Part shown: one piece after another, positions 1 to 64,000 of the stretch
Layout of the letters: the number at the start of each line of letters is the position of its first letter
How positions within the stretch are numbered: the first letter of the stretch is position 1
From: Chthonomonas sp.
GTDB taxonomy: Bacteria; Armatimonadota; Fimbriimonadia; Fimbriimonadales; Fimbriimonadaceae
Assembly (NCBI GenBank): GCA_016788115.1
Contig: JAEURR010000005.1
Coordinates: 310,001 to 374,000 of the forward strand
Reading direction: 5' to 3'
Length of the DNA: 64,000 nt
Translations under genes and position numbers: made by a program
Notes under the pieces: model-generated
What the model was told of the DNA's origin: nothing
The model's input: only the letters and a program-made list of their open reading frames with translations
The model's database searches: none

Positions 1-2078
1 TTATCGATGAGGATCGTCGAGTGCAGCTCCATGTCCTCAAAGTCATCGAACGACGAGAACTTGCGCGCGTTCTCGTGGGCATTGTCCGATAGGAACTTGA
101 TCGCGGACTGATCCAGCGTCGTCGATTGCTTCAGCTGGGCCGGAGTCGCACTGCAAACCGCGAGCATCACCGTATTCAGGTTCTCAAATTCCGGCGCCCG
201 ATCGTTGATCGACTTCAGCTGACCCACGCAGTGGACGCACGCTTCGCCGAGGAAGAAGACCAAGAGAACGTTCTTGCCGCGGAAGTCGCTGAGGCGTACC
301 GGCTTGCCGTTTCGGTCCTTCACTAGCAGGTCGGGTGCAGCAAACGGTTCCCAGTTCATCGGTCCGATCCAGTCGAGCTGCTTGGGTTGGTACACGCGCT
401 CGGGTCGCAGCGTTTCCGCGATGGGCTTCGCATTCAGCCCGAGTTTGGTCACTTCGTCAATCCACTTCAGATTCGGGTCCGCTTGGGACCAGACGTAGGC
501 GAGTCGTCCAGCATAGTAGGTCGCCCTTTCCACCTCACCTAGAGCATGGTGGGCGAGCGCTAGCCCCGAGAGCGAAAACCCGTCGTTCTGTTCTGTCTGT
601 AGGGCCTCTTCATAGCACTGGATCGCGAGTCGATTTTCACCCTGCTTTCGGTAGTGGTCTCCCAGCACCCGCATCACCGGCCAGGGCAACGCAGGCGGAT
701 CGTTCGTGTACTCTCCTCGGCTACGCAACTGACGTTCCAGCTCCGCCGCATTCAGCATCTTGCGCTGGCCCTCGAGCGTCTTGCCCTCGCCCAAAGTGAC
801 GATCGCGTCGATCACGTCAAGCATCAGATCTTGCTCGCTTGCGGGCGCGTCCTTGGGTTTCATCTCCGCGACGATCGCTTTGATATTGTTCACGCGCACC
901 CGCGCCTCGAATGATTTGCCAGTTCCGTTATAGGCAAACGCCTCTGCGAGGTTGCGGAAGGCACCCACAATCGGCCCTTCCCCGCCCCAGTCCACACCAT
1001 TCGGGGCTAGAATCCGGTCCCACTGTTCGTACTTGACCAGCGCGCGAACGGTGGCCATGAGGCCCTCCATTCGGATCCCACCCGAATCGTCCGAGTTGTA
1101 TTCCGGATCGCGAGGGGCGGCCAGCATGTCCGCCGATCCCTGGAACGAGGCCTTGGCCATGCCGAGCTGCTCCTGGATGTAGCAAAGGTAGTTGCGGTTG
1201 TGCGGATAGTTCCAAGTCTCAAACGGCAACGCAAGCCGCTCGTTCATGTACCGCAATTCGGTTCGGGTCGCCGAATCCATGGCGATCGCCGCCTCGTGCC
1301 ACATGCCGATCTTGCTATAGATATGGCCGGGCATATGCATGGCGTGGCCGACCCCAGGGGCCGCCTTGCCGTACAGATTGCAGCTCAGCAGTGCCTGCTC
1401 GGGCGAGACGCCGTCCCAATTGTGAATGCTGGCGTGGTGCGCCCCGGGGTGCATCGGATTCTTATCGAGGACTTGCTGGATCAGCAGTTGATTGGCAAAT
1501 GCGCTCCCCTGACCGATGTTGTACAGGGCGAGCATACTCTTGGCTTCGATGTCTTCGGGGTACTTGACGACGATCTTCTGAAGCGCAGCGACCATCGTCT
1601 TAGCCCGCTCCTTGACGTCCGGCGCGTAAGTCTGCTCCCACGCCTCGATGTACATCCGCTCGCGCTCGGTGACCTGCGACTTGCGGCGCACCGCCTCGCT
1701 CAAGAAGGTTGTGTATCGGCCAAACGACTTCTCATCATAGGTCGGGACCCTTACCGAGAACCAATTGAACCCGCAGCGGGCCAGTCCCCAGTACGCCATC
1801 GCGTTCTCGGGCTCAAGTTTCAGGCACCAACGGAACGACCGCTCGGCCTCCTCGAACCAGAACGAATGGAGTAGAGCTGTCCCCTGGCTAAACCACTTTT
1901 GCACCTCCGGGCTCTTAGTGGTGATCGGGAATGGCGTATCGCCAATCCCCTGCATGACCCACGGCCGGGTCCGCATGCCGGAGTCAAACGCTGAACCGTG
2001 CTTCGAGTGGCCGGGTAGATCGTCCGCAAGGGCAAGAGATGAGACGAGGACAAGAAACGCTGCACATAGAAATTTCAT
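1..2078 (-). CDS. Exported TPR protein with C-terminal thioredoxin/AhpC-type domain (3' end outside window)
   Basis: The frame is open from an ATG at 2078 to the window edge (at least 692 residues) without a stop. I checked the phase at several points and it does not shift. The N-terminus is a signal peptide (MKFLCAAFLVLVSSLALA) followed by a long TPR-like helical region with the motif HMPGHIYSKIGMWHEA, typical of a family of secreted TPR proteins. From about residue 590 there is a redoxin-like domain: DFRGKNVLLVFF followed by GEACVHC, a CxxC pair near residues 614-617. The protein is probably exported and may act in thiol redox chemistry; the substrate is unknown. The gene continues left of position 1, so the C-terminus is missing. 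Confidence 0.85.
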   Translation of the reverse strand, partial: MKFLCAAFLVLVSSLALADDLPGHSKHGSAFDSGMRTRPWVMQGIGDTPFPITTKSPEVQKWFSQGTALLHSFWFEEAERSFRWCLKLEPENAMAYWGLARCGFNWFSVRVPTYDEKSFGRYTTFLSEAVRRKSQVTERERMYIEAWEQTYAPDVKERAKTMVAALQKIVVKYPEDIEAKSMLALYNIGQGSAFANQLLIQQVLDKNPMHPGAHHASIHNWDGVSPEQALLSCNLYGKAAPGVGHAMHMPGHIYSKIGMWHEAAIAMDSATRTELRYMNERLALPFETWNYPHNRNYLCYIQEQLGMAKASFQGSADMLAAPRDPEYNSDDSGGIRMEGLMATVRALVKYEQWDRILAPNGVDWGGEGPIVGAFRNLAEAFAYNGTGKSFEARVRVNNIKAIVAEMKPKDAPASEQDLMLDVIDAIVTLGEGKTLEGQRKMLNAAELERQLRSRGEYTNDPPALPWPVMRVLGDHYRKQGENRLAIQCYEEALQTEQNDGFSLSGLALAHHALGEVERATYYAGRLAYVWSQADPNLKWIDEVTKLGLNAKPIAETLRPERVYQPKQLDWIGPMNWEPFAAPDLLVKDRNGKPVRLSDFRGKNVLLVFFLGEACVHCVGQLKSINDRAPEFENLNTVMLAVCSATPAQLKQSTTLDQSAIKFLSDNAHENARKFSSFDDFEDMELHSTILID

Positions 2079-2252
2079 GGCACAAACACAACTGCATCCA
2101 CGTTACCTGGGACGCGGGACCCGCCCAGCAGTGGCTGTGCAGTATCGCACTCTATGGCTCTAGGCCACTCGATGAGCCAGCAAACTTGGCTCGGTGAGAA
2201 CTCATGTCCATTCCAGCGGGTCCGGAGCCGCAAGACTTTTTTTGTGACTTAT

Positions 2253-2281
2253 TTGACAAAATTGCAGACTTAATATATCCT
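2253..2281 (+). promoter_or_regulatory. Probable sigma-70-type promoter for the PEP-CTERM gene at 2345
   Basis: There is a perfect -35 hexamer TTGACA at 2253-2258. Seventeen bases later comes TATCCT (2276-2281), with TATGAT directly after it as an alternative -10. The region is AT-rich compared with the surrounding DNA and sits 64 bases upstream of the start codon. No experiment supports it; the assignment rests on hexamer match and position. Confidence 0.55.
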
Positions 2282-2344
2282 ATGATGTGAACCAGCAAGA
2301 TTGTGGTCCAGTTCGTGGCCGCGGGGGTTCAAGGAGAAGAGAGG

Positions 2345-3316
2345 ATGACACTAAGTAAATGGTGGTCCGTTCTGGGCCTGTTCGCGACTTCAGCGGTCGC
2401 CACCGCAACCGCCTTGCCTTTCGCCATTGCCGAAGCAAAGGCCGCCTATCAGGGGACGTCTTCTACCCCGTCCGCGGCAGGCCTGTTCTTTCCGCAAGCC
2501 GTCATTCCGGCCAGCGTGAGTAACCGAGCCTACGTGCCCAAGAGCGGCTCGACCGGGTTTGGGGACGGCACGCGGGTGGTCGCTTACGATGACGCCGACG
2601 CCATGGCGATGACGACGATCCCTGGGGTCGATGGCGCGTACGCCCGGGCGGGCGGATGGTCACCCGGCGGTGGACCACCGAACGGCGTTTTCGCAGAGGC
2701 CAGCATACGCATTCACTCCAACTGGGTCGCTACCGGACCGACGGCGACGACACTCATTGATCTCTTTAGCTTTTTCGACGGGTACTTGTACGCCTCGTCG
2801 AACTCCGCGACGTCCGACAAAGTCTGGGCGAGCGTCAAGGTGGAAATGACGCTGGAAAGCTCGATGGGCGTCACCAGCCTGTTCTTGGCCGATGGCAATT
2901 TGAACCTAAAGAACGGGCTCACCACGTCGCTCACTACAAACAACGGTTGGTCGGCAGCGGGATGGAACAGCTCTTGGACCAATTCGACTGGAACGATGAC
3001 GTCAACAAACGGGCACGACTTCCTTTGGGACCAGCACTACGTGGAGAACATACAGGACATCGTCGAAGTACCAACCGGAGAAGTGATCGGGCTGGACTAC
3101 AAGATGACGGTCACCGCTCAGAACGACCAAGGCCCGTTCGAGATCTTTTCCACATCGGATTACTCGCATACGGCCGATCTGGACCTGCGGACCCACCGCG
3201 CGGGGTACTCCATCCGTGAGGTGAACCTCGCGGTGCCGGAGCCAGACACGAACCTCACGCTCGGCCTGGGGTGCCTTGCGATTACGACCTATCGGAGACG
3301 CAGAGCCAGAAGGTAA
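2345..3316 (+). CDS. PEP-CTERM sorting domain protein
   Basis: This is a 323-residue exported protein. It has a hydrophobic N-terminal signal segment (SVLGLFATSAVATATALPFA) and a C-terminal PEP-CTERM signal: VPEP near residue 300, a short hydrophobic stretch and the basic tail YRRRRARR. Such tails are recognised by exosortase-type transpeptidases; no exosortase gene lies in this window. I chose the ATG at 2345 over an upstream GTG at 2303 because AGGAG sits 8 bases before it. The mature domain contains many Thr, Ser and Asn residues and resembles no enzyme I know. The gene ends one base from the convergent lipoprotein gene. Confidence 0.85.
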   Translation: MTLSKWWSVLGLFATSAVATATALPFAIAEAKAAYQGTSSTPSAAGLFFPQAVIPASVSNRAYVPKSGSTGFGDGTRVVAYDDADAMAMTTIPGVDGAYARAGGWSPGGGPPNGVFAEASIRIHSNWVATGPTATTLIDLFSFFDGYLYASSNSATSDKVWASVKVEMTLESSMGVTSLFLADGNLNLKNGLTTSLTTNNGWSAAGWNSSWTNSTGTMTSTNGHDFLWDQHYVENIQDIVEVPTGEVIGLDYKMTVTAQNDQGPFEIFSTSDYSHTADLDLRTHRAGYSIREVNLAVPEPDTNLTLGLGCLAITTYRRRRARR

Positions 3317-3317
3317 G

Positions 3318-3929
3318 TTACTCGGCGGGCTTGACCGGGCCTAGGCGCAGCAGCGACGGCGACATGGTGGGCAGCTTGAGTTCTTGCCCTGGCATGTCCG
3401 TGGACTTATCAGACGTAAAACGCAAGTCTCGAAAGTTGTCAGTCAACTCGATCGACGACATGCCAGGTAGCTCTTGCTCCGCCCAATCAATGAAGATGTC
3501 GTTCGCGATGTCACCTTGGCGGCCACTGGAGGCGCGGTGTCGGATCTCGCTGATCGCCGCGGCCAGCGGTTTGTTGTTCAGCATCTTGGAGTCCAGCGCG
3601 ACGGTCTTGTCTTGGTCAGTCCACACGCCTTGGAACGTGTAGGGACCATTCACGAACGTGAATGAGCCATCCGCATTGAAGTCGAACTTCTTGCCGCTGC
3701 CGACTTCCGAACCCGAGGCGACCTCGCGCCGATTCTTGCTGTCCCCCAGCCCCGAGGTGTCCTTTATCACCCATGGGCCGATAACGAATGCGCCCAGCGT
3801 CTTGCACCTATCCTGAGAGAAGGTGGGTGCCTGGTCGCCGAGAATGCCCATCACGGGCTCGGCTGCCTTCTGTTGACACCCAGCAACGACGAGAGCCACT
3901 ACAACGCAGAAGCCAATAGAATGTCTCAT
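3318..3929 (-). CDS. Hypothetical lipoprotein
   Basis: The product has 203 residues. The N-terminus is a lipoprotein signal peptide with lipobox VAGC (Cys at about residue 18), so it should be lipid-anchored in the envelope. The central part (FDFNADGSFTF, then FQGVWTDQDKTVAL) resembles small beta-barrel domains of the kind seen in lipocalin-like lipoproteins. A similar layout (lipobox, GEW/GPW segment, KKDG..Y or NADG..F strand) occurs in the lipoprotein at 15240-16022, so the two may be distant paralogues. Function is unknown. The stop codon is one base from the convergent PEP-CTERM gene, and there is no clear ribosome binding site before the ATG. Confidence 0.75.
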   Translation of the reverse strand: MRHSIGFCVVVALVVAGCQQKAAEPVMGILGDQAPTFSQDRCKTLGAFVIGPWVIKDTSGLGDSKNRREVASGSEVGSGKKFDFNADGSFTFVNGPYTFQGVWTDQDKTVALDSKMLNNKPLAAAISEIRHRASSGRQGDIANDIFIDWAEQELPGMSSIELTDNFRDLRFTSDKSTDMPGQELKLPTMSPSLLRLGPVKPAE

Positions 3930-4117
3930 TACTGATCAATTCTGCGATGAGACCCACGAATCCTTGTACGCTTGTTGGGATCGGAGCGCTTTATTACGTA
4001 CACGAGCCCATCGAAGTCAGTGAAATGATCGACAAACCGTTGGCATCGAATTTTGCGAATTGGATTTTGCTTGCGGAGGCCCCACGCGTCTAAGCACACC
4101 GTGTGAAATAGTAGCAC
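3929..4117 (-). CDS. Doubtful 62-residue frame, possible pseudopilin-like remnant
   Basis: This short frame has a GTG start and ends in TAATG, overlapping the start of the downstream lipoprotein gene. Its sequence (DAWGLRKQN near the start, then DFDGLVYVIKRSDPNK) faintly recalls the C-terminal part of GspG-like pseudopilins (DPWG.., DG..Y.L.S.GPDG). It starts inside the strong hairpin at 4111-4156 and has no convincing ribosome binding site, so it may be a remnant or chance. I report it only because the stretch 3930-4185 holds nothing else. Confidence 0.2.
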   Translation of the reverse strand: MLLFHTVCLDAWGLRKQNPIRKIRCQRFVDHFTDFDGLVYVIKRSDPNKRTRIRGSHRRIDQ

Positions 4118-4156
4118 GCTTCCCCCTGCTCAAAGAGCTACGGGGGAGCGTGTTAC
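4111..4156 (-). terminator. Hairpin terminator downstream of the small gene at 4186-4374
   Basis: The two arms around 4111-4125 (GTAGCACGCTTCCCC) and 4142-4156 (GGGGGAGCGTGTTAC) are almost perfectly complementary, with one wobble and one bulge. The interior can also pair CTC with GAG around an AAA loop. It lies 30 bases past the stop of the minus-strand gene, and the minus strand reads TATTT after the stem, a weak U-tract. Confidence 0.6.
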
Positions 4157-4185
4157 GCCCCTTGCAGAGCGCTAGTGAATAACAC

Positions 4186-4374
4186 TCACTTCTTGTCTTG
4201 CGTGAACTCGTTGTGAACGGTCTTGCCATCTTCGGTGATCACGACATGATGGTGTCCTCCGGCCTCCTTGTCCACTATAATGAAGTCAGTGGTTGTCTCC
4301 CCTGTATCCTTGTGAGTTCCAGAGGTGACCTTGACGGTAGCATATTCATTGTCTGACTGGATGTCTCTTGGCAT
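4186..4374 (-). CDS. Small hypothetical protein, 62 residues
   Basis: The 62-residue product is hydrophilic (acidic start, KVTSGTHKDTGETTTDF, a GGHHHVV segment, lysine-rich end) and has no signal peptide or membrane segment. The ribosome binding site is excellent: AGGAGG five bases before the ATG. A hairpin terminator follows, so it looks like a genuine monocistronic gene. The alternating polar/hydrophobic pattern suggests a small beta-sheet protein. I do not recognise the family and give no function. Confidence 0.7.
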   Translation of the reverse strand: MPRDIQSDNEYATVKVTSGTHKDTGETTTDFIIVDKEAGGHHHVVITEDGKTVHNEFTQDKK

Positions 4375-4497
4375 AGTTGCCTCCTGCAGATCCCATAGCT
4401 TCTGGATCTACATTTCTTATCACGTCAGTTGGTTGGTGGTTGTTTCGCTCTTGTCAACACTTCGCATGTCGCTCAGCGATTCGGATGAAACGCAGTA

Positions 4498-4854
4498 TCA
4501 GGCTTTGGGAGCTACGATTTCTCGAATCCACGAATCCGGCGCAGAAGTCGCAAGCTCGTTGTTGCAACTCCAGTACTGGAGCTCTGATCCATTGCCCTTT
4601 AGGTCGGACGGGACAAGCATCAAATCATGCCGCTCCAGTGGCACCGCCTCGACCGACCTAAAATGCGATAGCGAGTCGTCCGGCCAGTACAAGCTCAGCG
4701 TTGGAAATTTACATACGCCACACGATGTAGCGCAGCAAGCAATGAAAGCAATGTAACGTTGGTCGCCGCCGCCGCGGCAAGCCGTGCATGCACCACCGAT
4801 ACGCTGATCGATATCGCTACGAATGTGGTAGCCAACGACGTGAGGCAGAGCCAA
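4498..4854 (-). CDS. Uncertain hypothetical protein, 118 residues
   Basis: The frame has a TTG start with GGAGGAG about 7 bases before it, directly downstream of the anti-sigma gene. The product contains a short hydrophobic Cys-rich stretch (YIAFIACCATSCGVC) and a polar C-terminus. A second minus-strand frame over 4695-4930 encodes a better hydrophobic segment (SLATTFVAISISVSVV), and an open plus-strand frame covers 4325-4756, so the true coding frame is unclear. One reading is a decayed pilin-like gene with a frameshift. If it is not coding, 4375-4894 holds no gene I can support. Confidence 0.25.
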   Translation of the reverse strand: MALPHVVGYHIRSDIDQRIGGACTACRGGGDQRYIAFIACCATSCGVCKFPTLSLYWPDDSLSHFRSVEAVPLERHDLMLVPSDLKGNGSELQYWSCNNELATSAPDSWIREIVAPKA

Positions 4855-4894
4855 GAAACGCTCTCCTCCACCGCTCTGTACCCCTCCCTAACTA

Positions 4895-5164
4895 TCACCC
4901 CGCGTCCTCGTCCAACGCATCGCGCCACTTGCCTTCCTTCAGCCGGGCGCTGAGGTCCTCTGGCATGGGTCGGTTGCGGGTCGCCCGTAGCTGGGTCAGC
5001 GTCTCGCGTAGGCGGTCCAGGAACCGGCCGCAGCGCGGGCAGCGTGCGGCGTGCGCCAACGCGTACCACCGCTGCCAACCTCGGCCGGTGCCGTCGGCGG
5101 CCTGGTGGAGCATCTTCTCCATGTGTCGGCACGGGGGTCCTTCTTGATCGTGTGTTTGCTTCAT
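4895..5164 (-). CDS. Putative zinc-binding anti-sigma factor
   Basis: This is an 89-residue soluble protein that begins nine bases after the stop of the ECF sigma gene. It contains the HxxxCxxC signature of the ZAS/zf-HC2 anti-sigma family (HAARCPRCG, about residues 38-46), plus an N-terminal Cys/His cluster (CRHMEKMLH). There is no membrane segment, so it would act in the cytoplasm, probably holding the adjacent sigma factor inactive until a signal, possibly thiol oxidation or zinc loss, releases it. The assignment rests on the motif and gene order; the signal is inference. Confidence 0.75.
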   Translation of the reverse strand: MKQTHDQEGPPCRHMEKMLHQAADGTGRGWQRWYALAHAARCPRCGRFLDRLRETLTQLRATRNRPMPEDLSARLKEGKWRDALDEDAG

Positions 5165-5173
5165 CCAAGTTCC

Positions 5174-5710
5174 TCAGGCAAAGTCGGTGGTCTCACCCAA
5201 TCGGCGGACGAGTCGGGCGCGAAGCATGTTTCGCCCCCGGTACAGGCGCGAACGCACCGTTCCCGCCGGGCAGTTCATCGCCTCGGCAGCCTCTTCGTAG
5301 CTCATCTCCTCGATATCGCACAGGGCGACCGCAAATCCGTACTCTTCGGGAATCTGCGCGAGCTCAGCGATCACTGACTCGCCGATGGCGCGCCAGTCGA
5401 TGGCTTCCCAAAACCCCTCGGCGCTCGGCTCGGCCACGTCGTCCAGCGCTACCGTCGCGCTCGCAGATTTCTTGCGGACCGAGCTCAGGTGTTCGTTGCG
5501 CATGATCTTGATCATCCAGCTACGCGGGTGCCGACCATCAAAGGCGTGCCACGCCTTGGCGGAAAGGTAGAGCGTCTGCGCCACCAAGTCTTCGGCGTCG
5601 GTCTGATTGCCGGTGAGCGCCTGGGCGAGTCGGTAGAGCACGGGTAGATCCGATTCCACAACCGACTCGAATCGGGGTTTCGGGCTGGCCTTTTGTCGAA
5701 ACAGGGTCAT
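5174..5710 (-). CDS. ECF-family RNA polymerase sigma factor
   Basis: The 178-residue product has region 2 (YRLAQALTGNQTDAEDLVAQT, then the HPRSWMIKIMRNEHLS segment) and region 4 with the helix-turn-helix MSYEEAAEAMNCPAGTVRSR, the standard sigma-70 ECF layout. I chose the ATG at 5710. The open frame extends to 5815, but that would overlap the upstream gene and add a non-conserved leader. It is followed directly by a zinc-type anti-sigma gene and preceded by two DM13-domain redox protein genes on the same strand. The four probably form one transcription unit in which the sigma factor regulates the exported redox proteins; this link is inference. Confidence 0.88.
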   Translation of the reverse strand: MTLFRQKASPKPRFESVVESDLPVLYRLAQALTGNQTDAEDLVAQTLYLSAKAWHAFDGRHPRSWMIKIMRNEHLSSVRKKSASATVALDDVAEPSAEGFWEAIDWRAIGESVIAELAQIPEEYGFAVALCDIEEMSYEEAAEAMNCPAGTVRSRLYRGRNMLRARLVRRLGETTDFA

Positions 5711-5774
5711 GAGATTTGAAAGGTCTGTGGCTCGCCCCTCGCTAGGAAGGACGAGCCAAGCGGCGCGCGCGGAC

Positions 5775-6215
5775 TTAGTGAACCATGACCACTTTGTCGA
5801 ACTTCGCTTCGCCAAGCACGACCTCGGCGTAAGAGCACCAGACCTGGACCTTTGCGACGCTCGTGATGTACTTGGGTAACCGGATCGTCAGGTTTGTCTT
5901 GTCGCCCGCGATGCGGAACTGATTGAGCAAGTACACGTTGCCCTTGGCGTCCACGATCTGCCAGTGCGGGGCGGGGCTCTTGGGGAGCGCGAAGTCCTTG
6001 CTGACCGAGAGCATCCCAACGCCCTTGTCCATGCTGAACGAGACGGTCCCTCCGTTCACTTCCACGCCGTGGAACGCGCCGGAAGTCACCGGCTTGGCCA
6101 TGGTCATGCCGTGCTGATCCATTCTTTGACCGGTCTTCATGTCTTGGGCCATGGCGGCCGGGGTGGCGAATGTGGCAAAGGCCAGAGCGACGATGAGTGT
6201 GTTGAGGGTTTTCAT
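5775..6215 (-). CDS. Exported DM13-like electron-transfer domain protein
   Basis: The product has 146 residues with a clear signal peptide (MKTLNTLIVALAFATFATPA, AMA cleavage). The mature part ends with VQVWCSYAEVVLGEAKF (Cys about 127), which matches the WCxxFxVxFGxAxL ending of DM13 domains and the WCKRFNVSFGGAK of the upstream neighbour. DM13 is a predicted redox domain with one conserved cysteine. A short Met/His-rich stretch after the signal peptide (MKTGQRMDQHGMTM) could bind copper. The open frame runs further upstream, but only this ATG gives a signal peptide. It sits between the two-domain DM13 gene and the ECF sigma gene. Confidence 0.7.
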   Translation of the reverse strand: MKTLNTLIVALAFATFATPAAMAQDMKTGQRMDQHGMTMAKPVTSGAFHGVEVNGGTVSFSMDKGVGMLSVSKDFALPKSPAPHWQIVDAKGNVYLLNQFRIAGDKTNLTIRLPKYITSVAKVQVWCSYAEVVLGEAKFDKVVMVH

Positions 6216-6244
6216 GGTTGTTTCCTTGATTTGAGCGAATGCGG

Positions 6245-7123
6245 TTAGAGAAGAGAAGCCTTCTTGGTGCGTTCTTGGTCCGAGCGAAGCGACGCGGTTG
6301 CGATCGGCTTGCGGGTCTCCGGGTTGAAGAGGATCACGCTGCGGTAGAGCCACGCATCGATCTCCTTTGAGACGGCGAACTGCTGGGTGCGCTTGCCTGC
6401 CTTCCAGGTACCGAGCTTGACCTTCGTGAGCGAGTTGAAATCGTACGACTTGCCCAGGCGTTCGGCCTTGACCAGGTACACGTCCGCCGCCTTGAGCCCT
6501 TTGGGTCTGAACTCGCTGATGCTCAGCACTCGACCGTTGTTGGCCTCGAAGAGGCCTGCAAATCCGCCCCCGCGGAGGGAGCCGGAGGTGACCCGGATCT
6601 CGGCGCTGATGGTCTGGAAGGACGTCTGACTTGAGTTGAAGGAGATGGGCTTCGCGGTCGGCTCGATCTTCGCCCCACCGAAGCTGACGTTGAACCGCTT
6701 GCACCAGATCGTGACAGACTCGTATTGGTCGGTCATGGTGCCGTTGGGCAGTGTGTAGTTCTGGTCGCCTTCATTACCCTTGATCACACCGAGGTCGAGG
6801 GCTGACCCATTGTCGAATATCTTCGGGTCGTCGCTGCGGGTGAGCAAGACGTGAACGTCGGGCCCGTTCGAAGTCTTGAAGTTGGAAAGACGCAGTATGG
6901 GCTTGCCGTCCACCCGGAGGATCTCGGCCATGCCAGTCGTCTCGTGAGCATACGAAGCGAACATGCCCTTACCGAGCTGCTGGATCGCTTGGCTGCTCGA
7001 GACCGGGAGCGACTCTTGGACGTGTTTGTTGACGAAGGCGAGCTCGGGGCGGAATGCGTACCAGCCGAGGACGACTGCGGGTGCGCCCACCGCGAGGAGA
7101 ATATGCTTGGTTTTGGCTTGCAT
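6245..7123 (-). CDS. Membrane-anchored protein with two DM13-type domains
   Basis: The product has 292 residues and an N-terminal membrane anchor or uncleaved signal (HILLAVGAPAVVLGWYAF). The first DM13 domain, residues about 50-153, carries the full family signature: LRLSNFKTSNGPDVHVLL, LGVIKGNEGDQNY and WCKRFNVSFGGAK with Cys 141. The second, about 175-280, keeps the fold pattern (VLSISEFRPKG, DVYLVKA, LGTWKAGKRTQQF) but has YRSVILFNPE in place of the WC motif, so it lacks the cysteine. This suggests one redox-active and one structural or binding domain. The ATG at 7123 is the first that gives a sensible N-terminus. It lies 29 bases upstream of the single-domain relative. Confidence 0.8.
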   Translation of the reverse strand: MQAKTKHILLAVGAPAVVLGWYAFRPELAFVNKHVQESLPVSSSQAIQQLGKGMFASYAHETTGMAEILRVDGKPILRLSNFKTSNGPDVHVLLTRSDDPKIFDNGSALDLGVIKGNEGDQNYTLPNGTMTDQYESVTIWCKRFNVSFGGAKIEPTAKPISFNSSQTSFQTISAEIRVTSGSLRGGGFAGLFEANNGRVLSISEFRPKGLKAADVYLVKAERLGKSYDFNSLTKVKLGTWKAGKRTQQFAVSKEIDAWLYRSVILFNPETRKPIATASLRSDQERTKKASLL

Positions 7124-7277
7124 GTCATCGGAAGGTTCGATGGGTGCAAAACGACTCCAAGAATATTGAGAGATTGTTTGGCTAGGTTCAAAAATGGCTC
7201 GCTGGTTCGGGAACGACCAAGAACATGCAATCTCGCTGACCAACCCGTGAAGTGCCCTGCACACTATTCAACTGCGG

Positions 7278-7433
7278 TTGTGTGCTGTGTGTTCTTTGGT
7301 TGCGATGTCCGGGTTAGGCTCGGCAACGATCGTTGCCATTGGCACCGTCATTGCGCCGGAACCTCGGTTCACCACCGGGCTTCTGCTTCTAGCGTCGATC
7401 GGGATGCTCGTGCGCCGCAAGAAACGCGGCTAA
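7278..7433 (+). pseudogene. PEP-CTERM micro-frame: signal-like segment fused to sorting tail
   Basis: The frame closed by TAA at 7431 encodes a hydrophobic, signal-peptide-like start (LCAVCSLVAMSGLGSA). It runs within about a dozen residues into a complete PEP-CTERM tail: APEP, GLLLLASIGMLV, then RRKKRG. In the longest likely form (TTG 7278) it is only 51 residues, with almost no mature domain. Other starts are GTG 7287 and ATG 7305; the frame is closed upstream by TGA at 7248. An intact intrinsic terminator follows. It may be the scar of a deletion in a larger PEP-CTERM gene, or a real tiny exosortase substrate. No ribosome binding site is obvious. Confidence 0.5.
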
Positions 7434-7446
7434 GCGCAGTTCTTAG

Positions 7447-8964
<1,518 letters not shown>

Positions 8965-9059
8965 CGGCATTTCATGACCGGTTCAGGGCAACATTCCGCC
9001 GGAACGGGGAATCTAATTGCTACGTCAAGCATTCGTAGAGGATAATGCCTCTATCTCCT

Positions 9060-9671
9060 ATGAAAACACTCACGCTTCTCCTCGTCGCGGGAACCCTCCT
9101 GGCTCAACCCGCACCCCCGTTGACCTTCGATATGAAGGACCCGAAGGGTGTCAGTGGCCTTAGCCTGAAAATCGATTCGTTGCTGGAGCCCGTGCGTGGT
9201 CATGCGAATGGCGTGTCCGGTTCAATCGTCTTCGACCCTGCCAAGCCCGAGAAATCCACGGGCAAGATCGTAATTGACGCAAGTTCTGTGACCCTCGGCA
9301 GCGCCGATATGACCGGAGCCATGCATGGCGATTGGTGCCTGGAAGTAGCGAAATACCCGACCATGACTTTCGTTGTGACCAAAATCGACCGGGTGAAGAA
9401 GACTGGCGAGGGTCAGTGGAACGCGCGGGTTAGCGGCGATTTCACGATCAAGGACGTCACGCGCTCGCTCACTGCAAACGCATCGGTGAGCTATCTGCCG
9501 AACATGATCAAGAAGCGCGGCGGCTTGCGCAGAGATGGAGACCTGCTGAAGATCGTCAGCAAGTTCTCGATCAAGCGATCGGACTACAAGGTTAGCCCCG
9601 ATCTGAGCACGGACCTCATCGGCGATACGATCGAGATCGACCTCGCGACCATCGGCGTCGCCCCCAAGTAA
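9060..9671 (+). CDS. YceI-family exported protein
   Basis: The product has 203 residues with a signal peptide (MKTLTLLLVAGTLLA). The YceI signature follows: LTFDMKD at the start of the mature part, VSGSIVFDP, the strand IVIDASSVTLGS, DWCLEVAKYPTMTF, and VSGDFTIKDVTRSL. YceI proteins are periplasmic lipocalin-like barrels that bind isoprenoid-type lipids; the ligand here is not known. I chose the ATG at 9060 because it puts Met next to the signal peptide; ATG 9045 is five codons upstream and in frame. The next gene, a thioredoxin-like exported protein, starts two bases after the stop, so the two are probably co-transcribed. Confidence 0.88.
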   Translation: MKTLTLLLVAGTLLAQPAPPLTFDMKDPKGVSGLSLKIDSLLEPVRGHANGVSGSIVFDPAKPEKSTGKIVIDASSVTLGSADMTGAMHGDWCLEVAKYPTMTFVVTKIDRVKKTGEGQWNARVSGDFTIKDVTRSLTANASVSYLPNMIKKRGGLRRDGDLLKIVSKFSIKRSDYKVSPDLSTDLIGDTIEIDLATIGVAPK

Positions 9672-9673
9672 CC

Positions 9674-10207
9674 ATGACAAGTCTCTTGGCCGCCGCTCTC
9701 ATCGCCGCTCTGCCCGCACCTGGGCTCGCTGTGGGCGATAGCGTCTCTCCCTTCGAGCCGTACTGGATCAACGGCGACTACGCAGACACCAACATGTGCC
9801 CCGTGTGCGAGTACACCATCCAGCCGATGGTGTACGTGTGGACACACGGGAGCGGCGCCAAGACGCTCCAGAAGATCGTGACCACGATCGACGCCATCGA
9901 TGCAGCGGCTCCCGAAGAGTCGCTGCACACCTTCCTCGTCGAGGCGAACCAAGAGGCCAATGACAAGGCGAGCATCGCGCGGCTTCGGGGCTGGGCCGAC
10001 GCCTGGAAACCCCAAGCCATGGCGTTCCTCAGCCGCCCGGTCAAGCTCAAGGTCCTGATGAAAAACTACAAGCTCGAAGAGCACGAGCGGTGGAAAACAG
10101 TGGTTTACGTCGTGAAGGGCCGCAAGGTCACGCAAACGTTCGTCGACCCCAGCGAAGAGGCTTTACCAGAGATTTCTGCGGCGATCAACGCAATTCTTGC
10201 CCCTTAG
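9674..10207 (+). CDS. Exported thioredoxin-like protein with CPVC motif
   Basis: This 177-residue protein has a short hydrophobic signal (SLLAAALIAALPAPGLA), followed by VGDSVSPFEPYWING and NMCPVCEYTIQPMVYVW. The CxxC pair (CPVC, about residues 41-44) lies at the position of a thioredoxin active site, and the rest keeps alternating strands and helices. Similar proteins are found in Planctomycetes and Armatimonadota near YceI or redoxin genes. It follows the YceI gene by two bases and probably shares its message. The redox partner is unknown. An in-frame TAG at 10205 ends it shortly before the next PEP-CTERM gene. Confidence 0.75.
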   Translation: MTSLLAAALIAALPAPGLAVGDSVSPFEPYWINGDYADTNMCPVCEYTIQPMVYVWTHGSGAKTLQKIVTTIDAIDAAAPEESLHTFLVEANQEANDKASIARLRGWADAWKPQAMAFLSRPVKLKVLMKNYKLEEHERWKTVVYVVKGRKVTQTFVDPSEEALPEISAAINAILAP

Positions 10208-10254
10208 CACGAGAACTTCCGTCACATCTTGGGCGGTGCAGACCGATCAAGGGT

Positions 10255-10845
10255 ATGAGAGCAATCACCCTCGGCTTCACGATGATCGCGACGATTGGGT
10301 CAGCATCCGCGACGCTTTTTCTGGTCAACTCGCCCGCGACGTACCTGCGCGCGTTTGGTGAGGCACCGTTCGCTGCCAATGCAATCAACTTGAACGCAAA
10401 CGGATTCTTCGCGGGGCAGACCGTCCTGCTCAAGCGGGCTGGCTCATGGAACCACCTGGGCGGTCCTACCCCGACCGACTATGGACTGAGCTGTGTCTTT
10501 AGTTCGAGCTCCGCGTTGCTCGGCCCGAACAATCTGAACCGTATTCCTGGTGCGATCGATGCCGGGCCTGATTGGGTCAGCCCGAACACCCAGATCGGTG
10601 GCTTCTCGACGGACATCGCCGAGGATTTCCAGGTCGATAACAACACCGGGACGGCCAACGGCATCGTCCTAACCATCCCGGCGGGCGCACAGTACATCTT
10701 CTGTACCGCGCAGGACAACTTCTTCTCGGACAACAACAACACGACCGAGTTCTATCTGTCGATCCAGCCGGTACCCGAACCCGGGACGCTCGCGGCTCTT
10801 GCGGTCGGAGCGGGATTGTTGCTGAGACGACGTCTGAAACGCTAA
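10255..10845 (+). CDS. PEP-CTERM sorting domain protein
   Basis: The product has 196 residues. The N-terminus MRAITLGFTMIATIGSASA is a signal peptide. The C-terminus has PVPEPGTLAALAVGAGLLL then RRRLKR, a textbook PEP-CTERM tail. The mature part is rich in Asn, Ser and Gly and has two cysteines (CVF and FCTA) that could form a disulfide. The open frame begins far upstream inside the previous gene; the ATG at 10255 is the first that yields a signal peptide. The mature domain is not one I can name. Confidence 0.85.
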   Translation: MRAITLGFTMIATIGSASATLFLVNSPATYLRAFGEAPFAANAINLNANGFFAGQTVLLKRAGSWNHLGGPTPTDYGLSCVFSSSSALLGPNNLNRIPGAIDAGPDWVSPNTQIGGFSTDIAEDFQVDNNTGTANGIVLTIPAGAQYIFCTAQDNFFSDNNNTTEFYLSIQPVPEPGTLAALAVGAGLLLRRRLKR

Positions 10846-10863
10846 CTGCGTGCGGAGGTCTGC

Positions 10864-12300
10864 TTGCTGCACGCCGTAGAACCTGGCGTGCCAGGGTCCT
10901 CTGCGCTGGTTTGGCTAAGGCGTGATGTGCGTCTGCACGATCACGCCGCGCTCGCGCTGGCAACGGCCCACTCGCAGCGGGTGGCAGTCTGCTTCGTTTT
11001 CGATACGAACATCCTTCGCGCGTTGCAGGATCGCGACGACCGACGCGTGCAGTTTCTGCTCGACTCGCTCGCCGAAGTGGACTCCGAGCTGCGCCGCTCG
11101 GGGTCGCGGCTCTTGGTGGCCCATGGCGACCCAGTAGTCGAGATCCCTCGCATTGCGACCATGCTGGGCGTTGAACGCGTAGTCACGAATCGCGATTGGG
11201 AGCCTTACGCAATCGAGCGTGACCGGAAGGTGGCCCACGCACTGACATCGCTCGCGATCGATTTCGTCTTATCCAAAGATCACCTCGTTCTTGCACCCGA
11301 AGAGATCTTGAGCGGCGGCGGCACCCCATTTCGCGTGTTCACCCCATACAGCAAGGCGTGGCTCGCCGCATGCACGTCCGGCGACATCGCCGAGCGACCA
11401 GTCCACCAAAATCGGTGGTGGCCCGCCGATCGATTGGACGTGCCCGGGACCGAACTGCGCAGCTTTGAAGACATCGGCTTCCGGCCCCCGACCGTGCCGG
11501 TGCTCGCCGGAGCCGCCCATGCCCGAGTCACGCTTGATCGCTTTCTACGGAAGATTGATGACTACGCCGACCGACGCGATGAACCCGCCGCCGAAGCGAC
11601 GAGCGGTCTGAGTATCCACCTGCGGCACGGCACGATCTCAGTTCGAGAATGCTTCCGCGCATCCATGGAGAGATCGAGCGCAGGAGCCAGGTCATGGACC
11701 CGCGAGCTCATTTGGCGCGAGTTCTATCAGATGATCTTGGGCCAATTCCCGCACGTGGTGGACCGGTGTTTCCGGCACGAGTTCGATAGCGTACGGTGGG
11801 AAGAGAACCTGGAACTGTTCCACGCTTGGACGGAAGGGCAAACCGGCTACCCCATCGTGGATGCGGCCATGCGCTGCTTCAAGGCGACCGGCTGGATTCA
11901 CAATCGGCTCCGCATGATCACCGCGTCGTTCCTGACGAAAGATCTACTCCTCGATTGGCGGCTCGGGGAAGCGTACTTTGCCCGATTGCTGCTCGACTTT
12001 GACTTAGCCCAGAACAACGGCGGGTGGCAGTGGTGCGCGGGCACAGGGGCCGACGCTCAGCCGTACTTCCGCATCTTCAATCCCACCCTCCAAAGCAGGA
12101 AGTTCGATCCGAAAGGGGAGTTCATTCGCGCCTGGGTTCCCGAGTTGCAGGGTCTGTCGGATCAGCAAATCCATGAACCGGCAAATCTCTCCTCATTCGA
12201 TCTTCTTGCGGCCGGGGCGCAGCGCTACCCCCGTCCGATCGTGGACCACGGAGCCCAGCGCAAACGAGCGATTCAGATGCTCAGCCGCGCGACGTCATAG
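10864..12300 (+). CDS. phrB: Deoxyribodipyrimidine photolyase (cryptochrome/photolyase family)
   Basis: A 478-residue flavoprotein that repairs UV-induced cyclobutane pyrimidine dimers with blue light. The N-terminal antenna domain begins ALVWLRRDVRLHDHAAL. The FAD domain contains TRELIWREFYQMIL, GYPIVDAAMRCFKATGWIHN, RLRMITASFLTKDLLLDWR and NNGGWQWCAGTGADAQPYFR, including the Trp and Asn residues of class I enzymes. The start is a TTG at 10864; no ATG is available before the antenna domain. The 3' end overlaps the convergent acpS gene by 28 bases. Flavin binding is read from family motifs; I cannot tell the second chromophore. Confidence 0.92.
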   Translation: MLHAVEPGVPGSSALVWLRRDVRLHDHAALALATAHSQRVAVCFVFDTNILRALQDRDDRRVQFLLDSLAEVDSELRRSGSRLLVAHGDPVVEIPRIATMLGVERVVTNRDWEPYAIERDRKVAHALTSLAIDFVLSKDHLVLAPEEILSGGGTPFRVFTPYSKAWLAACTSGDIAERPVHQNRWWPADRLDVPGTELRSFEDIGFRPPTVPVLAGAAHARVTLDRFLRKIDDYADRRDEPAAEATSGLSIHLRHGTISVRECFRASMERSSAGARSWTRELIWREFYQMILGQFPHVVDRCFRHEFDSVRWEENLELFHAWTEGQTGYPIVDAAMRCFKATGWIHNRLRMITASFLTKDLLLDWRLGEAYFARLLLDFDLAQNNGGWQWCAGTGADAQPYFRIFNPTLQSRKFDPKGEFIRAWVPELQGLSDQQIHEPANLSSFDLLAAGAQRYPRPIVDHGAQRKRAIQMLSRATS

Positions 12301-12638
12301 TACTGCTCGCGGAGCGCCATGGCGACCACAAGCCCACGCTCGTGGGTGAGCGAAACGTGGACGCGCTCCGAATGGTCGATCCCGAACACATGCGCTCGGG
12401 GCTCGCCGTGAGTACCACGGGTGATCTCGGCGGCATGCCACGAGTGCAGCCATGGGCAAGCTTTTTTGATCGCCTCCTTCATGGCCCAACGCCCGGCCAA
12501 GAACCGCACCCGGTCGGGCTCTTGGGCAAGGGCTTCGAGCTCCAGAACCGTCAATATCCTCGAGGCGAACCTGGGATGCTCCGCTGCAGCCGCAATCCGG
12601 TCAATCTCTACTACGTCAACGCCAATACCGAGGATCAT
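12273..12638 (-). CDS. acpS: Holo-[acyl-carrier-protein] synthase
   Basis: This 121-residue enzyme transfers 4'-phosphopantetheine from CoA to apo-ACP, which is needed for fatty acid synthesis. Family motifs are plain: GIGVDVVEIDRI at the start (Mg-binding Asp), FLAGRWAMKEAIKKA (catalytic Glu/Lys) and HVSLTHERGLVVAMAL. The length is normal for AcpS. Its ATG overlaps the stop of the upstream Fe-S gene by four bases (ATGA), so the two are translationally coupled. The 3' end runs 28 bases into the convergent photolyase gene. Confidence 0.95.
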   Translation of the reverse strand: MILGIGVDVVEIDRIAAAAEHPRFASRILTVLELEALAQEPDRVRFLAGRWAMKEAIKKACPWLHSWHAAEITRGTHGEPRAHVFGIDHSERVHVSLTHERGLVVAMALREQYYDVARLSI

Positions 12639-14623
12639 CGATTTGCGTCCCTCATGAGCTCGGCGATGTCCACTAGATTGATCTCGTCATCGGTGACCTG
12701 CTTGATCGAGGCGTCGAGCATGATGCGGCAGAACGGGCAACCGACGGCCACAGTTTTCGCGCCGGTAGCCAGAAGCTCCTCGGTGCGCCGGGTGCTCGGT
12801 CGCTGGTCGGGCTCTTCTTCCATCCACATCCGGCCGCCGCCCGCACCGCAGCATAACGTCTTGCGTCCATGGTGCTCGGGCTCGGCGATCGCTTTGCGAT
12901 TCGTGCTCTGGGTGACCATCTGTACCAAGATGGGCGCGCCGCCGTTCAGCGAGGTGCTTTCCCCGAGAACCGTTCGGGGGGCGTCGCTCTCGTCATTGAT
13001 GCGGGCCAGATAGCACGGGTCATGGTACGTGACGTCCCCCTTGAGCGGGCTCGCGGACTTGAGCTTGCCCGCCTCAATCAACTCGCGGAGAAGCTGCGAG
13101 TGGTGTACGACGTCGTACTTGCCGTCGAACTGCGGGTACTCATTGAGCAGGGTGTTGAAGCAGTGCGGGCAGGCGGTGACAATCCGCTTGAACTCGTACT
13201 GCGCAAAGACGGCGACGTTCGTCATGGCCTTCTCTTGGAAGAGAAACTCGTCGCCAATGCGGCGCGCGGGGTCGCCCGTGCAGGTCTCTTCTTGGCCCAA
13301 GCATGCGTAGTTCACGCCCGCCTTAGCCATAAGCTCGGCCATGGCCTTGGTCGTTCGGACCGCGCCCGGGTCGGTCGCACCCGCGCAGCCAACCCAGAAG
13401 AGAACATCGAACTGTTTCTTCTCACGGGCTAGGGGGACATCCAAACCCGTCATCCACGATTCACGCTCGTTGGCGGGGGTCCCCCATGCGTTCCCCGTCG
13501 AGGCGGTCTGTCGGAGGACGGTCGCAGCGGTCCCACTCAGCTTGCCCTCGGCCACCAGGTTGCGGCGCGTATCGACGATGAGATCGACGTGACGGATCAG
13601 CACCGGACAGGCTTCCACGCACGCGTTGCAGGTCGTACATGCCCACAGCGACTCCTCGCTCACGCGGGGAGCGACGGCCTCCCCCACGGTGATCGCATGG
13701 TGAATGTCCTGAACGATCATCTTCGGGTTAAGCTTCTTGCCCGCGCCGTTGGCGGGGCAGACTTCCGTACAGCGGCCGCACTCCATGCACGCATCGAGTG
13801 ACATCAGGTGCCAGCGAGAGAACTCACTGGGCATCTCGACTCCGATCTTGCCCGTCTCCTCGACCTCTTCCATCGAGATCGGCGCGAGCTGACCCATGGG
13901 CTTTGCGGGAGCTCCGGCCGCACTTGCGATCGCCATGACGATATGCTTTAGGCGCATGTGCGGCAGACCCGCGATGAACACCATGACCAGCGCCGCATGG
14001 AACCACCAAAGGGCAACGTATGTAGACGCCGAAACATCGGGCATCGCCTTGGACATCGAAAACCCGACCCACGAGACCCAGTCCCAAGTCTGCGGGTTGT
14101 TGCGGATACGGGCCGCTTCGAGCACGTATCCGGTCACACCCAAGACCAACAGCAGATAGAGAGCCCACAGATCTTTCCACCCATGACTGATGACCGAAAG
14201 TCGAAAGGCGTGGCGCCGGGCGAGGGCCCAAACGACGCCGATGATCAGGAACAGTCCGAGCGAATCGAAAAGCCCCTCGTAGATCAGATAGTACGTGCCG
14301 ACGTGGAATTTGAACGGCGAATAGGTGTTGATGCCGAGCAGGGTGGTGGCGATGAAGAGTGAGACGAACCCGTAGAAAATGAACAGGTGCATCGGCGCGC
14401 CGGATTTGGGCCGCGCATTCATGACCTTTCGCTGGCCAAGAATGTAGCTCACGATGTTGCGAACGGGCGTTGGCTTCCAATCGATGGGCTTGCCATGACG
14501 CCAGTACCGCGCACGCTCAAAGAACCGCCATGCCGCATAGGCGCATGCGCTGAGGATGAGCACATAGAACACGACCTTGTGGCCACTGCCCATGTGCAAG
14601 AACTCGGCTCGAGTCGGTTGCAC
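12635..14623 (-). CDS. Membrane Fe-S oxidoreductase with CCG (heterodisulfide-reductase-like) domains
   Basis: A 662-residue protein in three parts. The N-terminal 240 residues hold about five membrane helices (VVFYVLILSACAYAAW, GLFLIIGVVWALA and others) resembling nitrate-reductase gamma/cytochrome b subunits. Two 4Fe-4S motifs follow (CMECGRCTEVCP and CTTCNACVEACP). Last come two CCG-type domains, one ending CCGAGGGRMW. Such proteins pass electrons between soluble donors, often electron-transfer flavoproteins, and membrane quinones. No ETF gene is in this window, so the partner is unknown. Start at 14623, or ten codons later (MGSGHKVVF). It overlaps acpS by four bases. Confidence 0.88.
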   Translation of the reverse strand: MQPTRAEFLHMGSGHKVVFYVLILSACAYAAWRFFERARYWRHGKPIDWKPTPVRNIVSYILGQRKVMNARPKSGAPMHLFIFYGFVSLFIATTLLGINTYSPFKFHVGTYYLIYEGLFDSLGLFLIIGVVWALARRHAFRLSVISHGWKDLWALYLLLVLGVTGYVLEAARIRNNPQTWDWVSWVGFSMSKAMPDVSASTYVALWWFHAALVMVFIAGLPHMRLKHIVMAIASAAGAPAKPMGQLAPISMEEVEETGKIGVEMPSEFSRWHLMSLDACMECGRCTEVCPANGAGKKLNPKMIVQDIHHAITVGEAVAPRVSEESLWACTTCNACVEACPVLIRHVDLIVDTRRNLVAEGKLSGTAATVLRQTASTGNAWGTPANERESWMTGLDVPLAREKKQFDVLFWVGCAGATDPGAVRTTKAMAELMAKAGVNYACLGQEETCTGDPARRIGDEFLFQEKAMTNVAVFAQYEFKRIVTACPHCFNTLLNEYPQFDGKYDVVHHSQLLRELIEAGKLKSASPLKGDVTYHDPCYLARINDESDAPRTVLGESTSLNGGAPILVQMVTQSTNRKAIAEPEHHGRKTLCCGAGGGRMWMEEEPDQRPSTRRTEELLATGAKTVAVGCPFCRIMLDASIKQVTDDEINLVDIAELMRDANR

Positions 14624-14641
14624 GAATCGAATTCTATCTGA

Positions 14642-15265
14642 TCAACGAGGATGCGCGGGGTCGCGGACGACTTTGCCCACTTGGCCGATCGGTGCGACCA
14701 AGATTTCGTCTTTGCGATCCGCAATCCATTCGAGGAGAGTCGCGTGGTCGGCGCGGTCAATTCCGGCCTCACCGGTGCCGATCCCTTCGAACGCAAAGAT
14801 GAGCCATGCACCTTCTTCGAGAGCTCGGTGCGCCACCGCGGTCAGCATCGTGGCGTCCATGCCATCGGTGTTTACCGCGGCAAGCCGCTTGGGGCTCAAC
14901 GTATCGACGAAGTTAAATCCGTCGTGCGGCACACGCACGAACTCGGCCACCTCGCGGCTGTAGGTCGGAGTCTCGGCTGCCACCACATTTGCTGACCTAC
15001 CAAACGCCTCGTCGAAGAAGCTACGACCCTCGGGTTCAAAGCCCATGAGCCCAAGTTCGTGCCCTAGCGCAGGGAGAGCTTGCCAGCGTGCGAGCTGCTC
15101 AAGGGCGGCAGCAGGTTCCAGAAGGAACGTTGCGTGCAAGTGCAGACGCTCTAGCAGGGGGACCACCACTTCGAGGTGACCGTAGTCCGCACCATCGTAG
15201 CTTAGGCTGATGGCGCATCGAGCGGAGTTAGGCCACGGGCTACCGACGCCCGGTTTCTGGGGCAC
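14642..15265 (-). CDS. Polysaccharide-deacetylase-like protein
   Basis: The 207-residue product resembles the NodB/polysaccharide deacetylase barrel: ISLSYDGADYGH at the start matches the first catalytic motif (usually TFDDG), and later segments alternate strands and helices (ATFLLEP, GHELGLMGFEP). The first motif has YDG instead of DDG, and a clear HSxxH zinc motif is missing, so deacetylase activity is doubtful. I chose the GTG at 15265 because GGAG lies six bases before it; this start overlaps the upstream lipoprotein gene by 26 bases. It is cytoplasmic as annotated. It may act on a cell-envelope sugar; that is inference. Confidence 0.6.
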   Translation of the reverse strand: MPQKPGVGSPWPNSARCAISLSYDGADYGHLEVVVPLLERLHLHATFLLEPAAALEQLARWQALPALGHELGLMGFEPEGRSFFDEAFGRSANVVAAETPTYSREVAEFVRVPHDGFNFVDTLSPKRLAAVNTDGMDATMLTAVAHRALEEGAWLIFAFEGIGTGEAGIDRADHATLLEWIADRKDEILVAPIGQVGKVVRDPAHPR

Positions 15266-16022
15266 TTTGCGCTCCGGGAAGGTTCTCCGTCGCCTTGGGA
15301 AGCTCGGCCTTCGACTGTTTGTCCGCGCCACTCAGCGAGTCGGAGGAGGGTGCGCCCTCGATGTCGCTTGGAATCGTATCGGAGGGCACGATATTGCTCG
15401 CGGCGGCGGGGGCTCCGCCCGTTCGGCGGAAGATCATTTCCGTCGACGACTGGCCTTGGTCAAACTTGAACTCGGTCCCATCGGTGATGAGTTCGAAATT
15501 GAGCGGCTGGGCATACTGTTCCACGCCGACAATGTCCTGGCCGTCGGGCCCCTTAGGCGTCTTTGCGCGCGCCTCATCAAGGGTCACTCCCATGATCGTA
15601 ATCGGGTTCAGTTCCAAGAAACCGCTGACGATCCGGAAGTTGCCAGCCAGCTTCACACCCAGCATGTTGAGCGTGTACAGACCGTCTTTCTTGAGGTTCA
15701 GGATCACTGCGCCGTACTTGGAGATCGCCGCTTCCTGCGCGGCCAGAACCTGCCCGATGTTGGCACCCGCACCCGCGGGCACACGAATGGTCGCTTTCCA
15801 CTCGCCTAGGAACTTATCCATCGTGGCTTCGGTGGCCACAACCCCCGAGCTACCGCGGCTACCCGCGAGTCCCGCGGAAGCGCTCGACTTCTTGGGTAGG
15901 AAGTAGCCGTCTGGGGCGGGCGGCATCTTGGCGTTGCCCATATCCTTTGCGCCGTCTTTCCAGTTGCAGCCTGCAAGGAGGGCTGCCGCCAGCGCGAAGT
16001 AGAAGATGCGAGTGGAGTTCAT
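15240..16022 (-). CDS. Hypothetical lipoprotein
   Basis: The 260-residue product begins MNSTRIFYFALAAALLAGC, a lipoprotein signal with lipobox LAGC. The middle has a GEWKATIRVPAG segment and strands such as AVILNLKKDGLYTLNML and FELITDGTEFKFDQGQ, typical of small beta-barrels. The last 50 residues are low-complexity (Ser, Pro, Ala, Asp). Its layout resembles the lipoprotein at 3318-3929. A TTG two codons upstream is an alternative start. It overlaps the downstream deacetylase-like gene by 26 bases, so the pair probably works in the same envelope process, which I cannot name. Confidence 0.75.
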   Translation of the reverse strand: MNSTRIFYFALAAALLAGCNWKDGAKDMGNAKMPPAPDGYFLPKKSSASAGLAGSRGSSGVVATEATMDKFLGEWKATIRVPAGAGANIGQVLAAQEAAISKYGAVILNLKKDGLYTLNMLGVKLAGNFRIVSGFLELNPITIMGVTLDEARAKTPKGPDGQDIVGVEQYAQPLNFELITDGTEFKFDQGQSSTEMIFRRTGGAPAAASNIVPSDTIPSDIEGAPSSDSLSGADKQSKAELPKATENLPGAQSAPETGRR

Positions 16023-16053
16023 AGGCAATCAGTGGAAACATCGGGTTCGATGT

Positions 16054-16746
16054 TCACGTTCCCATAGTATTCCCGAATAGCTCGATGTGCATGCGAGGCG
16101 AGAGTCGCCACCCTCTGGCGATACACAGGGGAACGAGCGCGCGCATCCCCTCTGTGAGCCGCGATGACTCGACGCCTTCGGGCATCAACATCACCTTGCC
16201 AGGCTCAACGTCCCCGAGCAATCGGAGCGTCGATTCGATCTCTATCACGTCCGCTTCCTGAGTCTCGGGAGCGACCACAAATTTGAGCTGATAGTCGTAG
16301 CGACCTATCAGGTCGCGGACAACATCGGGTTGGAAGCGCGTCTGCTCATGCCGGATTCGCCAGGGTCCCTCGGGCGTCGAATTTGCGAGTTTCGGACTGA
16401 TGGACATGAGATCGCAATCAAGCTCGCGCATGACGGTTCCGGCGGTCTCGATGGTGATCTGGAATCCCCTTGCTTTCAGCTCACTTGCGAGCGCCACGAT
16501 CGGGTCGAACAGCATGGGCTCCCCCCCGGTGAGCACGACGTACCTACTTGGAAAGCCGCACACCTGCTCCAAGATGGAGTCGAGTTCCAGCACTGGCCCG
16601 GTCGGGTCCCAACTGGCATAGGGTGTGTCGCACCAGTGGCATCGGAGGTTGCAACCGCTCACCCGAACGAATACGCTCGGCATCCCCACCAGGCCGCCCT
16701 CGCCCTGAACGCTTTCAAAGATTTCCGCGATGCGCAGGCGGCTCAT
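16054..16746 (-). CDS. queE: 7-carboxy-7-deazaguanine synthase (radical SAM)
   Basis: This 230-residue enzyme converts carboxytetrahydropterin to 7-carboxy-7-deazaguanine in queuosine biosynthesis. It starts [13 protein letters not shown], followed by the radical-SAM cluster motif CNLRCHWC, then YASWDPTGP and the SAM-binding LTGGEPML. Length and layout fit QueE. The ATG at 16746 overlaps the queC stop by four bases (ATGA), so the order queC-queE on this strand is translationally coupled. The other queuosine genes (queD, queF) are not in the window. Confidence 0.93.
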
Positions 16747-17435
16747 GATCCCACAAGCACCGGGTCCCTCTGACCGAGCGATTCGAAAGCTCGCTTGCGG
16801 ATGAGGCATGAATCGCACCGGCCGCAGGCGCGCTCCCCGATGGGGTCATAACACGAATGGGTGATCCCGTAATCGACCCCGAGCCGCTGACCGAGCTGGA
16901 TGATCTCGACTTTGGTCATGGCGATGAGGGGCGCATGCACCGTCATCCTTTGGCCAGAAACGCCCGCCTTCGTCGCGAGATTCGCCAGTGTTTCGAACGC
17001 CTCGATGAACTCGGGCCGGCAATCCGGATAGCCGCTGTAATCGACCGCGTTCACTCCGACAAATAGGTGCCAAGCCTCAAGGATCTCCGCCAATCCCAGC
17101 GCCACGCTCAGCATGACCGTGTTGCGAGCGGGGACGTATGTCACCGGGATCTCTGCGCTCATGGCGTCGTCGGTACGGTCTTTCGGGACGGCGACTTCGG
17201 ATGTCAGCGCCGAGCCTCCAAACTGGGCAAGCGGGATCTCAAACAGTCGATGACTGGCAGCCCCCAGAGCCTCGGCCACACGCTCGGCGGCACGGAGTTC
17301 AACCGCGTGGCGCTGTCCATAACTGATCGTGAGTGCGTGGCATTCGTACCCGGCATCCCGAGCCACCGCCAGGACTGTCGCTGAATCGAGCCCCCCGCTG
17401 AGGAGGACCACCGCGCGCCTTACTGATTCGCCCAT
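16743..17435 (-). CDS. queC: 7-cyano-7-deazaguanine synthase
   Basis: A 230-residue ATP-dependent enzyme making preQ0, the step after QueE. It has the PP-loop [15 protein letters not shown] at the N-terminus, [22 protein letters not shown] and a C-terminal zinc site ([23 protein letters not shown]). The Met at 17435 begins just before the PP-loop; the longer open frame has a Pro/Arg-rich leader and is not used. It overlaps the upstream GH20 gene by 16 bases and queE by four, so all three are probably on one transcript. Confidence 0.94.
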
Positions 17436-18976
17436 TTGTTGATGAGCCACCAGCACGCCTGGTCGTGCGGCATGAACTTGGGGTGAGTGATGATCTCGAA
17501 CGCGGGCAAGTAGCCCAGTGATCCGTCGCCGTACTGCCGAATTTGTTTCATGACGCGCTCGATGTGCTCCTTGGCGACGCGGCACCGCTCGATATCGGCG
17601 AGGCTCCCGCCAACTCGGGCGTGGGTGCGCCGGGCGACACGGGACAGCTCATCGAAGACCGTGCGCGATGCCGTAAGCTTGGCGACGGCCGCTTCGGTGC
17701 GTCCGGCTGCGTACTCCTTGCGTGCCATCTCGGCCATACGGACAAATTCGATCGCGCTGCGCACGAAGACGGTCACGCCTTGCTCGGCCTCGCCCGGTGC
17801 CGTCAGCAGCGCTTCTTCGCACACCCGCAAGGCTTGGTCTCCCACCTCGCCGCAAAGTTCGTCGGCGTGGTGCATCCAGGCAAGGAACGGGTTGGCATTG
17901 AGCAGGAGCCGCACCTTCAGCGAACTGCGGATCTTGCTCGGTGTGAAGGTGCCGCCGCAGTTCGCGAGGCCGTCGGACATCAGCCGCGCCCAACGACCGG
18001 ACTCGGGCGACACACTATCGTACGCAGCGAAGAAGCTCGCTCCGTCGGTGATGCGCTCTATCCGCTCTTCATTGAGGATGTCGCCGCACGCCTTCAGCGC
18101 TGGAAAGAGCGTGTCGTATGAGCCCATCAGACCGCACTCCCATGTGGTGACGCACACCCCGTGGAGCCCCATCTCTTGCACGTCCGCGGCCACCTCCCTG
18201 ACGTTGGTCTCGCTCGGCACGACGTGCATCCAAGAGGCGTTGTAAGTCTGGATCGCGGGCGAGCCGACGACTTCAAAGCCACGCTCGACAAACTTCGGCG
18301 AACTCTGCTTCAGACCGTTGAAGTACTGCCAATCGAAAATGAGAGTCTCTTTGGGCATCGCATCGAGGGCCAGAGGATGCTCCAAGTACATGTCGCCCCA
18401 GACGCCCGGTCGCCTGCCTGCACGAGAAACTCGCTCGGCCAGCGGCCCGAAGTGCGCACCGTAGAGCAACGCCTTACCGTCTTCGACACCCGGTCGCTCC
18501 GCTTTGAGTTGCTCGATCCTCGCCGCGCTGGCTGGGCTCGCACCAAGCTGAGCCGTCTCGTCGCCGCCAATGTGGATTAGGTGGGAGTCAAAGATGCTGA
18601 GCGTGTCGTCGATGATCTGCTCGGCGAGACGCACAAAGTCGGGATTGGCGGGACACGCCTGCAGCCCCGAGAACAGTTCTTCCCGGTATTGCTTGCCGTG
18701 TTCCGTATAGATGAAACCTTCGAAGTGGCCGAGCAGATTGATGAAGGGGACGATCTCCAGGCTCGGAAACTCGCTCTGTAGGCTCCGGATCATGTCAGGG
18801 GTGACACATCCGTCACCGTGCGTCCACGGCGTGCTGGGATAGGCAAACCGATGCTCCAGGTACAGACCCAGCGCGTTGTAGCCGGAGTCCAGGCTGAGCG
18901 CAGCCATCTCGTACAGCCGATCGAGGGTGGGCGACTGCTCGCGGGCGATGTCCACCATCCACATTCGAAGTTGCAT
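17420..18976 (-). CDS. GH20-like beta-N-acetylhexosaminidase family protein
   Basis: The 518-residue product starts [13 protein letters not shown] and has the TIM-barrel pattern of glycoside hydrolase family 20: [30 protein letters not shown], and the catalytic Asp-Glu pair in [13 protein letters not shown], the most diagnostic motif, followed by [11 protein letters not shown]. There is no signal peptide, so it should act in the cytoplasm, probably removing terminal GlcNAc or GalNAc from imported glycans. The C-terminal 200 residues are helical and carry no motif I know. It overlaps queC by 16 bases. The terminator at 19014 separates it from the upstream PEP-CTERM gene. Confidence 0.8.
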
Positions 18977-19013
18977 GCCTTCATTGTGAAGGAACGGCCC
19001 CAGAAATGCGAAA

Positions 19014-19039
19014 GGTCCCGCGACGAGTGTCGCGGGACC
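19014..19039 (-). terminator. Intrinsic terminator of the PEP-CTERM gene at 19069
   Basis: An 11-base perfect stem (GGTCCCGCGAC at 19014-19024 with its complement at 19029-19039) encloses a four-base loop. On the minus strand TTTCG follows the stem, 30 bases after the gene's stop. It separates the PEP-CTERM gene from the downstream GH20-queC-queE run. Confidence 0.8.
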
Positions 19040-19068
19040 CAACGGTTTACGATAGGAGTCGGACTCTG

Positions 19069-19752
19069 TTAGCCCTTCTTGCGTCGCAGGAGGATACCGG
19101 CAAGACCGAGCGCCATTACGGCGTACGATGCGGGCTCCGGAACGAGCTTGTAAGTCTGGCAACCAACCTGACTGTAGTCAGGCCAGTTTCCGATTTGCGG
19201 GCCGGAGTTGCTCAACGAATCGACCGCTCCGTCGCCGCCGCCGCCTGCCGTGGTAATGCCATCAAAGCAGATCGTCATGCCCGGTGTGAGGCCAATCGTG
19301 GCCAGGTTCAGCTTGAGCGAAACCGAGTTCGCGCTGATCGACTGAGTCATGCCCGGGGTCGAGAGATACGTCGCGCCCGCGAGACCCCAGCTACCGCCGA
19401 AGTTGTAGGCCTCAAAGCCACCGCCCGAGTTCACCCAAGAGCCGAGCCAGCTTTCTGCACCAGCGGCCATGCCGATCGGTCGGGCCCAGCCGTTGCTGTT
19501 GGTAGTTCCGCCCGATGCTCGGTCGATGAAGACGCAGTACTTGCCCCAGTCGGTCGACTGAATGTTGCCAACTAGGTTGAACTTGAACGTGATCGAGGAC
19601 AGGTCGTTGGTGACGTCCATGCTCGCGATGTTCAAGTGGCTGAATCCCGCGAACGTGCCCACCACGTCGGTGGTCGAATCGGAGTAGTTAACTGCAAACG
19701 CACTACCCATTGCAAGTGCCGCAGAGGCTGCGGTCAAGATCAGTTTTTTCAT
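19069..19752 (-). CDS. PEP-CTERM sorting domain protein
   Basis: The 227-residue product has a signal peptide MKKLILTAASAALAMGSAFA and a C-terminal sorting tail VPEPASYAVMALGLAGILL followed by RRKKG. The mature part is Gly/Ser/Asn-rich with strands such as FKFNLVGNIQSTDWGKYCVF and a Gly-rich loop; the pattern CVFIDRASGGTTNSNGWARP recurs in exported PEP-CTERM proteins of unknown function. The start ATG at 19752 has AAGGAG six bases before it. A terminator follows at 19014-19039, and upstream lies a promoter-like TACAAT and a perfect palindrome, so it looks like a separately regulated gene. Confidence 0.88.
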   Translation of the reverse strand: MKKLILTAASAALAMGSAFAVNYSDSTTDVVGTFAGFSHLNIASMDVTNDLSSITFKFNLVGNIQSTDWGKYCVFIDRASGGTTNSNGWARPIGMAAGAESWLGSWVNSGGGFEAYNFGGSWGLAGATYLSTPGMTQSISANSVSLKLNLATIGLTPGMTICFDGITTAGGGGDGAVDSLSNSGPQIGNWPDYSQVGCQTYKLVPEPASYAVMALGLAGILLRRKKG

Positions 19753-19843
19753 TTTTGCTCCTTTGCACTCCCCGGAAACTGTGCAGAGCGAATGCCCAAT
19801 TAGCATTCAGCGATGATTACGGCACTGCCCGGGTCAGAATTGA

Positions 19844-19881
19844 CGTGAATACGTATTCACGCGAACTCTGATCTCATTGTA
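19844..19881 (-). promoter_or_regulatory. Candidate promoter and 18-bp palindromic operator upstream of the PEP-CTERM gene
   Basis: CGTGAATACGTATTCACG at 19844-19861 is a perfect 18-base palindrome, with flanks that extend the symmetry imperfectly to about 36 bases. On the minus strand, TACAAT (19876-19881) is a good -10 hexamer; no strong -35 is visible. Transcription would start close to the palindrome, which then sits about +10 to +27, a typical repressor position. It is the only regulatory-looking element between hemW and the gene at 19752. Confidence 0.5.
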
Positions 19882-19932
19882 TACGAAGAGCGACGAATCT
19901 GCACTCGCTCGCTGCCCGTAATGTTGCGGGAT

Positions 19933-21048
19933 TTAGGCAAGTTCTGCGCATGCGGCGGAGCAAAAATGCCGGCCCTCGGGGGTCAAAACCGCGCGCGTAT
20001 CGGAGATGGCGACCCATCCCCGTTCTGACAGTTTACGGAGCGCCGACGGGGCAATCTCGACCGTTCGTAGGTCCATCCCCTCGTTGAGTCTGAGTCCCAA
20101 CATGATTCGCTCGAATCGCTCCATCTCGGGGGTCAGACGCTCGTGCTCGAACGCAGTGGGGTGCCCCCCTTCGACGGCTTCGCAGTATCTCTCGGGCTGC
20201 TTGAGGACGGTGTATCGCACCCGCGCATCGCCATCCGACATGCATCCGACCGCCCCGGGCCCGTAGCCCGCGTACTCTTCGCCGCGCCAGTAGCACAGGT
20301 TGTGAGCGCATTCCGTGCCCGGCTCGGCGAAATTGCTGATCTCGTACTGCGCGTACCCGCGCTCGGCGGCGAGCGTCACCGCCGCGTCGTACATCGCGAC
20401 CTGCACCTCGTCACTGGGCAGGTCCAGCATCCCACGCACTTGGAGCTTGTAGTAGCGGGTGTTCGGTTCGATGGTGAGGCAGTAGAGCGACAGATGCTCG
20501 GGCTCCAGTGCAAGCGCCGTCTCGATATTGCGCCGCCACGAGCCAAGCGACTGCCCGGGCAGGGCGAACATCAAGTCGAGATTGAGGTTGGTAAACCCCG
20601 CGCGTCGCGCGGCCGCGACGGCCCGGCCCACGTGACTCGCTTCGTGGACTCGCCCAAGCCGTATGAGATCTTCCTGCTGGAAGCTCTGCGCTCCGAGGCT
20701 GATTCGGTTGAACCCAGCCGCACGCATCGCCTCGAACTTGGGGATGTCCACGGTCCCCGGGTTCCCTTCGCTGGTGATCTCGCACCCTTCGATCGGTGGG
20801 TGAACCTCAAGCACCACCTGAAGCAAGCCCGTGATCTGGGCCTCGGACAAGAAGGTGGGAGTCCCCCCGCCAAAGAAGATGGTCTTCGCCGGGCGGCCGC
20901 GCCATGGCGAGCGCACGATTTCCGATCGGATCGCCTGAACCGTCCGTTCTACGATCTCCCCCGTCATCGCGTAGCTGTTGAAGTCGCAATAGCCGCACTT
21001 GCTCGGGCAGAACGGCGTGTGGACGTACACAGCGACGGGGGCAGACAT
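19933..21048 (-). CDS. hemW: Radical SAM protein HemW (coproporphyrinogen-III-oxidase-like)
   Basis: A 371-residue radical-SAM protein. Starting at ATG 21048 gives VAVYVHTPFCPSKCGYCDFNS, the CxxxCxxC cluster motif followed by DFNS as in HemW. FFGGGTPTFLS, EGNPGTVD, RISLGAQSFQ and the HemW-like CHNLCYWRGEEYAGYGPGA region (here AHNLCYW..) follow. HemW inserts or transfers heme and is not itself the CPO enzyme; the two are often confused in annotations. GAGGTG before the start overlaps the stop of the GH38 gene two bases upstream, so translation is coupled. The long open-frame extension upstream is not used. Confidence 0.9.
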   Translation of the reverse strand: MSAPVAVYVHTPFCPSKCGYCDFNSYAMTGEIVERTVQAIRSEIVRSPWRGRPAKTIFFGGGTPTFLSEAQITGLLQVVLEVHPPIEGCEITSEGNPGTVDIPKFEAMRAAGFNRISLGAQSFQQEDLIRLGRVHEASHVGRAVAAARRAGFTNLNLDLMFALPGQSLGSWRRNIETALALEPEHLSLYCLTIEPNTRYYKLQVRGMLDLPSDEVQVAMYDAAVTLAAERGYAQYEISNFAEPGTECAHNLCYWRGEEYAGYGPGAVGCMSDGDARVRYTVLKQPERYCEAVEGGHPTAFEHERLTPEMERFERIMLGLRLNEGMDLRTVEIAPSALRKLSERGWVAISDTRAVLTPEGRHFCSAACAELA

Positions 21049-21050
21049 GG

Positions 21051-24000
21051 TTACACCTCGATCAGGAACGTGAGAATCTCGAACGGAGTGTAGTCGAAGC
21101 GGATCACGCCGTCCTCCAACTCTAGGTCCGCAATCGGCGTCTCGTCGAGCATCGCGAGGCGCGCCCGCTTGACTCCGGTGGCCAGACTCATCTCGGTCGT
21201 TCCGCGCGAGTTGTGGCACTCGTACAGCCGCACGACGATCAGATCGCTATCCTCCGCTTTCTTGACCGATTCCACGACGATGCTTCGCGAGAAAACGTGG
21301 ACGAACGGCGGGACTTCGCCATCCGCTCCGCTGCCCGGCTCCAACTCGACGACGCGCGGCTCGGCATTGAACGCATACGAAGATGCGACCACCTGCGAGT
21401 GAATCACCTGATCGTAGTGGGGTAGCAAAACGTAGCTGAAGAAGTGCTCGCCCATGTCGCAATCGGGATCCGGAGCCTTGGGCGATCGGAGCAGCGACAG
21501 ACGCAGCGTATTGCCCTGCACGTCGTGGCCGTACTTGCCGTTATTCAGCAGCGCGACGCCGTAGCCCCCTTCGCTGAGGTCGGCCCACTTCTGGGCACAA
21601 ACCTCGAACTTGGCGAGATCCCAACTCGTGTTGGAGTGGGTCGGTCGCTCGACGTGGCCAAACTGAATTTCGAATGTGGCTCGCTGCGTGTTGACGTTCA
21701 TCGGGAACGCCACCTTGAGCATCTTGTGGTCTTCGTGCCAATCCACCCATGTATCGAATCGGATGCCGGGCGTCGGTCCGACGCTGATCCGCTGGCGGAT
21801 GGTGCTCTTGCCGAAGCGACGGACGACCTCGACCGCCGCACGAACCGGACCGCGCTCGACCACCTCGAACGAGTCGCACCGCGTCAGGTTGGTCTCGGTC
21901 TCGTAGGCGTACACGTCCACGTCCCAGGCGTCCCAGAACTGCGGGCGGTCGTCGAACAGCTGGAACACATTCGCGAGCGAGCCCGACGCAATGAATTCGA
22001 TCGGGTTATCGTCAAGCGAAGTGATGCTGGTGATGTTCCCTTGGCTGTCGAACTTGACACTGAATTCGTCATTCTCCAGCTTGCGCGGGCCGACCTTGAG
22101 CCGCGACCGCAGGCTCGGGGGAGCATCCGAAAGGTTCCCGACGACGACCGCGCCGAGAGCTTCGAACGGCGTATCGAAGATGAGCTGTCCGTCATCGGTC
22201 TTTTGCACCGGGTACCGGTCGGCTCCGATCTCCAAGCTACCCGGGACCGCGTCGTGCGGCCACGGTAGGCTCGCTTGAGCCGGGACTTCGCTATTGTGGA
22301 AGATCGCGATGGGGCGACCCTCTGGCCGCTCCATCCGTGCGGCAAGTGCCTTTAAGAACCGCTCGATCAGGGCGCGTGCTCCAGCCCGGATTTCTGCATA
22401 ATCGCGGTCGCTATCTTCGTACACTTCCGCCACCGAGGAGCCTGGGATGATGTCGTGGAACTGGTTCAGCAACACCAACTTCCATAGCCGCTCGATCTCT
22501 TCTTGGGGATAATGGGCCGCATAGTCGGGCTGGAAGCATGCGAGCAGCTCGACGTCCCGCATGAGGAACTCGCACTCGCGATTTGCCCGCTTGTTTTCGG
22601 CTTGGCTGGTGTAGGTTCCTCGGTGGAGCTCCAGGTACAGCTCGCCGACCCACGTCGCCAGATCCTTGCTCTTTGCCTTCGCGTCCTTGTAGAAGTCGAC
22701 GGCGTGTTTACGGGTCTCGATGTCGGGCAAATAGGGCGCGGTACGTGCGCGGCGCAAGAGCTCCAGGTGCCGCTCAGTCGGACCACCACCGCCGTCACCC
22801 CACCCGAACAAGTACATCGAGTGGTCGCTACGGGCTTGGTCGCGGTGGGTCCGGACACTCTTAATCATTTCCTGTGGTTCGCAACTGCCGATGTACGTGT
22901 CGGCGGGCGGGAAGTGAGTCCAGATCCGGCTCCCGTCAATCCCCTGCCACCAAAACGTGTTGTGGGGGAACTTGTTGAACTGGTTCCAACTGATCTTCTG
23001 GGTGAGGAAGTTCTGAATCCCGAACTTGGTCAAGATCTGCGGGAGCGCGGCCGAGTAGCCGAAGACGTCGGGCAGGAACATATCCTCGTTCGTCTGGCTA
23101 AAGTGCTGCTTGAAGTACCGCCGACCATACAGGAACTGCCGAACCAGCGATTCGGCACCCGTGAGGTTGCAATCGGCCTCGACCCACATCGACCCGATCG
23201 TCTCCCACTGTCCTTCCTTGGCGGCGGCCTGGATCCGCTTGAAGAGAGCTGGGTACTCCTTCTCGATCCACTCGTACTGGCTCGCCTGGGAGTGCACATA
23301 AACGTACTCCGGGTACCGCTTCATGTTGCGCAGCTGGGTGCTCGCGGTGTGCGCCATCTTCAGGTGGGTGATGCGGAGCGGCCAAAGCCACGCGGTATCA
23401 AGGTGTGCGTGCCCGAGCGGGGTGATCGTGTGTTTAAGCTCAGAATTGAGGCTTCCCAGTGCGTCCTTGAGGGTCTTGCGGCACCGGGCGATGCTCGCGT
23501 CGCCCTCTTCGGCCCAGAGATTACAACAGTGGTTCAGCGCGCGCAGAATTGCGGAGTACCCAGGGTCGGTCTCGGGGATCTCCTTGAGGAGGCTCAAGAT
23601 GAAATCGACGTCGTACACGAGCGGCTGGAGCTCAGTGTGAATTCGAACTAGCTCGCATGCACCGACTTTCTCGGTCTTTTCGAGCCGGGGCGGCACCTTG
23701 CCCGCGACCCGGATGTGATTCCCGCCCGCATGCGACTGGATCGTCAGGGTGACGGATTCACCCCCGGCGCAGGTGTCATAGAGCCGAACGATCGGGTGTT
23801 CGCGGTCGATGCCGCACTCCGGAACGTTCTCCACCCAGAGGGTCCGCTCGCCTCCCACCTCGGGCTGGGCACACACCTCGCCGCCAACCCACTCGGTGGG
23901 CACGGTGCCACGGATGCGAAACCAGGCTTCTCGGTAGGCCGGGCCCCATTCGAACCCAGATTCGATGGGCTCCCAGGGGCCAAGCCGCTCGGCCGCCTCT

Positions 24001-24128
24001 TGGTCAGGGTGCGCGGTGGGACAGAATTCGACCGTCAGCGGGGCGCGGGCGATTTCTAGGCTGGGTTGGAGTTGGTCGCGGTACCACAGGGTCGCGCGGC
24101 CAAGGGTCAAGCTCGGGTGCTTCAGCAT
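21051..24128 (-). CDS. Glycoside hydrolase family 38 alpha-mannosidase
   Basis: A 1025-residue enzyme expected to hydrolyse alpha-mannosides. The catalytic domain has GHAHLDTAWLWPL (zinc ligands His and Asp), MWVEADCNLTGAESLVRQ (Asp nucleophile), LPDVFGYSAALPQIL and FGWGDGGGGPT; the middle and C-terminal beta domains follow. The N-terminal 230 residues match the ancillary beta domain of bacterial enzymes. No signal peptide is seen, so it is probably cytoplasmic. A TTG 11 codons upstream is an alternative start to the ATG at 24128. hemW follows two bases after the stop. With the GH20 gene it suggests glycan use. Confidence 0.93.
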   Translation of the reverse strand: MLKHPSLTLGRATLWYRDQLQPSLEIARAPLTVEFCPTAHPDQEAAERLGPWEPIESGFEWGPAYREAWFRIRGTVPTEWVGGEVCAQPEVGGERTLWVENVPECGIDREHPIVRLYDTCAGGESVTLTIQSHAGGNHIRVAGKVPPRLEKTEKVGACELVRIHTELQPLVYDVDFILSLLKEIPETDPGYSAILRALNHCCNLWAEEGDASIARCRKTLKDALGSLNSELKHTITPLGHAHLDTAWLWPLRITHLKMAHTASTQLRNMKRYPEYVYVHSQASQYEWIEKEYPALFKRIQAAAKEGQWETIGSMWVEADCNLTGAESLVRQFLYGRRYFKQHFSQTNEDMFLPDVFGYSAALPQILTKFGIQNFLTQKISWNQFNKFPHNTFWWQGIDGSRIWTHFPPADTYIGSCEPQEMIKSVRTHRDQARSDHSMYLFGWGDGGGGPTERHLELLRRARTAPYLPDIETRKHAVDFYKDAKAKSKDLATWVGELYLELHRGTYTSQAENKRANRECEFLMRDVELLACFQPDYAAHYPQEEIERLWKLVLLNQFHDIIPGSSVAEVYEDSDRDYAEIRAGARALIERFLKALAARMERPEGRPIAIFHNSEVPAQASLPWPHDAVPGSLEIGADRYPVQKTDDGQLIFDTPFEALGAVVVGNLSDAPPSLRSRLKVGPRKLENDEFSVKFDSQGNITSITSLDDNPIEFIASGSLANVFQLFDDRPQFWDAWDVDVYAYETETNLTRCDSFEVVERGPVRAAVEVVRRFGKSTIRQRISVGPTPGIRFDTWVDWHEDHKMLKVAFPMNVNTQRATFEIQFGHVERPTHSNTSWDLAKFEVCAQKWADLSEGGYGVALLNNGKYGHDVQGNTLRLSLLRSPKAPDPDCDMGEHFFSYVLLPHYDQVIHSQVVASSYAFNAEPRVVELEPGSGADGEVPPFVHVFSRSIVVESVKKAEDSDLIVVRLYECHNSRGTTEMSLATGVKRARLAMLDETPIADLELEDGVIRFDYTPFEILTFLIEV

Positions 24129-24215
24129 GGGACGGTCCCATTCTAACTGATTCGTGTCCAAAACGGAATGGCGAATAGTGGGAGATTGGTGTATATTAAC
24201 TGAGTGGACGCTAGG

Positions 24216-25421
24216 ATGGCGGTGAAGGTGGCGTGCGCCACGCTGTATTTGCGCGGAGGCCCCGGGGTGACAGGCTCGCGTAGCCCAGCGGCCGTAGCGC
24301 GTGCGAGTACGGTGCTGGGGAATCTACGCGCAGGGGCGGGGCGAGGACGCAGCGCCGGTTCGTCATGGGCGCACACGCTTGCCGAGCGGTGCCGCCAGTC
24401 GTACCTTTGGGAAGAGGCAGCGGTCCTGATGCTCACAGATCGGTGGGAATGGGCGGCCTCCCTAGTGGAATCGGGCGGGTGTATCACGCAGCTCTGCCCC
24501 CAGTACCCTGCACGCTGGCTTGGTACGCGAAGGGCGAGTGCTGGGAGTGGCCCGGGCGGTGTGTTCGGGGAGCTTGGTGGCTTTGGTACGTCGGGTGTGG
24601 TCAGTACTTGTCGTGGGCTGGGCTCCGCGGCCCCTCCCGTGATGTATGCGCGCGGGGACCTCACTTCGCTCGGAGGTGGAGTGTCCGAGGCGGAGCGGTG
24701 GAGCGGCATTGCCATCGTTGGCTCCCGCGAGCTCAGCGCCGCAGAGATCGCGTTCGCGCGCGCGGCAGGCGCGGCTGCGGCCGGGCTCGGCGCAGTCGTC
24801 ATTTCGGGCGGAGCGGCGGGAGCAGACCGCGAAGCTGTGCTAGGAGCGCTCTGCGCCGGTGACCACGATACGAGTGCAGGGTTGGGTGCGTGCGAGAGTG
24901 GTCGTGAGGGGGTCTCGGCGGATGGGCGGGCGGGTGCGCGCAAATCACTATCCCGGTGCCACGCAGTCGAGATCTTGCCATGCGGATTCGATCACGCCAC
25001 CCTACGGGAGGGCGTGGTGCAGGTTACCCTCTGGCCCGCCTCCACGGCGTTCAGTACGGCGGGGGCGATGGAGAGGAATGTGCTCGTCTACGCCGCCTCG
25101 GAAGCGGCAATTCTGGTAGCAGTGCGGCACGGCGCGGGCGGAACGTGGCATGGTGCGTGCGAAGCCTTACGCCGTAGGCTGTGCCCCTTGCTGGTCCATT
25201 CGCCCCCTACCGCGCAGCCGGGATCCGGCACCGCTGCATTCCTGGCGATGGGCGCAGTCGGGCTCCCCACTTCGCTGGAAGTCGAGTCCCTCCGCGCGGG
25301 CGTCCTCGAGTCGTTGCGGCGCTCCCACTGCCCGGACGGGTCGCTCGCAGAGTTTTTTGGTGAAGAAGACGTCCCTCAGCGCGTGCCCGTCGGGCCCGGC
25401 TTATCCCCTCAGTCTGCGTAG
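24216..25421 (+). CDS. Aberrant DprA/SLOG-fold protein
   Basis: The 401-residue product keeps a DprA-like order: an N-terminal helical part ending QYPARWL, PPVMYARGDL (the PPxxLYxxG motif), then the Rossmann core WSGIAIVGSRELS and AVVISGGAAGADREAVL. Canonical DprA has SGxARGID here; the DNA-binding Arg is replaced by Ala. The gap between YPARWL and PPVMYARG holds a Gly/Ser-rich insert of about 37 residues, and another Gly/Ala-rich stretch follows the Rossmann motif. No winged-helix end is seen. The plus strand is unusually G-rich. It may be a divergent DprA or a SLOG-family nucleotide-binding protein. ATG 24216 was preferred to GTG 24204. Confidence 0.6.
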   Translation: MAVKVACATLYLRGGPGVTGSRSPAAVARASTVLGNLRAGAGRGRSAGSSWAHTLAERCRQSYLWEEAAVLMLTDRWEWAASLVESGGCITQLCPQYPARWLGTRRASAGSGPGGVFGELGGFGTSGVVSTCRGLGSAAPPVMYARGDLTSLGGGVSEAERWSGIAIVGSRELSAAEIAFARAAGAAAAGLGAVVISGGAAGADREAVLGALCAGDHDTSAGLGACESGREGVSADGRAGARKSLSRCHAVEILPCGFDHATLREGVVQVTLWPASTAFSTAGAMERNVLVYAASEAAILVAVRHGAGGTWHGACEALRRRLCPLLVHSPPTAQPGSGTAAFLAMGAVGLPTSLEVESLRAGVLESLRRSHCPDGSLAEFFGEEDVPQRVPVGPGLSPQSA

Positions 25422-25426
25422 CTGGC

Positions 25427-26980
25427 CTACAGCCCGAGCTTGGACCAGAGACCGTCTACCCGCGCCTTCACGTCGTCGCTCATGCGGATCAGCTTCGGGA
25501 AATCACGGTGGAATCCGTTCTCGCCCGGCCATTTGTGGGTGCAATCGAACCCGATCTTGCCGCCGAACCCTTCGTAGGTCGCGGCGTGATCGAGCTGGTC
25601 GATCGGGCCACGTGAGTGCAGTACGTCGCGCATCGGGTCGCAGTTCGCGCCGAGCCGGAACAGCACTTCCCCCACGTTCTGGACATCGCAGTCTTCATCA
25701 AAGATGAACACCATCTTGGTGAACGAGAGCTGCCCCAAACCCCAGATCGCATTCATGACCTTGTAGGCGTGGCCAGGGTACTTCTTCCTGATCTTCACGA
25801 AGGCGATGTTGTGGAAGCATGCATCCACCGGGAGGTTCATATCGAGAATCTCGGGGACGGTGAGCTGAATCATTGGCATGAAGATTCGCTCGACCGCCTT
25901 ACCCATCCAGCCGTCTTCCATCGGCGGGACGCCCACAATCGTCGCGGGCCACACCGGCTTCTTGCGCATGGTCATGCACGTGACGTGCAGCACCGGAAAG
26001 TCCTCTGCCAGTGAATAGTAGCCGGTGTGGTCGCCGAAGGGACCTTCGAGGCGCTTCTCGGTCGGATCGACGTACCCTTCCAGTACGATCTCGGCATCGG
26101 CGGGGACCATAACACCGACCGTTTTCGCCTTCACCAGCTCGACTTTCTGGCGGCGCAAGAATCCCGCGAAGAGCATCTCGTCGATACCCGGTGGTAACGG
26201 CGAGATCGCGCAGAAGTTGTAGACCGGATCGCCGCCCAGCACCACTGCCACCTCGAATCGCTTCTTCCCCGCGGCAGCCGCGTCTTCCATCTGGCGCTGT
26301 CCGGTCTTGTGCATCTGCCAGTGCATCCCGCACGTATTCCGGTCATACAACTGAACCCGATACATGCCCACGTTCCGTTTGCCCGTGTTCGGGTCGTGCG
26401 TGAATACGAGCGGCAGCGTGACGTACGGCCCCCCATCTTCTGGCCAGCACGTGAGGATCGGCAACTTGGTGAGATCGATCTCATCTCCCTGCATCACCAC
26501 CTCTTGGCAGACCCCGGTCGAGACCGTCTTCGGCCCGACCGTCTTGATTTCGCCACCCAGTTCGAGCGCCATCTTCAGCTTCTCACCGAGTCCGCGTGGC
26601 ATGTTCGCTGGTGCCTGCAGCAGCTTTCGCAGTCGATCGGCGTGCTCCTCGAAGTCGTCAGACGAGAGCGCCATGGACATGCGGAGGCGCGACCCCATCG
26701 TGTTGATCGCGACGGGCATGTCGTAGCGGACGCTACCGGACGGGGCGTGCTCGGGATGGATCGAGCCGTAGTTCATCACCGCACTCTTAGGGTTAGGGGT
26801 GCCGCATCGGTGGGGCGGCCCGACGACCTGTTCGAACAGTAGCGCGGGACCGTCCGATTTCATCACTCGATCGGCGATCTCCGTGATCTCTAAGTACGGG
26901 CTGATCGGTTCCGTGATCCGCTTCAGTTCGCCGTTGGATTCCAAGGTCTCCAGGAAGTGTTGAAAGTCACGGTAGGCCAT
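25427..26980 (-). CDS. ubiD: UbiD-family (de)carboxylase
   Basis: A 517-residue enzyme of the UbiD family, which uses prenylated FMN to decarboxylate aromatic or alpha,beta-unsaturated acids. The start AYRDFQHFLETLESNGEL matches UbiD. The cofactor-binding and catalytic region includes GMYRVQLYDRNTCGMHWQMH, then EGYVDPTEKRLEGPFGDHTG, and near the C-terminus FIFDEDCDVQNVGEVLFR. Possible roles are menaquinone or another quinone pathway, or use of aromatic acids. No ubiX (flavin prenyltransferase) or menaquinone gene is nearby to decide. It ends five bases from the convergent DprA-like gene. Confidence 0.9.
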   Translation of the reverse strand: MAYRDFQHFLETLESNGELKRITEPISPYLEITEIADRVMKSDGPALLFEQVVGPPHRCGTPNPKSAVMNYGSIHPEHAPSGSVRYDMPVAINTMGSRLRMSMALSSDDFEEHADRLRKLLQAPANMPRGLGEKLKMALELGGEIKTVGPKTVSTGVCQEVVMQGDEIDLTKLPILTCWPEDGGPYVTLPLVFTHDPNTGKRNVGMYRVQLYDRNTCGMHWQMHKTGQRQMEDAAAAGKKRFEVAVVLGGDPVYNFCAISPLPPGIDEMLFAGFLRRQKVELVKAKTVGVMVPADAEIVLEGYVDPTEKRLEGPFGDHTGYYSLAEDFPVLHVTCMTMRKKPVWPATIVGVPPMEDGWMGKAVERIFMPMIQLTVPEILDMNLPVDACFHNIAFVKIRKKYPGHAYKVMNAIWGLGQLSFTKMVFIFDEDCDVQNVGEVLFRLGANCDPMRDVLHSRGPIDQLDHAATYEGFGGKIGFDCTHKWPGENGFHRDFPKLIRMSDDVKARVDGLWSKLGL

Positions 26981-27054
26981 AGATCACCTCAGTTTACGGA
27001 AGTCGGACCCCGCCCGTCTGCACGTGGGGGCGCGCCAAGCCGAAGATCAAGGAT

Positions 27055-27828
27055 GTGAAGCTGAGATCCTGGATGGGTTGCGCAGTGGTGGCGCTGCTGA
27101 TGTCTGCCGCGGGATGCCAAGAGCAAGACGTGGCGACGGAGCGGGGTTTCTCCAAAGTTGATGTGGCGACCGACGAGCCCACGCCCGCGTGGACCGAAGT
27201 TCGCGTCCCGCAATCTGGCGTCGCCATGCAATGCCCCCGGACGTGGTGCTGGCGAGAGCCCGACATCCTCCTAAACTGGATGATCGTCGCAATGCCCGCA
27301 AGTTCTGGCATGACGAAGTTCCGGGTCCCCTTCAACTACGCAGACTTACGCATCTTTGACACGCTCAGTGCGCGAACCCTGCGGGTCGATGCCTACGCCG
27401 AGGTCTTCGTTCACCCCAGCCGGGGCAGCGCTCTTGGTGCGGTACGCAAAGCCGCCGAGAAGCGGTACAGCATCGAGCAGGCATTTGCGTTGGACGACGA
27501 GCCCGTCAGCACACCCATCGGGCCGATGATCCGTCTCGTTTACACCGCCGACCGCAAGGCGATCACCGGCAAGACCGTCCGCTTCGCCGTCGAGCGGTAT
27601 CTGGCTGCGACGGAGGATTGCGTGGTCGATATCGGATTCTGGGCGCCGTTACGTCAGTTGGAGGACTATCAAGAGACTTTTGATCGGATGATCGCAAGCT
27701 TTCGCATCCTAACGCCGGATCCGGCTGGCGCACTCGTCCTACCCGAAGGCCCGACCCTCCCCAAGAACCGCGTCCGGGCGGTCCCCATCGTGGACGAAAT
27801 CAAGAACCGCGACCTCCTAAACCTTTAG
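27055..27828 (+). CDS. Hypothetical lipoprotein
   Basis: The 257-residue product has a lipoprotein signal (MKLRSWMGCAVVALLMSAAGC; lipobox SAAGC). The mature part contains a strand-rich middle (RVPFNYADLRIFDT, LRVDAYAEVFVHPSRG) followed by IEQAFALDDEPVSTPIG and the helix YQETFDRMIASFRIL. That pattern is found in secreted proteins of unknown function with a fold like PsbP/DUF1795, where a short final helix FDRMIASF is common. The start is GTG at 27055; AAGGA lies just before it, closer than usual. The gene stands between the divergent ubiD and the polysaccharide locus. Confidence 0.7.
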   Translation: MKLRSWMGCAVVALLMSAAGCQEQDVATERGFSKVDVATDEPTPAWTEVRVPQSGVAMQCPRTWCWREPDILLNWMIVAMPASSGMTKFRVPFNYADLRIFDTLSARTLRVDAYAEVFVHPSRGSALGAVRKAAEKRYSIEQAFALDDEPVSTPIGPMIRLVYTADRKAITGKTVRFAVERYLAATEDCVVDIGFWAPLRQLEDYQETFDRMIASFRILTPDPAGALVLPEGPTLPKNRVRAVPIVDEIKNRDLLNL

Positions 27829-27848
27829 TTCGACGAAGGGGACTCACC

Positions 27849-27894
27849 GGGTATTCTTAGGGGCGAAGGGTTGCGATCTGCAACCCGAATACCC
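27849..27894 (+). promoter_or_regulatory. Structured leader before wbpA
   Basis: Two nested inverted repeats lie immediately before the wbpA start. GGGTATTC (27849-27856) pairs with GAATACCC (27887-27894), and inside it GGGTTGC (27868-27874) pairs with GCAACCC (27880-27886) around GATCT. The right arm ends four bases before the ATG. The only purine-rich, ribosome-binding-like sequence (AGGGG, about 27860) lies in the loop between the stems, so folding may control initiation. No known riboswitch class was recognised. Confidence 0.45.
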
Positions 27895-27898
27895 CGCT

Positions 27899-29227
27899 AT
27901 GAGCACTCCCTCTACCACTTCGTCGTCACCGCTGCTGCATCGCATCCAGACTAAGGAGGCGGTCGTTGCCGTCGTCGGTCTCGGCTACGTCGGGCTTCCG
28001 TTCGCAGTCGAGAAGGCGAAGGTCGGGTTCAAGGTCCTCGGGATCGAGCACAATCCGATCCGCGCGGGCCGCGTCAACGCGGGCGACAACTACATCGGCG
28101 ACGTCGACAACGCCGAGCTGAAGCAACTCGTGAGCGAAGGGTTCATCACCGCCACTACCTGCTACGACCGATTGCCTGAGTGCGACGTGATCGTGATCTG
28201 CGTCCCGACGCCGCTTGACAAGAACCTGGCGCCGGACCTTCAGTACGTGCGATCGGTCACGATGGAAGTCGCCGCTAAGCTGCGCCCCGGTCAGCTCGTG
28301 AGCCTGGAATCGACCACGTACCCGGGCACGACCGAAGAAGTGATGCTCCCGATTCTGGAGCAAGCAAGCGGTCTGCGCGTGAATCAAGATTTCTTCCTCG
28401 CCCACTCACCCGAGAGGGTCGATCCCGGCAACAAGCGGTACACGACCAAAAACACCCACAAGGTCGTCGGCGGTGTCGGCCCAGAGAGCCTGGAAGTCGC
28501 AGTCGCGTTCTATTCAGCGACGATCAAGCACGTCGTGCCCGTCTCATGCGCCAAGGCCGCCGAACTGTGCAAAGTGTACGAGAACACCTTCCGCGCGGTG
28601 AACATCGCGATGGTGAACGAGCTCACCAAGCTGTGTGATCGGATGGATGTGAACGTGTGGGAAGTGCTCGACGCGGCCTACACCAAGGACTTTGGCATCA
28701 TGCCGTTCTATCCTGGCCCCGGAGTCGGCGGACACTGCATCCCCATCGACCCGCACTACCTGGAATGGAAGGCGAAGGAATACAACTTCAGTACCGAATT
28801 CATCGCCCTCGCGGGCCGCATGAACCGCTCCATGCCGGAATTCACCGTGGACAAAGCCGCACGCGTCCTGAACGATGCCGGCAAACCGATGCGCGGTTCG
28901 AAGATTGTGATGATGGGGATCGCTTACAAGGCCGATCTGGACGACTGGCGCGAGTCGCCCGCCATTGACGTGTACCAGTTGCTCGTCGGACGTGGCGCAC
29001 AGGTGACCGTCGTGGACTCGTGGGTTGAGGAGTTCGAAACGCACGACCGACTGGCGATCAAGACCACGCCTTACACCGACAGCCTCGTCGCCGACGCCGA
29101 CCTCGTCATCGTCACGACCCAGCACGCGAACGTAGACTACGCCAACATCGTTGCCCAGTCGAAGCTCGTTTTCGATACGCGCAACTCCTGCAAGAACATC
29201 GCCGACCCCAAGGTGGTGCGACTGTGA
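27899..29227 (+). CDS. wbpA: UDP-N-acetylglucosamine 6-dehydrogenase (WbpA type)
   Basis: A 442-residue NAD-dependent dehydrogenase of the nucleotide-sugar dehydrogenase family. The Rossmann motif VVAVVGLGYVGLPFA is at the N-terminus. SLESTTYPGTTEEV follows, then the catalytic-Cys motif PFYPGPGVGGHCIPIDP. Its neighbours (WbpB-, WbpD-, WbpE-like) show that the substrate is most likely UDP-GlcNAc, oxidised to UDP-GlcNAc uronic acid; the family alone would also allow UDP-ManNAc. The gene overlaps wbpB by four bases (GTGA). It is the first gene of the surface-polysaccharide operon and has a structured leader upstream. Confidence 0.9.
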   Translation: MSTPSTTSSSPLLHRIQTKEAVVAVVGLGYVGLPFAVEKAKVGFKVLGIEHNPIRAGRVNAGDNYIGDVDNAELKQLVSEGFITATTCYDRLPECDVIVICVPTPLDKNLAPDLQYVRSVTMEVAAKLRPGQLVSLESTTYPGTTEEVMLPILEQASGLRVNQDFFLAHSPERVDPGNKRYTTKNTHKVVGGVGPESLEVAVAFYSATIKHVVPVSCAKAAELCKVYENTFRAVNIAMVNELTKLCDRMDVNVWEVLDAAYTKDFGIMPFYPGPGVGGHCIPIDPHYLEWKAKEYNFSTEFIALAGRMNRSMPEFTVDKAARVLNDAGKPMRGSKIVMMGIAYKADLDDWRESPAIDVYQLLVGRGAQVTVVDSWVEEFETHDRLAIKTTPYTDSLVADADLVIVTTQHANVDYANIVAQSKLVFDTRNSCKNIADPKVVRL

Positions 29228-30183
29228 AGCTCCTCGCGATCGGCGCAGGCAAGTGGGGCCAAAACATCGTGCGCACGCTACACGGTCTCGAAGTTCTCGG
29301 CGGGATTCTGGACGGGTCAGAAGCGACCCGCGCGGCCATGAACGCGACTTATCCAGAAATCCCAACGTACCGGGACGTCGCCGAGGCGCTGGCCAATCGG
29401 CAATTCGATGCGGTCACGATCGCGACTCCTGCAGAAACTCACGCCGCCGTCGCCGCTCAGTGCATCGAAGCGGGGCTACACGCTTTTGTGGAGAAGCCGC
29501 TGACTCTGAACAGCACCGACGCGGACCGACTGTGCGCCCTGGCGAAGGAGCATGACCGGGTGCTCATGGTCGGCCATCTGTTGCTCTACCAACCGGCCGT
29601 TCAGTACCTGCGACGCGCTATATCGGAAGGGCTTATCGGAGACCTCGTCTCGATCCACCAAGAGCGGCTCAATCTCGGTCGCGCCCGCGCCGTCGAAAAT
29701 GTGCTCTGGAGCTTGGGAGTCCACGACGTCGCGGTGGCGATGTTCCTCGCCGATTCGGTTCCAACATCGGTCACGGGCTCCGGGCTCGCGACGCTGACCG
29801 ACGGCATCGAAGACGACTTCTACCTCCACGTGCGGTTCGACAGCGGGGTGCAATCACACCTCCACTGCTCGTGGCTCTGGCCGGAACTGCGACGCCAGAC
29901 GATCGTCATCGGCACCGAAGGGATGCTCACTTACAACGAACTCGAGCAAGCGGCCGTGCTCAGCCGCAAGCGGATCGACGCGAACCTCCAGAATGTGGAC
30001 GAAGGACAGGAAGAGGTCTTCCGGGGGGCAGGCGAACCCCTCAAGCTTGAACTAGAACATTTCCTCGATTGCTGCCAGAACGGCACTCGACCCAATAGCG
30101 ATGGAGACAGCGCGGCCCAGGTCGTCAGAATCTTAGAGCAAGCTTCCCCCACCGCACCGCGCTCGGTCGTGACCCAAGGATAA
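29224..30183 (+). CDS. wbpB: Gfo/Idh/MocA-family oxidoreductase (WbpB type)
   Basis: A 319-residue NAD(P)-dependent oxidoreductase. The N-terminal Rossmann motif LLAIGAGKWGQNIVR and the family core motif FVEKPLTLNS (Lys in EKP) are present. In the WbpABED pathway this enzyme oxidises C3 of UDP-GlcNAcA to a 3-keto sugar, passing electrons to 2-oxoglutarate in WbpB enzymes. Start GTG 29224 overlaps the wbpA stop. wbpD follows five bases after its stop. The assignment to this step relies on the neighbours; the family itself is broad. Confidence 0.85.
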   Translation: MKLLAIGAGKWGQNIVRTLHGLEVLGGILDGSEATRAAMNATYPEIPTYRDVAEALANRQFDAVTIATPAETHAAVAAQCIEAGLHAFVEKPLTLNSTDADRLCALAKEHDRVLMVGHLLLYQPAVQYLRRAISEGLIGDLVSIHQERLNLGRARAVENVLWSLGVHDVAVAMFLADSVPTSVTGSGLATLTDGIEDDFYLHVRFDSGVQSHLHCSWLWPELRRQTIVIGTEGMLTYNELEQAAVLSRKRIDANLQNVDEGQEEVFRGAGEPLKLELEHFLDCCQNGTRPNSDGDSAAQVVRILEQASPTAPRSVVTQG

Positions 30184-30187
30184 AACT

Positions 30188-30835
30188 ATGGCGACTCTCG
30201 CACCTGAACAAACCCCCTACTTCGCCCACGAGACGGCCATCGTCGATGACGGTGCCCAGATTGGGGCCGGAACCAAAATCTGGCACTTCAGCCACGTCTG
30301 CGCCAAAGCCGTGATTGGTGAGAACTGCGTGTTCGGTCAGAACGTGCTCGTGGCAAACAACGTCGTCATCGGGAATCGGTGCAAGGTACAGAACAATGTC
30401 TCGCTCTATGAAGGCGTGATCCTCGAGGACTTTGTGTTCTGTGGACCGTCGATGGTCTTCACCAACGTCCGGACGCCCCGGTGCGAGTTCCCACGCAACA
30501 CGAGTGCGGACTACGCCACCACCTTGGTCAAGCGCGGCTCCAGCATCGGTGCGAACGCCACCATCGTCTGCGGGGTAACCCTCCATGAAGGCGCGTTTGT
30601 CGCCGCGGGAGCGGTCGTAACCCGTGACGTCCCGCCCTTCACCATCGTCGCAGGGGCCCCGGCCCGGCCGCTCGGTTATATGAGCGCGTACGGTGACCGA
30701 ATTGAATTCACCGGCGCAACACTCACCGATGCCGAAGGACGGAAGTACCAGTCGGCCACGGATTCGACCGGTGACGAGTACCGACTCTACGAAGACGACT
30801 CGATCGTCCGCCGCTTTCCGAAGCAAACGCCCTAA
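30188..30835 (+). CDS. wbpD: UDP-sugar N-acetyltransferase, left-handed beta-helix (WbpD type)
   Basis: The 215-residue product is a hexapeptide-repeat acyltransferase (repeats such as [37 protein letters not shown]) that should acetylate the 3-amino group of the sugar, using acetyl-CoA. The end pattern [15 protein letters not shown] is typical of this subgroup, and the N-terminal [16 protein letters not shown] is shared with WbpD. It lies between wbpB and wbpE as in Pseudomonas aeruginosa O5. The last 40 residues are longer than in some homologues and unlike the helix. Confidence 0.9.
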
Positions 30836-30843
30836 CCACCACT

Positions 30844-31968
30844 ATGAGCACCGAAGCAGTTACCAAAATCCCCGTTCTCGACCTCAAGCCTGAAATCGCC
30901 CTCATCCGCGACGAGCTGATGGAGGCGATTACCTCCGTCATCGACAACACCCAGTTCATCATGGGCCCGAATGTCAAGGCGTTCGAGCAAGAAGTCGCCG
31001 ATTACATGGGAGTCGATCACGCGGTCGCCCTGAACTCAGGAACCGATGCGCTGATCCTCGGAATCCATGCCTTGGGGCTGAAGCCGGGCGACGAGGTGAT
31101 CACCACTCCGTTCACGTTTTTTGCCACTGGTGAAGCGATCAGCCACTTCCACGCGACTCCGGTGTTCGCAGACATCGACCCACGCACGTACAACATCGAC
31201 GTCAGCAAGATCGAGGCGCTGATCACGCCCAAGACCAAGGCGATCTTGCCGGTCCACTTGTACGGCCACTCGGTCGATATGGACCCGCTGATGGAGATCG
31301 CCAAGAAGCACAACCTCAAGGTGCTCGAAGACTGCGCGCAGAGCTTTGGCAGCGAGTACAAAGGCAAGAAGACCGGCGCGATCGGCGATGGTGGCGCATT
31401 CAGCTTCTTCCCGAGCAAGAACCTTGGCGCATTCGGCGATGGCGGCATGTTCATCACCAACGATGCGGCGGTGGCCGACACCGTGCGCATGCTACGCGTC
31501 CACGGCGCTCGCAAGAAGTATTACAACGAGGTCGTAGGCGTCAACTCGCGACTCGATGAGATCCAAGCGGCGATCCTCCGCGTCAAGTTCCGCTACATCG
31601 ACGAGTGGAATGCGTTGCGACGCCGAGCCGCAGAGCGATATAGTGCCGCGCTCGCAGGCATCGATGGCGTCCTCGCCCCGACGGTCGAGGAGTACACCAA
31701 CCACGTCTTCCACCAGTACACGATCCGGATCGAGGGTGGCCGACGCGACGCGGTCCAGCAGCGATTGGCGGATGACGGCATCGGATCGTTCGTTTACTAC
31801 CCGGTGGCACTGCACAAGCTCCCGGTGTACAAGGATCTGCCGGTGGGACCACTTCCCGTTTCCGATCAGTACAGCACCGAAGTGCTCAGTCTGCCGATCT
31901 GGCCGACCATCGAAGAAGCGACCCAGCAGCGAGTCGTCGATTCGATTCGACGGCCGCTTCTGGGCTGA
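30844..31968 (+). CDS. wbpE: UDP-3-keto-sugar aminotransferase (WbpE type, DegT/DnrJ/EryC1)
   Basis: A 374-residue PLP aminotransferase. Diagnostic segments are [49 protein letters not shown] and the Schiff-base lysine in [16 protein letters not shown]. In this pathway it adds an amino group at C3 of the 3-keto uronic acid sugar, before WbpD acetylates it. It starts eight bases after wbpD and ends at a strong terminator hairpin (31977-32011), so the four sugar-synthesis genes form a unit. Confidence 0.92.
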
Positions 31969-31976
31969 CGCAGCTC

Positions 31977-32015
31977 GAATTCAATGGCTGCCGTGCGCAG
32001 CCATTGAATTCTTTT
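31977..32015 (+). terminator. Strong intrinsic terminator after wbpE
   Basis: A 15-base perfect stem, GAATTCAATGGCTGC (31977-31991) with its complement (31997-32011), encloses a five-base loop CGTGC and is followed by TTTT. It lies eight bases past the wbpE stop and 49 bases before the flippase gene, dividing the polysaccharide locus in two transcription units unless read through. Confidence 0.85.
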
Positions 32016-32063
32016 GACTAGTTTCTGTTTACTTTGCCCTGACTTTGCGTCCAAGCTACTATT

Positions 32064-33395
32064 ATGAGGTTCACCGCACCGGAACAGCGCAAGGTCAAGT
32101 TAGCCTTGGGTGCGGTTAGAATGGCCAAGGTCGGCCCTCGATCCGAGTTCGCCAAGAACGTCCTCACTCTGATGACGGGGACGGGGATCGCCCAGGTCCT
32201 GCCGGTGCTCTTCATGCCGATCTTGGCTCGGCTCTATTCCGAGACGCAGTTCGGTCTGCTCAACCTTTTCACGCGTATCGTCAGCCCTCTGGGTGTCCTC
32301 GTCTCGGGCCGCTACGAGTTGGCGATTATGCTCCCTGAGGAAGACGAAGATGCGGTCAACATCTTTGCGGTCAGCGCGCTACTCAGTACGGTCGCGAGTC
32401 TCATTTTGCTACTGGGGATCGTGCTCTTTCATGGCCAGATTGTGGCCCTGCTGGAGTCGCCCGCCATCGGCCCCTGGCTGTACCTGGTTCCGATGATGCT
32501 GATCACCAACGCGGCCTATCAGTCGTTCAACTACTGGTTCAACCGCAAGCAGCAGTACGCTCGGCTCGCCCGTAACAAGGTCACGCGCTCGACGCTGACC
32601 CTGTTTGGTAAGGCCGCGCTTGGATTTCAGAAGGTCGTTGGCGGCGGGCTCATCCTCGGGGAAGTGTTGGGACAGGGGATCGCCACTTATCTGTTCTTTC
32701 GGCAGGCGCGACGCGAGGACGCCCATCGGTTCCGTGAGATCCGCTTCGACCGCATGCGCCACATGATGAAGCGGTATAGCGACTTCCCCAAGTTTTCGGT
32801 CCCCGCGGATTTGGTGAACGCAGTCTCGCTGAGCCTCCCCACGTTCTTCTTGAACGCAGCTTTTGGCGACAAGGTGCTGGGCCGGTTCGGCTTCACACAG
32901 ATGATCTTCGCGGCTCCGTTGGCAGTCGTGGCGGCCGCTTTCGCCGACGTCTTCAAACAGCGAGCGAGTATCGCGTTTGTCGAGCATGGCGAGTGTCGTG
33001 CCCTTTGGACCAATACCGCCAAGCGTCTGCTCGCCGTGTCGATTCCGCTGTTTGCGTTGCTCTACCTCACCGCGCCCTACATCGTCCCTCTGATCTTCGG
33101 TCAAAGGTGGGTGCAGGCGGTGCCGTTCATCCAAGCCCTAACGCCGTACTATTTGCTCGCCTTCATCGCCAGTCCATTGAGCCGAACCTTGATCGTAGCG
33201 GAGAAGCAACGCTGGGATCTCGTGTGGCAACTCGTCCTGCTGCTGTTCGTGGCCATCACGCTTACCAATGGCGTGCGAACTCACGATCCCGTGTACACCA
33301 TGGAGACGTACGGCTGGGTCTACGCTTCAATGTACGCGGTCTATCTCGTCATGTCGTACCGATGCGCTTGCGGCCGAGGTGCGCAAACCGCTTAG
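32064..33395 (+). CDS. wzx: Polysaccharide flippase (Wzx-like, MATE/MVF superfamily)
   Basis: The 443-residue product is a multi-pass membrane protein (about 12 hydrophobic segments, such as LSTVASLILLLGIVLF and LFALLYLTAPYIVPLIFG) of the polysaccharide-biosynthesis flippase family. It begins with the family pattern NVLTLMTGTGIAQVLPVL. It should flip lipid-linked oligosaccharide units across the inner membrane for polymerisation. ATG 32064 has no clear ribosome binding site; ATG 32121 (MAKVGPRSEF) is an alternative start. A weak promoter may lie between the terminator and this gene. It sits directly upstream of the acetamidino genes. Confidence 0.82.
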   Translation: MRFTAPEQRKVKLALGAVRMAKVGPRSEFAKNVLTLMTGTGIAQVLPVLFMPILARLYSETQFGLLNLFTRIVSPLGVLVSGRYELAIMLPEEDEDAVNIFAVSALLSTVASLILLLGIVLFHGQIVALLESPAIGPWLYLVPMMLITNAAYQSFNYWFNRKQQYARLARNKVTRSTLTLFGKAALGFQKVVGGGLILGEVLGQGIATYLFFRQARREDAHRFREIRFDRMRHMMKRYSDFPKFSVPADLVNAVSLSLPTFFLNAAFGDKVLGRFGFTQMIFAAPLAVVAAAFADVFKQRASIAFVEHGECRALWTNTAKRLLAVSIPLFALLYLTAPYIVPLIFGQRWVQAVPFIQALTPYYLLAFIASPLSRTLIVAEKQRWDLVWQLVLLLFVAITLTNGVRTHDPVYTMETYGWVYASMYAVYLVMSYRCACGRGAQTA

Positions 33396-33417
33396 CGGCG
33401 GTATCCTCAAACCGATC

Positions 33418-34053
33418 ATGATCGCCATCGTGGATTATGGGATGGGCAATCTTGGCTCGATCAAGAACATGCTCTGGCGTCTTGGCCACGAGTCCGATAT
33501 CACGCGCGATCCGGACGTGATCGCCAGCGCATCGAAGATCATTCTGCCGGGGGTTGGCGCATTCGATCGCGCGATGGAGAATCTCGCGAACTACGGTTTG
33601 ATCGAACCGCTCAACTATGCAGCACGTGAAGTCCGCAAGCCCGTGCTCGGCATCTGCCTGGGGATGCAGCTCCTGACCGAGGGGAGCGAGGAAGGTGTCC
33701 CAACGCCTGGATTCGGTTGGATCGCGGGACGAACGATCAAGTTTCAGTTCGAAGGCGAGCAGCTGCGACTTCCGCACATGGGTTGGAACCGAACGATTCC
33801 TGTGCGCCACCACCCGCTGTTCGAAGAGATGCACGATGACCCCCGTTTCTACTTTGTGCACTCTTACCGTGTTCAGTGCGCGCGCGAGGAAGCGGTCATC
33901 GCCCGTGCTCGGTACGGCTTTGAGTTCGACGCGGTAATCGGACATGAGAACGTGATGGGGACGCAGTTCCACCCCGAGAAGAGCCACAAGTTCGGTTTGC
34001 GGCTGCTGAAAAACTTTGCCGAACTGGAGGTCCCATGGTTGGCACCCGCGTAA
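33418..34053 (+). CDS. hisH: HisH-type glutamine amidotransferase for sugar amidination
   Basis: A 211-residue glutaminase of the HisH class. Its catalytic Cys is in GICLGMQLLTEGS, and His/Glu in GTQFHPEKSHKFG, the complete triad. It starts IAIVDYGMGNLGSIKNML like HisH. The gene next to it is a HisF-like protein, and after that a WbpG-type ATP-dependent amidotransferase. This is the HisH2-HisF2-WbpG arrangement found in O-antigen loci, where ammonia made by HisH is passed through HisF to the sugar amidotransferase. No other histidine gene is present here, so a role in histidine synthesis is unlikely. It overlaps hisF by 19 bases. Confidence 0.85.
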   Translation: MIAIVDYGMGNLGSIKNMLWRLGHESDITRDPDVIASASKIILPGVGAFDRAMENLANYGLIEPLNYAAREVRKPVLGICLGMQLLTEGSEEGVPTPGFGWIAGRTIKFQFEGEQLRLPHMGWNRTIPVRHHPLFEEMHDDPRFYFVHSYRVQCAREEAVIARARYGFEFDAVIGHENVMGTQFHPEKSHKFGLRLLKNFAELEVPWLAPA

Positions 34054-34802
34054 TCCCGTGCCTGTTGCTGTGCGGCACGCGCCTGATGAAGACGGTGAAG
34101 TTCAAGGACGCCCGGTACTTGGGCGATCCGCGCAACGCGGTGCGCATCTTCAACGATAAGGAGGTCGATGAGCTCGTCCTGCTCGATATCCTGGCCACTC
34201 GAGAGGGCAAAGCGCCGGTCGAGGAGCTCATTCGCGAGATCGTCAGTGAGGCGTTTATGCCCGTCGCATACGGCGGAGGCATCACCACCCTGGCGCAAGC
34301 GAAGCGCATCGTCCAGCTCGGGGTCGAGAAGGTTATCCTCTGTTCCGCTGCGATCCGCGACTTGGAACTCGTGCGTCAATGCAGCGCAGACCTGGGAGCG
34401 CAGAGCGTCGTGGGCTGCATCGACGTCAACCGCAACATGCTTGGCAAGGCCGAAGTGTGGACCCACGGGGGCACCGTCAATACCAAACAGGACCCCGTCG
34501 AGGTCGCCAAGCGGCTTGAGGACTCGGGGGTTGGCGAGATCATCGTCAACGCCATCCATCGCGATGGCCTCATGAAGGGTTACGATACCGCGCTGATCAA
34601 GAGCATCTCCAGCGCAGTGACCGTTCCCGTCGTCGCATGTGGAGGCGCAGGGAGCATTGAAGATTTTAGGTCCGCGGTCGATGCTGGCGGAGCTTCTGCT
34701 GTCGCGGCAGGCAGCTTGTTCGTCTATCAAGGGAAGTTCAAAGCAGTCTTGATCAACTTTCCGACCCAGTCAGAGCTTGAGTCGGTACTCCAAACGCGCT
34801 AA
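34035..34802 (+). CDS. hisF: HisF-type subunit, HisF2 class, with altered catalytic site
   Basis: A 255-residue TIM-barrel protein of the HisF family. Canonical HisF begins with the catalytic Asp in a CLDVKDG motif; here the strand reads IPCLLLCGTRLMK, so that Asp is replaced by Leu. The second catalytic Asp is kept (VGCIDVNRN). HisF phosphate-loop segments are present (YGGGITTLAQA, VACGGAGSIEDF). Loss of one acid argues against a cyclase reaction and for an ammonia-channelling role with HisH and the WbpG-like partner. It overlaps hisH by 19 bases and ends 12 bases before the amidotransferase gene. Confidence 0.85.
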   Translation: MVGTRVIPCLLLCGTRLMKTVKFKDARYLGDPRNAVRIFNDKEVDELVLLDILATREGKAPVEELIREIVSEAFMPVAYGGGITTLAQAKRIVQLGVEKVILCSAAIRDLELVRQCSADLGAQSVVGCIDVNRNMLGKAEVWTHGGTVNTKQDPVEVAKRLEDSGVGEIIVNAIHRDGLMKGYDTALIKSISSAVTVPVVACGGAGSIEDFRSAVDAGGASAVAAGSLFVYQGKFKAVLINFPTQSELESVLQTR

Positions 34803-34814
34803 AATAGAAGATTC

Positions 34815-35978
34815 ATGCACCCGGTTCGCCCCTACCAAATCTGCACGCGCTGCATCATGGATACGTCCGATCCATTGATTGAGTTTAACAGCGCCGGGAT
34901 TTGCAACCACTGCCGAGGCTACGAGCATCAAAAGCAAACCATGGTGTGGGACGAAGAGACACGCGAGACGCGGCTTCAGGCCCTCGTGGGCGCGATTCGC
35001 AACTCCGGTAAGAAGCACGAGTTTGACTGTCTGATCGGCGTGAGCGGAGGCGTGGACAGCACCTACGTGGCCTACCAGGTGAAGAAGCTGGGGCTCCGAC
35101 CCCTGGCCGTGCACATGGACAACGGCTGGAACTCCGAGCTCGCGGTCAGCAACATCAAGAAGACGCTCGACACCCTAGAAATCCCCCTCGACACCGAAGT
35201 CTTGGATTGGGAAGAGTTCAAAGACTTGCAGTTGGCCTTCCTGAAGGCGAGCACGCCGGACTCTGAAATCCCTACCGATCATGCGATCACCGCGGTGCTC
35301 ATGCAGCGGGCGCGGCAACACGGCATCAAGTACGTGATCATGGGCTCGAACGTGAGCAGCGAAGCGATCATGCCGTCCAGCTGGTCCAACGGCATCCGCG
35401 ATTGGAAGTATATCAAGTCGGTTCACGCCCGTTTCGGCACCGTTCCCTTGCGCTCCTTCCCACGCTTCACTTTGCTACAGTTCATCTTCTCCCGGACCGT
35501 CTACGGTCTCCGCTGGGTCAACATCCTGGACTCCATCGACTACGACAAGGCCCGCGCCATGAAGGTCATTGAGGATGAACTTGGTTGGGTCTACTACGGT
35601 GGGAAGCACTACGAGTCGATCTATACACGCTTCTTCCAGTCTTACATCCTGCCGCGCAAGTTCGGTTACGATAAGCGCCGCGCCCACCTGAGCACCCTCG
35701 TCATGTCGGGGACCATCACCCGCGAGGGCGCACTCAAGGCGATGGAAGAGCCGATCTGCGAAGAAGGCCTTTTGCGACAGGACAAGCAGTACGTTATCAA
35801 GAAACTCGGCCTTACTGAAGCAGAGTTTGAAGAGTTGATGGCGCGCGCGCCGCGGACCATCGCCGACTATCCGGCGTACGAAAACACATTGCTGCTGCGC
35901 GTGCTGCGGGCGTGCTACCGTCTTCCACGAACGCTGAAAGCGGCCTTGTCCAAGGCGAGCCCCGGGGGCGCGGCGTAG
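34815..35978 (+). CDS. wbpG: N-acetyl-sugar amidotransferase (WbpG/PseA/LegD family)
   Basis: The 387-residue product converts an N-acetyl group to acetamidino (N-acetimidoyl) using ATP and ammonia. The N-terminal zinc motif is ICTRCIMD..CNHC, the PP-loop is IGVSGGVDSTYVAY, and IMGSNVSSEAIMP is a further conserved region. With HisH/HisF it forms the classical three-gene amidination set, and the neighbouring wbpABDE genes supply the substrate, so it probably acts on UDP-2,3-diacetamido-uronic acid or its lipid-linked product. It overlaps the polymerase-like gene by up to 67 bases, depending on that start. Confidence 0.9.
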   Translation: MHPVRPYQICTRCIMDTSDPLIEFNSAGICNHCRGYEHQKQTMVWDEETRETRLQALVGAIRNSGKKHEFDCLIGVSGGVDSTYVAYQVKKLGLRPLAVHMDNGWNSELAVSNIKKTLDTLEIPLDTEVLDWEEFKDLQLAFLKASTPDSEIPTDHAITAVLMQRARQHGIKYVIMGSNVSSEAIMPSSWSNGIRDWKYIKSVHARFGTVPLRSFPRFTLLQFIFSRTVYGLRWVNILDSIDYDKARAMKVIEDELGWVYYGGKHYESIYTRFFQSYILPRKFGYDKRRAHLSTLVMSGTITREGALKAMEEPICEEGLLRQDKQYVIKKLGLTEAEFEELMARAPRTIADYPAYENTLLLRVLRACYRLPRTLKAALSKASPGGAA

Positions 35979-37330
35979 CACGCCTGGCTCGACTTCGCGC
36001 AAACATTGAGCGCCTGCTCAGTTTCCGGGCCGCCCTGATCGTTCTGGTTCTTGTTTACGCCGTGATACTCAACCGCTCGTATGCGAGCGCCGAGACCGTC
36101 CTCTTTGCCTACCAGGGGCTCGTGTTACGGCCACCTCCCTTCGAGTACCTGCTACTCGGTTACGCGTTGTCGGCGCTTCCAGCCTGCTGGCTCCCGCTCC
36201 AACTCAGAGCGCCGAGTCATCTCGCCATCTGGATCACGTACGTGACCTTGATCGTGCCGATGACGTTCTTTCCGTACCACGTCTCGAAGTACCCACCCGA
36301 GCGAGTGACGATCCTCGTACTGAGCATGATGGGCGCGTTCATGATGTACGCCTTGCTCCTGCTGAACCTGCGACCGATTCGGATCCGTCCGATTCCGTTT
36401 TCGCACCGCAGCATGTTTTGGGTGCTCCTCATCGCGACCGGCGGGCTCGCGCTGGCGGTGGCGGCCCTCAACGGTTTTCGACTCGAACTCTCGCTGGAAG
36501 ACACCTACACTCGGCGGCTGGAGGCCCGCGAGACGGCGACGAGCGGGTCGCTAGCGGGCTACGCCTTGGCCTGGCTTGCTGGGTCGTTTGCCCCTCTTTC
36601 GATCACGTACGGCCTGATCCGGAAACGATGGTTACTCGTCGCCACGGGAGTGGTTGGCCTGATGGCGATCTTCTCTTTCAGCGGCACCAAGTCATCGCTG
36701 TTCACTCCGATCATCGTGCTGCTGCTCTTCTGGCTCGTGCGAACCGGCCGGCGCTCCTTCGCCCCAACGCTGATTCTGGGTGCGACCGCCCTCGTGTGGA
36801 TCAGCATGTTCCTGTGGGTCAACAAGGGCAACCCGATTCTTTCCGAGTCGTTTTCTCGCCGACTGATCATCTCTAAGGGGGTCTCAACGACTTTCTATTG
36901 GCAAGCGTTTGAGCGCGAGCCGATGATGATGCGCGATTCGATTTTCGCCCGTTTGATCGGACGACCCGACGTCCTCCCGAAGTCCCGGATCATCGGTCGC
37001 GACTATGGCTTTGGAGTGGACGAGAACTACAATGCGAACGCGTGGGCGTCGGCGTTCGGCAATTTCGGCTACCCCGGCCTCCTGCTGTGCAGCCTCCTTT
37101 GCGCCATTCTGCTGAAGTTGGTCGACGGGCTCGCAAACGAATCAAGCTTTGAGCTGGCCGCCGTGTCGGGAGCGTTCTTTGCCATTGTCTGGGGCGAGCA
37201 AGCGGTGGAAACCACGCTGCTGAGCTCGGGCGTTGTGGTCACCCTCGGATTGCTGTGGCTACTGTCGGGCTGCAAAGCGACCCGCACTGCGTCCCCACCC
37301 GCGCTCACCGCGGAGGCCGCCGGTGCCTAA
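35912..37330 (+). CDS. O-antigen polymerase-like membrane protein (Wzy)
   Basis: The frame (GTG start, 472 residues, start uncertain) encodes an integral membrane protein with about 10-11 helices, for example AALIVLVLVYAVILN and LIVPMTFFPYHV. It has a large loop around residues 330-370 (RRLIISKGVSTTFYWQ), typical of Wzy-type polymerases or O-antigen ligases. The first 35 residues are hydrophilic and may not be translated; no good ribosome binding site was found, so the real start may lie near residue 35. It lies between the amidotransferase and the glycosyltransferase. Wzy proteins are poorly conserved, so this rests on topology and context. Confidence 0.65.
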   Translation: MLPSSTNAESGLVQGEPRGRGVARLARLRANIERLLSFRAALIVLVLVYAVILNRSYASAETVLFAYQGLVLRPPPFEYLLLGYALSALPACWLPLQLRAPSHLAIWITYVTLIVPMTFFPYHVSKYPPERVTILVLSMMGAFMMYALLLLNLRPIRIRPIPFSHRSMFWVLLIATGGLALAVAALNGFRLELSLEDTYTRRLEARETATSGSLAGYALAWLAGSFAPLSITYGLIRKRWLLVATGVVGLMAIFSFSGTKSSLFTPIIVLLLFWLVRTGRRSFAPTLILGATALVWISMFLWVNKGNPILSESFSRRLIISKGVSTTFYWQAFEREPMMMRDSIFARLIGRPDVLPKSRIIGRDYGFGVDENYNANAWASAFGNFGYPGLLLCSLLCAILLKLVDGLANESSFELAAVSGAFFAIVWGEQAVETTLLSSGVVVTLGLLWLLSGCKATRTASPPALTAEAAGA

Positions 37331-38459
37331 GCGCGTCGTCCAGCTCTGCTCGGCCCACCCATCCACCGACGCCCGAGTCTTCCAACGTACAGCGGTTCCT
37401 CTTCGAGAGGCTGGCTACGAGGTGCACCTGATCGCGACCGATCCTGCCGCGCAAGCGTACGATCACCACGGCGTCACCATCCATCCGATCCCGCACATCG
37501 ACAGTTCGATGGCCCGCATCAAGCGACGTGACATGGTCGCAAACATGGCGATGGCGTTGAACCCCGACGTCATTCACTTACATGAACCGGAGCTCCTGGG
37601 GGCAACGCTCGCACGCGCTGGCAAGACCCCGGTGATCTACGACGTACACGAACTGTTTTTCGAGGTCCTCCGTGACCGAGATTGGGTGCCGAAGCCGCTG
37701 CGCCCGGTGGCGAGCACCCTCTGGCGACTACGCGAACAGATGCTCCTCCGGAAATGCGCGGGGCTCATCGTGGTGACCGATCAGGTCGCCGAGCCATACC
37801 AAAAGCTACGCCCGGATCTGGTGATCCTGCCGAACTACGCGGACCTACGCGGACCGCTCAGTTTGCCAAAGGTCGAGCGAAGTGGACGCGACTGCATTTT
37901 CAACGGCACCCTGGATTTGAACCGGGGCATCCTCCAGCTCATTGACGCGTTCGGGATTCTGCGCGATCGCGGCGTCGAGGCACGGCTGCTGATCGCGGGC
38001 AAAGCCGACCAGGCGACGGCCGAACTCATGCGCGCTCGGGTATGCGACTTGGGCCTGGAAGAAGTCGTCACGCTCCAAGGGCCGTACCACCCCGCTGAGG
38101 GTCAAGCGATGGCCAATGCCGCCAGCATCGGCGTGGTACCGCACCTGCCTTCGGCGGGCAATAACAACGCAGCGTGGCCGGTGAAACTATTTGAGTACCT
38201 GGCCTTGGGCTTGCCACTGGTCGTCAGCGACCTTCCTCCCCACCACCACTTGCTGGACGGCCACGACGTCGCGCTCTTCTGCGACCCAAGGCAACATGAG
38301 TCGATCGCCGACCAGATCCAGCACCTTATCGAGCACCCAGACGAGGCCCGCGCGATGGGCGACCGCAGCCGCGCCTTGGCGCAGTCCCACTACGATTGGA
38401 ACTTGGTTCGACCAAGGTTGCTTGATATATACAACCGAATTCTCACTCGCAACGGGTAA
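37323..38459 (+). CDS. GT4-family glycosyltransferase
   Basis: A 378-residue retaining glycosyltransferase. The N-terminal domain (VVQLCSAHPSTDARVFQRTAV) and C-terminal nucleotide-sugar domain (WPVKLFEYLALGLPLVVS, with the EYLALG element of GT4) are clear, and CIFNGTLDLNRGI begins the second domain. It probably adds one sugar to the repeat unit made by this locus. I chose GTG 37323 because GGAGG precedes it by seven bases and it overlaps the upstream stop by eight bases. No membrane segment is present; it should act on the cytoplasmic face. Confidence 0.85.
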   Translation: MPKRVVQLCSAHPSTDARVFQRTAVPLREAGYEVHLIATDPAAQAYDHHGVTIHPIPHIDSSMARIKRRDMVANMAMALNPDVIHLHEPELLGATLARAGKTPVIYDVHELFFEVLRDRDWVPKPLRPVASTLWRLREQMLLRKCAGLIVVTDQVAEPYQKLRPDLVILPNYADLRGPLSLPKVERSGRDCIFNGTLDLNRGILQLIDAFGILRDRGVEARLLIAGKADQATAELMRARVCDLGLEEVVTLQGPYHPAEGQAMANAASIGVVPHLPSAGNNNAAWPVKLFEYLALGLPLVVSDLPPHHHLLDGHDVALFCDPRQHESIADQIQHLIEHPDEARAMGDRSRALAQSHYDWNLVRPRLLDIYNRILTRNG

Positions 38460-38473
38460 GTTTGGTTCAAACC

Positions 38474-40492
38474 ATGCCTAAGAACCCGGTCGCCATCAGC
38501 GACATCCTCAAGTACAAACTCGTCAGCGATCCACAGTTTTCGCCCGACGGGTCCTCCATTTTGTTCACCCTCAAGCACACCTCTGAGAAATTCAAAGGTG
38601 TCACCAACCTCTGGACGGTCGACCTCAAAGGCAATCAGCGCGCGTGGACTCACGGCGAAGGCGGCGCGGGACACGGCAGATGGTCTCCCGATGGTAGCTC
38701 CATCGCCTTCATCTCGGGCCGAGAGAAGCCCGCACCCCAAATTTTCCTTCTTCCCACCGACGGTGGAGAGGCGCGACCGCTTACCCAGCTCGAAGAGGGA
38801 TCGCTTGCGGGATTCAAGTGGTCTCCGGATGGTCAGTCGATCGCATTCCTCTTCCGGCCCACACACCCGGACCGCACCGAGAAGGCACGCAAGGCACGCG
38901 AAGAGAGCGGAGCCAGCACTCCGCCCTGGGAGATTGACGACCTTTGGTACCGGCTGGATGGGGACGGCTACTTTGGCGGTCAACGTCACGCGCTGTACAT
39001 CGTCGACGTCGCGACGGGCCAAACCACAAAGCTCTACGACCGATCTCCCTCGGGTCACATGGAGTTCGATTGGGCTCCCGATAGCGCGAGGCTGGTGGTG
39101 TCGCACCCAGTTGATCCGAACTTCCTGGCGCAGAGGACGAACGATCAACTCTTCTTGGTGAACCTTGAAGGCGACTGGTACCAACTCCCAGGCATACCCG
39201 CGTCGTCGAAAGGCACGCTGGCCTGGTCACCCGACGGCGAGCACATTGCGTATCTTTCCAGCCCGAATGACGAGACCGACTGGGGAACCAGCAACCGCAG
39301 GCTGTACCTGGTCTCGGCGGAAGGTGGTGCCCCCCGTTGCCTGACCGAGAGCGACGACTACTGTCTGAGCGTAATGACCCTCAGCGACACGCGCGATGCC
39401 GTCAGCGACGGGCTGGTGAAGTGGTCACCGGACTCGAAGTCGATCTACGTCTGTGTGGGTTGGCATGGAGAGACCCAACTAGGCCGAGTCGACGTCGCGA
39501 AGGGCGGCGTGAAGCTCGTTACCAAGGGCCAGCACTGCCTCGGGCTCAGTAGCCTCAGCACCGACGGCAAGAGCTTCGCCGCGACGCGATCAACCGCGAC
39601 GACAATCTCCGACATCGTCGTGATTGGAACCGAGAAGGGGGATTATCAGACCCTCACCGCGGTGAACAAGGAGTATCTGGACTCCACTCACATCGTCGAG
39701 CCTACCGAGATATGGCTCGATGGCGAGGATGGCGTCAAGGTCCACGCTTGGGTCATGCACCCGCCCACCCGCAAGGCTTCCAAGAAGGGTCCAGCGATCC
39801 TGCAGATTCATGGCGGGCCCCACACTCAGTACGGCTGGGCGTTCTTCCATGAGTTCCAGGTGCTGGCCGCACAAGGCTACACGGTGGTGTACTCAAACCC
39901 ACGCGGAAGCAAGGGTTACGGCCAAGCATTCTGCGAGGCTATCAAGGGGAACTGGGGAGATCGCGACTGGGCCGACATCCAAACCGTTACCCGCGCGATG
40001 CAGTACATGCCGCAAGTGCATTCGGGCCAGATGGGTGTCATGGGCGGCAGCTACGGCGGTTACATGACGAACTGGGCTGTCGGACACACCCACGACTTCA
40101 AGGCGGCGATCACCGACCGATGCGTGAGCAACATCGTCTCGATGTCCGGGAATAGCGACTTCCCGTTCAATGGCGACGAATACTTTGGTGGCTGCAGCTA
40201 CGGCTCGCACGAACGGATTCGCGGTCTGTGGCAACAGTCCCCGATTGCCTACTTCGAAGGCGTCAAGACGCCGATGCTGATCATCCACAGCGAGGGCGAC
40301 TTGCGATGCAACGTCGAGCAAGGCGAACAAGTCTTCGCGGCCCTGCGACTGCAGAACGTGGAAGCGCGCTTCGTCCGCTATCCTTCGAATACAAGCCACG
40401 GGCTCTCGCGCAGCGGCCCCGCCGACTTGCGGATGCACCGCCTGAACGAAATCGTGCGGTGGTGGGAACGACACCTGAAGGCAAAGAAATAG
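38474..40492 (+). CDS. S9-family prolyl-oligopeptidase-like serine peptidase
   Basis: A 672-residue enzyme. The N-terminal two thirds form a beta-propeller with repeated WSPDG motifs (RWSPDGSSIAFISG, KWSPDGQSIAFLF, WSPDGEHIAYLS). The C-terminal alpha/beta-hydrolase domain has the oxyanion motif ILQIHGGPHTQYG, nucleophile serine in MGGSYGGYMTNW and a catalytic His in NTSHGLSRSG. It has no signal peptide, so it acts in the cytoplasm on peptides, perhaps acylaminoacyl peptides. The ATG at 38474 is close to the glycosyltransferase stop (14 bases), but its function is unrelated. A 19-base perfect hairpin follows the stop. Confidence 0.9.
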   Translation: MPKNPVAISDILKYKLVSDPQFSPDGSSILFTLKHTSEKFKGVTNLWTVDLKGNQRAWTHGEGGAGHGRWSPDGSSIAFISGREKPAPQIFLLPTDGGEARPLTQLEEGSLAGFKWSPDGQSIAFLFRPTHPDRTEKARKAREESGASTPPWEIDDLWYRLDGDGYFGGQRHALYIVDVATGQTTKLYDRSPSGHMEFDWAPDSARLVVSHPVDPNFLAQRTNDQLFLVNLEGDWYQLPGIPASSKGTLAWSPDGEHIAYLSSPNDETDWGTSNRRLYLVSAEGGAPRCLTESDDYCLSVMTLSDTRDAVSDGLVKWSPDSKSIYVCVGWHGETQLGRVDVAKGGVKLVTKGQHCLGLSSLSTDGKSFAATRSTATTISDIVVIGTEKGDYQTLTAVNKEYLDSTHIVEPTEIWLDGEDGVKVHAWVMHPPTRKASKKGPAILQIHGGPHTQYGWAFFHEFQVLAAQGYTVVYSNPRGSKGYGQAFCEAIKGNWGDRDWADIQTVTRAMQYMPQVHSGQMGVMGGSYGGYMTNWAVGHTHDFKAAITDRCVSNIVSMSGNSDFPFNGDEYFGGCSYGSHERIRGLWQQSPIAYFEGVKTPMLIIHSEGDLRCNVEQGEQVFAALRLQNVEARFVRYPSNTSHGLSRSGPADLRMHRLNEIVRWWERHLKAKK

Positions 40493-40532
40493 CAGAATGG
40501 CTCGCAGACCACCGGTCTGCGAGCCATTCTGC
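40492..40532. terminator. Bidirectional terminator between the S9 peptidase and jag
   Basis: A 19-base perfect inverted repeat (arms 40492-40510 and 40514-40532) with a three-base loop begins on the last base of the peptidase stop codon. The convergent jag gene ends 15 bases further on. It is GC-rich and probably terminates both transcripts, though neither side has a long U-tract. Confidence 0.75.
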
Positions 40533-40547
40533 GGTCGCTTGTTTGGC

Positions 40548-41390
40548 TTATTCAGCCGGTGCGATGACGACGCGGCGGTTCGGCTCTTCGCCTTCGCTGT
40601 AGGTCGTGATCCCTTCCATCTCCACCAACGCTCGGTGGACGAGGCGTCGCTCGAAGGCGGGAAGCGCGTCGAGGACGGCCTCTTCTTTGCGCTCCAGAAC
40701 CTGCTCGGCGATGGTCGCGGCAAGATTGGCCAATGCCTCTTCGCGTCGGGCGCGGTAGTTGTTGCCGTCGAGGGTGGCGCGGACGCCGTTGCCCAGTTGC
40801 TTGCCAGCGATGACGTTGACGAGATACTGGAGATTGTTCAGGACCTCGCCGTGCTTGCCAACGAGGTAGGCCACGTCCTTGCCATCGATCTCGATGTTCA
40901 CGTAGCGACCGTTCAGGCTAAGCGGCTGTACGCTTGCTTCGAGGCCAGAAAGCTCGAGAATCTGGTTGATGAGGTCGCAAAGCGCCTCACCGTCGGCTTC
41001 GGTCGCCACAACTTCGACTTCAGTGTCGTCACCATCGGCATCCGACTCAACGGCCTGGGGCTTCTCGGCCTTCGCAGGCTTAGCGGCCTTTGCTGCGGGC
41101 TTTGCGGCCCTGGGGGCGGGCTTTGCCTTAGGTGCGGGTGCTTCTACCTCGACTTCGGCGGCGGGCTCAGCGGCCTTCTCGGCCTTGGGCGCACGACCGC
41201 GCGGCTTCTTCTCGGCTTTCGGCTCGTCCGAACCGGCTTCGGCGCGAACCTTCAGCGAGGCCTTGCCAAAAAGACCCTTGGTCTCTTCGAGCACGGTCAC
41301 CACGATCTGGTCGGCGCTGACTCCCAGCTTCTCGGCAGCCGTCTTCTTCGCCTCTTCAACACTCTTCACGGTCAGTTCAATCGATTGCAT
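40548..41390 (-). CDS. jag: RNA-binding protein Jag/KhpB
   Basis: The 280-residue product has the Jag layout: N-terminal Jag domain (MQSIELTVKSVEEAKKTAAE, GLFGKASLKV), a 70-residue Ala/Lys/Pro/Glu linker, a KH domain (VAYLVGKHGEVLNNLQYLVN), and a C-terminal R3H domain (PAFERRLVHRAL.. with Arg and His). It binds RNA and, in Gram-positives, affects cell division and elongation with KhpA. I chose ATG 41390 with AGGAG five bases upstream. Its position after yidC follows the order near the replication origin in many bacteria. Confidence 0.92.
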   Translation of the reverse strand: MQSIELTVKSVEEAKKTAAEKLGVSADQIVVTVLEETKGLFGKASLKVRAEAGSDEPKAEKKPRGRAPKAEKAAEPAAEVEVEAPAPKAKPAPRAAKPAAKAAKPAKAEKPQAVESDADGDDTEVEVVATEADGEALCDLINQILELSGLEASVQPLSLNGRYVNIEIDGKDVAYLVGKHGEVLNNLQYLVNVIAGKQLGNGVRATLDGNNYRARREEALANLAATIAEQVLERKEEAVLDALPAFERRLVHRALVEMEGITTYSEGEEPNRRVVIAPAE

Positions 41391-41412
41391 AGTTTCTCCT
41401 CGGGAAATCGTA

Positions 41413-42765
41413 CTAGGCTTTCTTGCCCTTTGGCTTTTGGGCCTTTGGCCCACCGGTCTTACCAAACAGACCATTCGTCGTCACACCGTTTCCGTCATGG
41501 GTCGGTGTGGGGAAGACACCGCCGCCCGGCGCGTTCAACTTTTGCAGCGGCGGCAGAGGGATGCGGTAGGCGATGAGCGACTGGGCGGACGAGAGGACGT
41601 TCGTAAAGATCCAGTACAGAACGAAAGCGCTCGGTAGCGGGAAGAAGAACATCATGACCGTCCAAACCACGGCCAGAACGAGGCCGATGCGGCGCTGCTG
41701 CTGGGCGTTGTTGGGGTCGCTGACGGGGGCGAGCAAGGTGGTGGCAATCATCGAGATGCCGTACAGCACGATCAGGATGCTGTCAGTCTCGCCAAGACTG
41801 CGGGCAATGAAGCCGTTCGTCGCGTCGTGCATCCCTGCGTTGACCCACAAAAAGGTGCCGTTCTCGAACGAGAATCGGTAGTGCATCATGCACTGGTACA
41901 CGAACAAGAACAGCGGCATCTGCAGAAGCGCGGGAAGACACCCGGCGAGCGGGTTGATGCCGTACTCCTTGTACAGCCCCATCACCTTCTGCTGGTACTC
42001 CGGAGTGTTCTTGAAAGCGCCCGAAGGGTCCTTCTTCTTGAAGGTCTCCTCCAGCTCCTTCATGAGCGGCTGAAGCTGGGTCATCCTGCGTCCGAAGATC
42101 AACTGCCGCTGCGCGAGCGGCCAGACGATGGCGCGAACGATCACGGCAAGGATGAATGCCGCAAACGCGTAGCTGAAGCCGGATACGCGGCCCGTAAGAG
42201 CGACGAGACCATCGATAAACCCGTAGCCCTGGACCAAGCCCCAGACCTTGTCCTTGCGGTACCGAGCATCAAGGTCGACTTTGATTGCCTCGTAAACCGT
42301 GGCTCCGCTGCCCATGACCTGTGGCTGGTCTTTCTTGGGCGCGAGCGCAAACTGGGTGCTCCAGGCTGCGTTCTTCTTGTGCTTGCGCTCCCAGCCGGTG
42401 AGCGTGTTGAACGCCTGCATGGAATCGTTTTGGTTGTTGTTTGCCTGCGCCCTTCGAAGGTAGGTGTCCGCCACGATGACCGCGCCAGTGACGCGGGCGA
42501 GTTCCGCATCGGCGGGCTTGATTTTGCCCGCTTTGAGTTCGGCGTCAACCTGCGACTGGTACGTGCTCGAGAGGCTCTGCACGTCATTCGCCCGCAGTTC
42601 AGTGCTTGCGGTGCGCATCTTTGCGAGCAATTCTTGACTGGTCAGACCCGCGACGCCCGCGCCTCGGTTGCCAGGATTGCACATGAGTTGCATCCCGAGG
42701 AACACCACGCTGAAGATCAGCAAGGTTTGGATGAAGGATTGTTTGGTGGGCGCAGCGGGTTTCAT
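41413..42765 (-). CDS. yidC: Membrane protein insertase YidC/Oxa1
   Basis: A 450-residue insertase for inner-membrane proteins. The N-terminal anchor is [16 protein letters not shown], and a periplasmic region of about 150 residues, shorter than in proteobacterial YidC, follows. The conserved Oxa1 core includes [43 protein letters not shown] and the later helices, with a Pro/Gly/Lys-rich tail. The size of the periplasmic domain lies between the long Gram-negative and the short Gram-positive types. It starts at an ATGA overlap with yidD and ends 22 bases before jag. Confidence 0.94.
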
Positions 42766-42992
42766 TTTTGAATCTGTTTACGTGGTGGAATCGGGTCGTG
42801 TCCGCCGGGATGGAAGGGATGGCATCTTAAGATACGCTTCAGTCCGATCCATGATCCCAGCAAGAGCCCGTATTCGACGATGGCTTGGCGCGTGTACTCG
42901 GAACAACTCGGTGTGTAGCGGCACGTCGCTGGCATCCAACGCGTTGACCGCTGATACAGCCGAATCAACCATTCGCCGAGTCGCCTTCCCAT
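42762..42992 (-). CDS. yidD: Membrane protein insertion efficiency factor YidD
   Basis: A 76-residue protein with the family signature [18 protein letters not shown] and [16 protein letters not shown] (Cys residues and HPGG). It helps YidC insert proteins into the inner membrane. The N-terminus [19 protein letters not shown] is amphipathic. It overlaps rnpA by 28 bases and yidC by four, so it is part of the compact rpmH-rnpA-yidD-yidC-jag cluster. Confidence 0.95.
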
Positions 42993-43270
42993 CGTGACGT
43001 GAGCTTTTCTGACATCGCGGAGATTTCACTGCAAAGCGTCTTCAAGGGCACTCGGAGCGAATCGCCACCCACCGACACGACCCAGTCAAATTGCGTGTAT
43101 CGGTGCAGGTTGCAAGCACGGGCCACTTCACGAGCGCGGCGCTTGATGCGATTTCTCCGGGCATGGCATCCGATTGATTTGCTCGTTGCGATCCCAACGA
43201 GGCCACTTCCAGGCAAAGACATGAGTCGGAAAGAGGGAGATCTTTCGCGCTTGCCCTCCCGGAAAACCAT
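42965..43270 (-). CDS. rnpA: Ribonuclease P protein component
   Basis: The 101-residue protein subunit of RNase P, which helps the RNA component process pre-tRNA 5' ends. The conserved segment [16 protein letters not shown] and the following strand [13 protein letters not shown] match the family. It is slightly shorter than usual. The N-terminus has the [12 protein letters not shown] segment that normally follows Met closely, so ATG 43270 is plausible. It overlaps yidD by 28 bases, and rpmH lies 26 bases upstream of its start. Confidence 0.9.
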
Positions 43271-43296
43271 GTCAAATTGTGCTTTGCGGGGTCCCT

Positions 43297-43443
43297 TTAT
43301 CGAGTGGTCCGCGCCGCAAGTCGATGGCGGCCTTTCGTGCGGCGTCGCTTGAGCGTGTTCTGGCCATCTTGCGTGCGCATTCGGACAAGAAATCCGTGCG
43401 TCTTGTGCTTGTGGCGATTGTTCGGTTGGTAAGTGCGCTTCAT
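43297..43443 (-). CDS. rpmH: 50S ribosomal protein L34
   Basis: The minus-strand frame encodes 48 residues starting [19 protein letters not shown] and ending RLAARTTR, the complete L34 sequence pattern, including the central [20 protein letters not shown] lies about 12 bases before the ATG. It is the first of the rpmH-rnpA-yidD-yidC-jag cluster and follows dnaA on the same strand. Confidence 0.97.
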
Positions 43444-43501
43444 CTTCGGTACCGGTCCTTAAATTAACCCTCTAAAGATACCCCATCCCCTGGGCTCGGG
43501 T

Positions 43502-44878
43502 CTAGTTCGGGGCTAGGTCCTGCATCAACGCAGTGATGGTTCCCGCAAATTGCCGATCGCGCTCGATCATTTCGCTGATCTTCTGGTGCGCATGCATCAT
43601 CGAGGTGTGGTCGCGGTCACCGCACTGGTTCCCGATGTGCTTCCAGCTATCGCCGGAAATCTCTCGCATGAGATACACGGCGACGTGTCGGGCATGCACG
43701 ACGGGCGCTTTGCGTGAAGGGCTCTCGATCTCAGCCACCGAAATTTTGTAGTACTTCCCGACCATCTCCATCACCTGGCGGAAGCCCGGCTTGGCGTGGG
43801 ACATCGATTGGTAGTACTGCTCGACGACGGCCTTCGCGAGCTCAGCGGTGATCTCGGTGCGCTCAAGGCTTGCCATGACCGCGATGCGCGTGAGCGCCCC
43901 TTCGAGCACGCGAACGTTTCCGTTCACATTGCCCGCCAGGTACAGCGCCACCTCGGGAGACAGGTTGAGACTTTCCTCAGCGGCCTTGCTAAGCAGGATC
44001 GCCGCGCGAGTCTCGGTATCCGGCGACTGGACATCGACCAGCAACCCCGACTCGAATCGGCTCCGCAGACGCTCATCTAAGCTGAAGAGCTGACGGGGAG
44101 CGCGGTCCGCACACAACACGATCTGGCGACCCAGTTGGTGCAGATAGTTGAACGTGTGGAAAACCTCTTCCTGAGTGCGCTCGCGGCCAATGATCGACTG
44201 GATATCGTCCACAAGCCAAACGTTCACACTGCGCTGGCTGCGGCGGAACTGATCGATCCGGTTGGACTGCACCGCCTGCACGTACTCTTCGGCAAAGAAC
44301 TGGGCGGGCACATACGACACCTTGGCGCGAGGATCGCGCTGGAGAATGTCGTGCGCAATTGCGTGCATGAGGTGGGTCTTTCCCAGCCCGCTAGATCCGT
44401 AGATAAAGAGCGGATTCATGCGTGCGCCCGGCTCACTGGCTACCGCTCGGGCTCCAGCGACCGCCATGCGATTGCACTGGCCCACGACCAAATTCTCGAA
44501 TCGGTACTTCGGATTCGGTCGGAAGCTCGGCTCGTCGGCCCGAATGGTGGAAGTCGCCACTGCGGCCGGCGCGACCGACGACTCACTTCGATCGCGGGCC
44601 ACGGTGTGGAACTCAATGGTCACTTCCTCTCCCAGTGAGTCGCCAAGAACCTCTTGCAGTCGGCCCAGGTACTTGCTGCGAACCCACTCGGCGACGAACG
44701 CGCCGGCTGCGTGCATCTCGATCACACCATTGTTGAAAGAGATGGGGATAAGTGGGCGAACAAACTTATTCAGGTGCGCTTTGGGCACCTCATTGGCGAG
44801 TACTTTGAGAGTGTGCTCCCATGCGTTGCGCAGGCGAATGCTCTCTTCGTGCTCGTCCAATGTGTACTGTTTTCCCAT
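43502..44878 (-). CDS. dnaA: Chromosomal replication initiator DnaA
   Basis: The 458-residue protein has domain I (LRNAWEHTLKVLANEVPKA), domain III AAA+ ATPase (Walker A FIYGSSGLGKTHLMHAIAH, Walker B VNVWLVDDIQS) and the domain IV DNA-binding signature CGDRDHTSMMHAHQKI, close to the family GDRDHTTVLHA element. It binds DnaA boxes and starts replication. A GTG at 44965 and an ATG at 44905 are also in frame, but ATG 44878 gives normal length and leaves the DnaA-box-like TTATACACA at 44928 upstream, fitting autoregulation. dnaN is not adjacent. Confidence 0.96.
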   Translation of the reverse strand: MGKQYTLDEHEESIRLRNAWEHTLKVLANEVPKAHLNKFVRPLIPISFNNGVIEMHAAGAFVAEWVRSKYLGRLQEVLGDSLGEEVTIEFHTVARDRSESSVAPAAVATSTIRADEPSFRPNPKYRFENLVVGQCNRMAVAGARAVASEPGARMNPLFIYGSSGLGKTHLMHAIAHDILQRDPRAKVSYVPAQFFAEEYVQAVQSNRIDQFRRSQRSVNVWLVDDIQSIIGRERTQEEVFHTFNYLHQLGRQIVLCADRAPRQLFSLDERLRSRFESGLLVDVQSPDTETRAAILLSKAAEESLNLSPEVALYLAGNVNGNVRVLEGALTRIAVMASLERTEITAELAKAVVEQYYQSMSHAKPGFRQVMEMVGKYYKISVAEIESPSRKAPVVHARHVAVYLMREISGDSWKHIGNQCGDRDHTSMMHAHQKISEMIERDRQFAGTITALMQDLAPN

Positions 44879-44927
44879 CCCTTCACTACCCTCTGAGGCT
44901 GGCATTTCCACCGGCCTGGAGAGAGGA

Positions 44928-45148
44928 TTATACACAGGGTGGACAGTTTGTGGAGACTTCTCCACCGCTGTTTACGGTCACTGGGCCATGTTCTCATACT
45001 TTTTCGCATACCCACGCCCATGCAGAAAAATATTTCTTGCTTTTTCGACGATATTCGTGCTGTTTCACGGCTTTTCTCTGCATCAGTAAGTTCAAACAGA
45101 TCATCCATCACTATTTGTTCGGAACCCGGATAATATGTTGGGGTGGGA
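44928..45148. other. Possible origin-proximal region with DnaA-box-like sequence
   Basis: A near-consensus DnaA box, TTATACACA, lies at 44928-44936, with two 7-of-9 matches within the next 40 bases (GTCTCCACA on the minus strand; TTCTCCACC on the plus strand). The following divergent gap, 44966-45148, is AT-richer than its surroundings (ATATTTCTTGCTTTTTCGAC). Together with the dnaA-rpmH-rnpA gene order it could be part of oriC or simply the dnaA control region. Few good boxes are seen, so the origin call is weak. Confidence 0.3.
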
Positions 45149-45775
45149 ATGCGCGTTTTGGGGGTACTTGCTGGTCGAGATGTCCAGCCCTCCAGGGTCA
45201 AAGAGTGGGCAGAACTGGCCGATTGGGTGATCGCTGCCGACGGTGCCGCTGACATGTTCTCCCAGTTGGAGCGCCCCCCACATATCATCATTGGCGACAT
45301 GGACTCCATGACAATCGAGTCGAACGTGGAGCGGATCGTCATCCCCGATCAAAGCCATTCCGATTGCGACAAGTTGCTACGCCACGTCGAAGCACTCGGC
45401 CATACGGACATCACGCTCATCGGCCTTGAGGGCGACCGGTTTGATCATGTCCTCGCCTCCTTGAGCTCTGCGGTGCATTCCAATCTTGGCGTGCGCGTGA
45501 TCTTGCGCACCGGTCAGGCCATCCTCATTCGCCATGGCGACGTGCGTCAGATCGCGGCCCGGAAGGGCCAGACGGTGTCACTTATCCCCTATCCCGAGTG
45601 CACGGTCGAGGAGTTCTCCGGAGTGCAGTGGCCACTGCGGCGAGTCGACCTACGGCTCGGCGCATCTTTGAGCCTGTCAAACGTGGCGATCGAACCACCG
45701 ATCTCCGTTAGCCTCACGCGAGGGCACGCCTGGCTGATACTCAGCGAGCCGGTGGAATCACCCGCAGCATGGTGA
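45149..45775 (+). CDS. thiN: Thiamine pyrophosphokinase
   Basis: The 208-residue enzyme adds pyrophosphate to thiamine, giving TPP. Family signatures are the N-terminal WVIAADGAAD, IIGDMDSM, HSDCDKLLRHVEALG and IGLEGDRFDHVLASL; the C-terminal half forms the TPK beta-sandwich (LIPYPECTVEEFSG). I chose ATG 45149 with GGGGTGGGA before it; GTG 45143 is two codons upstream. A sodium/solute symporter overlaps its stop by seven bases, so that transporter could supply thiamine or a precursor, which is only a suggestion from gene order. Confidence 0.88.
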   Translation: MRVLGVLAGRDVQPSRVKEWAELADWVIAADGAADMFSQLERPPHIIIGDMDSMTIESNVERIVIPDQSHSDCDKLLRHVEALGHTDITLIGLEGDRFDHVLASLSSAVHSNLGVRVILRTGQAILIRHGDVRQIAARKGQTVSLIPYPECTVEEFSGVQWPLRRVDLRLGASLSLSNVAIEPPISVSLTRGHAWLILSEPVESPAAW

Positions 45776-47253
45776 ATTTTGCAGCGCTCGATTGGATTGT
45801 CCTCGGTGGGTTCGTTGCGCTGCTGTTGGGGATCGGGATGCTGACTCGGGCGAAGGACGGTACCGTTCTCGGCTACCTCTCGGCGGGGCGTGGGCTGAGC
45901 CTCCCCGCCTTCGTCGCCACGCTAGTCAGCACTTGGTACGGCGGCATCTTGGGAGTCGGCGAGAGTGTCAGCTACTACGGTTACGGAACCCTTGTGCTCA
46001 TGGGCGTGCCGTACTACGTCTTCGGATTCATCTACGCGGTCTTCTTGAGCAAGCGAGTGCGCGCCGCGGACCAGATTTCGATCCCCGAGCGATTCGCAGC
46101 AGTGTATGGTCCGCGAGCAGGAGTGCTTGGCGGCGTGCTGATGTTTCTGCTGAGCGTGCCCGCTGCCCATGTGCTCATGCTTGGGGTGCTCATCCAAGTC
46201 ATCTTCGGCTGGAGCCTCCTCGTATGCGTGACCGTCTCCGCCGTCCTGGGATTGGCGCTGCTCATGCGCGGAGGCCTGTTGGCCGACGTCCGGATCGCGG
46301 TCCCAGCGTTCCTGATGATGTACATCGGATTCGCGGCGCTTGTCGGCTCTAACATGCTCCAAGAGTCGCCACTCGTCGCATGGTCGCGGCTTCCGGAGTC
46401 CTCACGCACCTGGGATGGCGGCACCGGTTGGCCGTTTGTGCTGAGCTTTTTCATCCTGGGCGCGTGGACGTTGGTGGACCCTGGGTTCCACCAACGAGCC
46501 GCCAGCGCTCGCGACCCTGGAACCGCTCGAACAGGGGTCCTGGTTTCGGTCGGGTGCTGGATGCTTTTCGATCTCCTCAGTATCGGCGCCGCACTCTATG
46601 CGCTCTCTCGGCTCGGCCAGACTCCCCCCGATCCGATGCACATCTATCCCGCGGCGAGTGCACTGGTCCCGCACGGAGTGCGAGGACTGTTCTTCTGCGG
46701 GATTCTCGGCACGGTCGTGAGCGCCTATGCGGGGTATCTGCTCGTCGCGGGCGGCTCGTTCGGGCGGGAATGCATCGCCCGCGCTTTGAAGCTGGTCGAC
46801 GATTCGCAGATCAAGCGATGGGTCCAGGCGGGAACAGTGATCGCTGCTTGCCTCGCATGGGGCCTCGCACTGAGTGTTCAGTCGGTCGTAAACCTTTGGT
46901 ATTCGTGGGCGGGCTCGATCGTCGGGGCGATGCTGATTCCTACGCTAATGGCATACCGAGGGCGATCCGACCTACGGTCCATGGAACGGGCGGTCGTGGT
47001 CGCGACGACCATGGGTTTTCTGCTTGCGCTCGGCTGGATGATCTTCGGACTGCGAACCGGGAATCCTTTTCTCTCCATCGCCCATGTGAACGGTCGCTGG
47101 ATGTTGCCGGGATTGTCCGGTTCTGAACCGATGGAGGCGACCATCGCGTCTAGTCAACAAATCAGTATCGGCACACTGCTGCCCGGGCTCGTGCTCAGCA
47201 GCGCAATCCTGTGGGTTGGGGCCCGAATTCGCCAAAATCGAGATGAACCATGA
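45769..47253 (+). CDS. Sodium:solute symporter (SSS) family protein
   Basis: A 494-residue membrane transporter with 12-13 hydrophobic segments. It matches the SSS family in its start (IVLGGFVALLLGIGMLTRA), TLVSTWYGGILGVGES, and YAGYLLVAGGSFGRE. Sodium-coupled uptake is expected, but the substrate is not readable from sequence. The gene overlaps the thiamine pyrophosphokinase gene by seven bases and the FHA gene by four (ATGA), so a thiamine-related substrate is possible, no more. Confidence 0.85.
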   Translation: MVNFAALDWIVLGGFVALLLGIGMLTRAKDGTVLGYLSAGRGLSLPAFVATLVSTWYGGILGVGESVSYYGYGTLVLMGVPYYVFGFIYAVFLSKRVRAADQISIPERFAAVYGPRAGVLGGVLMFLLSVPAAHVLMLGVLIQVIFGWSLLVCVTVSAVLGLALLMRGGLLADVRIAVPAFLMMYIGFAALVGSNMLQESPLVAWSRLPESSRTWDGGTGWPFVLSFFILGAWTLVDPGFHQRAASARDPGTARTGVLVSVGCWMLFDLLSIGAALYALSRLGQTPPDPMHIYPAASALVPHGVRGLFFCGILGTVVSAYAGYLLVAGGSFGRECIARALKLVDDSQIKRWVQAGTVIAACLAWGLALSVQSVVNLWYSWAGSIVGAMLIPTLMAYRGRSDLRSMERAVVVATTMGFLLALGWMIFGLRTGNPFLSIAHVNGRWMLPGLSGSEPMEATIASSQQISIGTLLPGLVLSSAILWVGARIRQNRDEP

Positions 47254-47684
47254 ACGACGAAACGGTAACAGAGCTTGAAGAAACGCCAGAAACGGTGCAA
47301 ACCGATGAGTCTATTGATGCGCCCGTAATGGCCGCTACCGCGGCCGCCACGCTGACTTTGGTGCGCAACGGTGCACCGACTGACGAAATTTTCCCCATCG
47401 GCGCATCGGCGACGATTGGCCGCTTCGACCCCAGTCTTGGCCCCATCGACGTCGACCTGGCAACCATTCCCGAGGGGAGCTATGTGAGCCGCAAGCATGC
47501 CGTCATCACCTGTGAGGCAAGTGTTTGGAAGGTTGTCGATTTGGGATCGAGCAACGGCACGTTTGTTCGTCGCGCCGACTTTGAGAAGGTCGAGGCAGCT
47601 GAATTGACGGACGGCACTGAGATTGCATTTGGCAACGCACGGTTTGTCTTCAACGTCACCGAAGTCACGGCACCCGAAGATTGA
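47250..47684 (+). CDS. FHA-domain protein
   Basis: A 144-residue soluble protein. After an acidic, Glu/Thr-rich N-terminus of about 30 residues comes a forkhead-associated domain with its conserved residues: GRFDPSLGP, the Ser-His pair in YVSRKHAVI, and VVDLGSSNGTFVRR. FHA domains bind phosphothreonine peptides, so it may be read by a serine/threonine kinase; none is in the window. It overlaps the upstream symporter gene by four bases, and the Thr-rich N-terminus could itself be phosphorylated. Confidence 0.9.
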   Translation: MNDETVTELEETPETVQTDESIDAPVMAATAAATLTLVRNGAPTDEIFPIGASATIGRFDPSLGPIDVDLATIPEGSYVSRKHAVITCEASVWKVVDLGSSNGTFVRRADFEKVEAAELTDGTEIAFGNARFVFNVTEVTAPED

Positions 47685-47769
47685 GAATAACGGTAGAATA
47701 AGCAACTGGGCGACCAGTTTCGGGTGGAGCGATGGCCACCCCTCTCACTGTTTTCTGAAGGGTTATAGC

Positions 47770-48102
47770 ATGGTTTACCGGCCACTGCGATACGAGCAGA
47801 TGATGAAGGCGGCCGAGCATCTTGATGTTCGTGCGCGTCGAATGTTTAACGGTATGGGCATCTATACCGGTGAGAAAATGTTTGCGTTTTTGGCTGGTGA
47901 AGACATCGGTTTGAAGCTCTGCCCCGAGGACCTTGAAGAGGCGCTCCTACTTCCCGGAGCCGAGTTGCTGCGCACCGAAGGTAGTTCGGAACCCATGAAG
48001 GAGTACGTCCGCATGCCACGCAACGTACTCGACAACTACGACGCCTTCACGCACTGGGTCCAGAAGAGCGCAGAATACGCGCAACGGAAGCGCATGAACT
48101 GA
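47770..48102 (+). CDS. TfoX N-terminal-domain family protein
   Basis: The 110-residue product has the TfoX/Sxy N-terminal fold: RRMFNGMGIYTGEKMFAFLAGEDIGLKL, and EEALLLPGAELLRTEG. In Haemophilus TfoX controls competence, but stand-alone N-terminal domains like this occur widely with unknown function. It starts at ATG 47770 with GAAGGG eight bases before it. It has no link with competence genes other than a DprA-like protein 22 kb away. It lies between the FHA gene and pfkA and may be transcribed alone. Confidence 0.8.
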   Translation: MVYRPLRYEQMMKAAEHLDVRARRMFNGMGIYTGEKMFAFLAGEDIGLKLCPEDLEEALLLPGAELLRTEGSSEPMKEYVRMPRNVLDNYDAFTHWVQKSAEYAQRKRMN

Positions 48103-48159
48103 ACCCCGACTTTCGGGTAACAATGGGGTGGTACCGCTGATGATGCTGGAGGAGTCCCC

Positions 48160-49125
48160 ATTCTAAGCAAGATTGCAATTATTACCAGCGGTGGCGATGC
48201 CCCGGGCATGAACGCTGCGATTCGTGGCGCGGTGCGTGCGGGCCTTGGGCGCGGAGTCGAGGTCTGCGGGTTCGTTCACGGCTACCAAGGGATCATCGAA
48301 GACGAGTTCATGAACCTGGACTCGAAGTCCGTCGGTGGGATCATCGACCGTGGCGGCACCATCCTACGCACCGCCCGTAGCAAGGCGTTCATGACTCCCG
48401 ACGGGCGCAAGACCGCCTACAACAACCTTTTGAGCCACGACATCGAAGGGCTCGTTGTCATCGGGGGTGACGGTTCGCTCACGGGTGCTCGCACCCTCGC
48501 CGATGAGTTCAACTTCCCTGTGATGGGCGTCCCGGGTTCGATCGACAACGATATCGCGGGCACCGATTTCTCGATTGGTTTTGACACGGCCGTTAACACG
48601 GCCATGGAAGCGATTGACAAGGTTCGCGACACCGCGTACTCGCACGAGCGGGTCTTTGTCATCGAGGTTATGGGTCGGAGAAACGGCTTCATCGCCCTCG
48701 AAGTGGGGCTCGCGGCAGGTGCCGAAGCGGTCATCATCCCCGAGGTCCCCTACTCAATTCTGGACATTTGCGACTCACTGAAAGCCATGCATGATCGCGG
48801 AAAGCGGTCCAGCATCATCGTCGTCGCAGAAGGCGCGGCTCGGGCGAGCGACATCAAAGACTTCATCACCAAGAGCACAGGATTCGAGGCCCGCTACCTC
48901 GTGCTGGGGCACATGCAGCGAGGCGGGAGCCCCACTGGATTTGACCGCGTGCTTGGTCTGCGGTTGGGTGCGTTCGCCGCGAACCGCCTCATTAGCGGAT
49001 TCAAAGGCGAGATGGTGGGCGTGGACGGGAGCAAACTCGTCAGCCACCCGATCAGCTACGTACTCTCCAGCGAAAGGACGATTGAGGCCGAGAAACTCTT
49101 CCTCGTTGAGGTCATGGCACGGTGA
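48160..49125 (+). CDS. pfkA: ATP-dependent 6-phosphofructokinase with ATT start codon
   Basis: A 321-residue glycolytic enzyme. TSGGDAPGMNAAIRG and VIGGDGSLTGA (Gly after GGD indicates ATP rather than PPi use) are catalytic signatures, with GTDFSIGFDTAVNTAM and VEVMGRRNGF-like (IEVMGRRNG) regions after. The open frame has no ATG, GTG or TTG between an upstream stop (48118) and residue 17, but GGAGGAG at 48148-48154 is followed five bases later by ATT (48160). Starting there gives LSKIAIITSGGD, aligning exactly with other PfkA N-termini. The fit suggests initiation at ATT. It overlaps pfkB by four bases. Confidence 0.9.
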   Translation: MLSKIAIITSGGDAPGMNAAIRGAVRAGLGRGVEVCGFVHGYQGIIEDEFMNLDSKSVGGIIDRGGTILRTARSKAFMTPDGRKTAYNNLLSHDIEGLVVIGGDGSLTGARTLADEFNFPVMGVPGSIDNDIAGTDFSIGFDTAVNTAMEAIDKVRDTAYSHERVFVIEVMGRRNGFIALEVGLAAGAEAVIIPEVPYSILDICDSLKAMHDRGKRSSIIVVAEGAARASDIKDFITKSTGFEARYLVLGHMQRGGSPTGFDRVLGLRLGAFAANRLISGFKGEMVGVDGSKLVSHPISYVLSSERTIEAEKLFLVEVMAR

Positions 49126-50060
49126 TCCTCACGCTCACGCTCAACCCGAGCGTGGACAGAACGTTGTTCATCGACACGCTCAAACCAGGGGACACCAATC
49201 GGGTCCGCAAAGTGGAAACCGACGCAGGTGGCAAGGGGATCAACCTCTCTCGAGTGGCGACCGAAATGGGAGGGCGTACCACGGCGCTCGGCCTCGTCGG
49301 GGGCCCCCATGGAGCATGCATCCACCACGTCCTGCACGACGAGGGTGTCCCAAACGCTTTCACCCCCATTGCTTTCGACACCCGGATTAACATCAATATC
49401 GAGAGCGACTCGGGTGAGCCGCCGACCACGTTCAACGCCCCGGGACCGGAAGTCAGCCCTGACGAATGGGAGGCACTGCTCCTTGCCCTACGCGGCCATC
49501 TGGGAGGCGCAACCTGGGTGGCAATGGGCGGGTCGCTCCCCCCTGGGGTTCCCGTCGACGCATACCGAATCCTGGGTGAGATTGTGAGTAGCAGCGGCAA
49601 GCCGTGGCTCCTTGACGCCGACGGCGATCCAATGAAGCTCGGCATGGAGTCGGGTCCGACGATGGTGAAGCCAAACAGTCACGAGGCCGCCCGACTGTTG
49701 GGCCATCCTGTCGAATCTGACGCTGATGCGATCGGCGCTGCGCGCGAACTCCATCGCAGACTGGGTCCGGCAAGTGTGGCGATCATCAGTCGCGGCGCGA
49801 GAGGGGCCGTGCTCGCGTGCGTCGAAGGTACTTTCCTCGGGCGGTCGCCCCAAGTCGTTGCGCGTAGCACCGTTGGGAGCGGCGACTCTCTCCTCGCGGG
49901 CATCCTGACGAAACGGGATGCCGGTGCGCCGTGGGCGGACGCCCTGCAATGGGGTCTGGCCGCGGGGGCCGCGACCGCAACGACCGGAGGAGCAGAGATT
50001 GCCCGTATGAATGTCATCGAGCTTTTGTACGATGAGGCGAGCGTGGAGATCGTGCATTGA
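49122..50060 (+). CDS. PfkB-family sugar kinase (1-phosphofructokinase/LacC-like)
   Basis: The 312-residue product has the PfkB signatures of the FruK/LacC branch: ILTLTLNPSVDRTL at the N-terminus, DAGGKGINLSRVA, and the C-terminal catalytic motif VGSGDSLLAGIL (Asp). Members phosphorylate fructose-1-phosphate or tagatose-6-phosphate. Following pfkA suggests use of fructose-1-phosphate or a second route to fructose-1,6-bisphosphate. The start is GTG overlapping the pfkA stop (GTGA). The next gene overlaps its own stop in the same way. Confidence 0.88.
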   Translation: MILTLTLNPSVDRTLFIDTLKPGDTNRVRKVETDAGGKGINLSRVATEMGGRTTALGLVGGPHGACIHHVLHDEGVPNAFTPIAFDTRININIESDSGEPPTTFNAPGPEVSPDEWEALLLALRGHLGGATWVAMGGSLPPGVPVDAYRILGEIVSSSGKPWLLDADGDPMKLGMESGPTMVKPNSHEAARLLGHPVESDADAIGAARELHRRLGPASVAIISRGARGAVLACVEGTFLGRSPQVVARSTVGSGDSLLAGILTKRDAGAPWADALQWGLAAGAATATTGGAEIARMNVIELLYDEASVEIVH

Positions 50061-51115
50061 AGCTCGGGCGGCTTCCGCTCGACGGACCCCTCGTGCTCGC
50101 GCCGATGACCACTTACTCGGGTGAGGCGAATGGCGACGCGAGCCAGGGCGAACTGGCGCACTACCGGCGGCGCAGTCCCGGTTACGGTGCAGTGATGACC
50201 GCCGCTTGCTACGTACATCCGCGCGGCAAGGCGTTCCCGGGCCAATGGGGCTGCGAGAGCGTTGTGCGCATCCCGAGCATGCGCGCCGTGGCACAGTCGA
50301 TCCATGCGGGGGGATCAAAGGCGATTCTGCAGATCCACCATGGCGGCCGGATGTGTCCGGGAGCAGTCTGCGGCGGTGTCCCGCTTGCACCCAGCGCGAT
50401 CCCTGCCCCGCGCGACGGAGCTGAGGCCCCACAGGCGATGACGGACGACGAGATCGCCGAAGTCATCCGCGCATTCGGGCAAGCCGCTCGCCGGGCCGTT
50501 GATTCAGGATTCGACGCGGTCGAGATTCACGGCGCAAACACCTATCTCTTGCAGCAGTTCGTTTCACCTCACTCGAACCGTCGTGAGGATGCATGGGGCA
50601 CCGACCGCACTCGGTTCTCCATCGAGGTCCTGCGTGCGGTCAAGCAGGACGCGCCGAACCTACCCGTTGGCTACCGATTCTCGCCGGAAGAACTCGAGAC
50701 GCCCGGAATCCGGCTCGAGGACACCACACGATTGTTGGATCGGCTCTGCGAAGAAAGGCTCGATTTCCTCCACATCTCTTTGCGACACTACGCCCAGCTT
50801 CCGGCCGAGTCGCAGTCCGAATCTGCCACCCTCTTGTCACGGTGCCTTGCGGCCATCGGCGGGCGAGTGCCTCTCATCGCGGTTGGCTCGGTTCGGACCG
50901 CGAAAGATGTCGCAGCGTGTCTGGAGGCGGGCGCGGCGGCGGTGGCCATCGGCAAGGCTGGCATTACCGATCCTGACTTCCCTGAGAAAATCGGGCGACA
51001 ACAAATCCCCGATTTACTCTTCCCGCGTGAGGGAGCGGCGAGCCGGCTATCGCTGCCGCAGGGGTTAGTTGACCGAATCTTGGGTGCGCCCGGCTGGTTC
51101 GAAATCGAACCCTAA
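50057..51115 (+). CDS. Old-yellow-enzyme family NADH:flavin oxidoreductase
   Basis: A 352-residue FMN enzyme of the OYE family: LVLAPMTTYS start, ILQIHHGGRMC, DAVEIHGANTYLLQQFVSPHSN (His and Asn that bind substrate), and IAVGSVRTAKDVAACLEAG followed by GKAGITDPDF (phosphate site). Such enzymes reduce activated C=C bonds with NAD(P)H; the natural substrate is unknown. It starts with TTG overlapping the kinase stop (TTGA), so it belongs to the same message as pfkA and pfkB although its function has no obvious relation to glycolysis. Confidence 0.9.
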   Translation: MKLGRLPLDGPLVLAPMTTYSGEANGDASQGELAHYRRRSPGYGAVMTAACYVHPRGKAFPGQWGCESVVRIPSMRAVAQSIHAGGSKAILQIHHGGRMCPGAVCGGVPLAPSAIPAPRDGAEAPQAMTDDEIAEVIRAFGQAARRAVDSGFDAVEIHGANTYLLQQFVSPHSNRREDAWGTDRTRFSIEVLRAVKQDAPNLPVGYRFSPEELETPGIRLEDTTRLLDRLCEERLDFLHISLRHYAQLPAESQSESATLLSRCLAAIGGRVPLIAVGSVRTAKDVAACLEAGAAAVAIGKAGITDPDFPEKIGRQQIPDLLFPREGAASRLSLPQGLVDRILGAPGWFEIEP

Positions 51116-51139
51116 TCCCCGTCTCTCTAAGTTCAAAAC

Positions 51140-51169
51140 TGGACGATCACGGTACCGTCCCGGTACAAT
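51140..51169 (+). promoter_or_regulatory. Promoter with palindromic spacer before the transketolase subunit gene
   Basis: TACAAT (51164-51169) is a good -10; TGGACG (51140-51145) lies 18 bases upstream as a fair -35. The spacer contains the perfect palindrome ACGGTACCGT (51149-51158), a likely operator half. Transcription would start about ten bases before the ATG at 51186, which has no ribosome binding site, so the message may be leaderless or nearly so. Confidence 0.5.
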
Positions 51170-51185
51170 AGCCTACTAGTTCGCT

Positions 51186-52127
51186 ATGCGAGATGCTTTT
51201 ATTGATAGTTTGTCGCGACTTGCGGAGCAGGATGATCGAATCTTACTCATCACAGGAGACCTCGGCTTTGGTGTCCTGAACGATTTTGCCGCTCGATTTC
51301 CGAAGCAATTCCTGAACGCAGGGGTCGCCGAACAGAATATGACCTTGATGGCCAGCGGCATGGGCATGGACGGGCGAACCGTCTTTACTTACTCCATCGG
51401 TAACTTCCCGACCCTGCGCGCCCTGGAGATGATCCGCAACGACGCGTGCTACCACAACGCGAACGTCAAGGTGGTTTGCATCGGCGGCGGATTCAGTTAC
51501 GGCCAACTCGGAATCTCGCACCACGCGACCGAGGACTTGGCCATTCTGCGCGCGCTGCCGAACATCACCGTCGTCGCCCCCGGCGATGACTACGAAACGG
51601 TCGAGGCGACCAAAGCGATCACTGCGCTCCCGGGCACTTGCTACTTGCGACTTGATCGGGCATCGATGACGGTGGAATCCACCACGGGCGAACCGTTCGT
51701 CCTCGGACGCGCGCGGACGGTGCGACGCGGCGACGACGTGACTCTCATGTCCACGGGCGGCATGCTCGGCGAAGCGATGAAGGCTGCGGAACTGCTGGCG
51801 AAGCAGGGCATCGAGTGCTCGGTCGTGAGCATGCACACGCTTAAGCCGCTGGATACCGACGCCATCCGCGACGCGGTGGAGAACACCCCCTTGCTGGTAA
51901 CGCTGGAAGAGCACGTTGTGGAAGGTGGGCTTGCGGGTGCGGTCTCGGAGACCTGCCTGGAGAACGGCTGGATCCCGCGCGGATTCGTCCGGATCGGATT
52001 GCAGAGCAAATTCAGCAGCATCGTCGGTGACCAAGACTATCTGCGCGCGCAATACGGCCTCGATGCATTGGCAGTCTCGAAGAGGGTGCTGGAGAAGATG
52101 GAAAGCATGGTGACAGCAAGCCGATGA
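51186..52127 (+). CDS. Transketolase C-terminal-type subunit (TPP-dependent, pyrimidine/C domains)
   Basis: The 313-residue product matches the C-terminal half of split transketolases: RILLITGDLGFGVL, FPKQFLNAGVAEQNMTLMASGM (TPP pyrimidine-binding Glu in GVAEQN), and the Rossmann-type C-domain ALP..VSMHTLKPLDTDAI. The matching N-terminal half, with the GDG...N TPP-pyrophosphate motif, is not in the window. Split subunits of this kind occur in sugar biosynthesis loci. It overlaps the methyltransferase gene by four bases and lies upstream of a WbpM-type gene. A promoter lies about 20 bases upstream. Confidence 0.85.
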   Translation: MRDAFIDSLSRLAEQDDRILLITGDLGFGVLNDFAARFPKQFLNAGVAEQNMTLMASGMGMDGRTVFTYSIGNFPTLRALEMIRNDACYHNANVKVVCIGGGFSYGQLGISHHATEDLAILRALPNITVVAPGDDYETVEATKAITALPGTCYLRLDRASMTVESTTGEPFVLGRARTVRRGDDVTLMSTGGMLGEAMKAAELLAKQGIECSVVSMHTLKPLDTDAIRDAVENTPLLVTLEEHVVEGGLAGAVSETCLENGWIPRGFVRIGLQSKFSSIVGDQDYLRAQYGLDALAVSKRVLEKMESMVTASR

Positions 52128-52918
52128 GCGCAACGATGACGGACCGACATTCGGCATTCACGAGCGTTACCGAGATGCCCGGCCACGGCAGTACCGCCGA
52201 AAGTCTGAGCATGCTGGTAACGCGCTACACCCTCGCTGCCGAACTCGCTGCCGGTCGCGACGTCCTCGATATTGCCTGCGGGCCGGGAATGGGGCTCGGG
52301 ATGGTGGCCGCGACGGCCAAGAGCGTGGTCGCAGGAGACTATGACCCGGACATGGTCGCCCAAGCCGCAGCAACCTATGGCGATCGGTTGACCATACGTC
52401 GCTTGGATGCGATGGACCTCGATTTCCTTGCCGAGTCTTTCGACCTCGTGCTCATCATGGAGTCGCTGTACTTCATGCCCGACCCGAAGCAAGTGATCCG
52501 CAATGCAGCAACGGTTCTGCGACCCGGGGGCAAGCTGCTGGTCGTTTCGGCGAACTCGGAGTGGACGAACTTCAACCCGGCACCGTTTTCGACCCGTTAC
52601 CTGACGCTGAGCGAAATCGCCAAGGAGATGGAAACGAACGGCCTGACACCCGACTGTCGGGTAGGGTACGAAGAGCAGAAGAAAAGTCTGAAGGGTCGGA
52701 TCTTAAGCGGGATCCGGAAGTTCGCGGTGAAGATGAATTTGATTCCCAAAACGATGGGGGGCAAGGAGCTGCTGAAGCGTCTAATGCATGGGACGCTCAT
52801 TCCACTCCCTGCCGAACTCAAGCCGACGGATGCCGAGGCGCACATGCCCGAACCCGTCGCTCCGACTTTTCAACCGGTCCGGCACAAAGTGATCACCATC
52901 ATCGGCACGAAGCCGTAA
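52124..52918 (+). CDS. SAM-dependent methyltransferase (class I)
   Basis: A 264-residue enzyme with the SAM-binding motif DVLDIACGPGMGLGMVAA, acidic motif VVAGDYDPDMV, DLVLIMESLYFM and VLRPGGKLLVVS. It may methylate a sugar in the polysaccharide, since it overlaps the transketolase subunit and precedes wbpM, but substrates of this family cannot be read from sequence. Its C-terminus (KFAVKMNLIPKTMGG) is helical and no second domain is recognised. Start ATG 52124 overlaps the previous stop (ATGA). Confidence 0.85.
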   Translation: MSATMTDRHSAFTSVTEMPGHGSTAESLSMLVTRYTLAAELAAGRDVLDIACGPGMGLGMVAATAKSVVAGDYDPDMVAQAAATYGDRLTIRRLDAMDLDFLAESFDLVLIMESLYFMPDPKQVIRNAATVLRPGGKLLVVSANSEWTNFNPAPFSTRYLTLSEIAKEMETNGLTPDCRVGYEEQKKSLKGRILSGIRKFAVKMNLIPKTMGGKELLKRLMHGTLIPLPAELKPTDAEAHMPEPVAPTFQPVRHKVITIIGTKP

Positions 52919-52937
52919 CGAGTCCAAGGCATCAAGG

Positions 52938-54920
52938 ATGAACCACCCAATACGAAGCAATCCGGAGAACGAAGCACCGAGGAACCTGGCGGCCATCATG
53001 GCCAAACCGGGCTGGCGATGGGCGCGCTTCTTTCGTGACATCGCAACAGACTTGATCCTTATCGCGATCGCGCTGGTCGTGGCAACGGGGCTCGCGCACC
53101 AGTTCGTGTATCCAGACGCGATCACAAATCTCCTTGCCCGTTACGGCCTGGTGTTGTCTGGCGTGTTCGGCTTGCTCCTGCTGTGGCGCGGTGCGCACCG
53201 CATCAATGCGCGCTACCTAAGCATGGTTGACTTCGTGAACCTGGCTCTGGTGGTCGGAATGGGCAGCGCGGTGTTCGCACTCCTCGTCCGCCTGGATCCG
53301 ACGCTTCACAGTTACCCGGGTGAAATTCTCACGCCAATCCTCTTCGGCTTCATTTCGCTCACCATGCTGAGTGGGATTCGCGTGCTGCATCGCCACGTGA
53401 ACTGGCAGTTCCCGATCGGCAACACACGCAAGATCAAGCGACGCCGCACCATGATCGTGGGCGCAGGCGACGCCGGTGACCTGATCGTCCGGGAGATGAA
53501 TCGCTCGTCGCACTCCGAGCATATCGCCGTATTGTTTGTGGATGACGATCCTTCCAAGATTGGACTCTCAATCCATGGCGTGAAGGTGGTCGGCCCGACC
53601 GCGCAGATCCCTTACCTTGCGACCGAGTTCAACATCGACGACATCATCCTCGCGATCCCCTCGGCCGATGGCACCACCATGCGTCGCCTGGTTGAGCTGT
53701 GCGACCGAGCCGAAGTGCGACTTCGCATCCTCCCGCCGGTGACACAGATTTTCCGCCCCGAGCACGGCCTCAAGTACCAGTTGCGCGAAGTGGGCATCGA
53801 GGACTTGCTGCGCCGCGAACCGATCACTGCCGACCCCAAGATCGCCGAAGCCTATATTAGCGCCGAGACCGTCCTGGTCACGGGGGGTGGCGGCTCGATC
53901 GGGAGCGAGCTCGCCCGCCAGATCGCCCGCTTGTCGCCAGCAAATCTCGTGCTCGTCGGTAAGGGCGAGAACTCGGTTTACGAGATCGAGCAAGAGTTGA
54001 TCCAGACGCTTGGATTCGCGCCGACGTGTGTCATCGCTGACGTCCGAGACAGGCAGATGATGGAGAACATCTTCGTCGCCTACAAGCCAACCGTCATCTT
54101 CCACGCGGCCGCTCATAAGCACGTCCCGCTTATGCAAGGGAACAGTGTCGAGGCGATCAAGAACAACGTCTTTGGCACCGAGATTCTTTGCGACCTTGCA
54201 GTGCGCCATGGTGTACGCAAGTTTGTATATATTTCTACCGACAAAGCGGTTCGACCGAGCAGCGTGATGGGCGCGACCAAGCGTGTGGGCGAAATCATCG
54301 TCCGCTCGTACGCTCAGCGCAGCGAAACGCAGTTCGCCATCGTGCGATTTGGCAACGTCTTGGGGAGCCGAGGCTCGCTTGTCCCTGTTTTGGAGCGCCA
54401 AATTCGGCGCGGTGGCCCGGTCCGACTTACGCACCCAGACATGACTCGGTACTTCATGACCATTCCCGAGGCCGTGCAACTCATCCTGCAAGCGGGAGCG
54501 ATGGGATCGACTGCCGAGCTCTTCATCCTCGACATGGGCGAGCCGATCAAGATCGTCGATCTGGCTCGTGACCTCATTCGACTGCACGGGTTGGTGCCTA
54601 ATGAGGACATTGAAGTGCAGTTCACCGGCGTCCGCCCGGGCGAGAAGACGCACGAAGAGTTGGTATATTCGGACGAACAACTTGAAGCGACCAGTCACCC
54701 CAAAATTCGGGTCGTGGCCCAGCCGAAGGCGGTCAACCAAGAGTGGCTACGCACGGAGCTGGAGCACCTGCGGGAGCTCATGGGGCGCGGAAACTCCGAG
54801 GAACTGCGCCAGTCGCTCATGGAGCTCGCATGGGGCAAATCGACGGTCCCGTACCAATTTGCCGCCGTTGACGTACAACTCGACGAGGCCGAGGCGGTTG
54901 CGACCGAAGACGATGCCTGA
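52938..54920 (+). CDS. wbpM: Membrane-anchored UDP-sugar 4,6-dehydratase (WbpM/CapD family)
   Basis: A 660-residue two-part protein. Four N-terminal membrane helices (DLILIAIALVVATGLA and LVLSGVFGLLLLW among them) are followed by a CoA-binding-like Rossmann domain (KRRRTMIVGAGDAGDLIV). The C-terminal dehydratase domain has VLVTGGGGSIGSELARQ and FVYISTDKAVRP followed by SSVMGATKRVGE; Met in place of the usual Tyr before GxxK marks the long WbpM class. It removes C6 water from UDP-GlcNAc, giving a 4-keto-6-deoxy sugar for surface glycans. It sits 14 kb downstream of the wbpA locus. Confidence 0.9.
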   Translation: MNHPIRSNPENEAPRNLAAIMAKPGWRWARFFRDIATDLILIAIALVVATGLAHQFVYPDAITNLLARYGLVLSGVFGLLLLWRGAHRINARYLSMVDFVNLALVVGMGSAVFALLVRLDPTLHSYPGEILTPILFGFISLTMLSGIRVLHRHVNWQFPIGNTRKIKRRRTMIVGAGDAGDLIVREMNRSSHSEHIAVLFVDDDPSKIGLSIHGVKVVGPTAQIPYLATEFNIDDIILAIPSADGTTMRRLVELCDRAEVRLRILPPVTQIFRPEHGLKYQLREVGIEDLLRREPITADPKIAEAYISAETVLVTGGGGSIGSELARQIARLSPANLVLVGKGENSVYEIEQELIQTLGFAPTCVIADVRDRQMMENIFVAYKPTVIFHAAAHKHVPLMQGNSVEAIKNNVFGTEILCDLAVRHGVRKFVYISTDKAVRPSSVMGATKRVGEIIVRSYAQRSETQFAIVRFGNVLGSRGSLVPVLERQIRRGGPVRLTHPDMTRYFMTIPEAVQLILQAGAMGSTAELFILDMGEPIKIVDLARDLIRLHGLVPNEDIEVQFTGVRPGEKTHEELVYSDEQLEATSHPKIRVVAQPKAVNQEWLRTELEHLRELMGRGNSEELRQSLMELAWGKSTVPYQFAAVDVQLDEAEAVATEDDA

Positions 54921-55356
54921 GCCCGCCATACCCGTGCCGGTCGTCGTTGAGACGGGAGCAACCGTCCCCGGCTACGCGACCGCAGGAGCGGCAGGAGCGG
55001 ACGTCTGCACAAAGATCGATTTTGTCTTGCAACCGATGGAACGAAAAACCGTTCCGACGGGTCTAAGAGTTGCTGTTCCGGCAGGCTATGAGCTGCAAGT
55101 TCGTCCGCGATCTGGGCTTGCAAGTCGGCTTGGACTCAGCATGGTAAACACGCCGGGAACCATCGACAGCGACTACCGAGGGGAGATCGGACTCATTTTG
55201 ATCAACCTCGGCGAATCGCCCATCGAGATCCGGGCGGGCGAGCGCGTGGCTCAAATGGTTCTCTGTCCGGTTGCTCGGGCGGAATTCACACCGGTCGCTT
55301 CGCTCGATGACACAGAACGTGGAGAGAGTGGATTTGGCAGCACAGGAACCAACTAG
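54913..55356 (+). CDS. dut: dUTP diphosphatase
   Basis: The 147-residue enzyme splits dUTP to dUMP and pyrophosphate, keeping uracil out of DNA. The five dUTPase motifs are seen: GYATAGAAGADV, RPRSGLASR, GTIDSDYRGEIG, RAGERVAQMVL and GESGFGSTG. The length is typical. ATG 54913 overlaps the wbpM stop, so it is translated from that message. Its last 50 bases overlap the start of the TPR protein gene in another frame. Confidence 0.95.
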   Translation: MPEPAIPVPVVVETGATVPGYATAGAAGADVCTKIDFVLQPMERKTVPTGLRVAVPAGYELQVRPRSGLASRLGLSMVNTPGTIDSDYRGEIGLILINLGESPIEIRAGERVAQMVLCPVARAEFTPVASLDDTERGESGFGSTGTN

Positions 55357-56389
55357 CGAAACTTGTCCGCAGTGCCTGAACCTGGTGACGCGGCCTTACC
55401 GAGAGTGCCACGAGACCGGATGCCCCATGGCGGACGCGGATGTCCATACCGGCGGTGACTTCCAGGTCGGCCCGGAACTTGCTCGCGCCAACCTTCAGCG
55501 AATGCGCGGAGACTACGACGGCGCGACCGGAACCTGCCTCTCGATCCTCAAGCGCTTACCGGGCAGCTTTGCCGCGCACTCTCTTTTGGGCGACATCTAT
55601 TCTGAGCGTGGAGACCTCGAGCATGCCAGCGAATGGTACGAACTCGCCATCGATCTGCACCCCGAGGACCAGCCGGTGCGCGAGAAACTGGAGTCGATCA
55701 AGACCCGCATCAAGCAGCGACACTCGGCCAGCACGAGCGCTCAGCTTGGCATCGCTGCTCCCGAACCGCGAGTGAGGGCGCTCACTTGGGCAGCCGTCGT
55801 GTTCACCGCTCTGGTGGCCGTCCTCGCGTTCATCGCGGGTCGGATGTTCAAGAGCTCGAAGGTCGGCGACTACACGACCCCCATCGCCATTACCCAGTCG
55901 GCATCTCAGCCTGCGGACGAGGCTTCGGAGCCTCCGAAGACGGCCGCTCCATTGGAAACTCCAGCGATGAACAAGTCCGCCGACGTTCCCCGTGACGAGA
56001 TCCTCACGCGCCCGCTCGCCTCCCCCAAGCCGGAGGTCGACCTTGCCATCCTAGAGAAGGTGCGTGAGCAACTGGTCGAGTCCAAGCGCGTCATCGATGC
56101 TCAGCGCGAGGTGCGCTCCCTGGCGATCATGATCACCGCGACCGCCAGCGCAACCGAAGATCTGAAATCGCTGTGCGCGCGCATGGCGGCCGATGCACTG
56201 GACATCGTGGACGATGCTCCGCGAGTCACCATGCGTTTGGTGTCCGGACCCAAAATGCTTTTCGTCGCGGACATGGCCCGCGAGGATCTCAAAAAACTTC
56301 GTGAAACGGTCAATCGCCCCAGCGATTCCGACCTTGTGAGCATCTTGCGTAACGTTTGGCCTGTACCGGACGCGGCGGCAAACGGGTAA
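55307..56389 (+). CDS. TPR membrane protein with N-terminal cysteine cluster
   Basis: The 360-residue product (ATG 55307) has a Cys-rich N-terminus (CPQCLNLV, CHETGCPM: a potential zinc ribbon), TPR-like repeats (ANLQRMRGDYDGATGTCLSI, LEHASEWYELAIDLHPED), one membrane segment at about residue 167 (AAVVFTALVAVLAFIAG), and a C-terminal domain with ILEKVREQLVESKRVID helices. Its start overlaps dut by 50 bases; GTG 55328 is an alternative. It may assemble protein complexes at the membrane. I do not recognise the C-terminal domain. Confidence 0.75.
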   Translation: MTQNVERVDLAAQEPTSETCPQCLNLVTRPYRECHETGCPMADADVHTGGDFQVGPELARANLQRMRGDYDGATGTCLSILKRLPGSFAAHSLLGDIYSERGDLEHASEWYELAIDLHPEDQPVREKLESIKTRIKQRHSASTSAQLGIAAPEPRVRALTWAAVVFTALVAVLAFIAGRMFKSSKVGDYTTPIAITQSASQPADEASEPPKTAAPLETPAMNKSADVPRDEILTRPLASPKPEVDLAILEKVREQLVESKRVIDAQREVRSLAIMITATASATEDLKSLCARMAADALDIVDDAPRVTMRLVSGPKMLFVADMAREDLKKLRETVNRPSDSDLVSILRNVWPVPDAAANG

Positions 56390-56413
56390 CTTCACCGGAC
56401 AAACAGGTCCAGT

Positions 56414-57160
56414 ATGCGACTCGGCGTCCAACTCTACACCCTACGAAATCTGCTCGAAGAAGACTTGCTCGGCACGCTCCTGGCGGTGCGCGAGTGCGGC
56501 TATCGGTTTGTTGAGCTCGCGGGGACGCATGGACACACGCCGAAGAAGCTCAAAACCGCCTTGGACAAAGCAGGCCTGAACCCAGTCTCGATGCATGCCG
56601 ACGTCAAGCTCGACGGGAGTAACGTCGCCAAGCTCGTCAAGGACGCCCAGTTCTACGGCTGCAAGTACGTGGTACTGCCGTGGCTGGGGAAGGAGCACTA
56701 TGAGTCCGGTTGGGCGGCGGTGGGGCAAGCGCTTGAGCCGATCGGCCAGAAACTGGCCGACGTAGGCCTGACGCTTTGCTACCACAACCACCAGTTCGAG
56801 TTTGGCGAAGACGCTGATGGTGGGATCGGCCTCGACAACCTCTACGCAGCCGCCGATGCGCAGTTCCTAAAGGCCGAGATCGACACCTACTGGGTGGAGT
56901 ACGCTGGGTTCGAGGCAGGCGCGGAAATCCGAAAGGTCAAGCGGCGGATGCCGCTCGTGCACTTCAAAGACTTGAGTGCCGGCGAGGACAAGAAGGAGTG
57001 CGCCCCCGGGAGCGGCATCTTGAGTTGGCCGTCCATCCTCTTTACCTGCTACGAAGCCGGGGCCGAGTACGCTTTTGTTGAGATCGACAATCCTGCCGAT
57101 GCGCTTGCCGAAATCCGGTCCGGATTCCAGTTCGTCACGAACCTCGGCGTGAGCTACTAG
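56414..57160 (+). CDS. Sugar phosphate isomerase/epimerase (AP-endonuclease-2 fold)
   Basis: A 248-residue TIM-barrel protein of the xylose-isomerase-like family: MRLGVQLYTLRNLLEEDL, ECGYRFVELAGTHG, LTLCYHNHQFEF (metal-binding His), KAEIDTYWVEYAG and VHFKDL. It may be a sugar isomerase such as inosose or hydroxypyruvate isomerase; the substrate is undefined. The stop overlaps that of the convergent RuvC-like gene by a few bases. Metal residues are inferred from family alignment. Confidence 0.88.
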   Translation: MRLGVQLYTLRNLLEEDLLGTLLAVRECGYRFVELAGTHGHTPKKLKTALDKAGLNPVSMHADVKLDGSNVAKLVKDAQFYGCKYVVLPWLGKEHYESGWAAVGQALEPIGQKLADVGLTLCYHNHQFEFGEDADGGIGLDNLYAAADAQFLKAEIDTYWVEYAGFEAGAEIRKVKRRMPLVHFKDLSAGEDKKECAPGSGILSWPSILFTCYEAGAEYAFVEIDNPADALAEIRSGFQFVTNLGVSY

Positions 57161-57573
57161 GCGTTCAGTAACACGCGCTCGGCGAGGATCACGGCGACGA
57201 AGTCGTCAATCGGCTCGGGCGGCACCTGAAGCGTCGAGGGCAGGAGCCTTCGCCAGCCGGATCGCTTGTTGTGAACCCAGTAGCGGGCGCGCGCCTCGTG
57301 CGAAGTGTTGTGCTCATCCACCACCATGAGTGCAACCCCAGGGAGTTCTTCTCGCAGGCGGCGCTGAAGGTCACTGGACTTGGTCCCGTTCCCGATGACC
57401 ACCAGAGTGGGGCCGCGAAGTGAAAACGCTTCGCGCACAGCCTCGTCGACGCTCTCAACCGGGCAAACCTTGCGCCACAGGATATCGAGTTTCTCTTCGC
57501 CAACCCGCTCGACCAGGGCCATGCCGATCTTGCTGGAACCGGGATCCATAGCCAGAATGATCCTTCCGGTCAT
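57157..57573 (-). CDS. RuvC/YqgF-like ribonuclease-H-fold protein
   Basis: A 138-residue RNase H-fold protein. IILAMDPGSSKIGMAL opens with the catalytic Asp of the RuvC/YqgF clan, VVIGNGTKSSDLQRRL is followed by LMVVDEHNTSHEARARYW (Glu/Asp region), and PIDDFVAVILAERVLL provides the last acid. It resembles YqgF (16S rRNA maturation/Holliday junction resolvase) but is the shorter type common in Cyanobacteria and deep-branching phyla. Its ATG overlaps the stop of the upstream DUF3084 gene by four bases. Confidence 0.8.
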   Translation of the reverse strand: MTGRIILAMDPGSSKIGMALVERVGEEKLDILWRKVCPVESVDEAVREAFSLRGPTLVVIGNGTKSSDLQRRLREELPGVALMVVDEHNTSHEARARYWVHNKRSGWRRLLPSTLQVPPEPIDDFVAVILAERVLLNA

Positions 57574-59078
57574 CGCAACCTCAATTCAAATCGGACGGGG
57601 CCAGCAGACCGAATTGCGCCGGACGCCAGCACTTGAAGACGAATTCGACGGTTTTGCGCGCGGATTTCCTGCGCGAGCTCCAGCACCCGGGCCTGACTCA
57701 CCTGACCAAAGGGATCGCCACGCCCAGCTACCGGGATGACTCCGTCCCGATCCAGTACGAACGGGAGCTGAGTCGCGAGCCACTGGGTCATCGTGTCGAG
57801 GACCTCCCGCTCGCTACGGTCGCCTTCGATGCGAGTTTCAGCGATAATCGCGCCGGGCTGGTAGATCACGCGGTTGGCACGGAGGGAGTACCGCAGCGGC
57901 ACCGACTCGCCTTTGAACGAATTCCAGACCGCGCTCAAAATCAGCACCATCGGCTCGGACTGCCGCACCATCTCTTCACGAAGGAAGGTGCGTTGCCGCT
58001 CGGGAGTCACCAACCGCTCGCCTTCGCCGATCGTGTGAAAGTCAGCGGCTTTGTACAGGATGGAATCGGCTGCTCCGCGCTCGCGTGCGGACTTTGCAGC
58101 GGAGCGCAGCGCCTCGGCGATCGCGGCGTCGGCTTCGGGGTAAGTCATCGCGGCGGGGAGTTCACGGCGAACGACCTCATCGTTCATCGAGTAGATGAGC
58201 CCGCCGACGCGGGCCACGCCAGCGTTCTCGCGCAGTTGCCGTGCTTTCTCTTCGAGCGCCCGCGCTTGGACCTCGATGTCGGTCAGCCTAGCCTCGGCGT
58301 CGCGAATGAGCGACTCCTTCTCGGCGAGTTGCTTGCCCGTAAGCTCGAACTGCCGATCGAACTCGGCCTGCGCGAGCCGAAGGTCTTCCCGTGCCTGGGT
58401 CTTCTCCGTGTCCAGCCTGCGCGCTTCTCGCGTCAACGAATCGACTTCCGCATTCACCTTGCTGAGTTGGGTGTTGTACGAAACGATGTCGCGCTTGAGA
58501 ACCCTCAAGTTGCTGGCGAAGACTCCGTTCTCCTGCTGCAACCGGCCGGACTGAGTGCGCAGCGAAGCCAGCGTCGATTGAACGCGGTTGACGGTGGATT
58601 GGAGTGAACCGAGTCGCGCTCGTAGCGCTCCGCCTTGAGTCTGAAGCTCCTTGATTCGTGCTTGGCGCTGACCAAGGTCGGTGCGGGCGGTCTTGAGTTG
58701 CTTCTCAGCGGCGATCCGCTGCGCCTCGATCTGGTCTGCGGTGCGTTGGAGCTTGGTCAAATCTGACTTGGCCGCGCTCAGATCGCTCTTGGCAGTGACC
58801 AGCCCGGCTTGAACCCGATCTCGCTCGGAGATGAGTTGCGAGCCTTCGCGCAAGATGGTCCGAAGGTCTTGACTCGAGAACGCGAGCATCGCAGTCGTGA
58901 TCAGCGGAATCAGGAAGCCAGCCAAGGTGATGAAGACGGTGGCAGTGTGCTTGGGTCGCATCCGAAAGATGGAAAGCCGCTTCTTGCCGATGGCGCGCCC
59001 CATGTTATCGGCCAGCAATGCCACGACTGCGCCGACGAAGCAGAAGACCAAGATCAGGCCAGCGCTTACTATGTTCAT
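57570..59078 (-). CDS. DUF3084 coiled-coil membrane protein
   Basis: The 502-residue product has two N-terminal membrane helices (SAGLILVFCFVGAVVALLAD and TATVFITLAGFLIPLITTAML), with RAIGKKRLSIFRMRPKHTAT between them, characteristic of DUF3084. From about residue 70 to 280 runs a continuous coiled coil (repeated Leu/Ala heptads, KSDLSAAKSDLTKLQRTAD). The C-terminal part has ESVPLRYSLRANRVIYQPGA. It is anchored in the inner membrane, function unknown. The lptF gene starts just upstream in its transcript (four bases away), so it may be part of the LPS-export operon. Confidence 0.85.
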   Translation of the reverse strand: MNIVSAGLILVFCFVGAVVALLADNMGRAIGKKRLSIFRMRPKHTATVFITLAGFLIPLITTAMLAFSSQDLRTILREGSQLISERDRVQAGLVTAKSDLSAAKSDLTKLQRTADQIEAQRIAAEKQLKTARTDLGQRQARIKELQTQGGALRARLGSLQSTVNRVQSTLASLRTQSGRLQQENGVFASNLRVLKRDIVSYNTQLSKVNAEVDSLTREARRLDTEKTQAREDLRLAQAEFDRQFELTGKQLAEKESLIRDAEARLTDIEVQARALEEKARQLRENAGVARVGGLIYSMNDEVVRRELPAAMTYPEADAAIAEALRSAAKSARERGAADSILYKAADFHTIGEGERLVTPERQRTFLREEMVRQSEPMVLILSAVWNSFKGESVPLRYSLRANRVIYQPGAIIAETRIEGDRSEREVLDTMTQWLATQLPFVLDRDGVIPVAGRGDPFGQVSQARVLELAQEIRAQNRRIRLQVLASGAIRSAGPVRFELRLR

Positions 59079-59081
59079 GGG

Positions 59082-60203
59082 TTAGGCATTCTTCCTCTGA
59101 ATAGTGAACAGCGCGACGGCCAGTCCAATTCCCAGCGGCAAGAAACTGGCCAACCACGCGGGAATCGCTCCGCCGCGCGCCCAAATCGACATGAAATTGG
59201 TGAGCAGCAGGTAGCCGAAGATGATAATAACGCTGAGCCAAAAGCCAACCGCCGCGCCGGTGCGGTGGTTGCGGATGCCCAGCGGAGCGCCGACCAGCGC
59301 GTAAATGAGTGCGGCGAGCGGGATGGCGATCTTGTTCCAGTAGCCGAACTCAAGATTCGCCACGGTATCGGCTGGGGCATTGATCTTTCGCTGATTTTCG
59401 ATTTGGCGGCTGATCTCACGCATGCTCAGGGAATCAAGGTCCTTGAGATCGCCCGCGAGCAGGTCTTGGTCGGTGAAAGTGGGGCGCGGGACTGAGCCTG
59501 GCCACGCATCGGTGAAGGTCGCGGTGACTCCTTTGTCGCTGATGAGCTTGGCCTTGCCCACGACACGCCAGCCTTGGTCCGGATTGAGCTTGCCCTTGGT
59601 GAGGTCAAAGACCATCCGATCCGCGGTGAGCAGGAGGTTTGGCACCTCATCTTTGTCATAGAAGACGATTGCGACGTTATCGAGCGCCCGATCGGCAATG
59701 TTAAAATTCTTGGCCGCCACCATGCCGGTGAGCTTTCCTTTCTCGAAGATGGGATAGCTCGTCGGTCGCACGCTTTGGCCGTCAATTTGGGTGACGATCT
59801 TCTCTTTCAACGCGGTCGCGCTGTAGCTCGCCTGCGGGACCAGGAACTCCGTGATCAAGAACGCAAGGAGCGAGACGGCCGCGCCAAAGATCGCGACCGG
59901 CACCATGATCCGCCCCAGGCTTGTCCCTGCCGCGCGCATCGCCACGATCTCGCTCTCTCCGCTGAGCCGCCCAAAGGAGAGCAACGCGGCGAGAAGCACT
60001 GCCATGGGAAAAGTCTTCGCCATGACGCCGGGAGTCAATAGGGTGGCCAGCTTGGTGACCGTCCACATGTCCACACCCTTAGCCAGGTACGCCGTGAGTT
60101 GGAACAGGAAAGAGCCCGCCATGATCAGCGTCGTGAAGATGGCGACGCCAAAGACCCACGGGCCGATGATCTCGCCGAGCACAAGGCGGTCGATGCGCTT
60201 CAA
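59082..60203 (-). CDS. lptF: LptF/LptG-family LPS transport permease
   Basis: The 373-residue membrane protein has six helices in the LptF/G pattern: IDRLVLGEIIGPWVFGVAIF and FPMAVLLAALLSFGRLSGESEIVAM at the N-terminus, a periplasmic beta domain of about 170 residues in the middle, and WNKIAIPLAALIYALVGAPLG at the C-terminal side. It works with LptB and LptC to extract LPS from the inner membrane. Only one of the normal pair (lptF and lptG) is here; a second copy could be elsewhere or the protein may form homodimers. It overlaps lptB by four bases. Confidence 0.9.
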   Translation of the reverse strand: MKRIDRLVLGEIIGPWVFGVAIFTTLIMAGSFLFQLTAYLAKGVDMWTVTKLATLLTPGVMAKTFPMAVLLAALLSFGRLSGESEIVAMRAAGTSLGRIMVPVAIFGAAVSLLAFLITEFLVPQASYSATALKEKIVTQIDGQSVRPTSYPIFEKGKLTGMVAAKNFNIADRALDNVAIVFYDKDEVPNLLLTADRMVFDLTKGKLNPDQGWRVVGKAKLISDKGVTATFTDAWPGSVPRPTFTDQDLLAGDLKDLDSLSMREISRQIENQRKINAPADTVANLEFGYWNKIAIPLAALIYALVGAPLGIRNHRTGAAVGFWLSVIIIFGYLLLTNFMSIWARGGAIPAWLASFLPLGIGLAVALFTIQRKNA

Positions 60204-60937
60204 GCGCCGTCAACCTCCCGATGCTCGAATTGCTGGCCAAGATAGAATTTGCGAACATCGTCCATCGCAGTGATCTCACTTGCCGTGCCGTGCGCGATGA
60301 TCTCGCCGTCGATGAGGATATTGTTGCGGTCTGTGATGCGGAGCGTTGCGCCGACATTGTGGTCGGTGATCAGAATCCCGATTCCCCGCGATTTGAGTTT
60401 GCTGATGATCGCCTGGATCTCTTCGATGGTCACTGGGTCGATGCCGGTGAACGGTTCGTCGAGGAGGATGAAGTGCGGTTCGGTGGCCATGGCCCGCGCG
60501 ATCTCTACTCGCCGCCGCTCGCCACCCGAGAGCACTCCGGCCGTTCGGTCGAGCAGCGCCGAGATGTGCAGCTCAGCAGCAAGCTCGTCGATTTTCTCGG
60601 CGATTGCGGCCTTGCCAGCGCCGTTCATTTCCATCACGAGACGAATGTTGTCGGCAACACTCAGACGTCGGAAGACGCTCGTTTCCTGCGGCAGGTAGCC
60701 AATCCCAGCGCGCGCGCGCTGGTACATGGGCCACTTGGTGATGGTCTTGCCGTCCAGCTTCACGGTCCCCTCGTTCGGTTTGACAAGGCCAGTGATCATG
60801 TAGAAGGTAGTGGTTTTGCCCGCGCCATTGGGTCCCAGGAGCCCCACGACCTCACCCGTCTCAAATTCGAACGAGACCTCGTTGACAACGCGCCGCGACT
60901 TGTAGATCTTGACGAGCCCTTCAGCAGTGATCTTCAC
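60200..60937 (-). CDS. lptB: LPS-export ABC transporter ATP-binding protein LptB
   Basis: A 245-residue ATPase. Walker A is LLGPNGAGKTTTFYMITG, the signature is LSGGERRRVEIARAMA, and Walker B is FILLDEPFTGIDPVT; IGYLPQETSVFRRLSV holds the Q-loop with the LptB-typical PQETS(V/I)FR sequence. It drives LPS transport with LptF/G. The gene lies between lptF (four-base overlap) and the fused lptC-lptA (four-base overlap). Confidence 0.95.
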   Translation of the reverse strand: MKITAEGLVKIYKSRRVVNEVSFEFETGEVVGLLGPNGAGKTTTFYMITGLVKPNEGTVKLDGKTITKWPMYQRARAGIGYLPQETSVFRRLSVADNIRLVMEMNGAGKAAIAEKIDELAAELHISALLDRTAGVLSGGERRRVEIARAMATEPHFILLDEPFTGIDPVTIEEIQAIISKLKSRGIGILITDHNVGATLRITDRNNILIDGEIIAHGTASEITAMDDVRKFYLGQQFEHREVDGA

Positions 60938-62589
60938 GGATTTTTCGCTCCCGGCTTTTCGGTCACTTCGCTGGTGCCCTCACCGATGAGCTCGACCTTG
61001 CCGACGAGCCCCTGCGCATTGAGCATCACGACGGCCTTCTTGCAGCGGGTGTTGCCGAAGAGGGCGGAGTCTTCGCCCGTGAAGCGAACGTTCCCGTCGA
61101 GCGTGATCCGCGCGGCACCCCCGTCCAGAGATTCGTAGACCAGAGCGTCGCTGGTGCCGTCCACGCGCAGCGGATTCACCTTGCCGTCCTTGCCTTTGCG
61201 TTGCTCGTAGAGGGTCAGTCGCACTGGGCCGCGCATCGTCATGGAGCGCAAGGCGGTGTTGCTCGATTCGCTCAAGGGGGTCATGGACACGGTCGCTCCC
61301 GATCCGCCAATCGTCAAGTCCTGAAACCCGTCGATCGTGCTTCGCACGGTAACGGCCCCCTTTGCCACGAGCGTACTCTCGCTCGCGCCTTCCGTCCAGT
61401 CAACTGCAGAAGCATCGACTTGGGTCTTGCGCGAGCCTTCCGCGGATTGCCCCGACATCGTCGCAACCACCGGGCCCGAAATCTCGATGCCGCGTAAAGG
61501 TGCTTTGGTCTGAGTTCCGAACGGAGCGAGCCGTACGCGAGCGGACGAGCCGGTCAGCACCACCGAGCGGTCTTTCGCCCCGGCGCCGTCCAAAGTGTTG
61601 GTGATCTTCACTTTGCCGGGCAGGGTCGCCACGCTCTCACCGCTGCCCGCGACGTAGTCCATGCGTTCGGACTCCATGGCGAGCGTCCGGCGTCCGGTCG
61701 CGAGTTCGTTGACGATGGTCGCATCGAGGTCGCCACTGAAGGTCGCGGTTGAGAGCTCGAATCCTCCGCCATCGGCAGCGAGCGCCTTCCCTTCGGCACG
61801 ACGGGCGAGGACGGTGAGGTTTTGCTTGCGCCAGAATCCCTTGAATCGGGGCGCCCCTTCGACCGTGAAGTGCATCGCATCCGAGACAAGCTCCCGGCTG
61901 ACCGACTTGAAATTGTCGATAGCCATATCGGCGACACGGTTCTCGGCCTGCCCCGCCAGGGATGTGGTGAGGGCGACTGCCAGAATGGGCAGTGCGGCGT
62001 TTCGTCGCATCGCGTTTTGCTTCATCGTTTCGATCTCTCTCTTGAAGACGTCCGGGGTTCCCACCCTGCGCATGTCGGCGGTCGCAAGCATCGCGGGCAA
62101 TGGACCCACGTTGTACGACTTGCTAACGATCCGGACATTTCCGCGCGCCTCGATCAGTTGGTAAGCGTCGAGGTATCGCACGGAGTCGGCGGACAAGGCG
62201 AGGTCGCCACCCACCTGCTTTATATGAACCCCGGGCGACAGACTGAGAACGCCCGCTTTTTGGTCCGCAACTGCCTTTGGGGCGGAAAAGGTGCTGCCCT
62301 CAGTGCCGTCCTGGTAGAGGCTCCCGGTGACCTGATCAAACTGCCCGGCGGCACGGCCTTCTCCATCCAGCGAGACGCCTCCAGTGCTCCACTTGACGGT
62401 CCACAAGGATTTCCCTTCCGGAGAAGTCTGAGTCATTGCTCCAGCGCCGGTGTTCACCTTGCGCGCAGGCTCGCTCGCGGTGGCCGACGACTCGGGCTTC
62501 ACTTCAGGCTTGGGAGCGGTCGGCTTCGCGCCGCAGCCGCACAGCATGAAGAGCGCGGCGCAGGCCAGCGCGCCGCCGCTAGTCCACAA
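60934..62589 (-). CDS. Fused LptC-LptA-like LPS transport protein
   Basis: The 551-residue product combines two proteins. Residues 1-180: lipobox MLCGC (Cys 19) and an LptC-like beta-jellyroll (LWTVKWSTGGVSLDGEG, HIKQVGGDLALSADSVRYLD). Then Met 189 (62025) starts MKQNAMRRNAALPILAVALTT, which looks like a signal peptide with an A-x-A-like site, followed by LptA/OstA-type beta repeats to the end. Either the two are fused, with the hydrophobic stretch as an internal anchor, or LptA is also made from Met 189. TTG 62589 is preferred: GGGAGG lies 8 bases before it. It overlaps rlmN by 11 bases. Confidence 0.75.
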   Translation of the reverse strand: MWTSGGALACAALFMLCGCGAKPTAPKPEVKPESSATASEPARKVNTGAGAMTQTSPEGKSLWTVKWSTGGVSLDGEGRAAGQFDQVTGSLYQDGTEGSTFSAPKAVADQKAGVLSLSPGVHIKQVGGDLALSADSVRYLDAYQLIEARGNVRIVSKSYNVGPLPAMLATADMRRVGTPDVFKREIETMKQNAMRRNAALPILAVALTTSLAGQAENRVADMAIDNFKSVSRELVSDAMHFTVEGAPRFKGFWRKQNLTVLARRAEGKALAADGGGFELSTATFSGDLDATIVNELATGRRTLAMESERMDYVAGSGESVATLPGKVKITNTLDGAGAKDRSVVLTGSSARVRLAPFGTQTKAPLRGIEISGPVVATMSGQSAEGSRKTQVDASAVDWTEGASESTLVAKGAVTVRSTIDGFQDLTIGGSGATVSMTPLSESSNTALRSMTMRGPVRLTLYEQRKGKDGKVNPLRVDGTSDALVYESLDGGAARITLDGNVRFTGEDSALFGNTRCKKAVVMLNAQGLVGKVELIGEGTSEVTEKPGAKNP

Positions 62590-63649
62590 CGCGCAAGCCT
62601 CCCGATCGGCGGGCAAAACGACCCGTATGCTGGCCAGCAAGCTGCCCGCATGCGGCGGCGATGTCGTGCCCCCGTTCCACACGCTCGGTCACGTTGCAGC
62701 CGCGACTCTCCAAGTAGCCTTTGAATCGGCGCACGTTCTCGCGCGTGGGTCGTTTGAATCCCTGACCCGTGTCCACCCAGTTGAACGGGATGATGTTGAT
62801 GACGTTGGGTACGCCCTTCACGAGCTTGGCCAGGGCGTCCGCCTGCTCCCGCGAATCGTTGACCCCTTGAATCAGCAGGTACTCGATCGTGATCTTGCGT
62901 CCCGTCGCCTCGTGGTAGGTCCGCATGGTGGCGAAGACTTCGGCCACCGGCCACTTGTGATTGACGGGCATGAGTCGCGAACGGACCTCGTCAACCGCCG
63001 AGTGGAGCGACAGCGCAAGGTGAATGGGGAGTTTGTGCTCGGCGAGTTTGAGTATCTGGGGAGCGAGACCGACGGTGGAGACGGTGATGTGACGCAGGCT
63101 GAGGCCCACTTCATCGTGCATGAGGTGAATCGTCTTGAGCAGATTGTCCAGGTTGAGGAGCGGCTCGCCCATCCCCATAAAGACCACGTGGCTCAAGCGG
63201 CGCTCGGTAAGTGACTGGAGAAGCAAGTACTGACCGATGATCTCGCTGACCTCTAGGTTGCGATCGAAGCCGCCAAGACCCGTTGCGCAGAAGGTGCAGC
63301 CCATCGGACAGCCGACCTGGGTCGAGAGGCAGCAGCTCACGCGATCTTGGTAAGGAAGCAGTACGCACTCAAAGACCTGCTGGTCGCCGCGGTGAACCAG
63401 GAGTTTTTCGACCCCGTCGGAGGACTTCTTGTGATCGGCGACTTGCAGTGGGCACGCCACAAACTCCGCCTCAAGCCTCGTTCGCAGTTGGACCGGCAGA
63501 TCGGTCATGAGTCCAAACTCACGAACGTTCTGGCGATACAGGTTCTGCGCAAGTTGTCGGCCACGCATCTTCGGCTCTCCGAGATCGACGAGGATTTCGG
63601 ACAGCTCGCGGGCGCTATGGCCCAGCAGGGCAGGCTTGGAGAGAACCAT
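62579..63649 (-). CDS. rlmN: 23S rRNA (adenine-C2)-methyltransferase RlmN
   Basis: The 356-residue radical-SAM enzyme methylates A2503 of 23S rRNA and tRNA A37. It has CPMGCTFCATG (cluster motif), VVFMGMGEPLLNLD, and the second catalytic cysteine in HDIAAACGQLAG. The start ATG 63649 follows the TTG at 63655 in frame; I prefer ATG. It lies first in the minus-strand run with the LPS-export genes, overlapping lptC-lptA by 11 bases, so it probably shares their promoter, which should lie in 63656-63764. Confidence 0.94.
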   Translation of the reverse strand: MVLSKPALLGHSARELSEILVDLGEPKMRGRQLAQNLYRQNVREFGLMTDLPVQLRTRLEAEFVACPLQVADHKKSSDGVEKLLVHRGDQQVFECVLLPYQDRVSCCLSTQVGCPMGCTFCATGLGGFDRNLEVSEIIGQYLLLQSLTERRLSHVVFMGMGEPLLNLDNLLKTIHLMHDEVGLSLRHITVSTVGLAPQILKLAEHKLPIHLALSLHSAVDEVRSRLMPVNHKWPVAEVFATMRTYHEATGRKITIEYLLIQGVNDSREQADALAKLVKGVPNVINIIPFNWVDTGQGFKRPTRENVRRFKGYLESRGCNVTERVERGHDIAAACGQLAGQHTGRFARRSGGLRVVD

Positions 63650-63764
63650 CGACAACGAATCGGAGTTTACCTGTCACCAGGTTCAAACCCCGCTGAACGA
63701 AGTTACTTTGGGGCGACTGGGACCCTCCGCGACAGATTTGTCGTAAAAGCACGATAATAGGACC

Positions 63765-64000
63765 ATGTCTACGAAGTTCTTCGTGGTGATGCCAGACGGT
63801 CAGAAGTACGGCCCCGCCGAGGTCGACATGCTGACGCAATGGGCCGCCGAAGGCCGCTTGACGCATCAGTCGATACTCGAGTCTGCAGATACGGGCCAAC
63901 GTCTTCCTGCGGGCAGTGTCCAGGGAATTCTTTTCCTTGATGCGCCGTCAGGGCCCGCGGCTCCCCCTCAACAGCCGCGTCCATTCAGTTCTCCGGGAGT
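63765..64000 (+). CDS. GYF_2/DUF4339-domain protein (C-terminus outside window)
   Basis: The frame starts at ATG 63765 and is open to the window edge (78 codons). The N-terminal 50 residues, KFFVVMPDGQKYGPAEVDML and TQWAAEGRLTHQSILE, match the GYF_2 domain pattern (YGPxxxxxLxxWxxEGRIxxxxxV), a small ligand-binding module that often precedes membrane segments. A Pro/Gln-rich stretch (PSGPAAPPQQPRPFS) follows, as is usual between a GYF_2 domain and the membrane part. The rest of the gene lies beyond position 64000. Confidence 0.75.
   Translation, partial: MSTKFFVVMPDGQKYGPAEVDMLTQWAAEGRLTHQSILESADTGQRLPAGSVQGILFLDAPSGPAAPPQQPRPFSSPG

Follow-up and report, generated by a model that had tools for sequence, protein, structure and literature searches.

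The 6-phosphofructokinase gene pfkA of this Chthonomonas species is probably translated from a near-cognate AUU codon at position 48160 of the window (the whole 64,000-nucleotide stretch of DNA that was analysed). The original prediction had placed the start at this ATT; no other reading suits the sequence as well, and the placement holds against a survey of 388 genes of the genome as well as a comparison with 79 orthologues. Reading of the frame from ATT (48160..48162, + strand), together with a profile match, gives a gene at 48160..49125 on the + strand. Its product is an ATP-dependent PfkA, matching the TIGR02482 profile over its full length (390.6 bits; curated cut-off 371.35), and the gene is present as a single copy in the genome (2.4 Mb, 9 contigs, 97% complete). 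After an in-frame TAA stop upstream (48118..48120, + strand) the frame runs CAA TGG GGT GGT ACC GCT GAT GAT GCT GGA GGA GTC CCC ATT CTA AGC AAG ATT, and continues with GCA ATT ATT ACC AGC GGT GGC GAT GCC CCG GGC ATG. The last of these codons is Met17 (48208..48210, + strand), the first canonical in-frame start, which lies within SGGDAPGMN; as had been claimed, ATG, GTG and TTG are absent from the frame between the stop at 48118-48120 and Met17 at 48208. The Shine-Dalgarno (SD) sequence GGAGGAG (48148..48154, + strand) was also found as described, with the ATT following it at a spacing of 5 nt, or 7 nt from the GGAGG core. The gene thus combines the two features by which we tested for a near-cognate ATN start: a canonical start is missing at or near the conserved N-terminus, and an SD sequence lies at working distance. 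The remainder of pfkA is intact.

Structural comparison of the N-terminus is consistent with this placement. Residue 2 of the predicted protein aligns with residue 2 of E. coli PfkA (1pfk), the Met1 of E. coli PfkA corresponds to the ATT column, and the length read from ATT equals that of the E. coli enzyme. Alignment to bacterial PFK structures covers the first strand and the GGD loop, beginning at residue 2 of those structures, and the orthologues have both elements, in agreement with the earlier argument that the first strand is needed. Because Met17 sits inside SGGDAPGMN, initiation there would lose the first strand and the loop. The N-terminus had also been described as aligning exactly with other PfkA enzymes, and this stood for E. 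coli PfkA and for one relative in the same genus (G001), but the alignment is one codon off most of the family. The family's usual start column is one codon downstream, at CTA (48163..48165, + strand, placed by orthologue alignment), so the ATT product would be one residue longer than most members. The GTG at the ATT column in G001 and the length match to E. coli PfkA make the earlier placement at ATT a reasonable one.

The comparison with relatives covered 80 distinct pfkA sequences, including that of the window, from the family, from other families of the order, and from one Bacteroidota record. The usual start column of the family, seven codons ahead of the S of SGG, reads ATG, GTG or TTG in 70 of the 80 sequences, and a further nine have a canonical start 1–6 codons upstream of it. 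The window's pfkA is alone among the 80 in having no canonical start at the expected place. Comparison of this codon among related genomes, which had been proposed as a check, showed a canonical start in the homologous column or 1–6 codons upstream of it in 79 of the 80 sequences, and an ATT that is not conserved even in close relatives. Within the same genus, G001 (L004) reads GTT GTG TTC AAA CGG, with its GTG in the ATT column, and G002 (L003) has a TTG start in the CTA column, one codon after the ATT column, so that the ATT is known from one genome of one species. Use of a near-cognate codon does not need conservation, whereas a regulatory role would lead us to expect it. Weak starts are frequent in this gene: GTG or TTG starts were found in 36 of 69 family pfkA sequences (L003-L077, leaving out that of the window) compared with 83 of the 388 genes called in this genome, counts that ignore kinship and depend on a gene caller that prefers ATG. 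From these comparisons, the ATT is more likely the outcome of drift than a conserved switch, the pfkA start having weakened in a family that already tolerates weak starts in this gene.

The same alignment raises the question of initiation at CTA 48163, since this is the column in which 70 of the 80 orthologues start, and its distance of 8 nt from GGAGGAG is acceptable. However, the initiator anticodon would mispair with CTA at the first and third positions, but with ATT at the third alone, and the same-genus G001 begins one codon earlier, in the ATT column. We know of no natural CTA start, and consider this site very improbable and less likely than ATT.

To place pfkA in the context of its own genome, a simple codon-usage gene caller was applied to 454 kb of the same contig (C5), yielding 388 genes at 90% coding density. 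About 5% of random positions show an SD match of at least 5 bases at suitable spacing. Such matches precede 88 of the 388 called genes, a figure inflated by the caller, which rewards SDs. Among the 388 genes, only for pfkA does the coding signal set in close to the preceding gene while a nearby canonical start is missing. It is also the one gene whose first canonical start is preceded, at a distance of more than six codons, by an ATN codon with an SD in front. No further frameshift-like break was flagged among these 388 genes. Since the defect is confined to pfkA within this survey and the remaining genes show no sign of a frameshift, poor assembly is an unlikely explanation.

A local error in sequencing or assembly deserves more attention, either a true canonical start at 48160-48165 or a CCCC run recorded one base short, which would bring the ATGATG at 48140 into frame. 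An indel of the latter kind is unlikely because such errors are rare here, with no other frameshift-like break in the 454 kb; moreover, an in-frame ATGATG would make the N-terminus 7-8 residues longer than that of most relatives, and would place a strong SD within the coding sequence. A substitution artefact is the main rival to the ATT start: a single change, for example one wrong base at 48162, would be enough, the remaining 79 orthologues all have a canonical start, and intact reading frames bound substitution errors only weakly. An independent copy of the sequence was not found: a search of genome contigs for a second strain brought up L032, a family relative with ATG, and L033, a Bacteroidota record, and an exact pattern searched in viral contigs gave no match. 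Taken over both forms, we regard error as improbable, though not negligibly so, and as less likely than initiation at ATT.

The ATGATG also opens an out-of-frame mini-ORF (ATGATG...TAA, 48140..48166, + strand; ATGs at 48140 and 48143), encoding MMLEESPF and overlapping the start region of pfkA. Ribosomes could conceivably enter at 48140 and either slip by -1 at TCC CCA (CCA to CCC), or stop at the TAA at 48164 and reinitiate at the overlapping ATT or CTA. The presence of the mini-ORF, the overlap of its stop with the pfkA start region, and the possibility of CCC/CCA re-pairing are compatible with such coupling. However, only a weak SD (GGTG) precedes the mini-ORF, which is missing in G001 and G002, and plain initiation behind GGAGGAG requires no second event. 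The internal SD is also too near for the usual -1 stimulators, judged by dnaX-type sites. We therefore hold entry through the mini-ORF to be highly doubtful, and less likely than direct initiation at ATT. The start region further contains a perfect 7 bp inverted repeat, with its 5' arm AATGGGG at 48122..48128 and its 3' arm CCCCATT, which covers the ATT, at 48156..48162 (both + strand). A regulated hairpin over the ATT was considered and rejected, since the stretches folded showed no stability beyond that of shuffled sequences (z -0.78 to 0.45).

With ATT as the start, we propose that GGAGGAG would position the 30S subunit at the pfkA start, where the initiator tRNA would pair imperfectly with AUU 48160, giving a protein that begins Met-Leu-Ser-Lys-Ile-Ala and matches E. 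coli PfkA in length. Initiation would be expected to be weak, partly compensated by the SD, and may be weaker still when IF3 is abundant. The anti-SD for the class Fimbriimonadia is given as UCACCUCCU in a survey (PMC10783764). The whole assembly yielded no 16S rRNA gene, and probably represents a metagenome-assembled genome from which the rRNA operon was lost.

Evidence from infC indicates that near-cognate starts are the rule for this gene in the Fimbriimonadaceae. In the genome of the window, infC has an ATA start (L108 1228-1230; G000:C9, about position 51374) behind GAGGTG, and no canonical codon was found at its conserved N-terminus. Across 21 family genomes (infC loci L091-L116) the N-terminus fits ATA in nearly all, the exceptions being ATC in L109, ATC or ATA in L100, and ATT in L112; in L109, L110, L112 and L115 the assignment is somewhat less certain, as there is an ATG a few codons downstream. 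In several order-level relatives, infC fits ATT or ATA. Because near-cognate infC starts appear general in the family, translation in this lineage evidently begins at codons of this kind, and IF3 is probably autoregulated.

IF3 represses noncanonical starts, as with infC and Streptomyces sigR (PMC5472188). The idea that pfkA responds to IF3 gains plausibility from the ATA, ATC and ATT starts of infC in this genome and family, and a dependence of PfkA levels on IF3 is possible and mechanistically plausible by analogy. A conserved circuit between IF3 and glycolysis is unsupported, because the pfkA ATT varies even within the genus. Coupling of pfkA and infC through their near-cognate starts, such that both rise when IF3 is scarce relative to ribosomes, is in our estimation a speculative proposal with little chance of being correct; if true, it would link the condition of the translation machinery to glycolysis at its committed step.

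Outside infC, natural AUU starts have been described for just a few genes, and the papers searched contained no report of one for pfkA. Like pfkA here, infC combines a near-cognate ATN start (AUU, AUA or AUC, with autoregulation by IF3) with a good SD; however, the near-cognate start of infC is kept across the family, whereas that of pfkA occurs in one species and its control by IF3 is putative. In Staphylococcus aureus, near-cognate starts of cvfC1 (AUU), ccpN (AUA) and infC (AUA) are paired with strong SDs, and in poor medium near-cognate reporters reached about 10% of the activity obtained with AUG (PMC13009471). The parallel to pfkA lies in the strong or extended SD before the near-cognate start of cvfC1 and ccpN, and ccpN, like pfkA, concerns carbon metabolism (PMC13009471). 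In contrast to the predicted pfkA start, those of cvfC1 and ccpN are conserved in relatives and backed by ribosome profiling and reporters (PMC13009471). E. coli pcnB offers another case outside infC of limitation by an AUU start (Binns and Masters 2002, cited in PMC13009471); it is a different gene in a different phylum, and its start was established experimentally where that of pfkA is predicted. Streptomyces sigR resembles pfkA in having a noncanonical start outside the translation machinery and a link to IF3, but its codon is GTC, it encodes a sigma factor, and the effect of IF3 was shown experimentally (PMC5472188). If confirmed, the pfkA start would demonstrate that, given a strong SD, a near-cognate start is tolerable even for a core enzyme encoded by a single gene copy. 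It is also a place where gene finders limited to ATG, GTG and TTG would cut off an essential N-terminus.

Upstream sequences of the pfkA orthologues revealed a second pattern. In 24 of the 80 orthologues, the pfkA start follows at 4-16 nt the end of a TATAAT-like box (CATAAT in most cases), compared with a mean of 2.7 in shuffled sequences. Such -10-like boxes occur in L005, L008, L009, L013, L017, L023, L038, L040, L042-L045, L050, L053, L054, L056, L057, L067 and others. Their position just before the start leads us to predict that some members of the family make pfkA mRNAs without a leader, and suggests that about 30% of the orthologues are of this kind. The window's pfkA has its SD in place of a near-start TATAAT-like box, and no sigma-70-type promoter was found in 47600-48400. 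Leaderless initiation is also regarded as sensitive to IF3; with about 30% of the orthologues appearing leaderless, on the speculative coupling view above IF3 sensitivity of pfkA might arise by more than one route in the family.

Examination of the gene neighborhood placed pfkA between two genes on the same strand. The upstream gene (47770..48102, + strand), which we take to be TfoX-like by our own naming, has no NCBIfam match, and adjoins pfkA in many relatives too. Downstream, profile search and neighborhood comparison identified a pfkB-family hexose kinase (49122..50060, + strand), whose GTG start overlaps the pfkA stop. The order TfoX-like gene, pfkA and pfkB-family kinase is common to many relatives.

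Follow-up and report, generated by a model that had tools for sequence, protein, structure and literature searches.

Can LptC and LptA, two parts of the periplasmic bridge of the lipopolysaccharide export (Lpt) machinery, be encoded as one protein in nature, and if so, what would such a gene produce? The question was raised by an earlier note on a 64,000-nucleotide stretch of a Chthonomonas sp. contig (hereafter the window), which described the two proteins as separate in known systems and read them here as one open frame. Its premise agrees with the mostly open literature searched: no natural LptC-LptA fusion was found in the parts of the sources covered, including PMC5007114, PMC8871954, PMC4986956 and PMC6728339. 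For diderm Firmicutes, the accessible text of one of these describes two OstA-domain proteins, each of about 200 aa, that are separate (PMC5007114).

The fused frame and the predicted fold of its two halves

The minus-strand frame runs through its 551 codons (62589 to 60934) without a stop, as the earlier note had claimed, and stays open from before 62682 down to its TGA (Table 1). The TTG chosen as its start is also the best start and has a strong Shine-Dalgarno (SD) match (GGGAGG, -10.3 kcal/mol against the anti-SD). In 50-codon segments flanking the joint between the two halves, GC at the third codon position reaches 0.72-0.78, and this position is the GC-richest of the three, in the same frame, on both sides; the signal fades further upstream, at codons 75-150. 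The gene lies in an Lpt operon, adjoined by lptB and an LptF/LptG permease gene, and the order lptC-lptA-lptB is also that of E. coli. A DUF3084 coiled-coil membrane protein is encoded directly after the permease (57570-59078, minus strand). Rfam gave no family above threshold between positions 56000 and 64000 of the window.

Table 1. Features of the fused gene and its neighbours in the window, in the direction of transcription.
Feature	Position	Strand	Evidence or remark
rlmN	62579..63655	-	TIGR00048, E 9.6e-111; overlaps lptCA start by 11 nt
Fused lptC-lptA coding frame	60934..62589	-	TTG start 62589, TGA stop 60936-60934, 551 aa
N-terminal lipoprotein signal, residues 1-19, lipobox ending in Cys19	62533..62589	-	sequence
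LptC domain, residues 43-179	62053..62463	-	AlphaFold2 model; 6mjp_C, Z 14.5, rmsd 2.8, 132 aligned
Purine-rich stretch TCAAGAGAGAGATCGAAACG before internal start	62026..62045	-	moderate Shine-Dalgarno match, -5.3 kcal/mol
Internal ATG and signal-peptide-like segment, residues 189-215, MKQNAMRRNAALPILAVALTTSLAGQA	61945..62025	-	sequence, hydropathy
LptA-like jellyroll region, residues 213-551	60937..61953	-	AlphaFold2 model, structure matches
lptB	60200..60937	-	TIGR04406, E 3.4e-101; GTG start, 4-nt overlap (GTGA) with lptCA stop
LptF/LptG permease	59082..60203	-	PF03739, E 7.8e-67

AlphaFold2 modeling of the window protein (12-row alignment, mean pLDDT 81.3, pTM 0.76) predicted two all-beta parts, with strands at residues 43-177 and 213-535. 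Compared with solved structures, the first part matches the LptC jellyroll (Table 1), and the second matches LptA (2r1a_C, Z 13.5 over 340-507) and LptH (4uu4, Z 12.0 over 300-462). Another of the best matches to this second part is the N-terminal jellyroll of LptD (9kn3_A, Z 14.6 over 298-525), level with LptC and LptA entries over other ranges; unlike in LptD, no outer-membrane barrel follows, and the frame ends at 60934. Sequence families add little to this picture. A Pfam search of the fused protein returned no family at E 0.1, and NCBIfam a single match below its cut-off, LptC_YrbK TIGR04409 (E 0.079, 12.5 bits against a cut-off of 38). The identities that the earlier note had assigned to the two halves are thus borne out by predicted structure and barely by sequence families; the naming of LptC rests on the predicted fold and the operon, and "LptC-like" is the safer word.

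The lipobox cysteine named in the earlier note, Cys19, is unchanged in all 26 LptC rows aligned. Compared with the known bridge (LptB2FGC of Vibrio and Enterobacter, LptA of E. coli), the jellyrolls are the same by predicted structure and the same partner genes adjoin. The differences are that one polypeptide carries both domains and that LptC has a lipobox where its E. coli counterpart has a transmembrane N-terminus. In that species, where lptCAB constructs have been used, the transmembrane part of LptC is dispensable and loss or exchange of the anchor is tolerated, according to the portion of the study covered (PMC4986956); another anchor is therefore no surprise, and a lipid-anchored LptC bearing LptA is plausible.

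Other OstA-like genes occur in the genome of the window (G000); beyond their PF03968 matches, the assignments on contigs C5, C7 and C8 were judged by eye. Contig C5 (222165-223574) encodes a 469-aa OstA-like protein that appears to carry a membrane anchor at its N-terminus; the protein passes the PF03968 cut-off only together with its in-frame neighbours and might be another LptC- or LptA-like bridge part. On C7, the gene for an LptF/G-like permease of 408 aa precedes a frame that matches PF03968 and is otherwise barrel-like, possibly an LptD set apart from the window's lpt operon. C8 carries on its minus strand a further PF03968-matching frame whose remainder is also barrel-like; it is transcribed away from a dnaJ-like gene and is possibly a second LptD. 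A search with PF13100 found no match in seven genomes.

Junctions across the class

The same fusion, which the earlier note had proposed to seek in Armatimonadota, was found in other members of the class. The class-wide search covered the same 113 genomes as the order-wide search, and an LptC-domain match was obtained in 82 of the 85 genomes of the window's family. Junctions between lptC and lptA were compiled as 87 rows (79 from this family, six from f5, one from f3 and one from f2, G025), of which all except G088 were resolved. The count leaves aside G042, G063 and G065 (matches cut by contig ends), G024, G083 and G084 (no match), G040 and G101 (f5, weak or no match), G027 (f4) and the f2 genomes other than G025.

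The two genes are fused in frame in 17 of the 86 resolved junctions and separate in 69, G080 being counted as separate from its LptC stop alone. Four-nucleotide NTGA overlaps account for 60 of the separate junctions, TAATG-type contacts for two and other stops for seven. Besides G000, the fusions comprise G007 and G070 (genus g6, both genomes examined), G023, G072, G073, G074 and G075 (genus g22, all five examined), G048 and G059 in g20, where the other genomes read have separate genes, G026 (f3), and G028, G030, G032, G034, G036 and G038 (all six read of the eight f5 genomes). The two congeners of the window's genome, G001 and G002, have separate genes with a TTGA or ATGA overlap.

Homologues encoded separately with a stop at the joint had been named in the earlier note as grounds for dismissing the fusion. 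They do make up the 69 junctions, both congeners included, and speak for a derived fusion, not against its reality. Outside the class, 29 genomes matched of the 156 searched in the phylum; none of the 23 genomes among the matches listed spans both domains without a stop, and four of these span both with a stop. Separate lptC and lptA are therefore likely the ancestral state. On a quick tree of LptC, LptA and LptB, with the root set on f5 by hand, the fusion label requires six changes over the 86 rows, at least four of them forced by well-supported branches, against a mean of 15.8 for shuffled labels. Some forks in the window's clade are unresolved, and the number of fusion events there is therefore uncertain.

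As a control, the lptA-lptB junction was examined in 78 rows (eight further rows have no lptB). It is never fused, and shows the same NTGA overlap in 72 rows; the remainder comprises three other stops and three cases in which the lptB frame is open merely 32-33 codons upstream of the Walker motif. The contrast between 0 of 78 and 17 of 86 suggests that fusion of lptC to lptA is permitted by the common compartment in which their products act: fusion would be tolerated where both products are periplasmic, and the joining of an exported to a cytoplasmic protein should not be.

Several neighbouring cases emerged from the survey. In G081 (L059) and G098 (L075), lptC and lptA share one frame that is interrupted by just one TAG, so that a single codon keeps them from being fused. 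The LptC frame ends in a stop in all six f2 genomes G035, G037, G039, G029, G102 and G103; at the f2 loci L026, L029, L030, L165, L166 and L167, no LptA frame was identified directly after the LptC stop, unlike in G025, on incidental inspection. G083 and G084 (genus g45, 1.5 Mb, 97% complete) are the sole family members more than 90% complete with no LptC match, which perhaps reflects loss of the export route in small genomes.

The joint and its possible products

We interpret the locus as a natural in-frame lptC-lptA fusion whose main product is probably a single lipid-anchored periplasmic protein, that is, a tethered bridge. Most likely, the stretch that separates the LptC domain from the lptA start changed in length, and the resulting frameshift left the former lptC stop, within the ATGA overlap, out of frame; the ribosome would then read through, and once the in-frame stop was gone every LptC would become LptC-LptA. 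In the product, the LptC jellyroll would be connected to the LptA jellyroll by some 35 residues that include the former LptA signal peptide, and the protein would hand lipopolysaccharide from LptB2FG to its LptA segment, as the separate proteins do elsewhere. Because the former signal is weakly hydrophobic and has basic residues before its core, it would most likely pass the Sec channel as a linker. With the old lptA start intact in the window species, some free LptA may also arise, and in some lineages the signal would later have decayed, leaving the fused form only. Production of a functional fused protein in the window species is our inference. Against the tethered bridge, only roughly 15 bases separate the LptC end from the ATG, and a one-base error among them could give the appearance of a fusion, and the presence of another OstA-like protein in the genome, the one of 469 aa, means that the gene need not be the sole source of LptC or LptA.

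The signal-peptide-like character of the joint, described in the earlier note, was confirmed. The ATG at 62025 is residue 189, preceded by AAGAGAGAGATCGAAACG and followed by a basic n-region, a hydrophobic core and a plausible cleavage site, all inside the frame. The segment contains the most hydrophobic 13-mer beyond the first 20 residues (Kyte-Doolittle 1.96 versus at most 1.26 elsewhere). The ATGA at 62025, with its TGA now out of frame, is likely a relic of an lptC/lptA overlap. Gene pairs with such overlaps, tested elsewhere, are coupled by termination-reinitiation, according to the part of the report covered (PMC6728339), and LptA translation in the relatives with the same overlap (60 of 86 junctions) probably depends on this mode by analogy. 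In the window gene, which keeps the ATGA as a remnant, the upstream stop is out of frame, so that reinitiation at that stop cannot happen. The anti-SD energy at 62025 is equalled or exceeded in strength by 15% of the 303 internal ATGs in the window's long ORFs, and the best start within the first 60 codons is at least as strong in 59% of 46 long ORFs; the value is compatible with initiation, no more.

Across the 17 fusions, a start codon and a hydrophobic core are kept at the joint in 14 (12 ATG, one GTG and one TTG), with best joint 13-mers of 1.72-2.25. The joint 13-mer tops the hydrophobicity after residue 20 in 13 of these 14, the exception being G070 (1.90 versus 1.92 elsewhere). The surviving start reads NTGA, with the TGA out of frame, in 13 of the 14, an uncontrolled count of a pattern that requires no more than an A as the first base of the next codon, as is often the case in signal peptides; these NTGA motifs are likely relics of the former overlap. 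In g22, whose species are down to 28% identical, the joint Met is among just three invariant of 25 Met columns (two of the five genomes being 91% identical), and the hydrophobic core is kept as well.

A hydrophobic core is missing from the joint of the remaining three fusions, G048, G030 and G034 (best 13-mers 0.42, 0.89 and 0.62, respectively), which do carry start-type codons in that region, but none with a signal-like core after it. The LptA part would hardly be exportable there except within the fusion, and the fused bridge component is thus likely the product in these genomes. The predicted model of the G048 fusion (26-row alignment, mean pLDDT 90.3, below 50 only at residues 1-3, 8-12 and 175-178) shows two well-ordered jellyrolls and a short, poorly ordered linker, with an LptC match over 31-189 (Z 16.4) and an LptA match over 223-379 (Z 13.0). 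MORN proteins align with this model across both domains as well (6t69, residues 54-378, 204 aligned, rmsd 3.1, Z 11.9). This hints at uninterrupted stacking of the two jellyrolls, although the relative placement of domains in a predicted model proves nothing.

Compatible with the tethered bridge, and a real possibility if short of probable, is a gene with two products: the fused protein would be made, and ribosomes would also start at 62025 to give an exported free LptA, the ratio of tethered to free protein being set by one gene. The intact ATG, the signal features and an anti-SD energy close to that of a typical start agree with this, and start and core persist in 14 of 17 fusions, which is more in keeping with selection for internal initiation than with a plain linker. 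The invariant Met of g22 points the same way, as do strong SD matches in G026 (-11.4), G036 (-7.6) and G038 (-7.4). Together with G000 (-5.3) and G070 (-4.9), these are the five of the 14 signal-keeping fusions that reach -4; the other nine, including all five of g22, are weaker, yet among 60 overlapped lptA starts the share that reaches -4 is just 43%. As 21% of the 303 internal ATGs in the window also reach that value, SD strength was rejected as proof of internal initiation. The g22 segment may be held by selection for a reason other than SD-driven initiation, or initiation there may be independent of SD. A second product is further disfavoured by the 15% of internal ATGs in the window that score equally well, by the missing stop before the start, which makes the mode likely in the overlapped relatives impossible, and by the dispensability of the signal in G048, G030 and G034. 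The earlier note had proposed that both products could be made. Its fused component is supported by the relatives, recurring in the class and including three fusions with no joint signal; its free LptA from 62025 is possible, the SD match being moderate and nine of 14 comparable relatives having no good one.

Could the fused frame instead be incidental, with the readthrough product degraded or cleaved and working LptA coming from the internal start only? The preservation of signal and start in 14 fusions would suit this, but nothing stops the ribosome, no separate LptC could be made and LptC would always carry the extra domain; three genomes also have no signal-like segment at the joint, and we judge the idea unlikely.

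A polyprotein is hardly likely either. Here the whole chain would be exported and cut by signal peptidase I at about residue 215, releasing LptC and LptA in a 1:1 ratio. The segment does end in a cleavage-site-like sequence, and cytochrome b/c1 FbcH offers a precedent of a bacterial polyprotein cut at an internal signal. With the LptC domain already outside, however, the segment would be inserted into the membrane in the wrong orientation for cleavage, and it has been lost in three of the 17 fusions.

A mistake of about one base in the sequencing or assembly of the joint, hiding genes that overlap by ATGA as in the congeners, is very unlikely. Both congeners have separate genes and the ATGA is still present out of frame, but the joint contains no long homopolymer, and the single assembly from which the window's fusion is known (nine contigs) is 97% complete. 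Such fusions also occur in both g6 genomes, all five of g22 and all six read of f5, and from the g22 and f5 cases the arrangement is real, though the window copy comes from one assembly.

Finally, a transmembrane helix at the joint, acting as a second anchor and leaving LptA in the cytoplasm, is scarcely credible: the joint is the most hydrophobic stretch after the N-terminal signal, but it is short and weak (a membrane-insertion energy of about +1.8 kcal/mol, a rough guide from an approximate scale with ad hoc edge weighting), its basic residues lie on the outer side, and a cytoplasmic LptA would not work. The earlier note had asked whether residues 189-212 form such a segment; the predicted model has no helix over the core, placing a helix at 179-196 and then a low-confidence stretch at 198-210 (pLDDT <50) that holds most of it.

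Meaning for the Lpt bridge

By comparison across the class, the proposed tethered bridge is a variant of the known Lpt machine whose intermediate stages can be followed with unusual clarity. The route in living species, which we reconstruct tentatively, may have led from the four-base overlap to loss of the in-frame stop with the signal kept, perhaps with free LptA beside the tethered form, and then by signal decay to a pure fusion with a fixed contact. With overlap, fusion with a signal and fusion with no signal in one series, how overlapping genes for exported proteins merge becomes testable.

The LptC-LptA contact is a drug target, of thanatin, according to the part of the source covered (PMC7237710). 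The natural fusions suggest that this contact can be permanent in an essential export route. They bear on whether LptA must exchange, and they supply covalently joined bridge pieces for structural work. If the interpretation is true, a fused bridge would fix the LptC-LptA contact, and the bridge would assemble with no LptC-LptA binding step.
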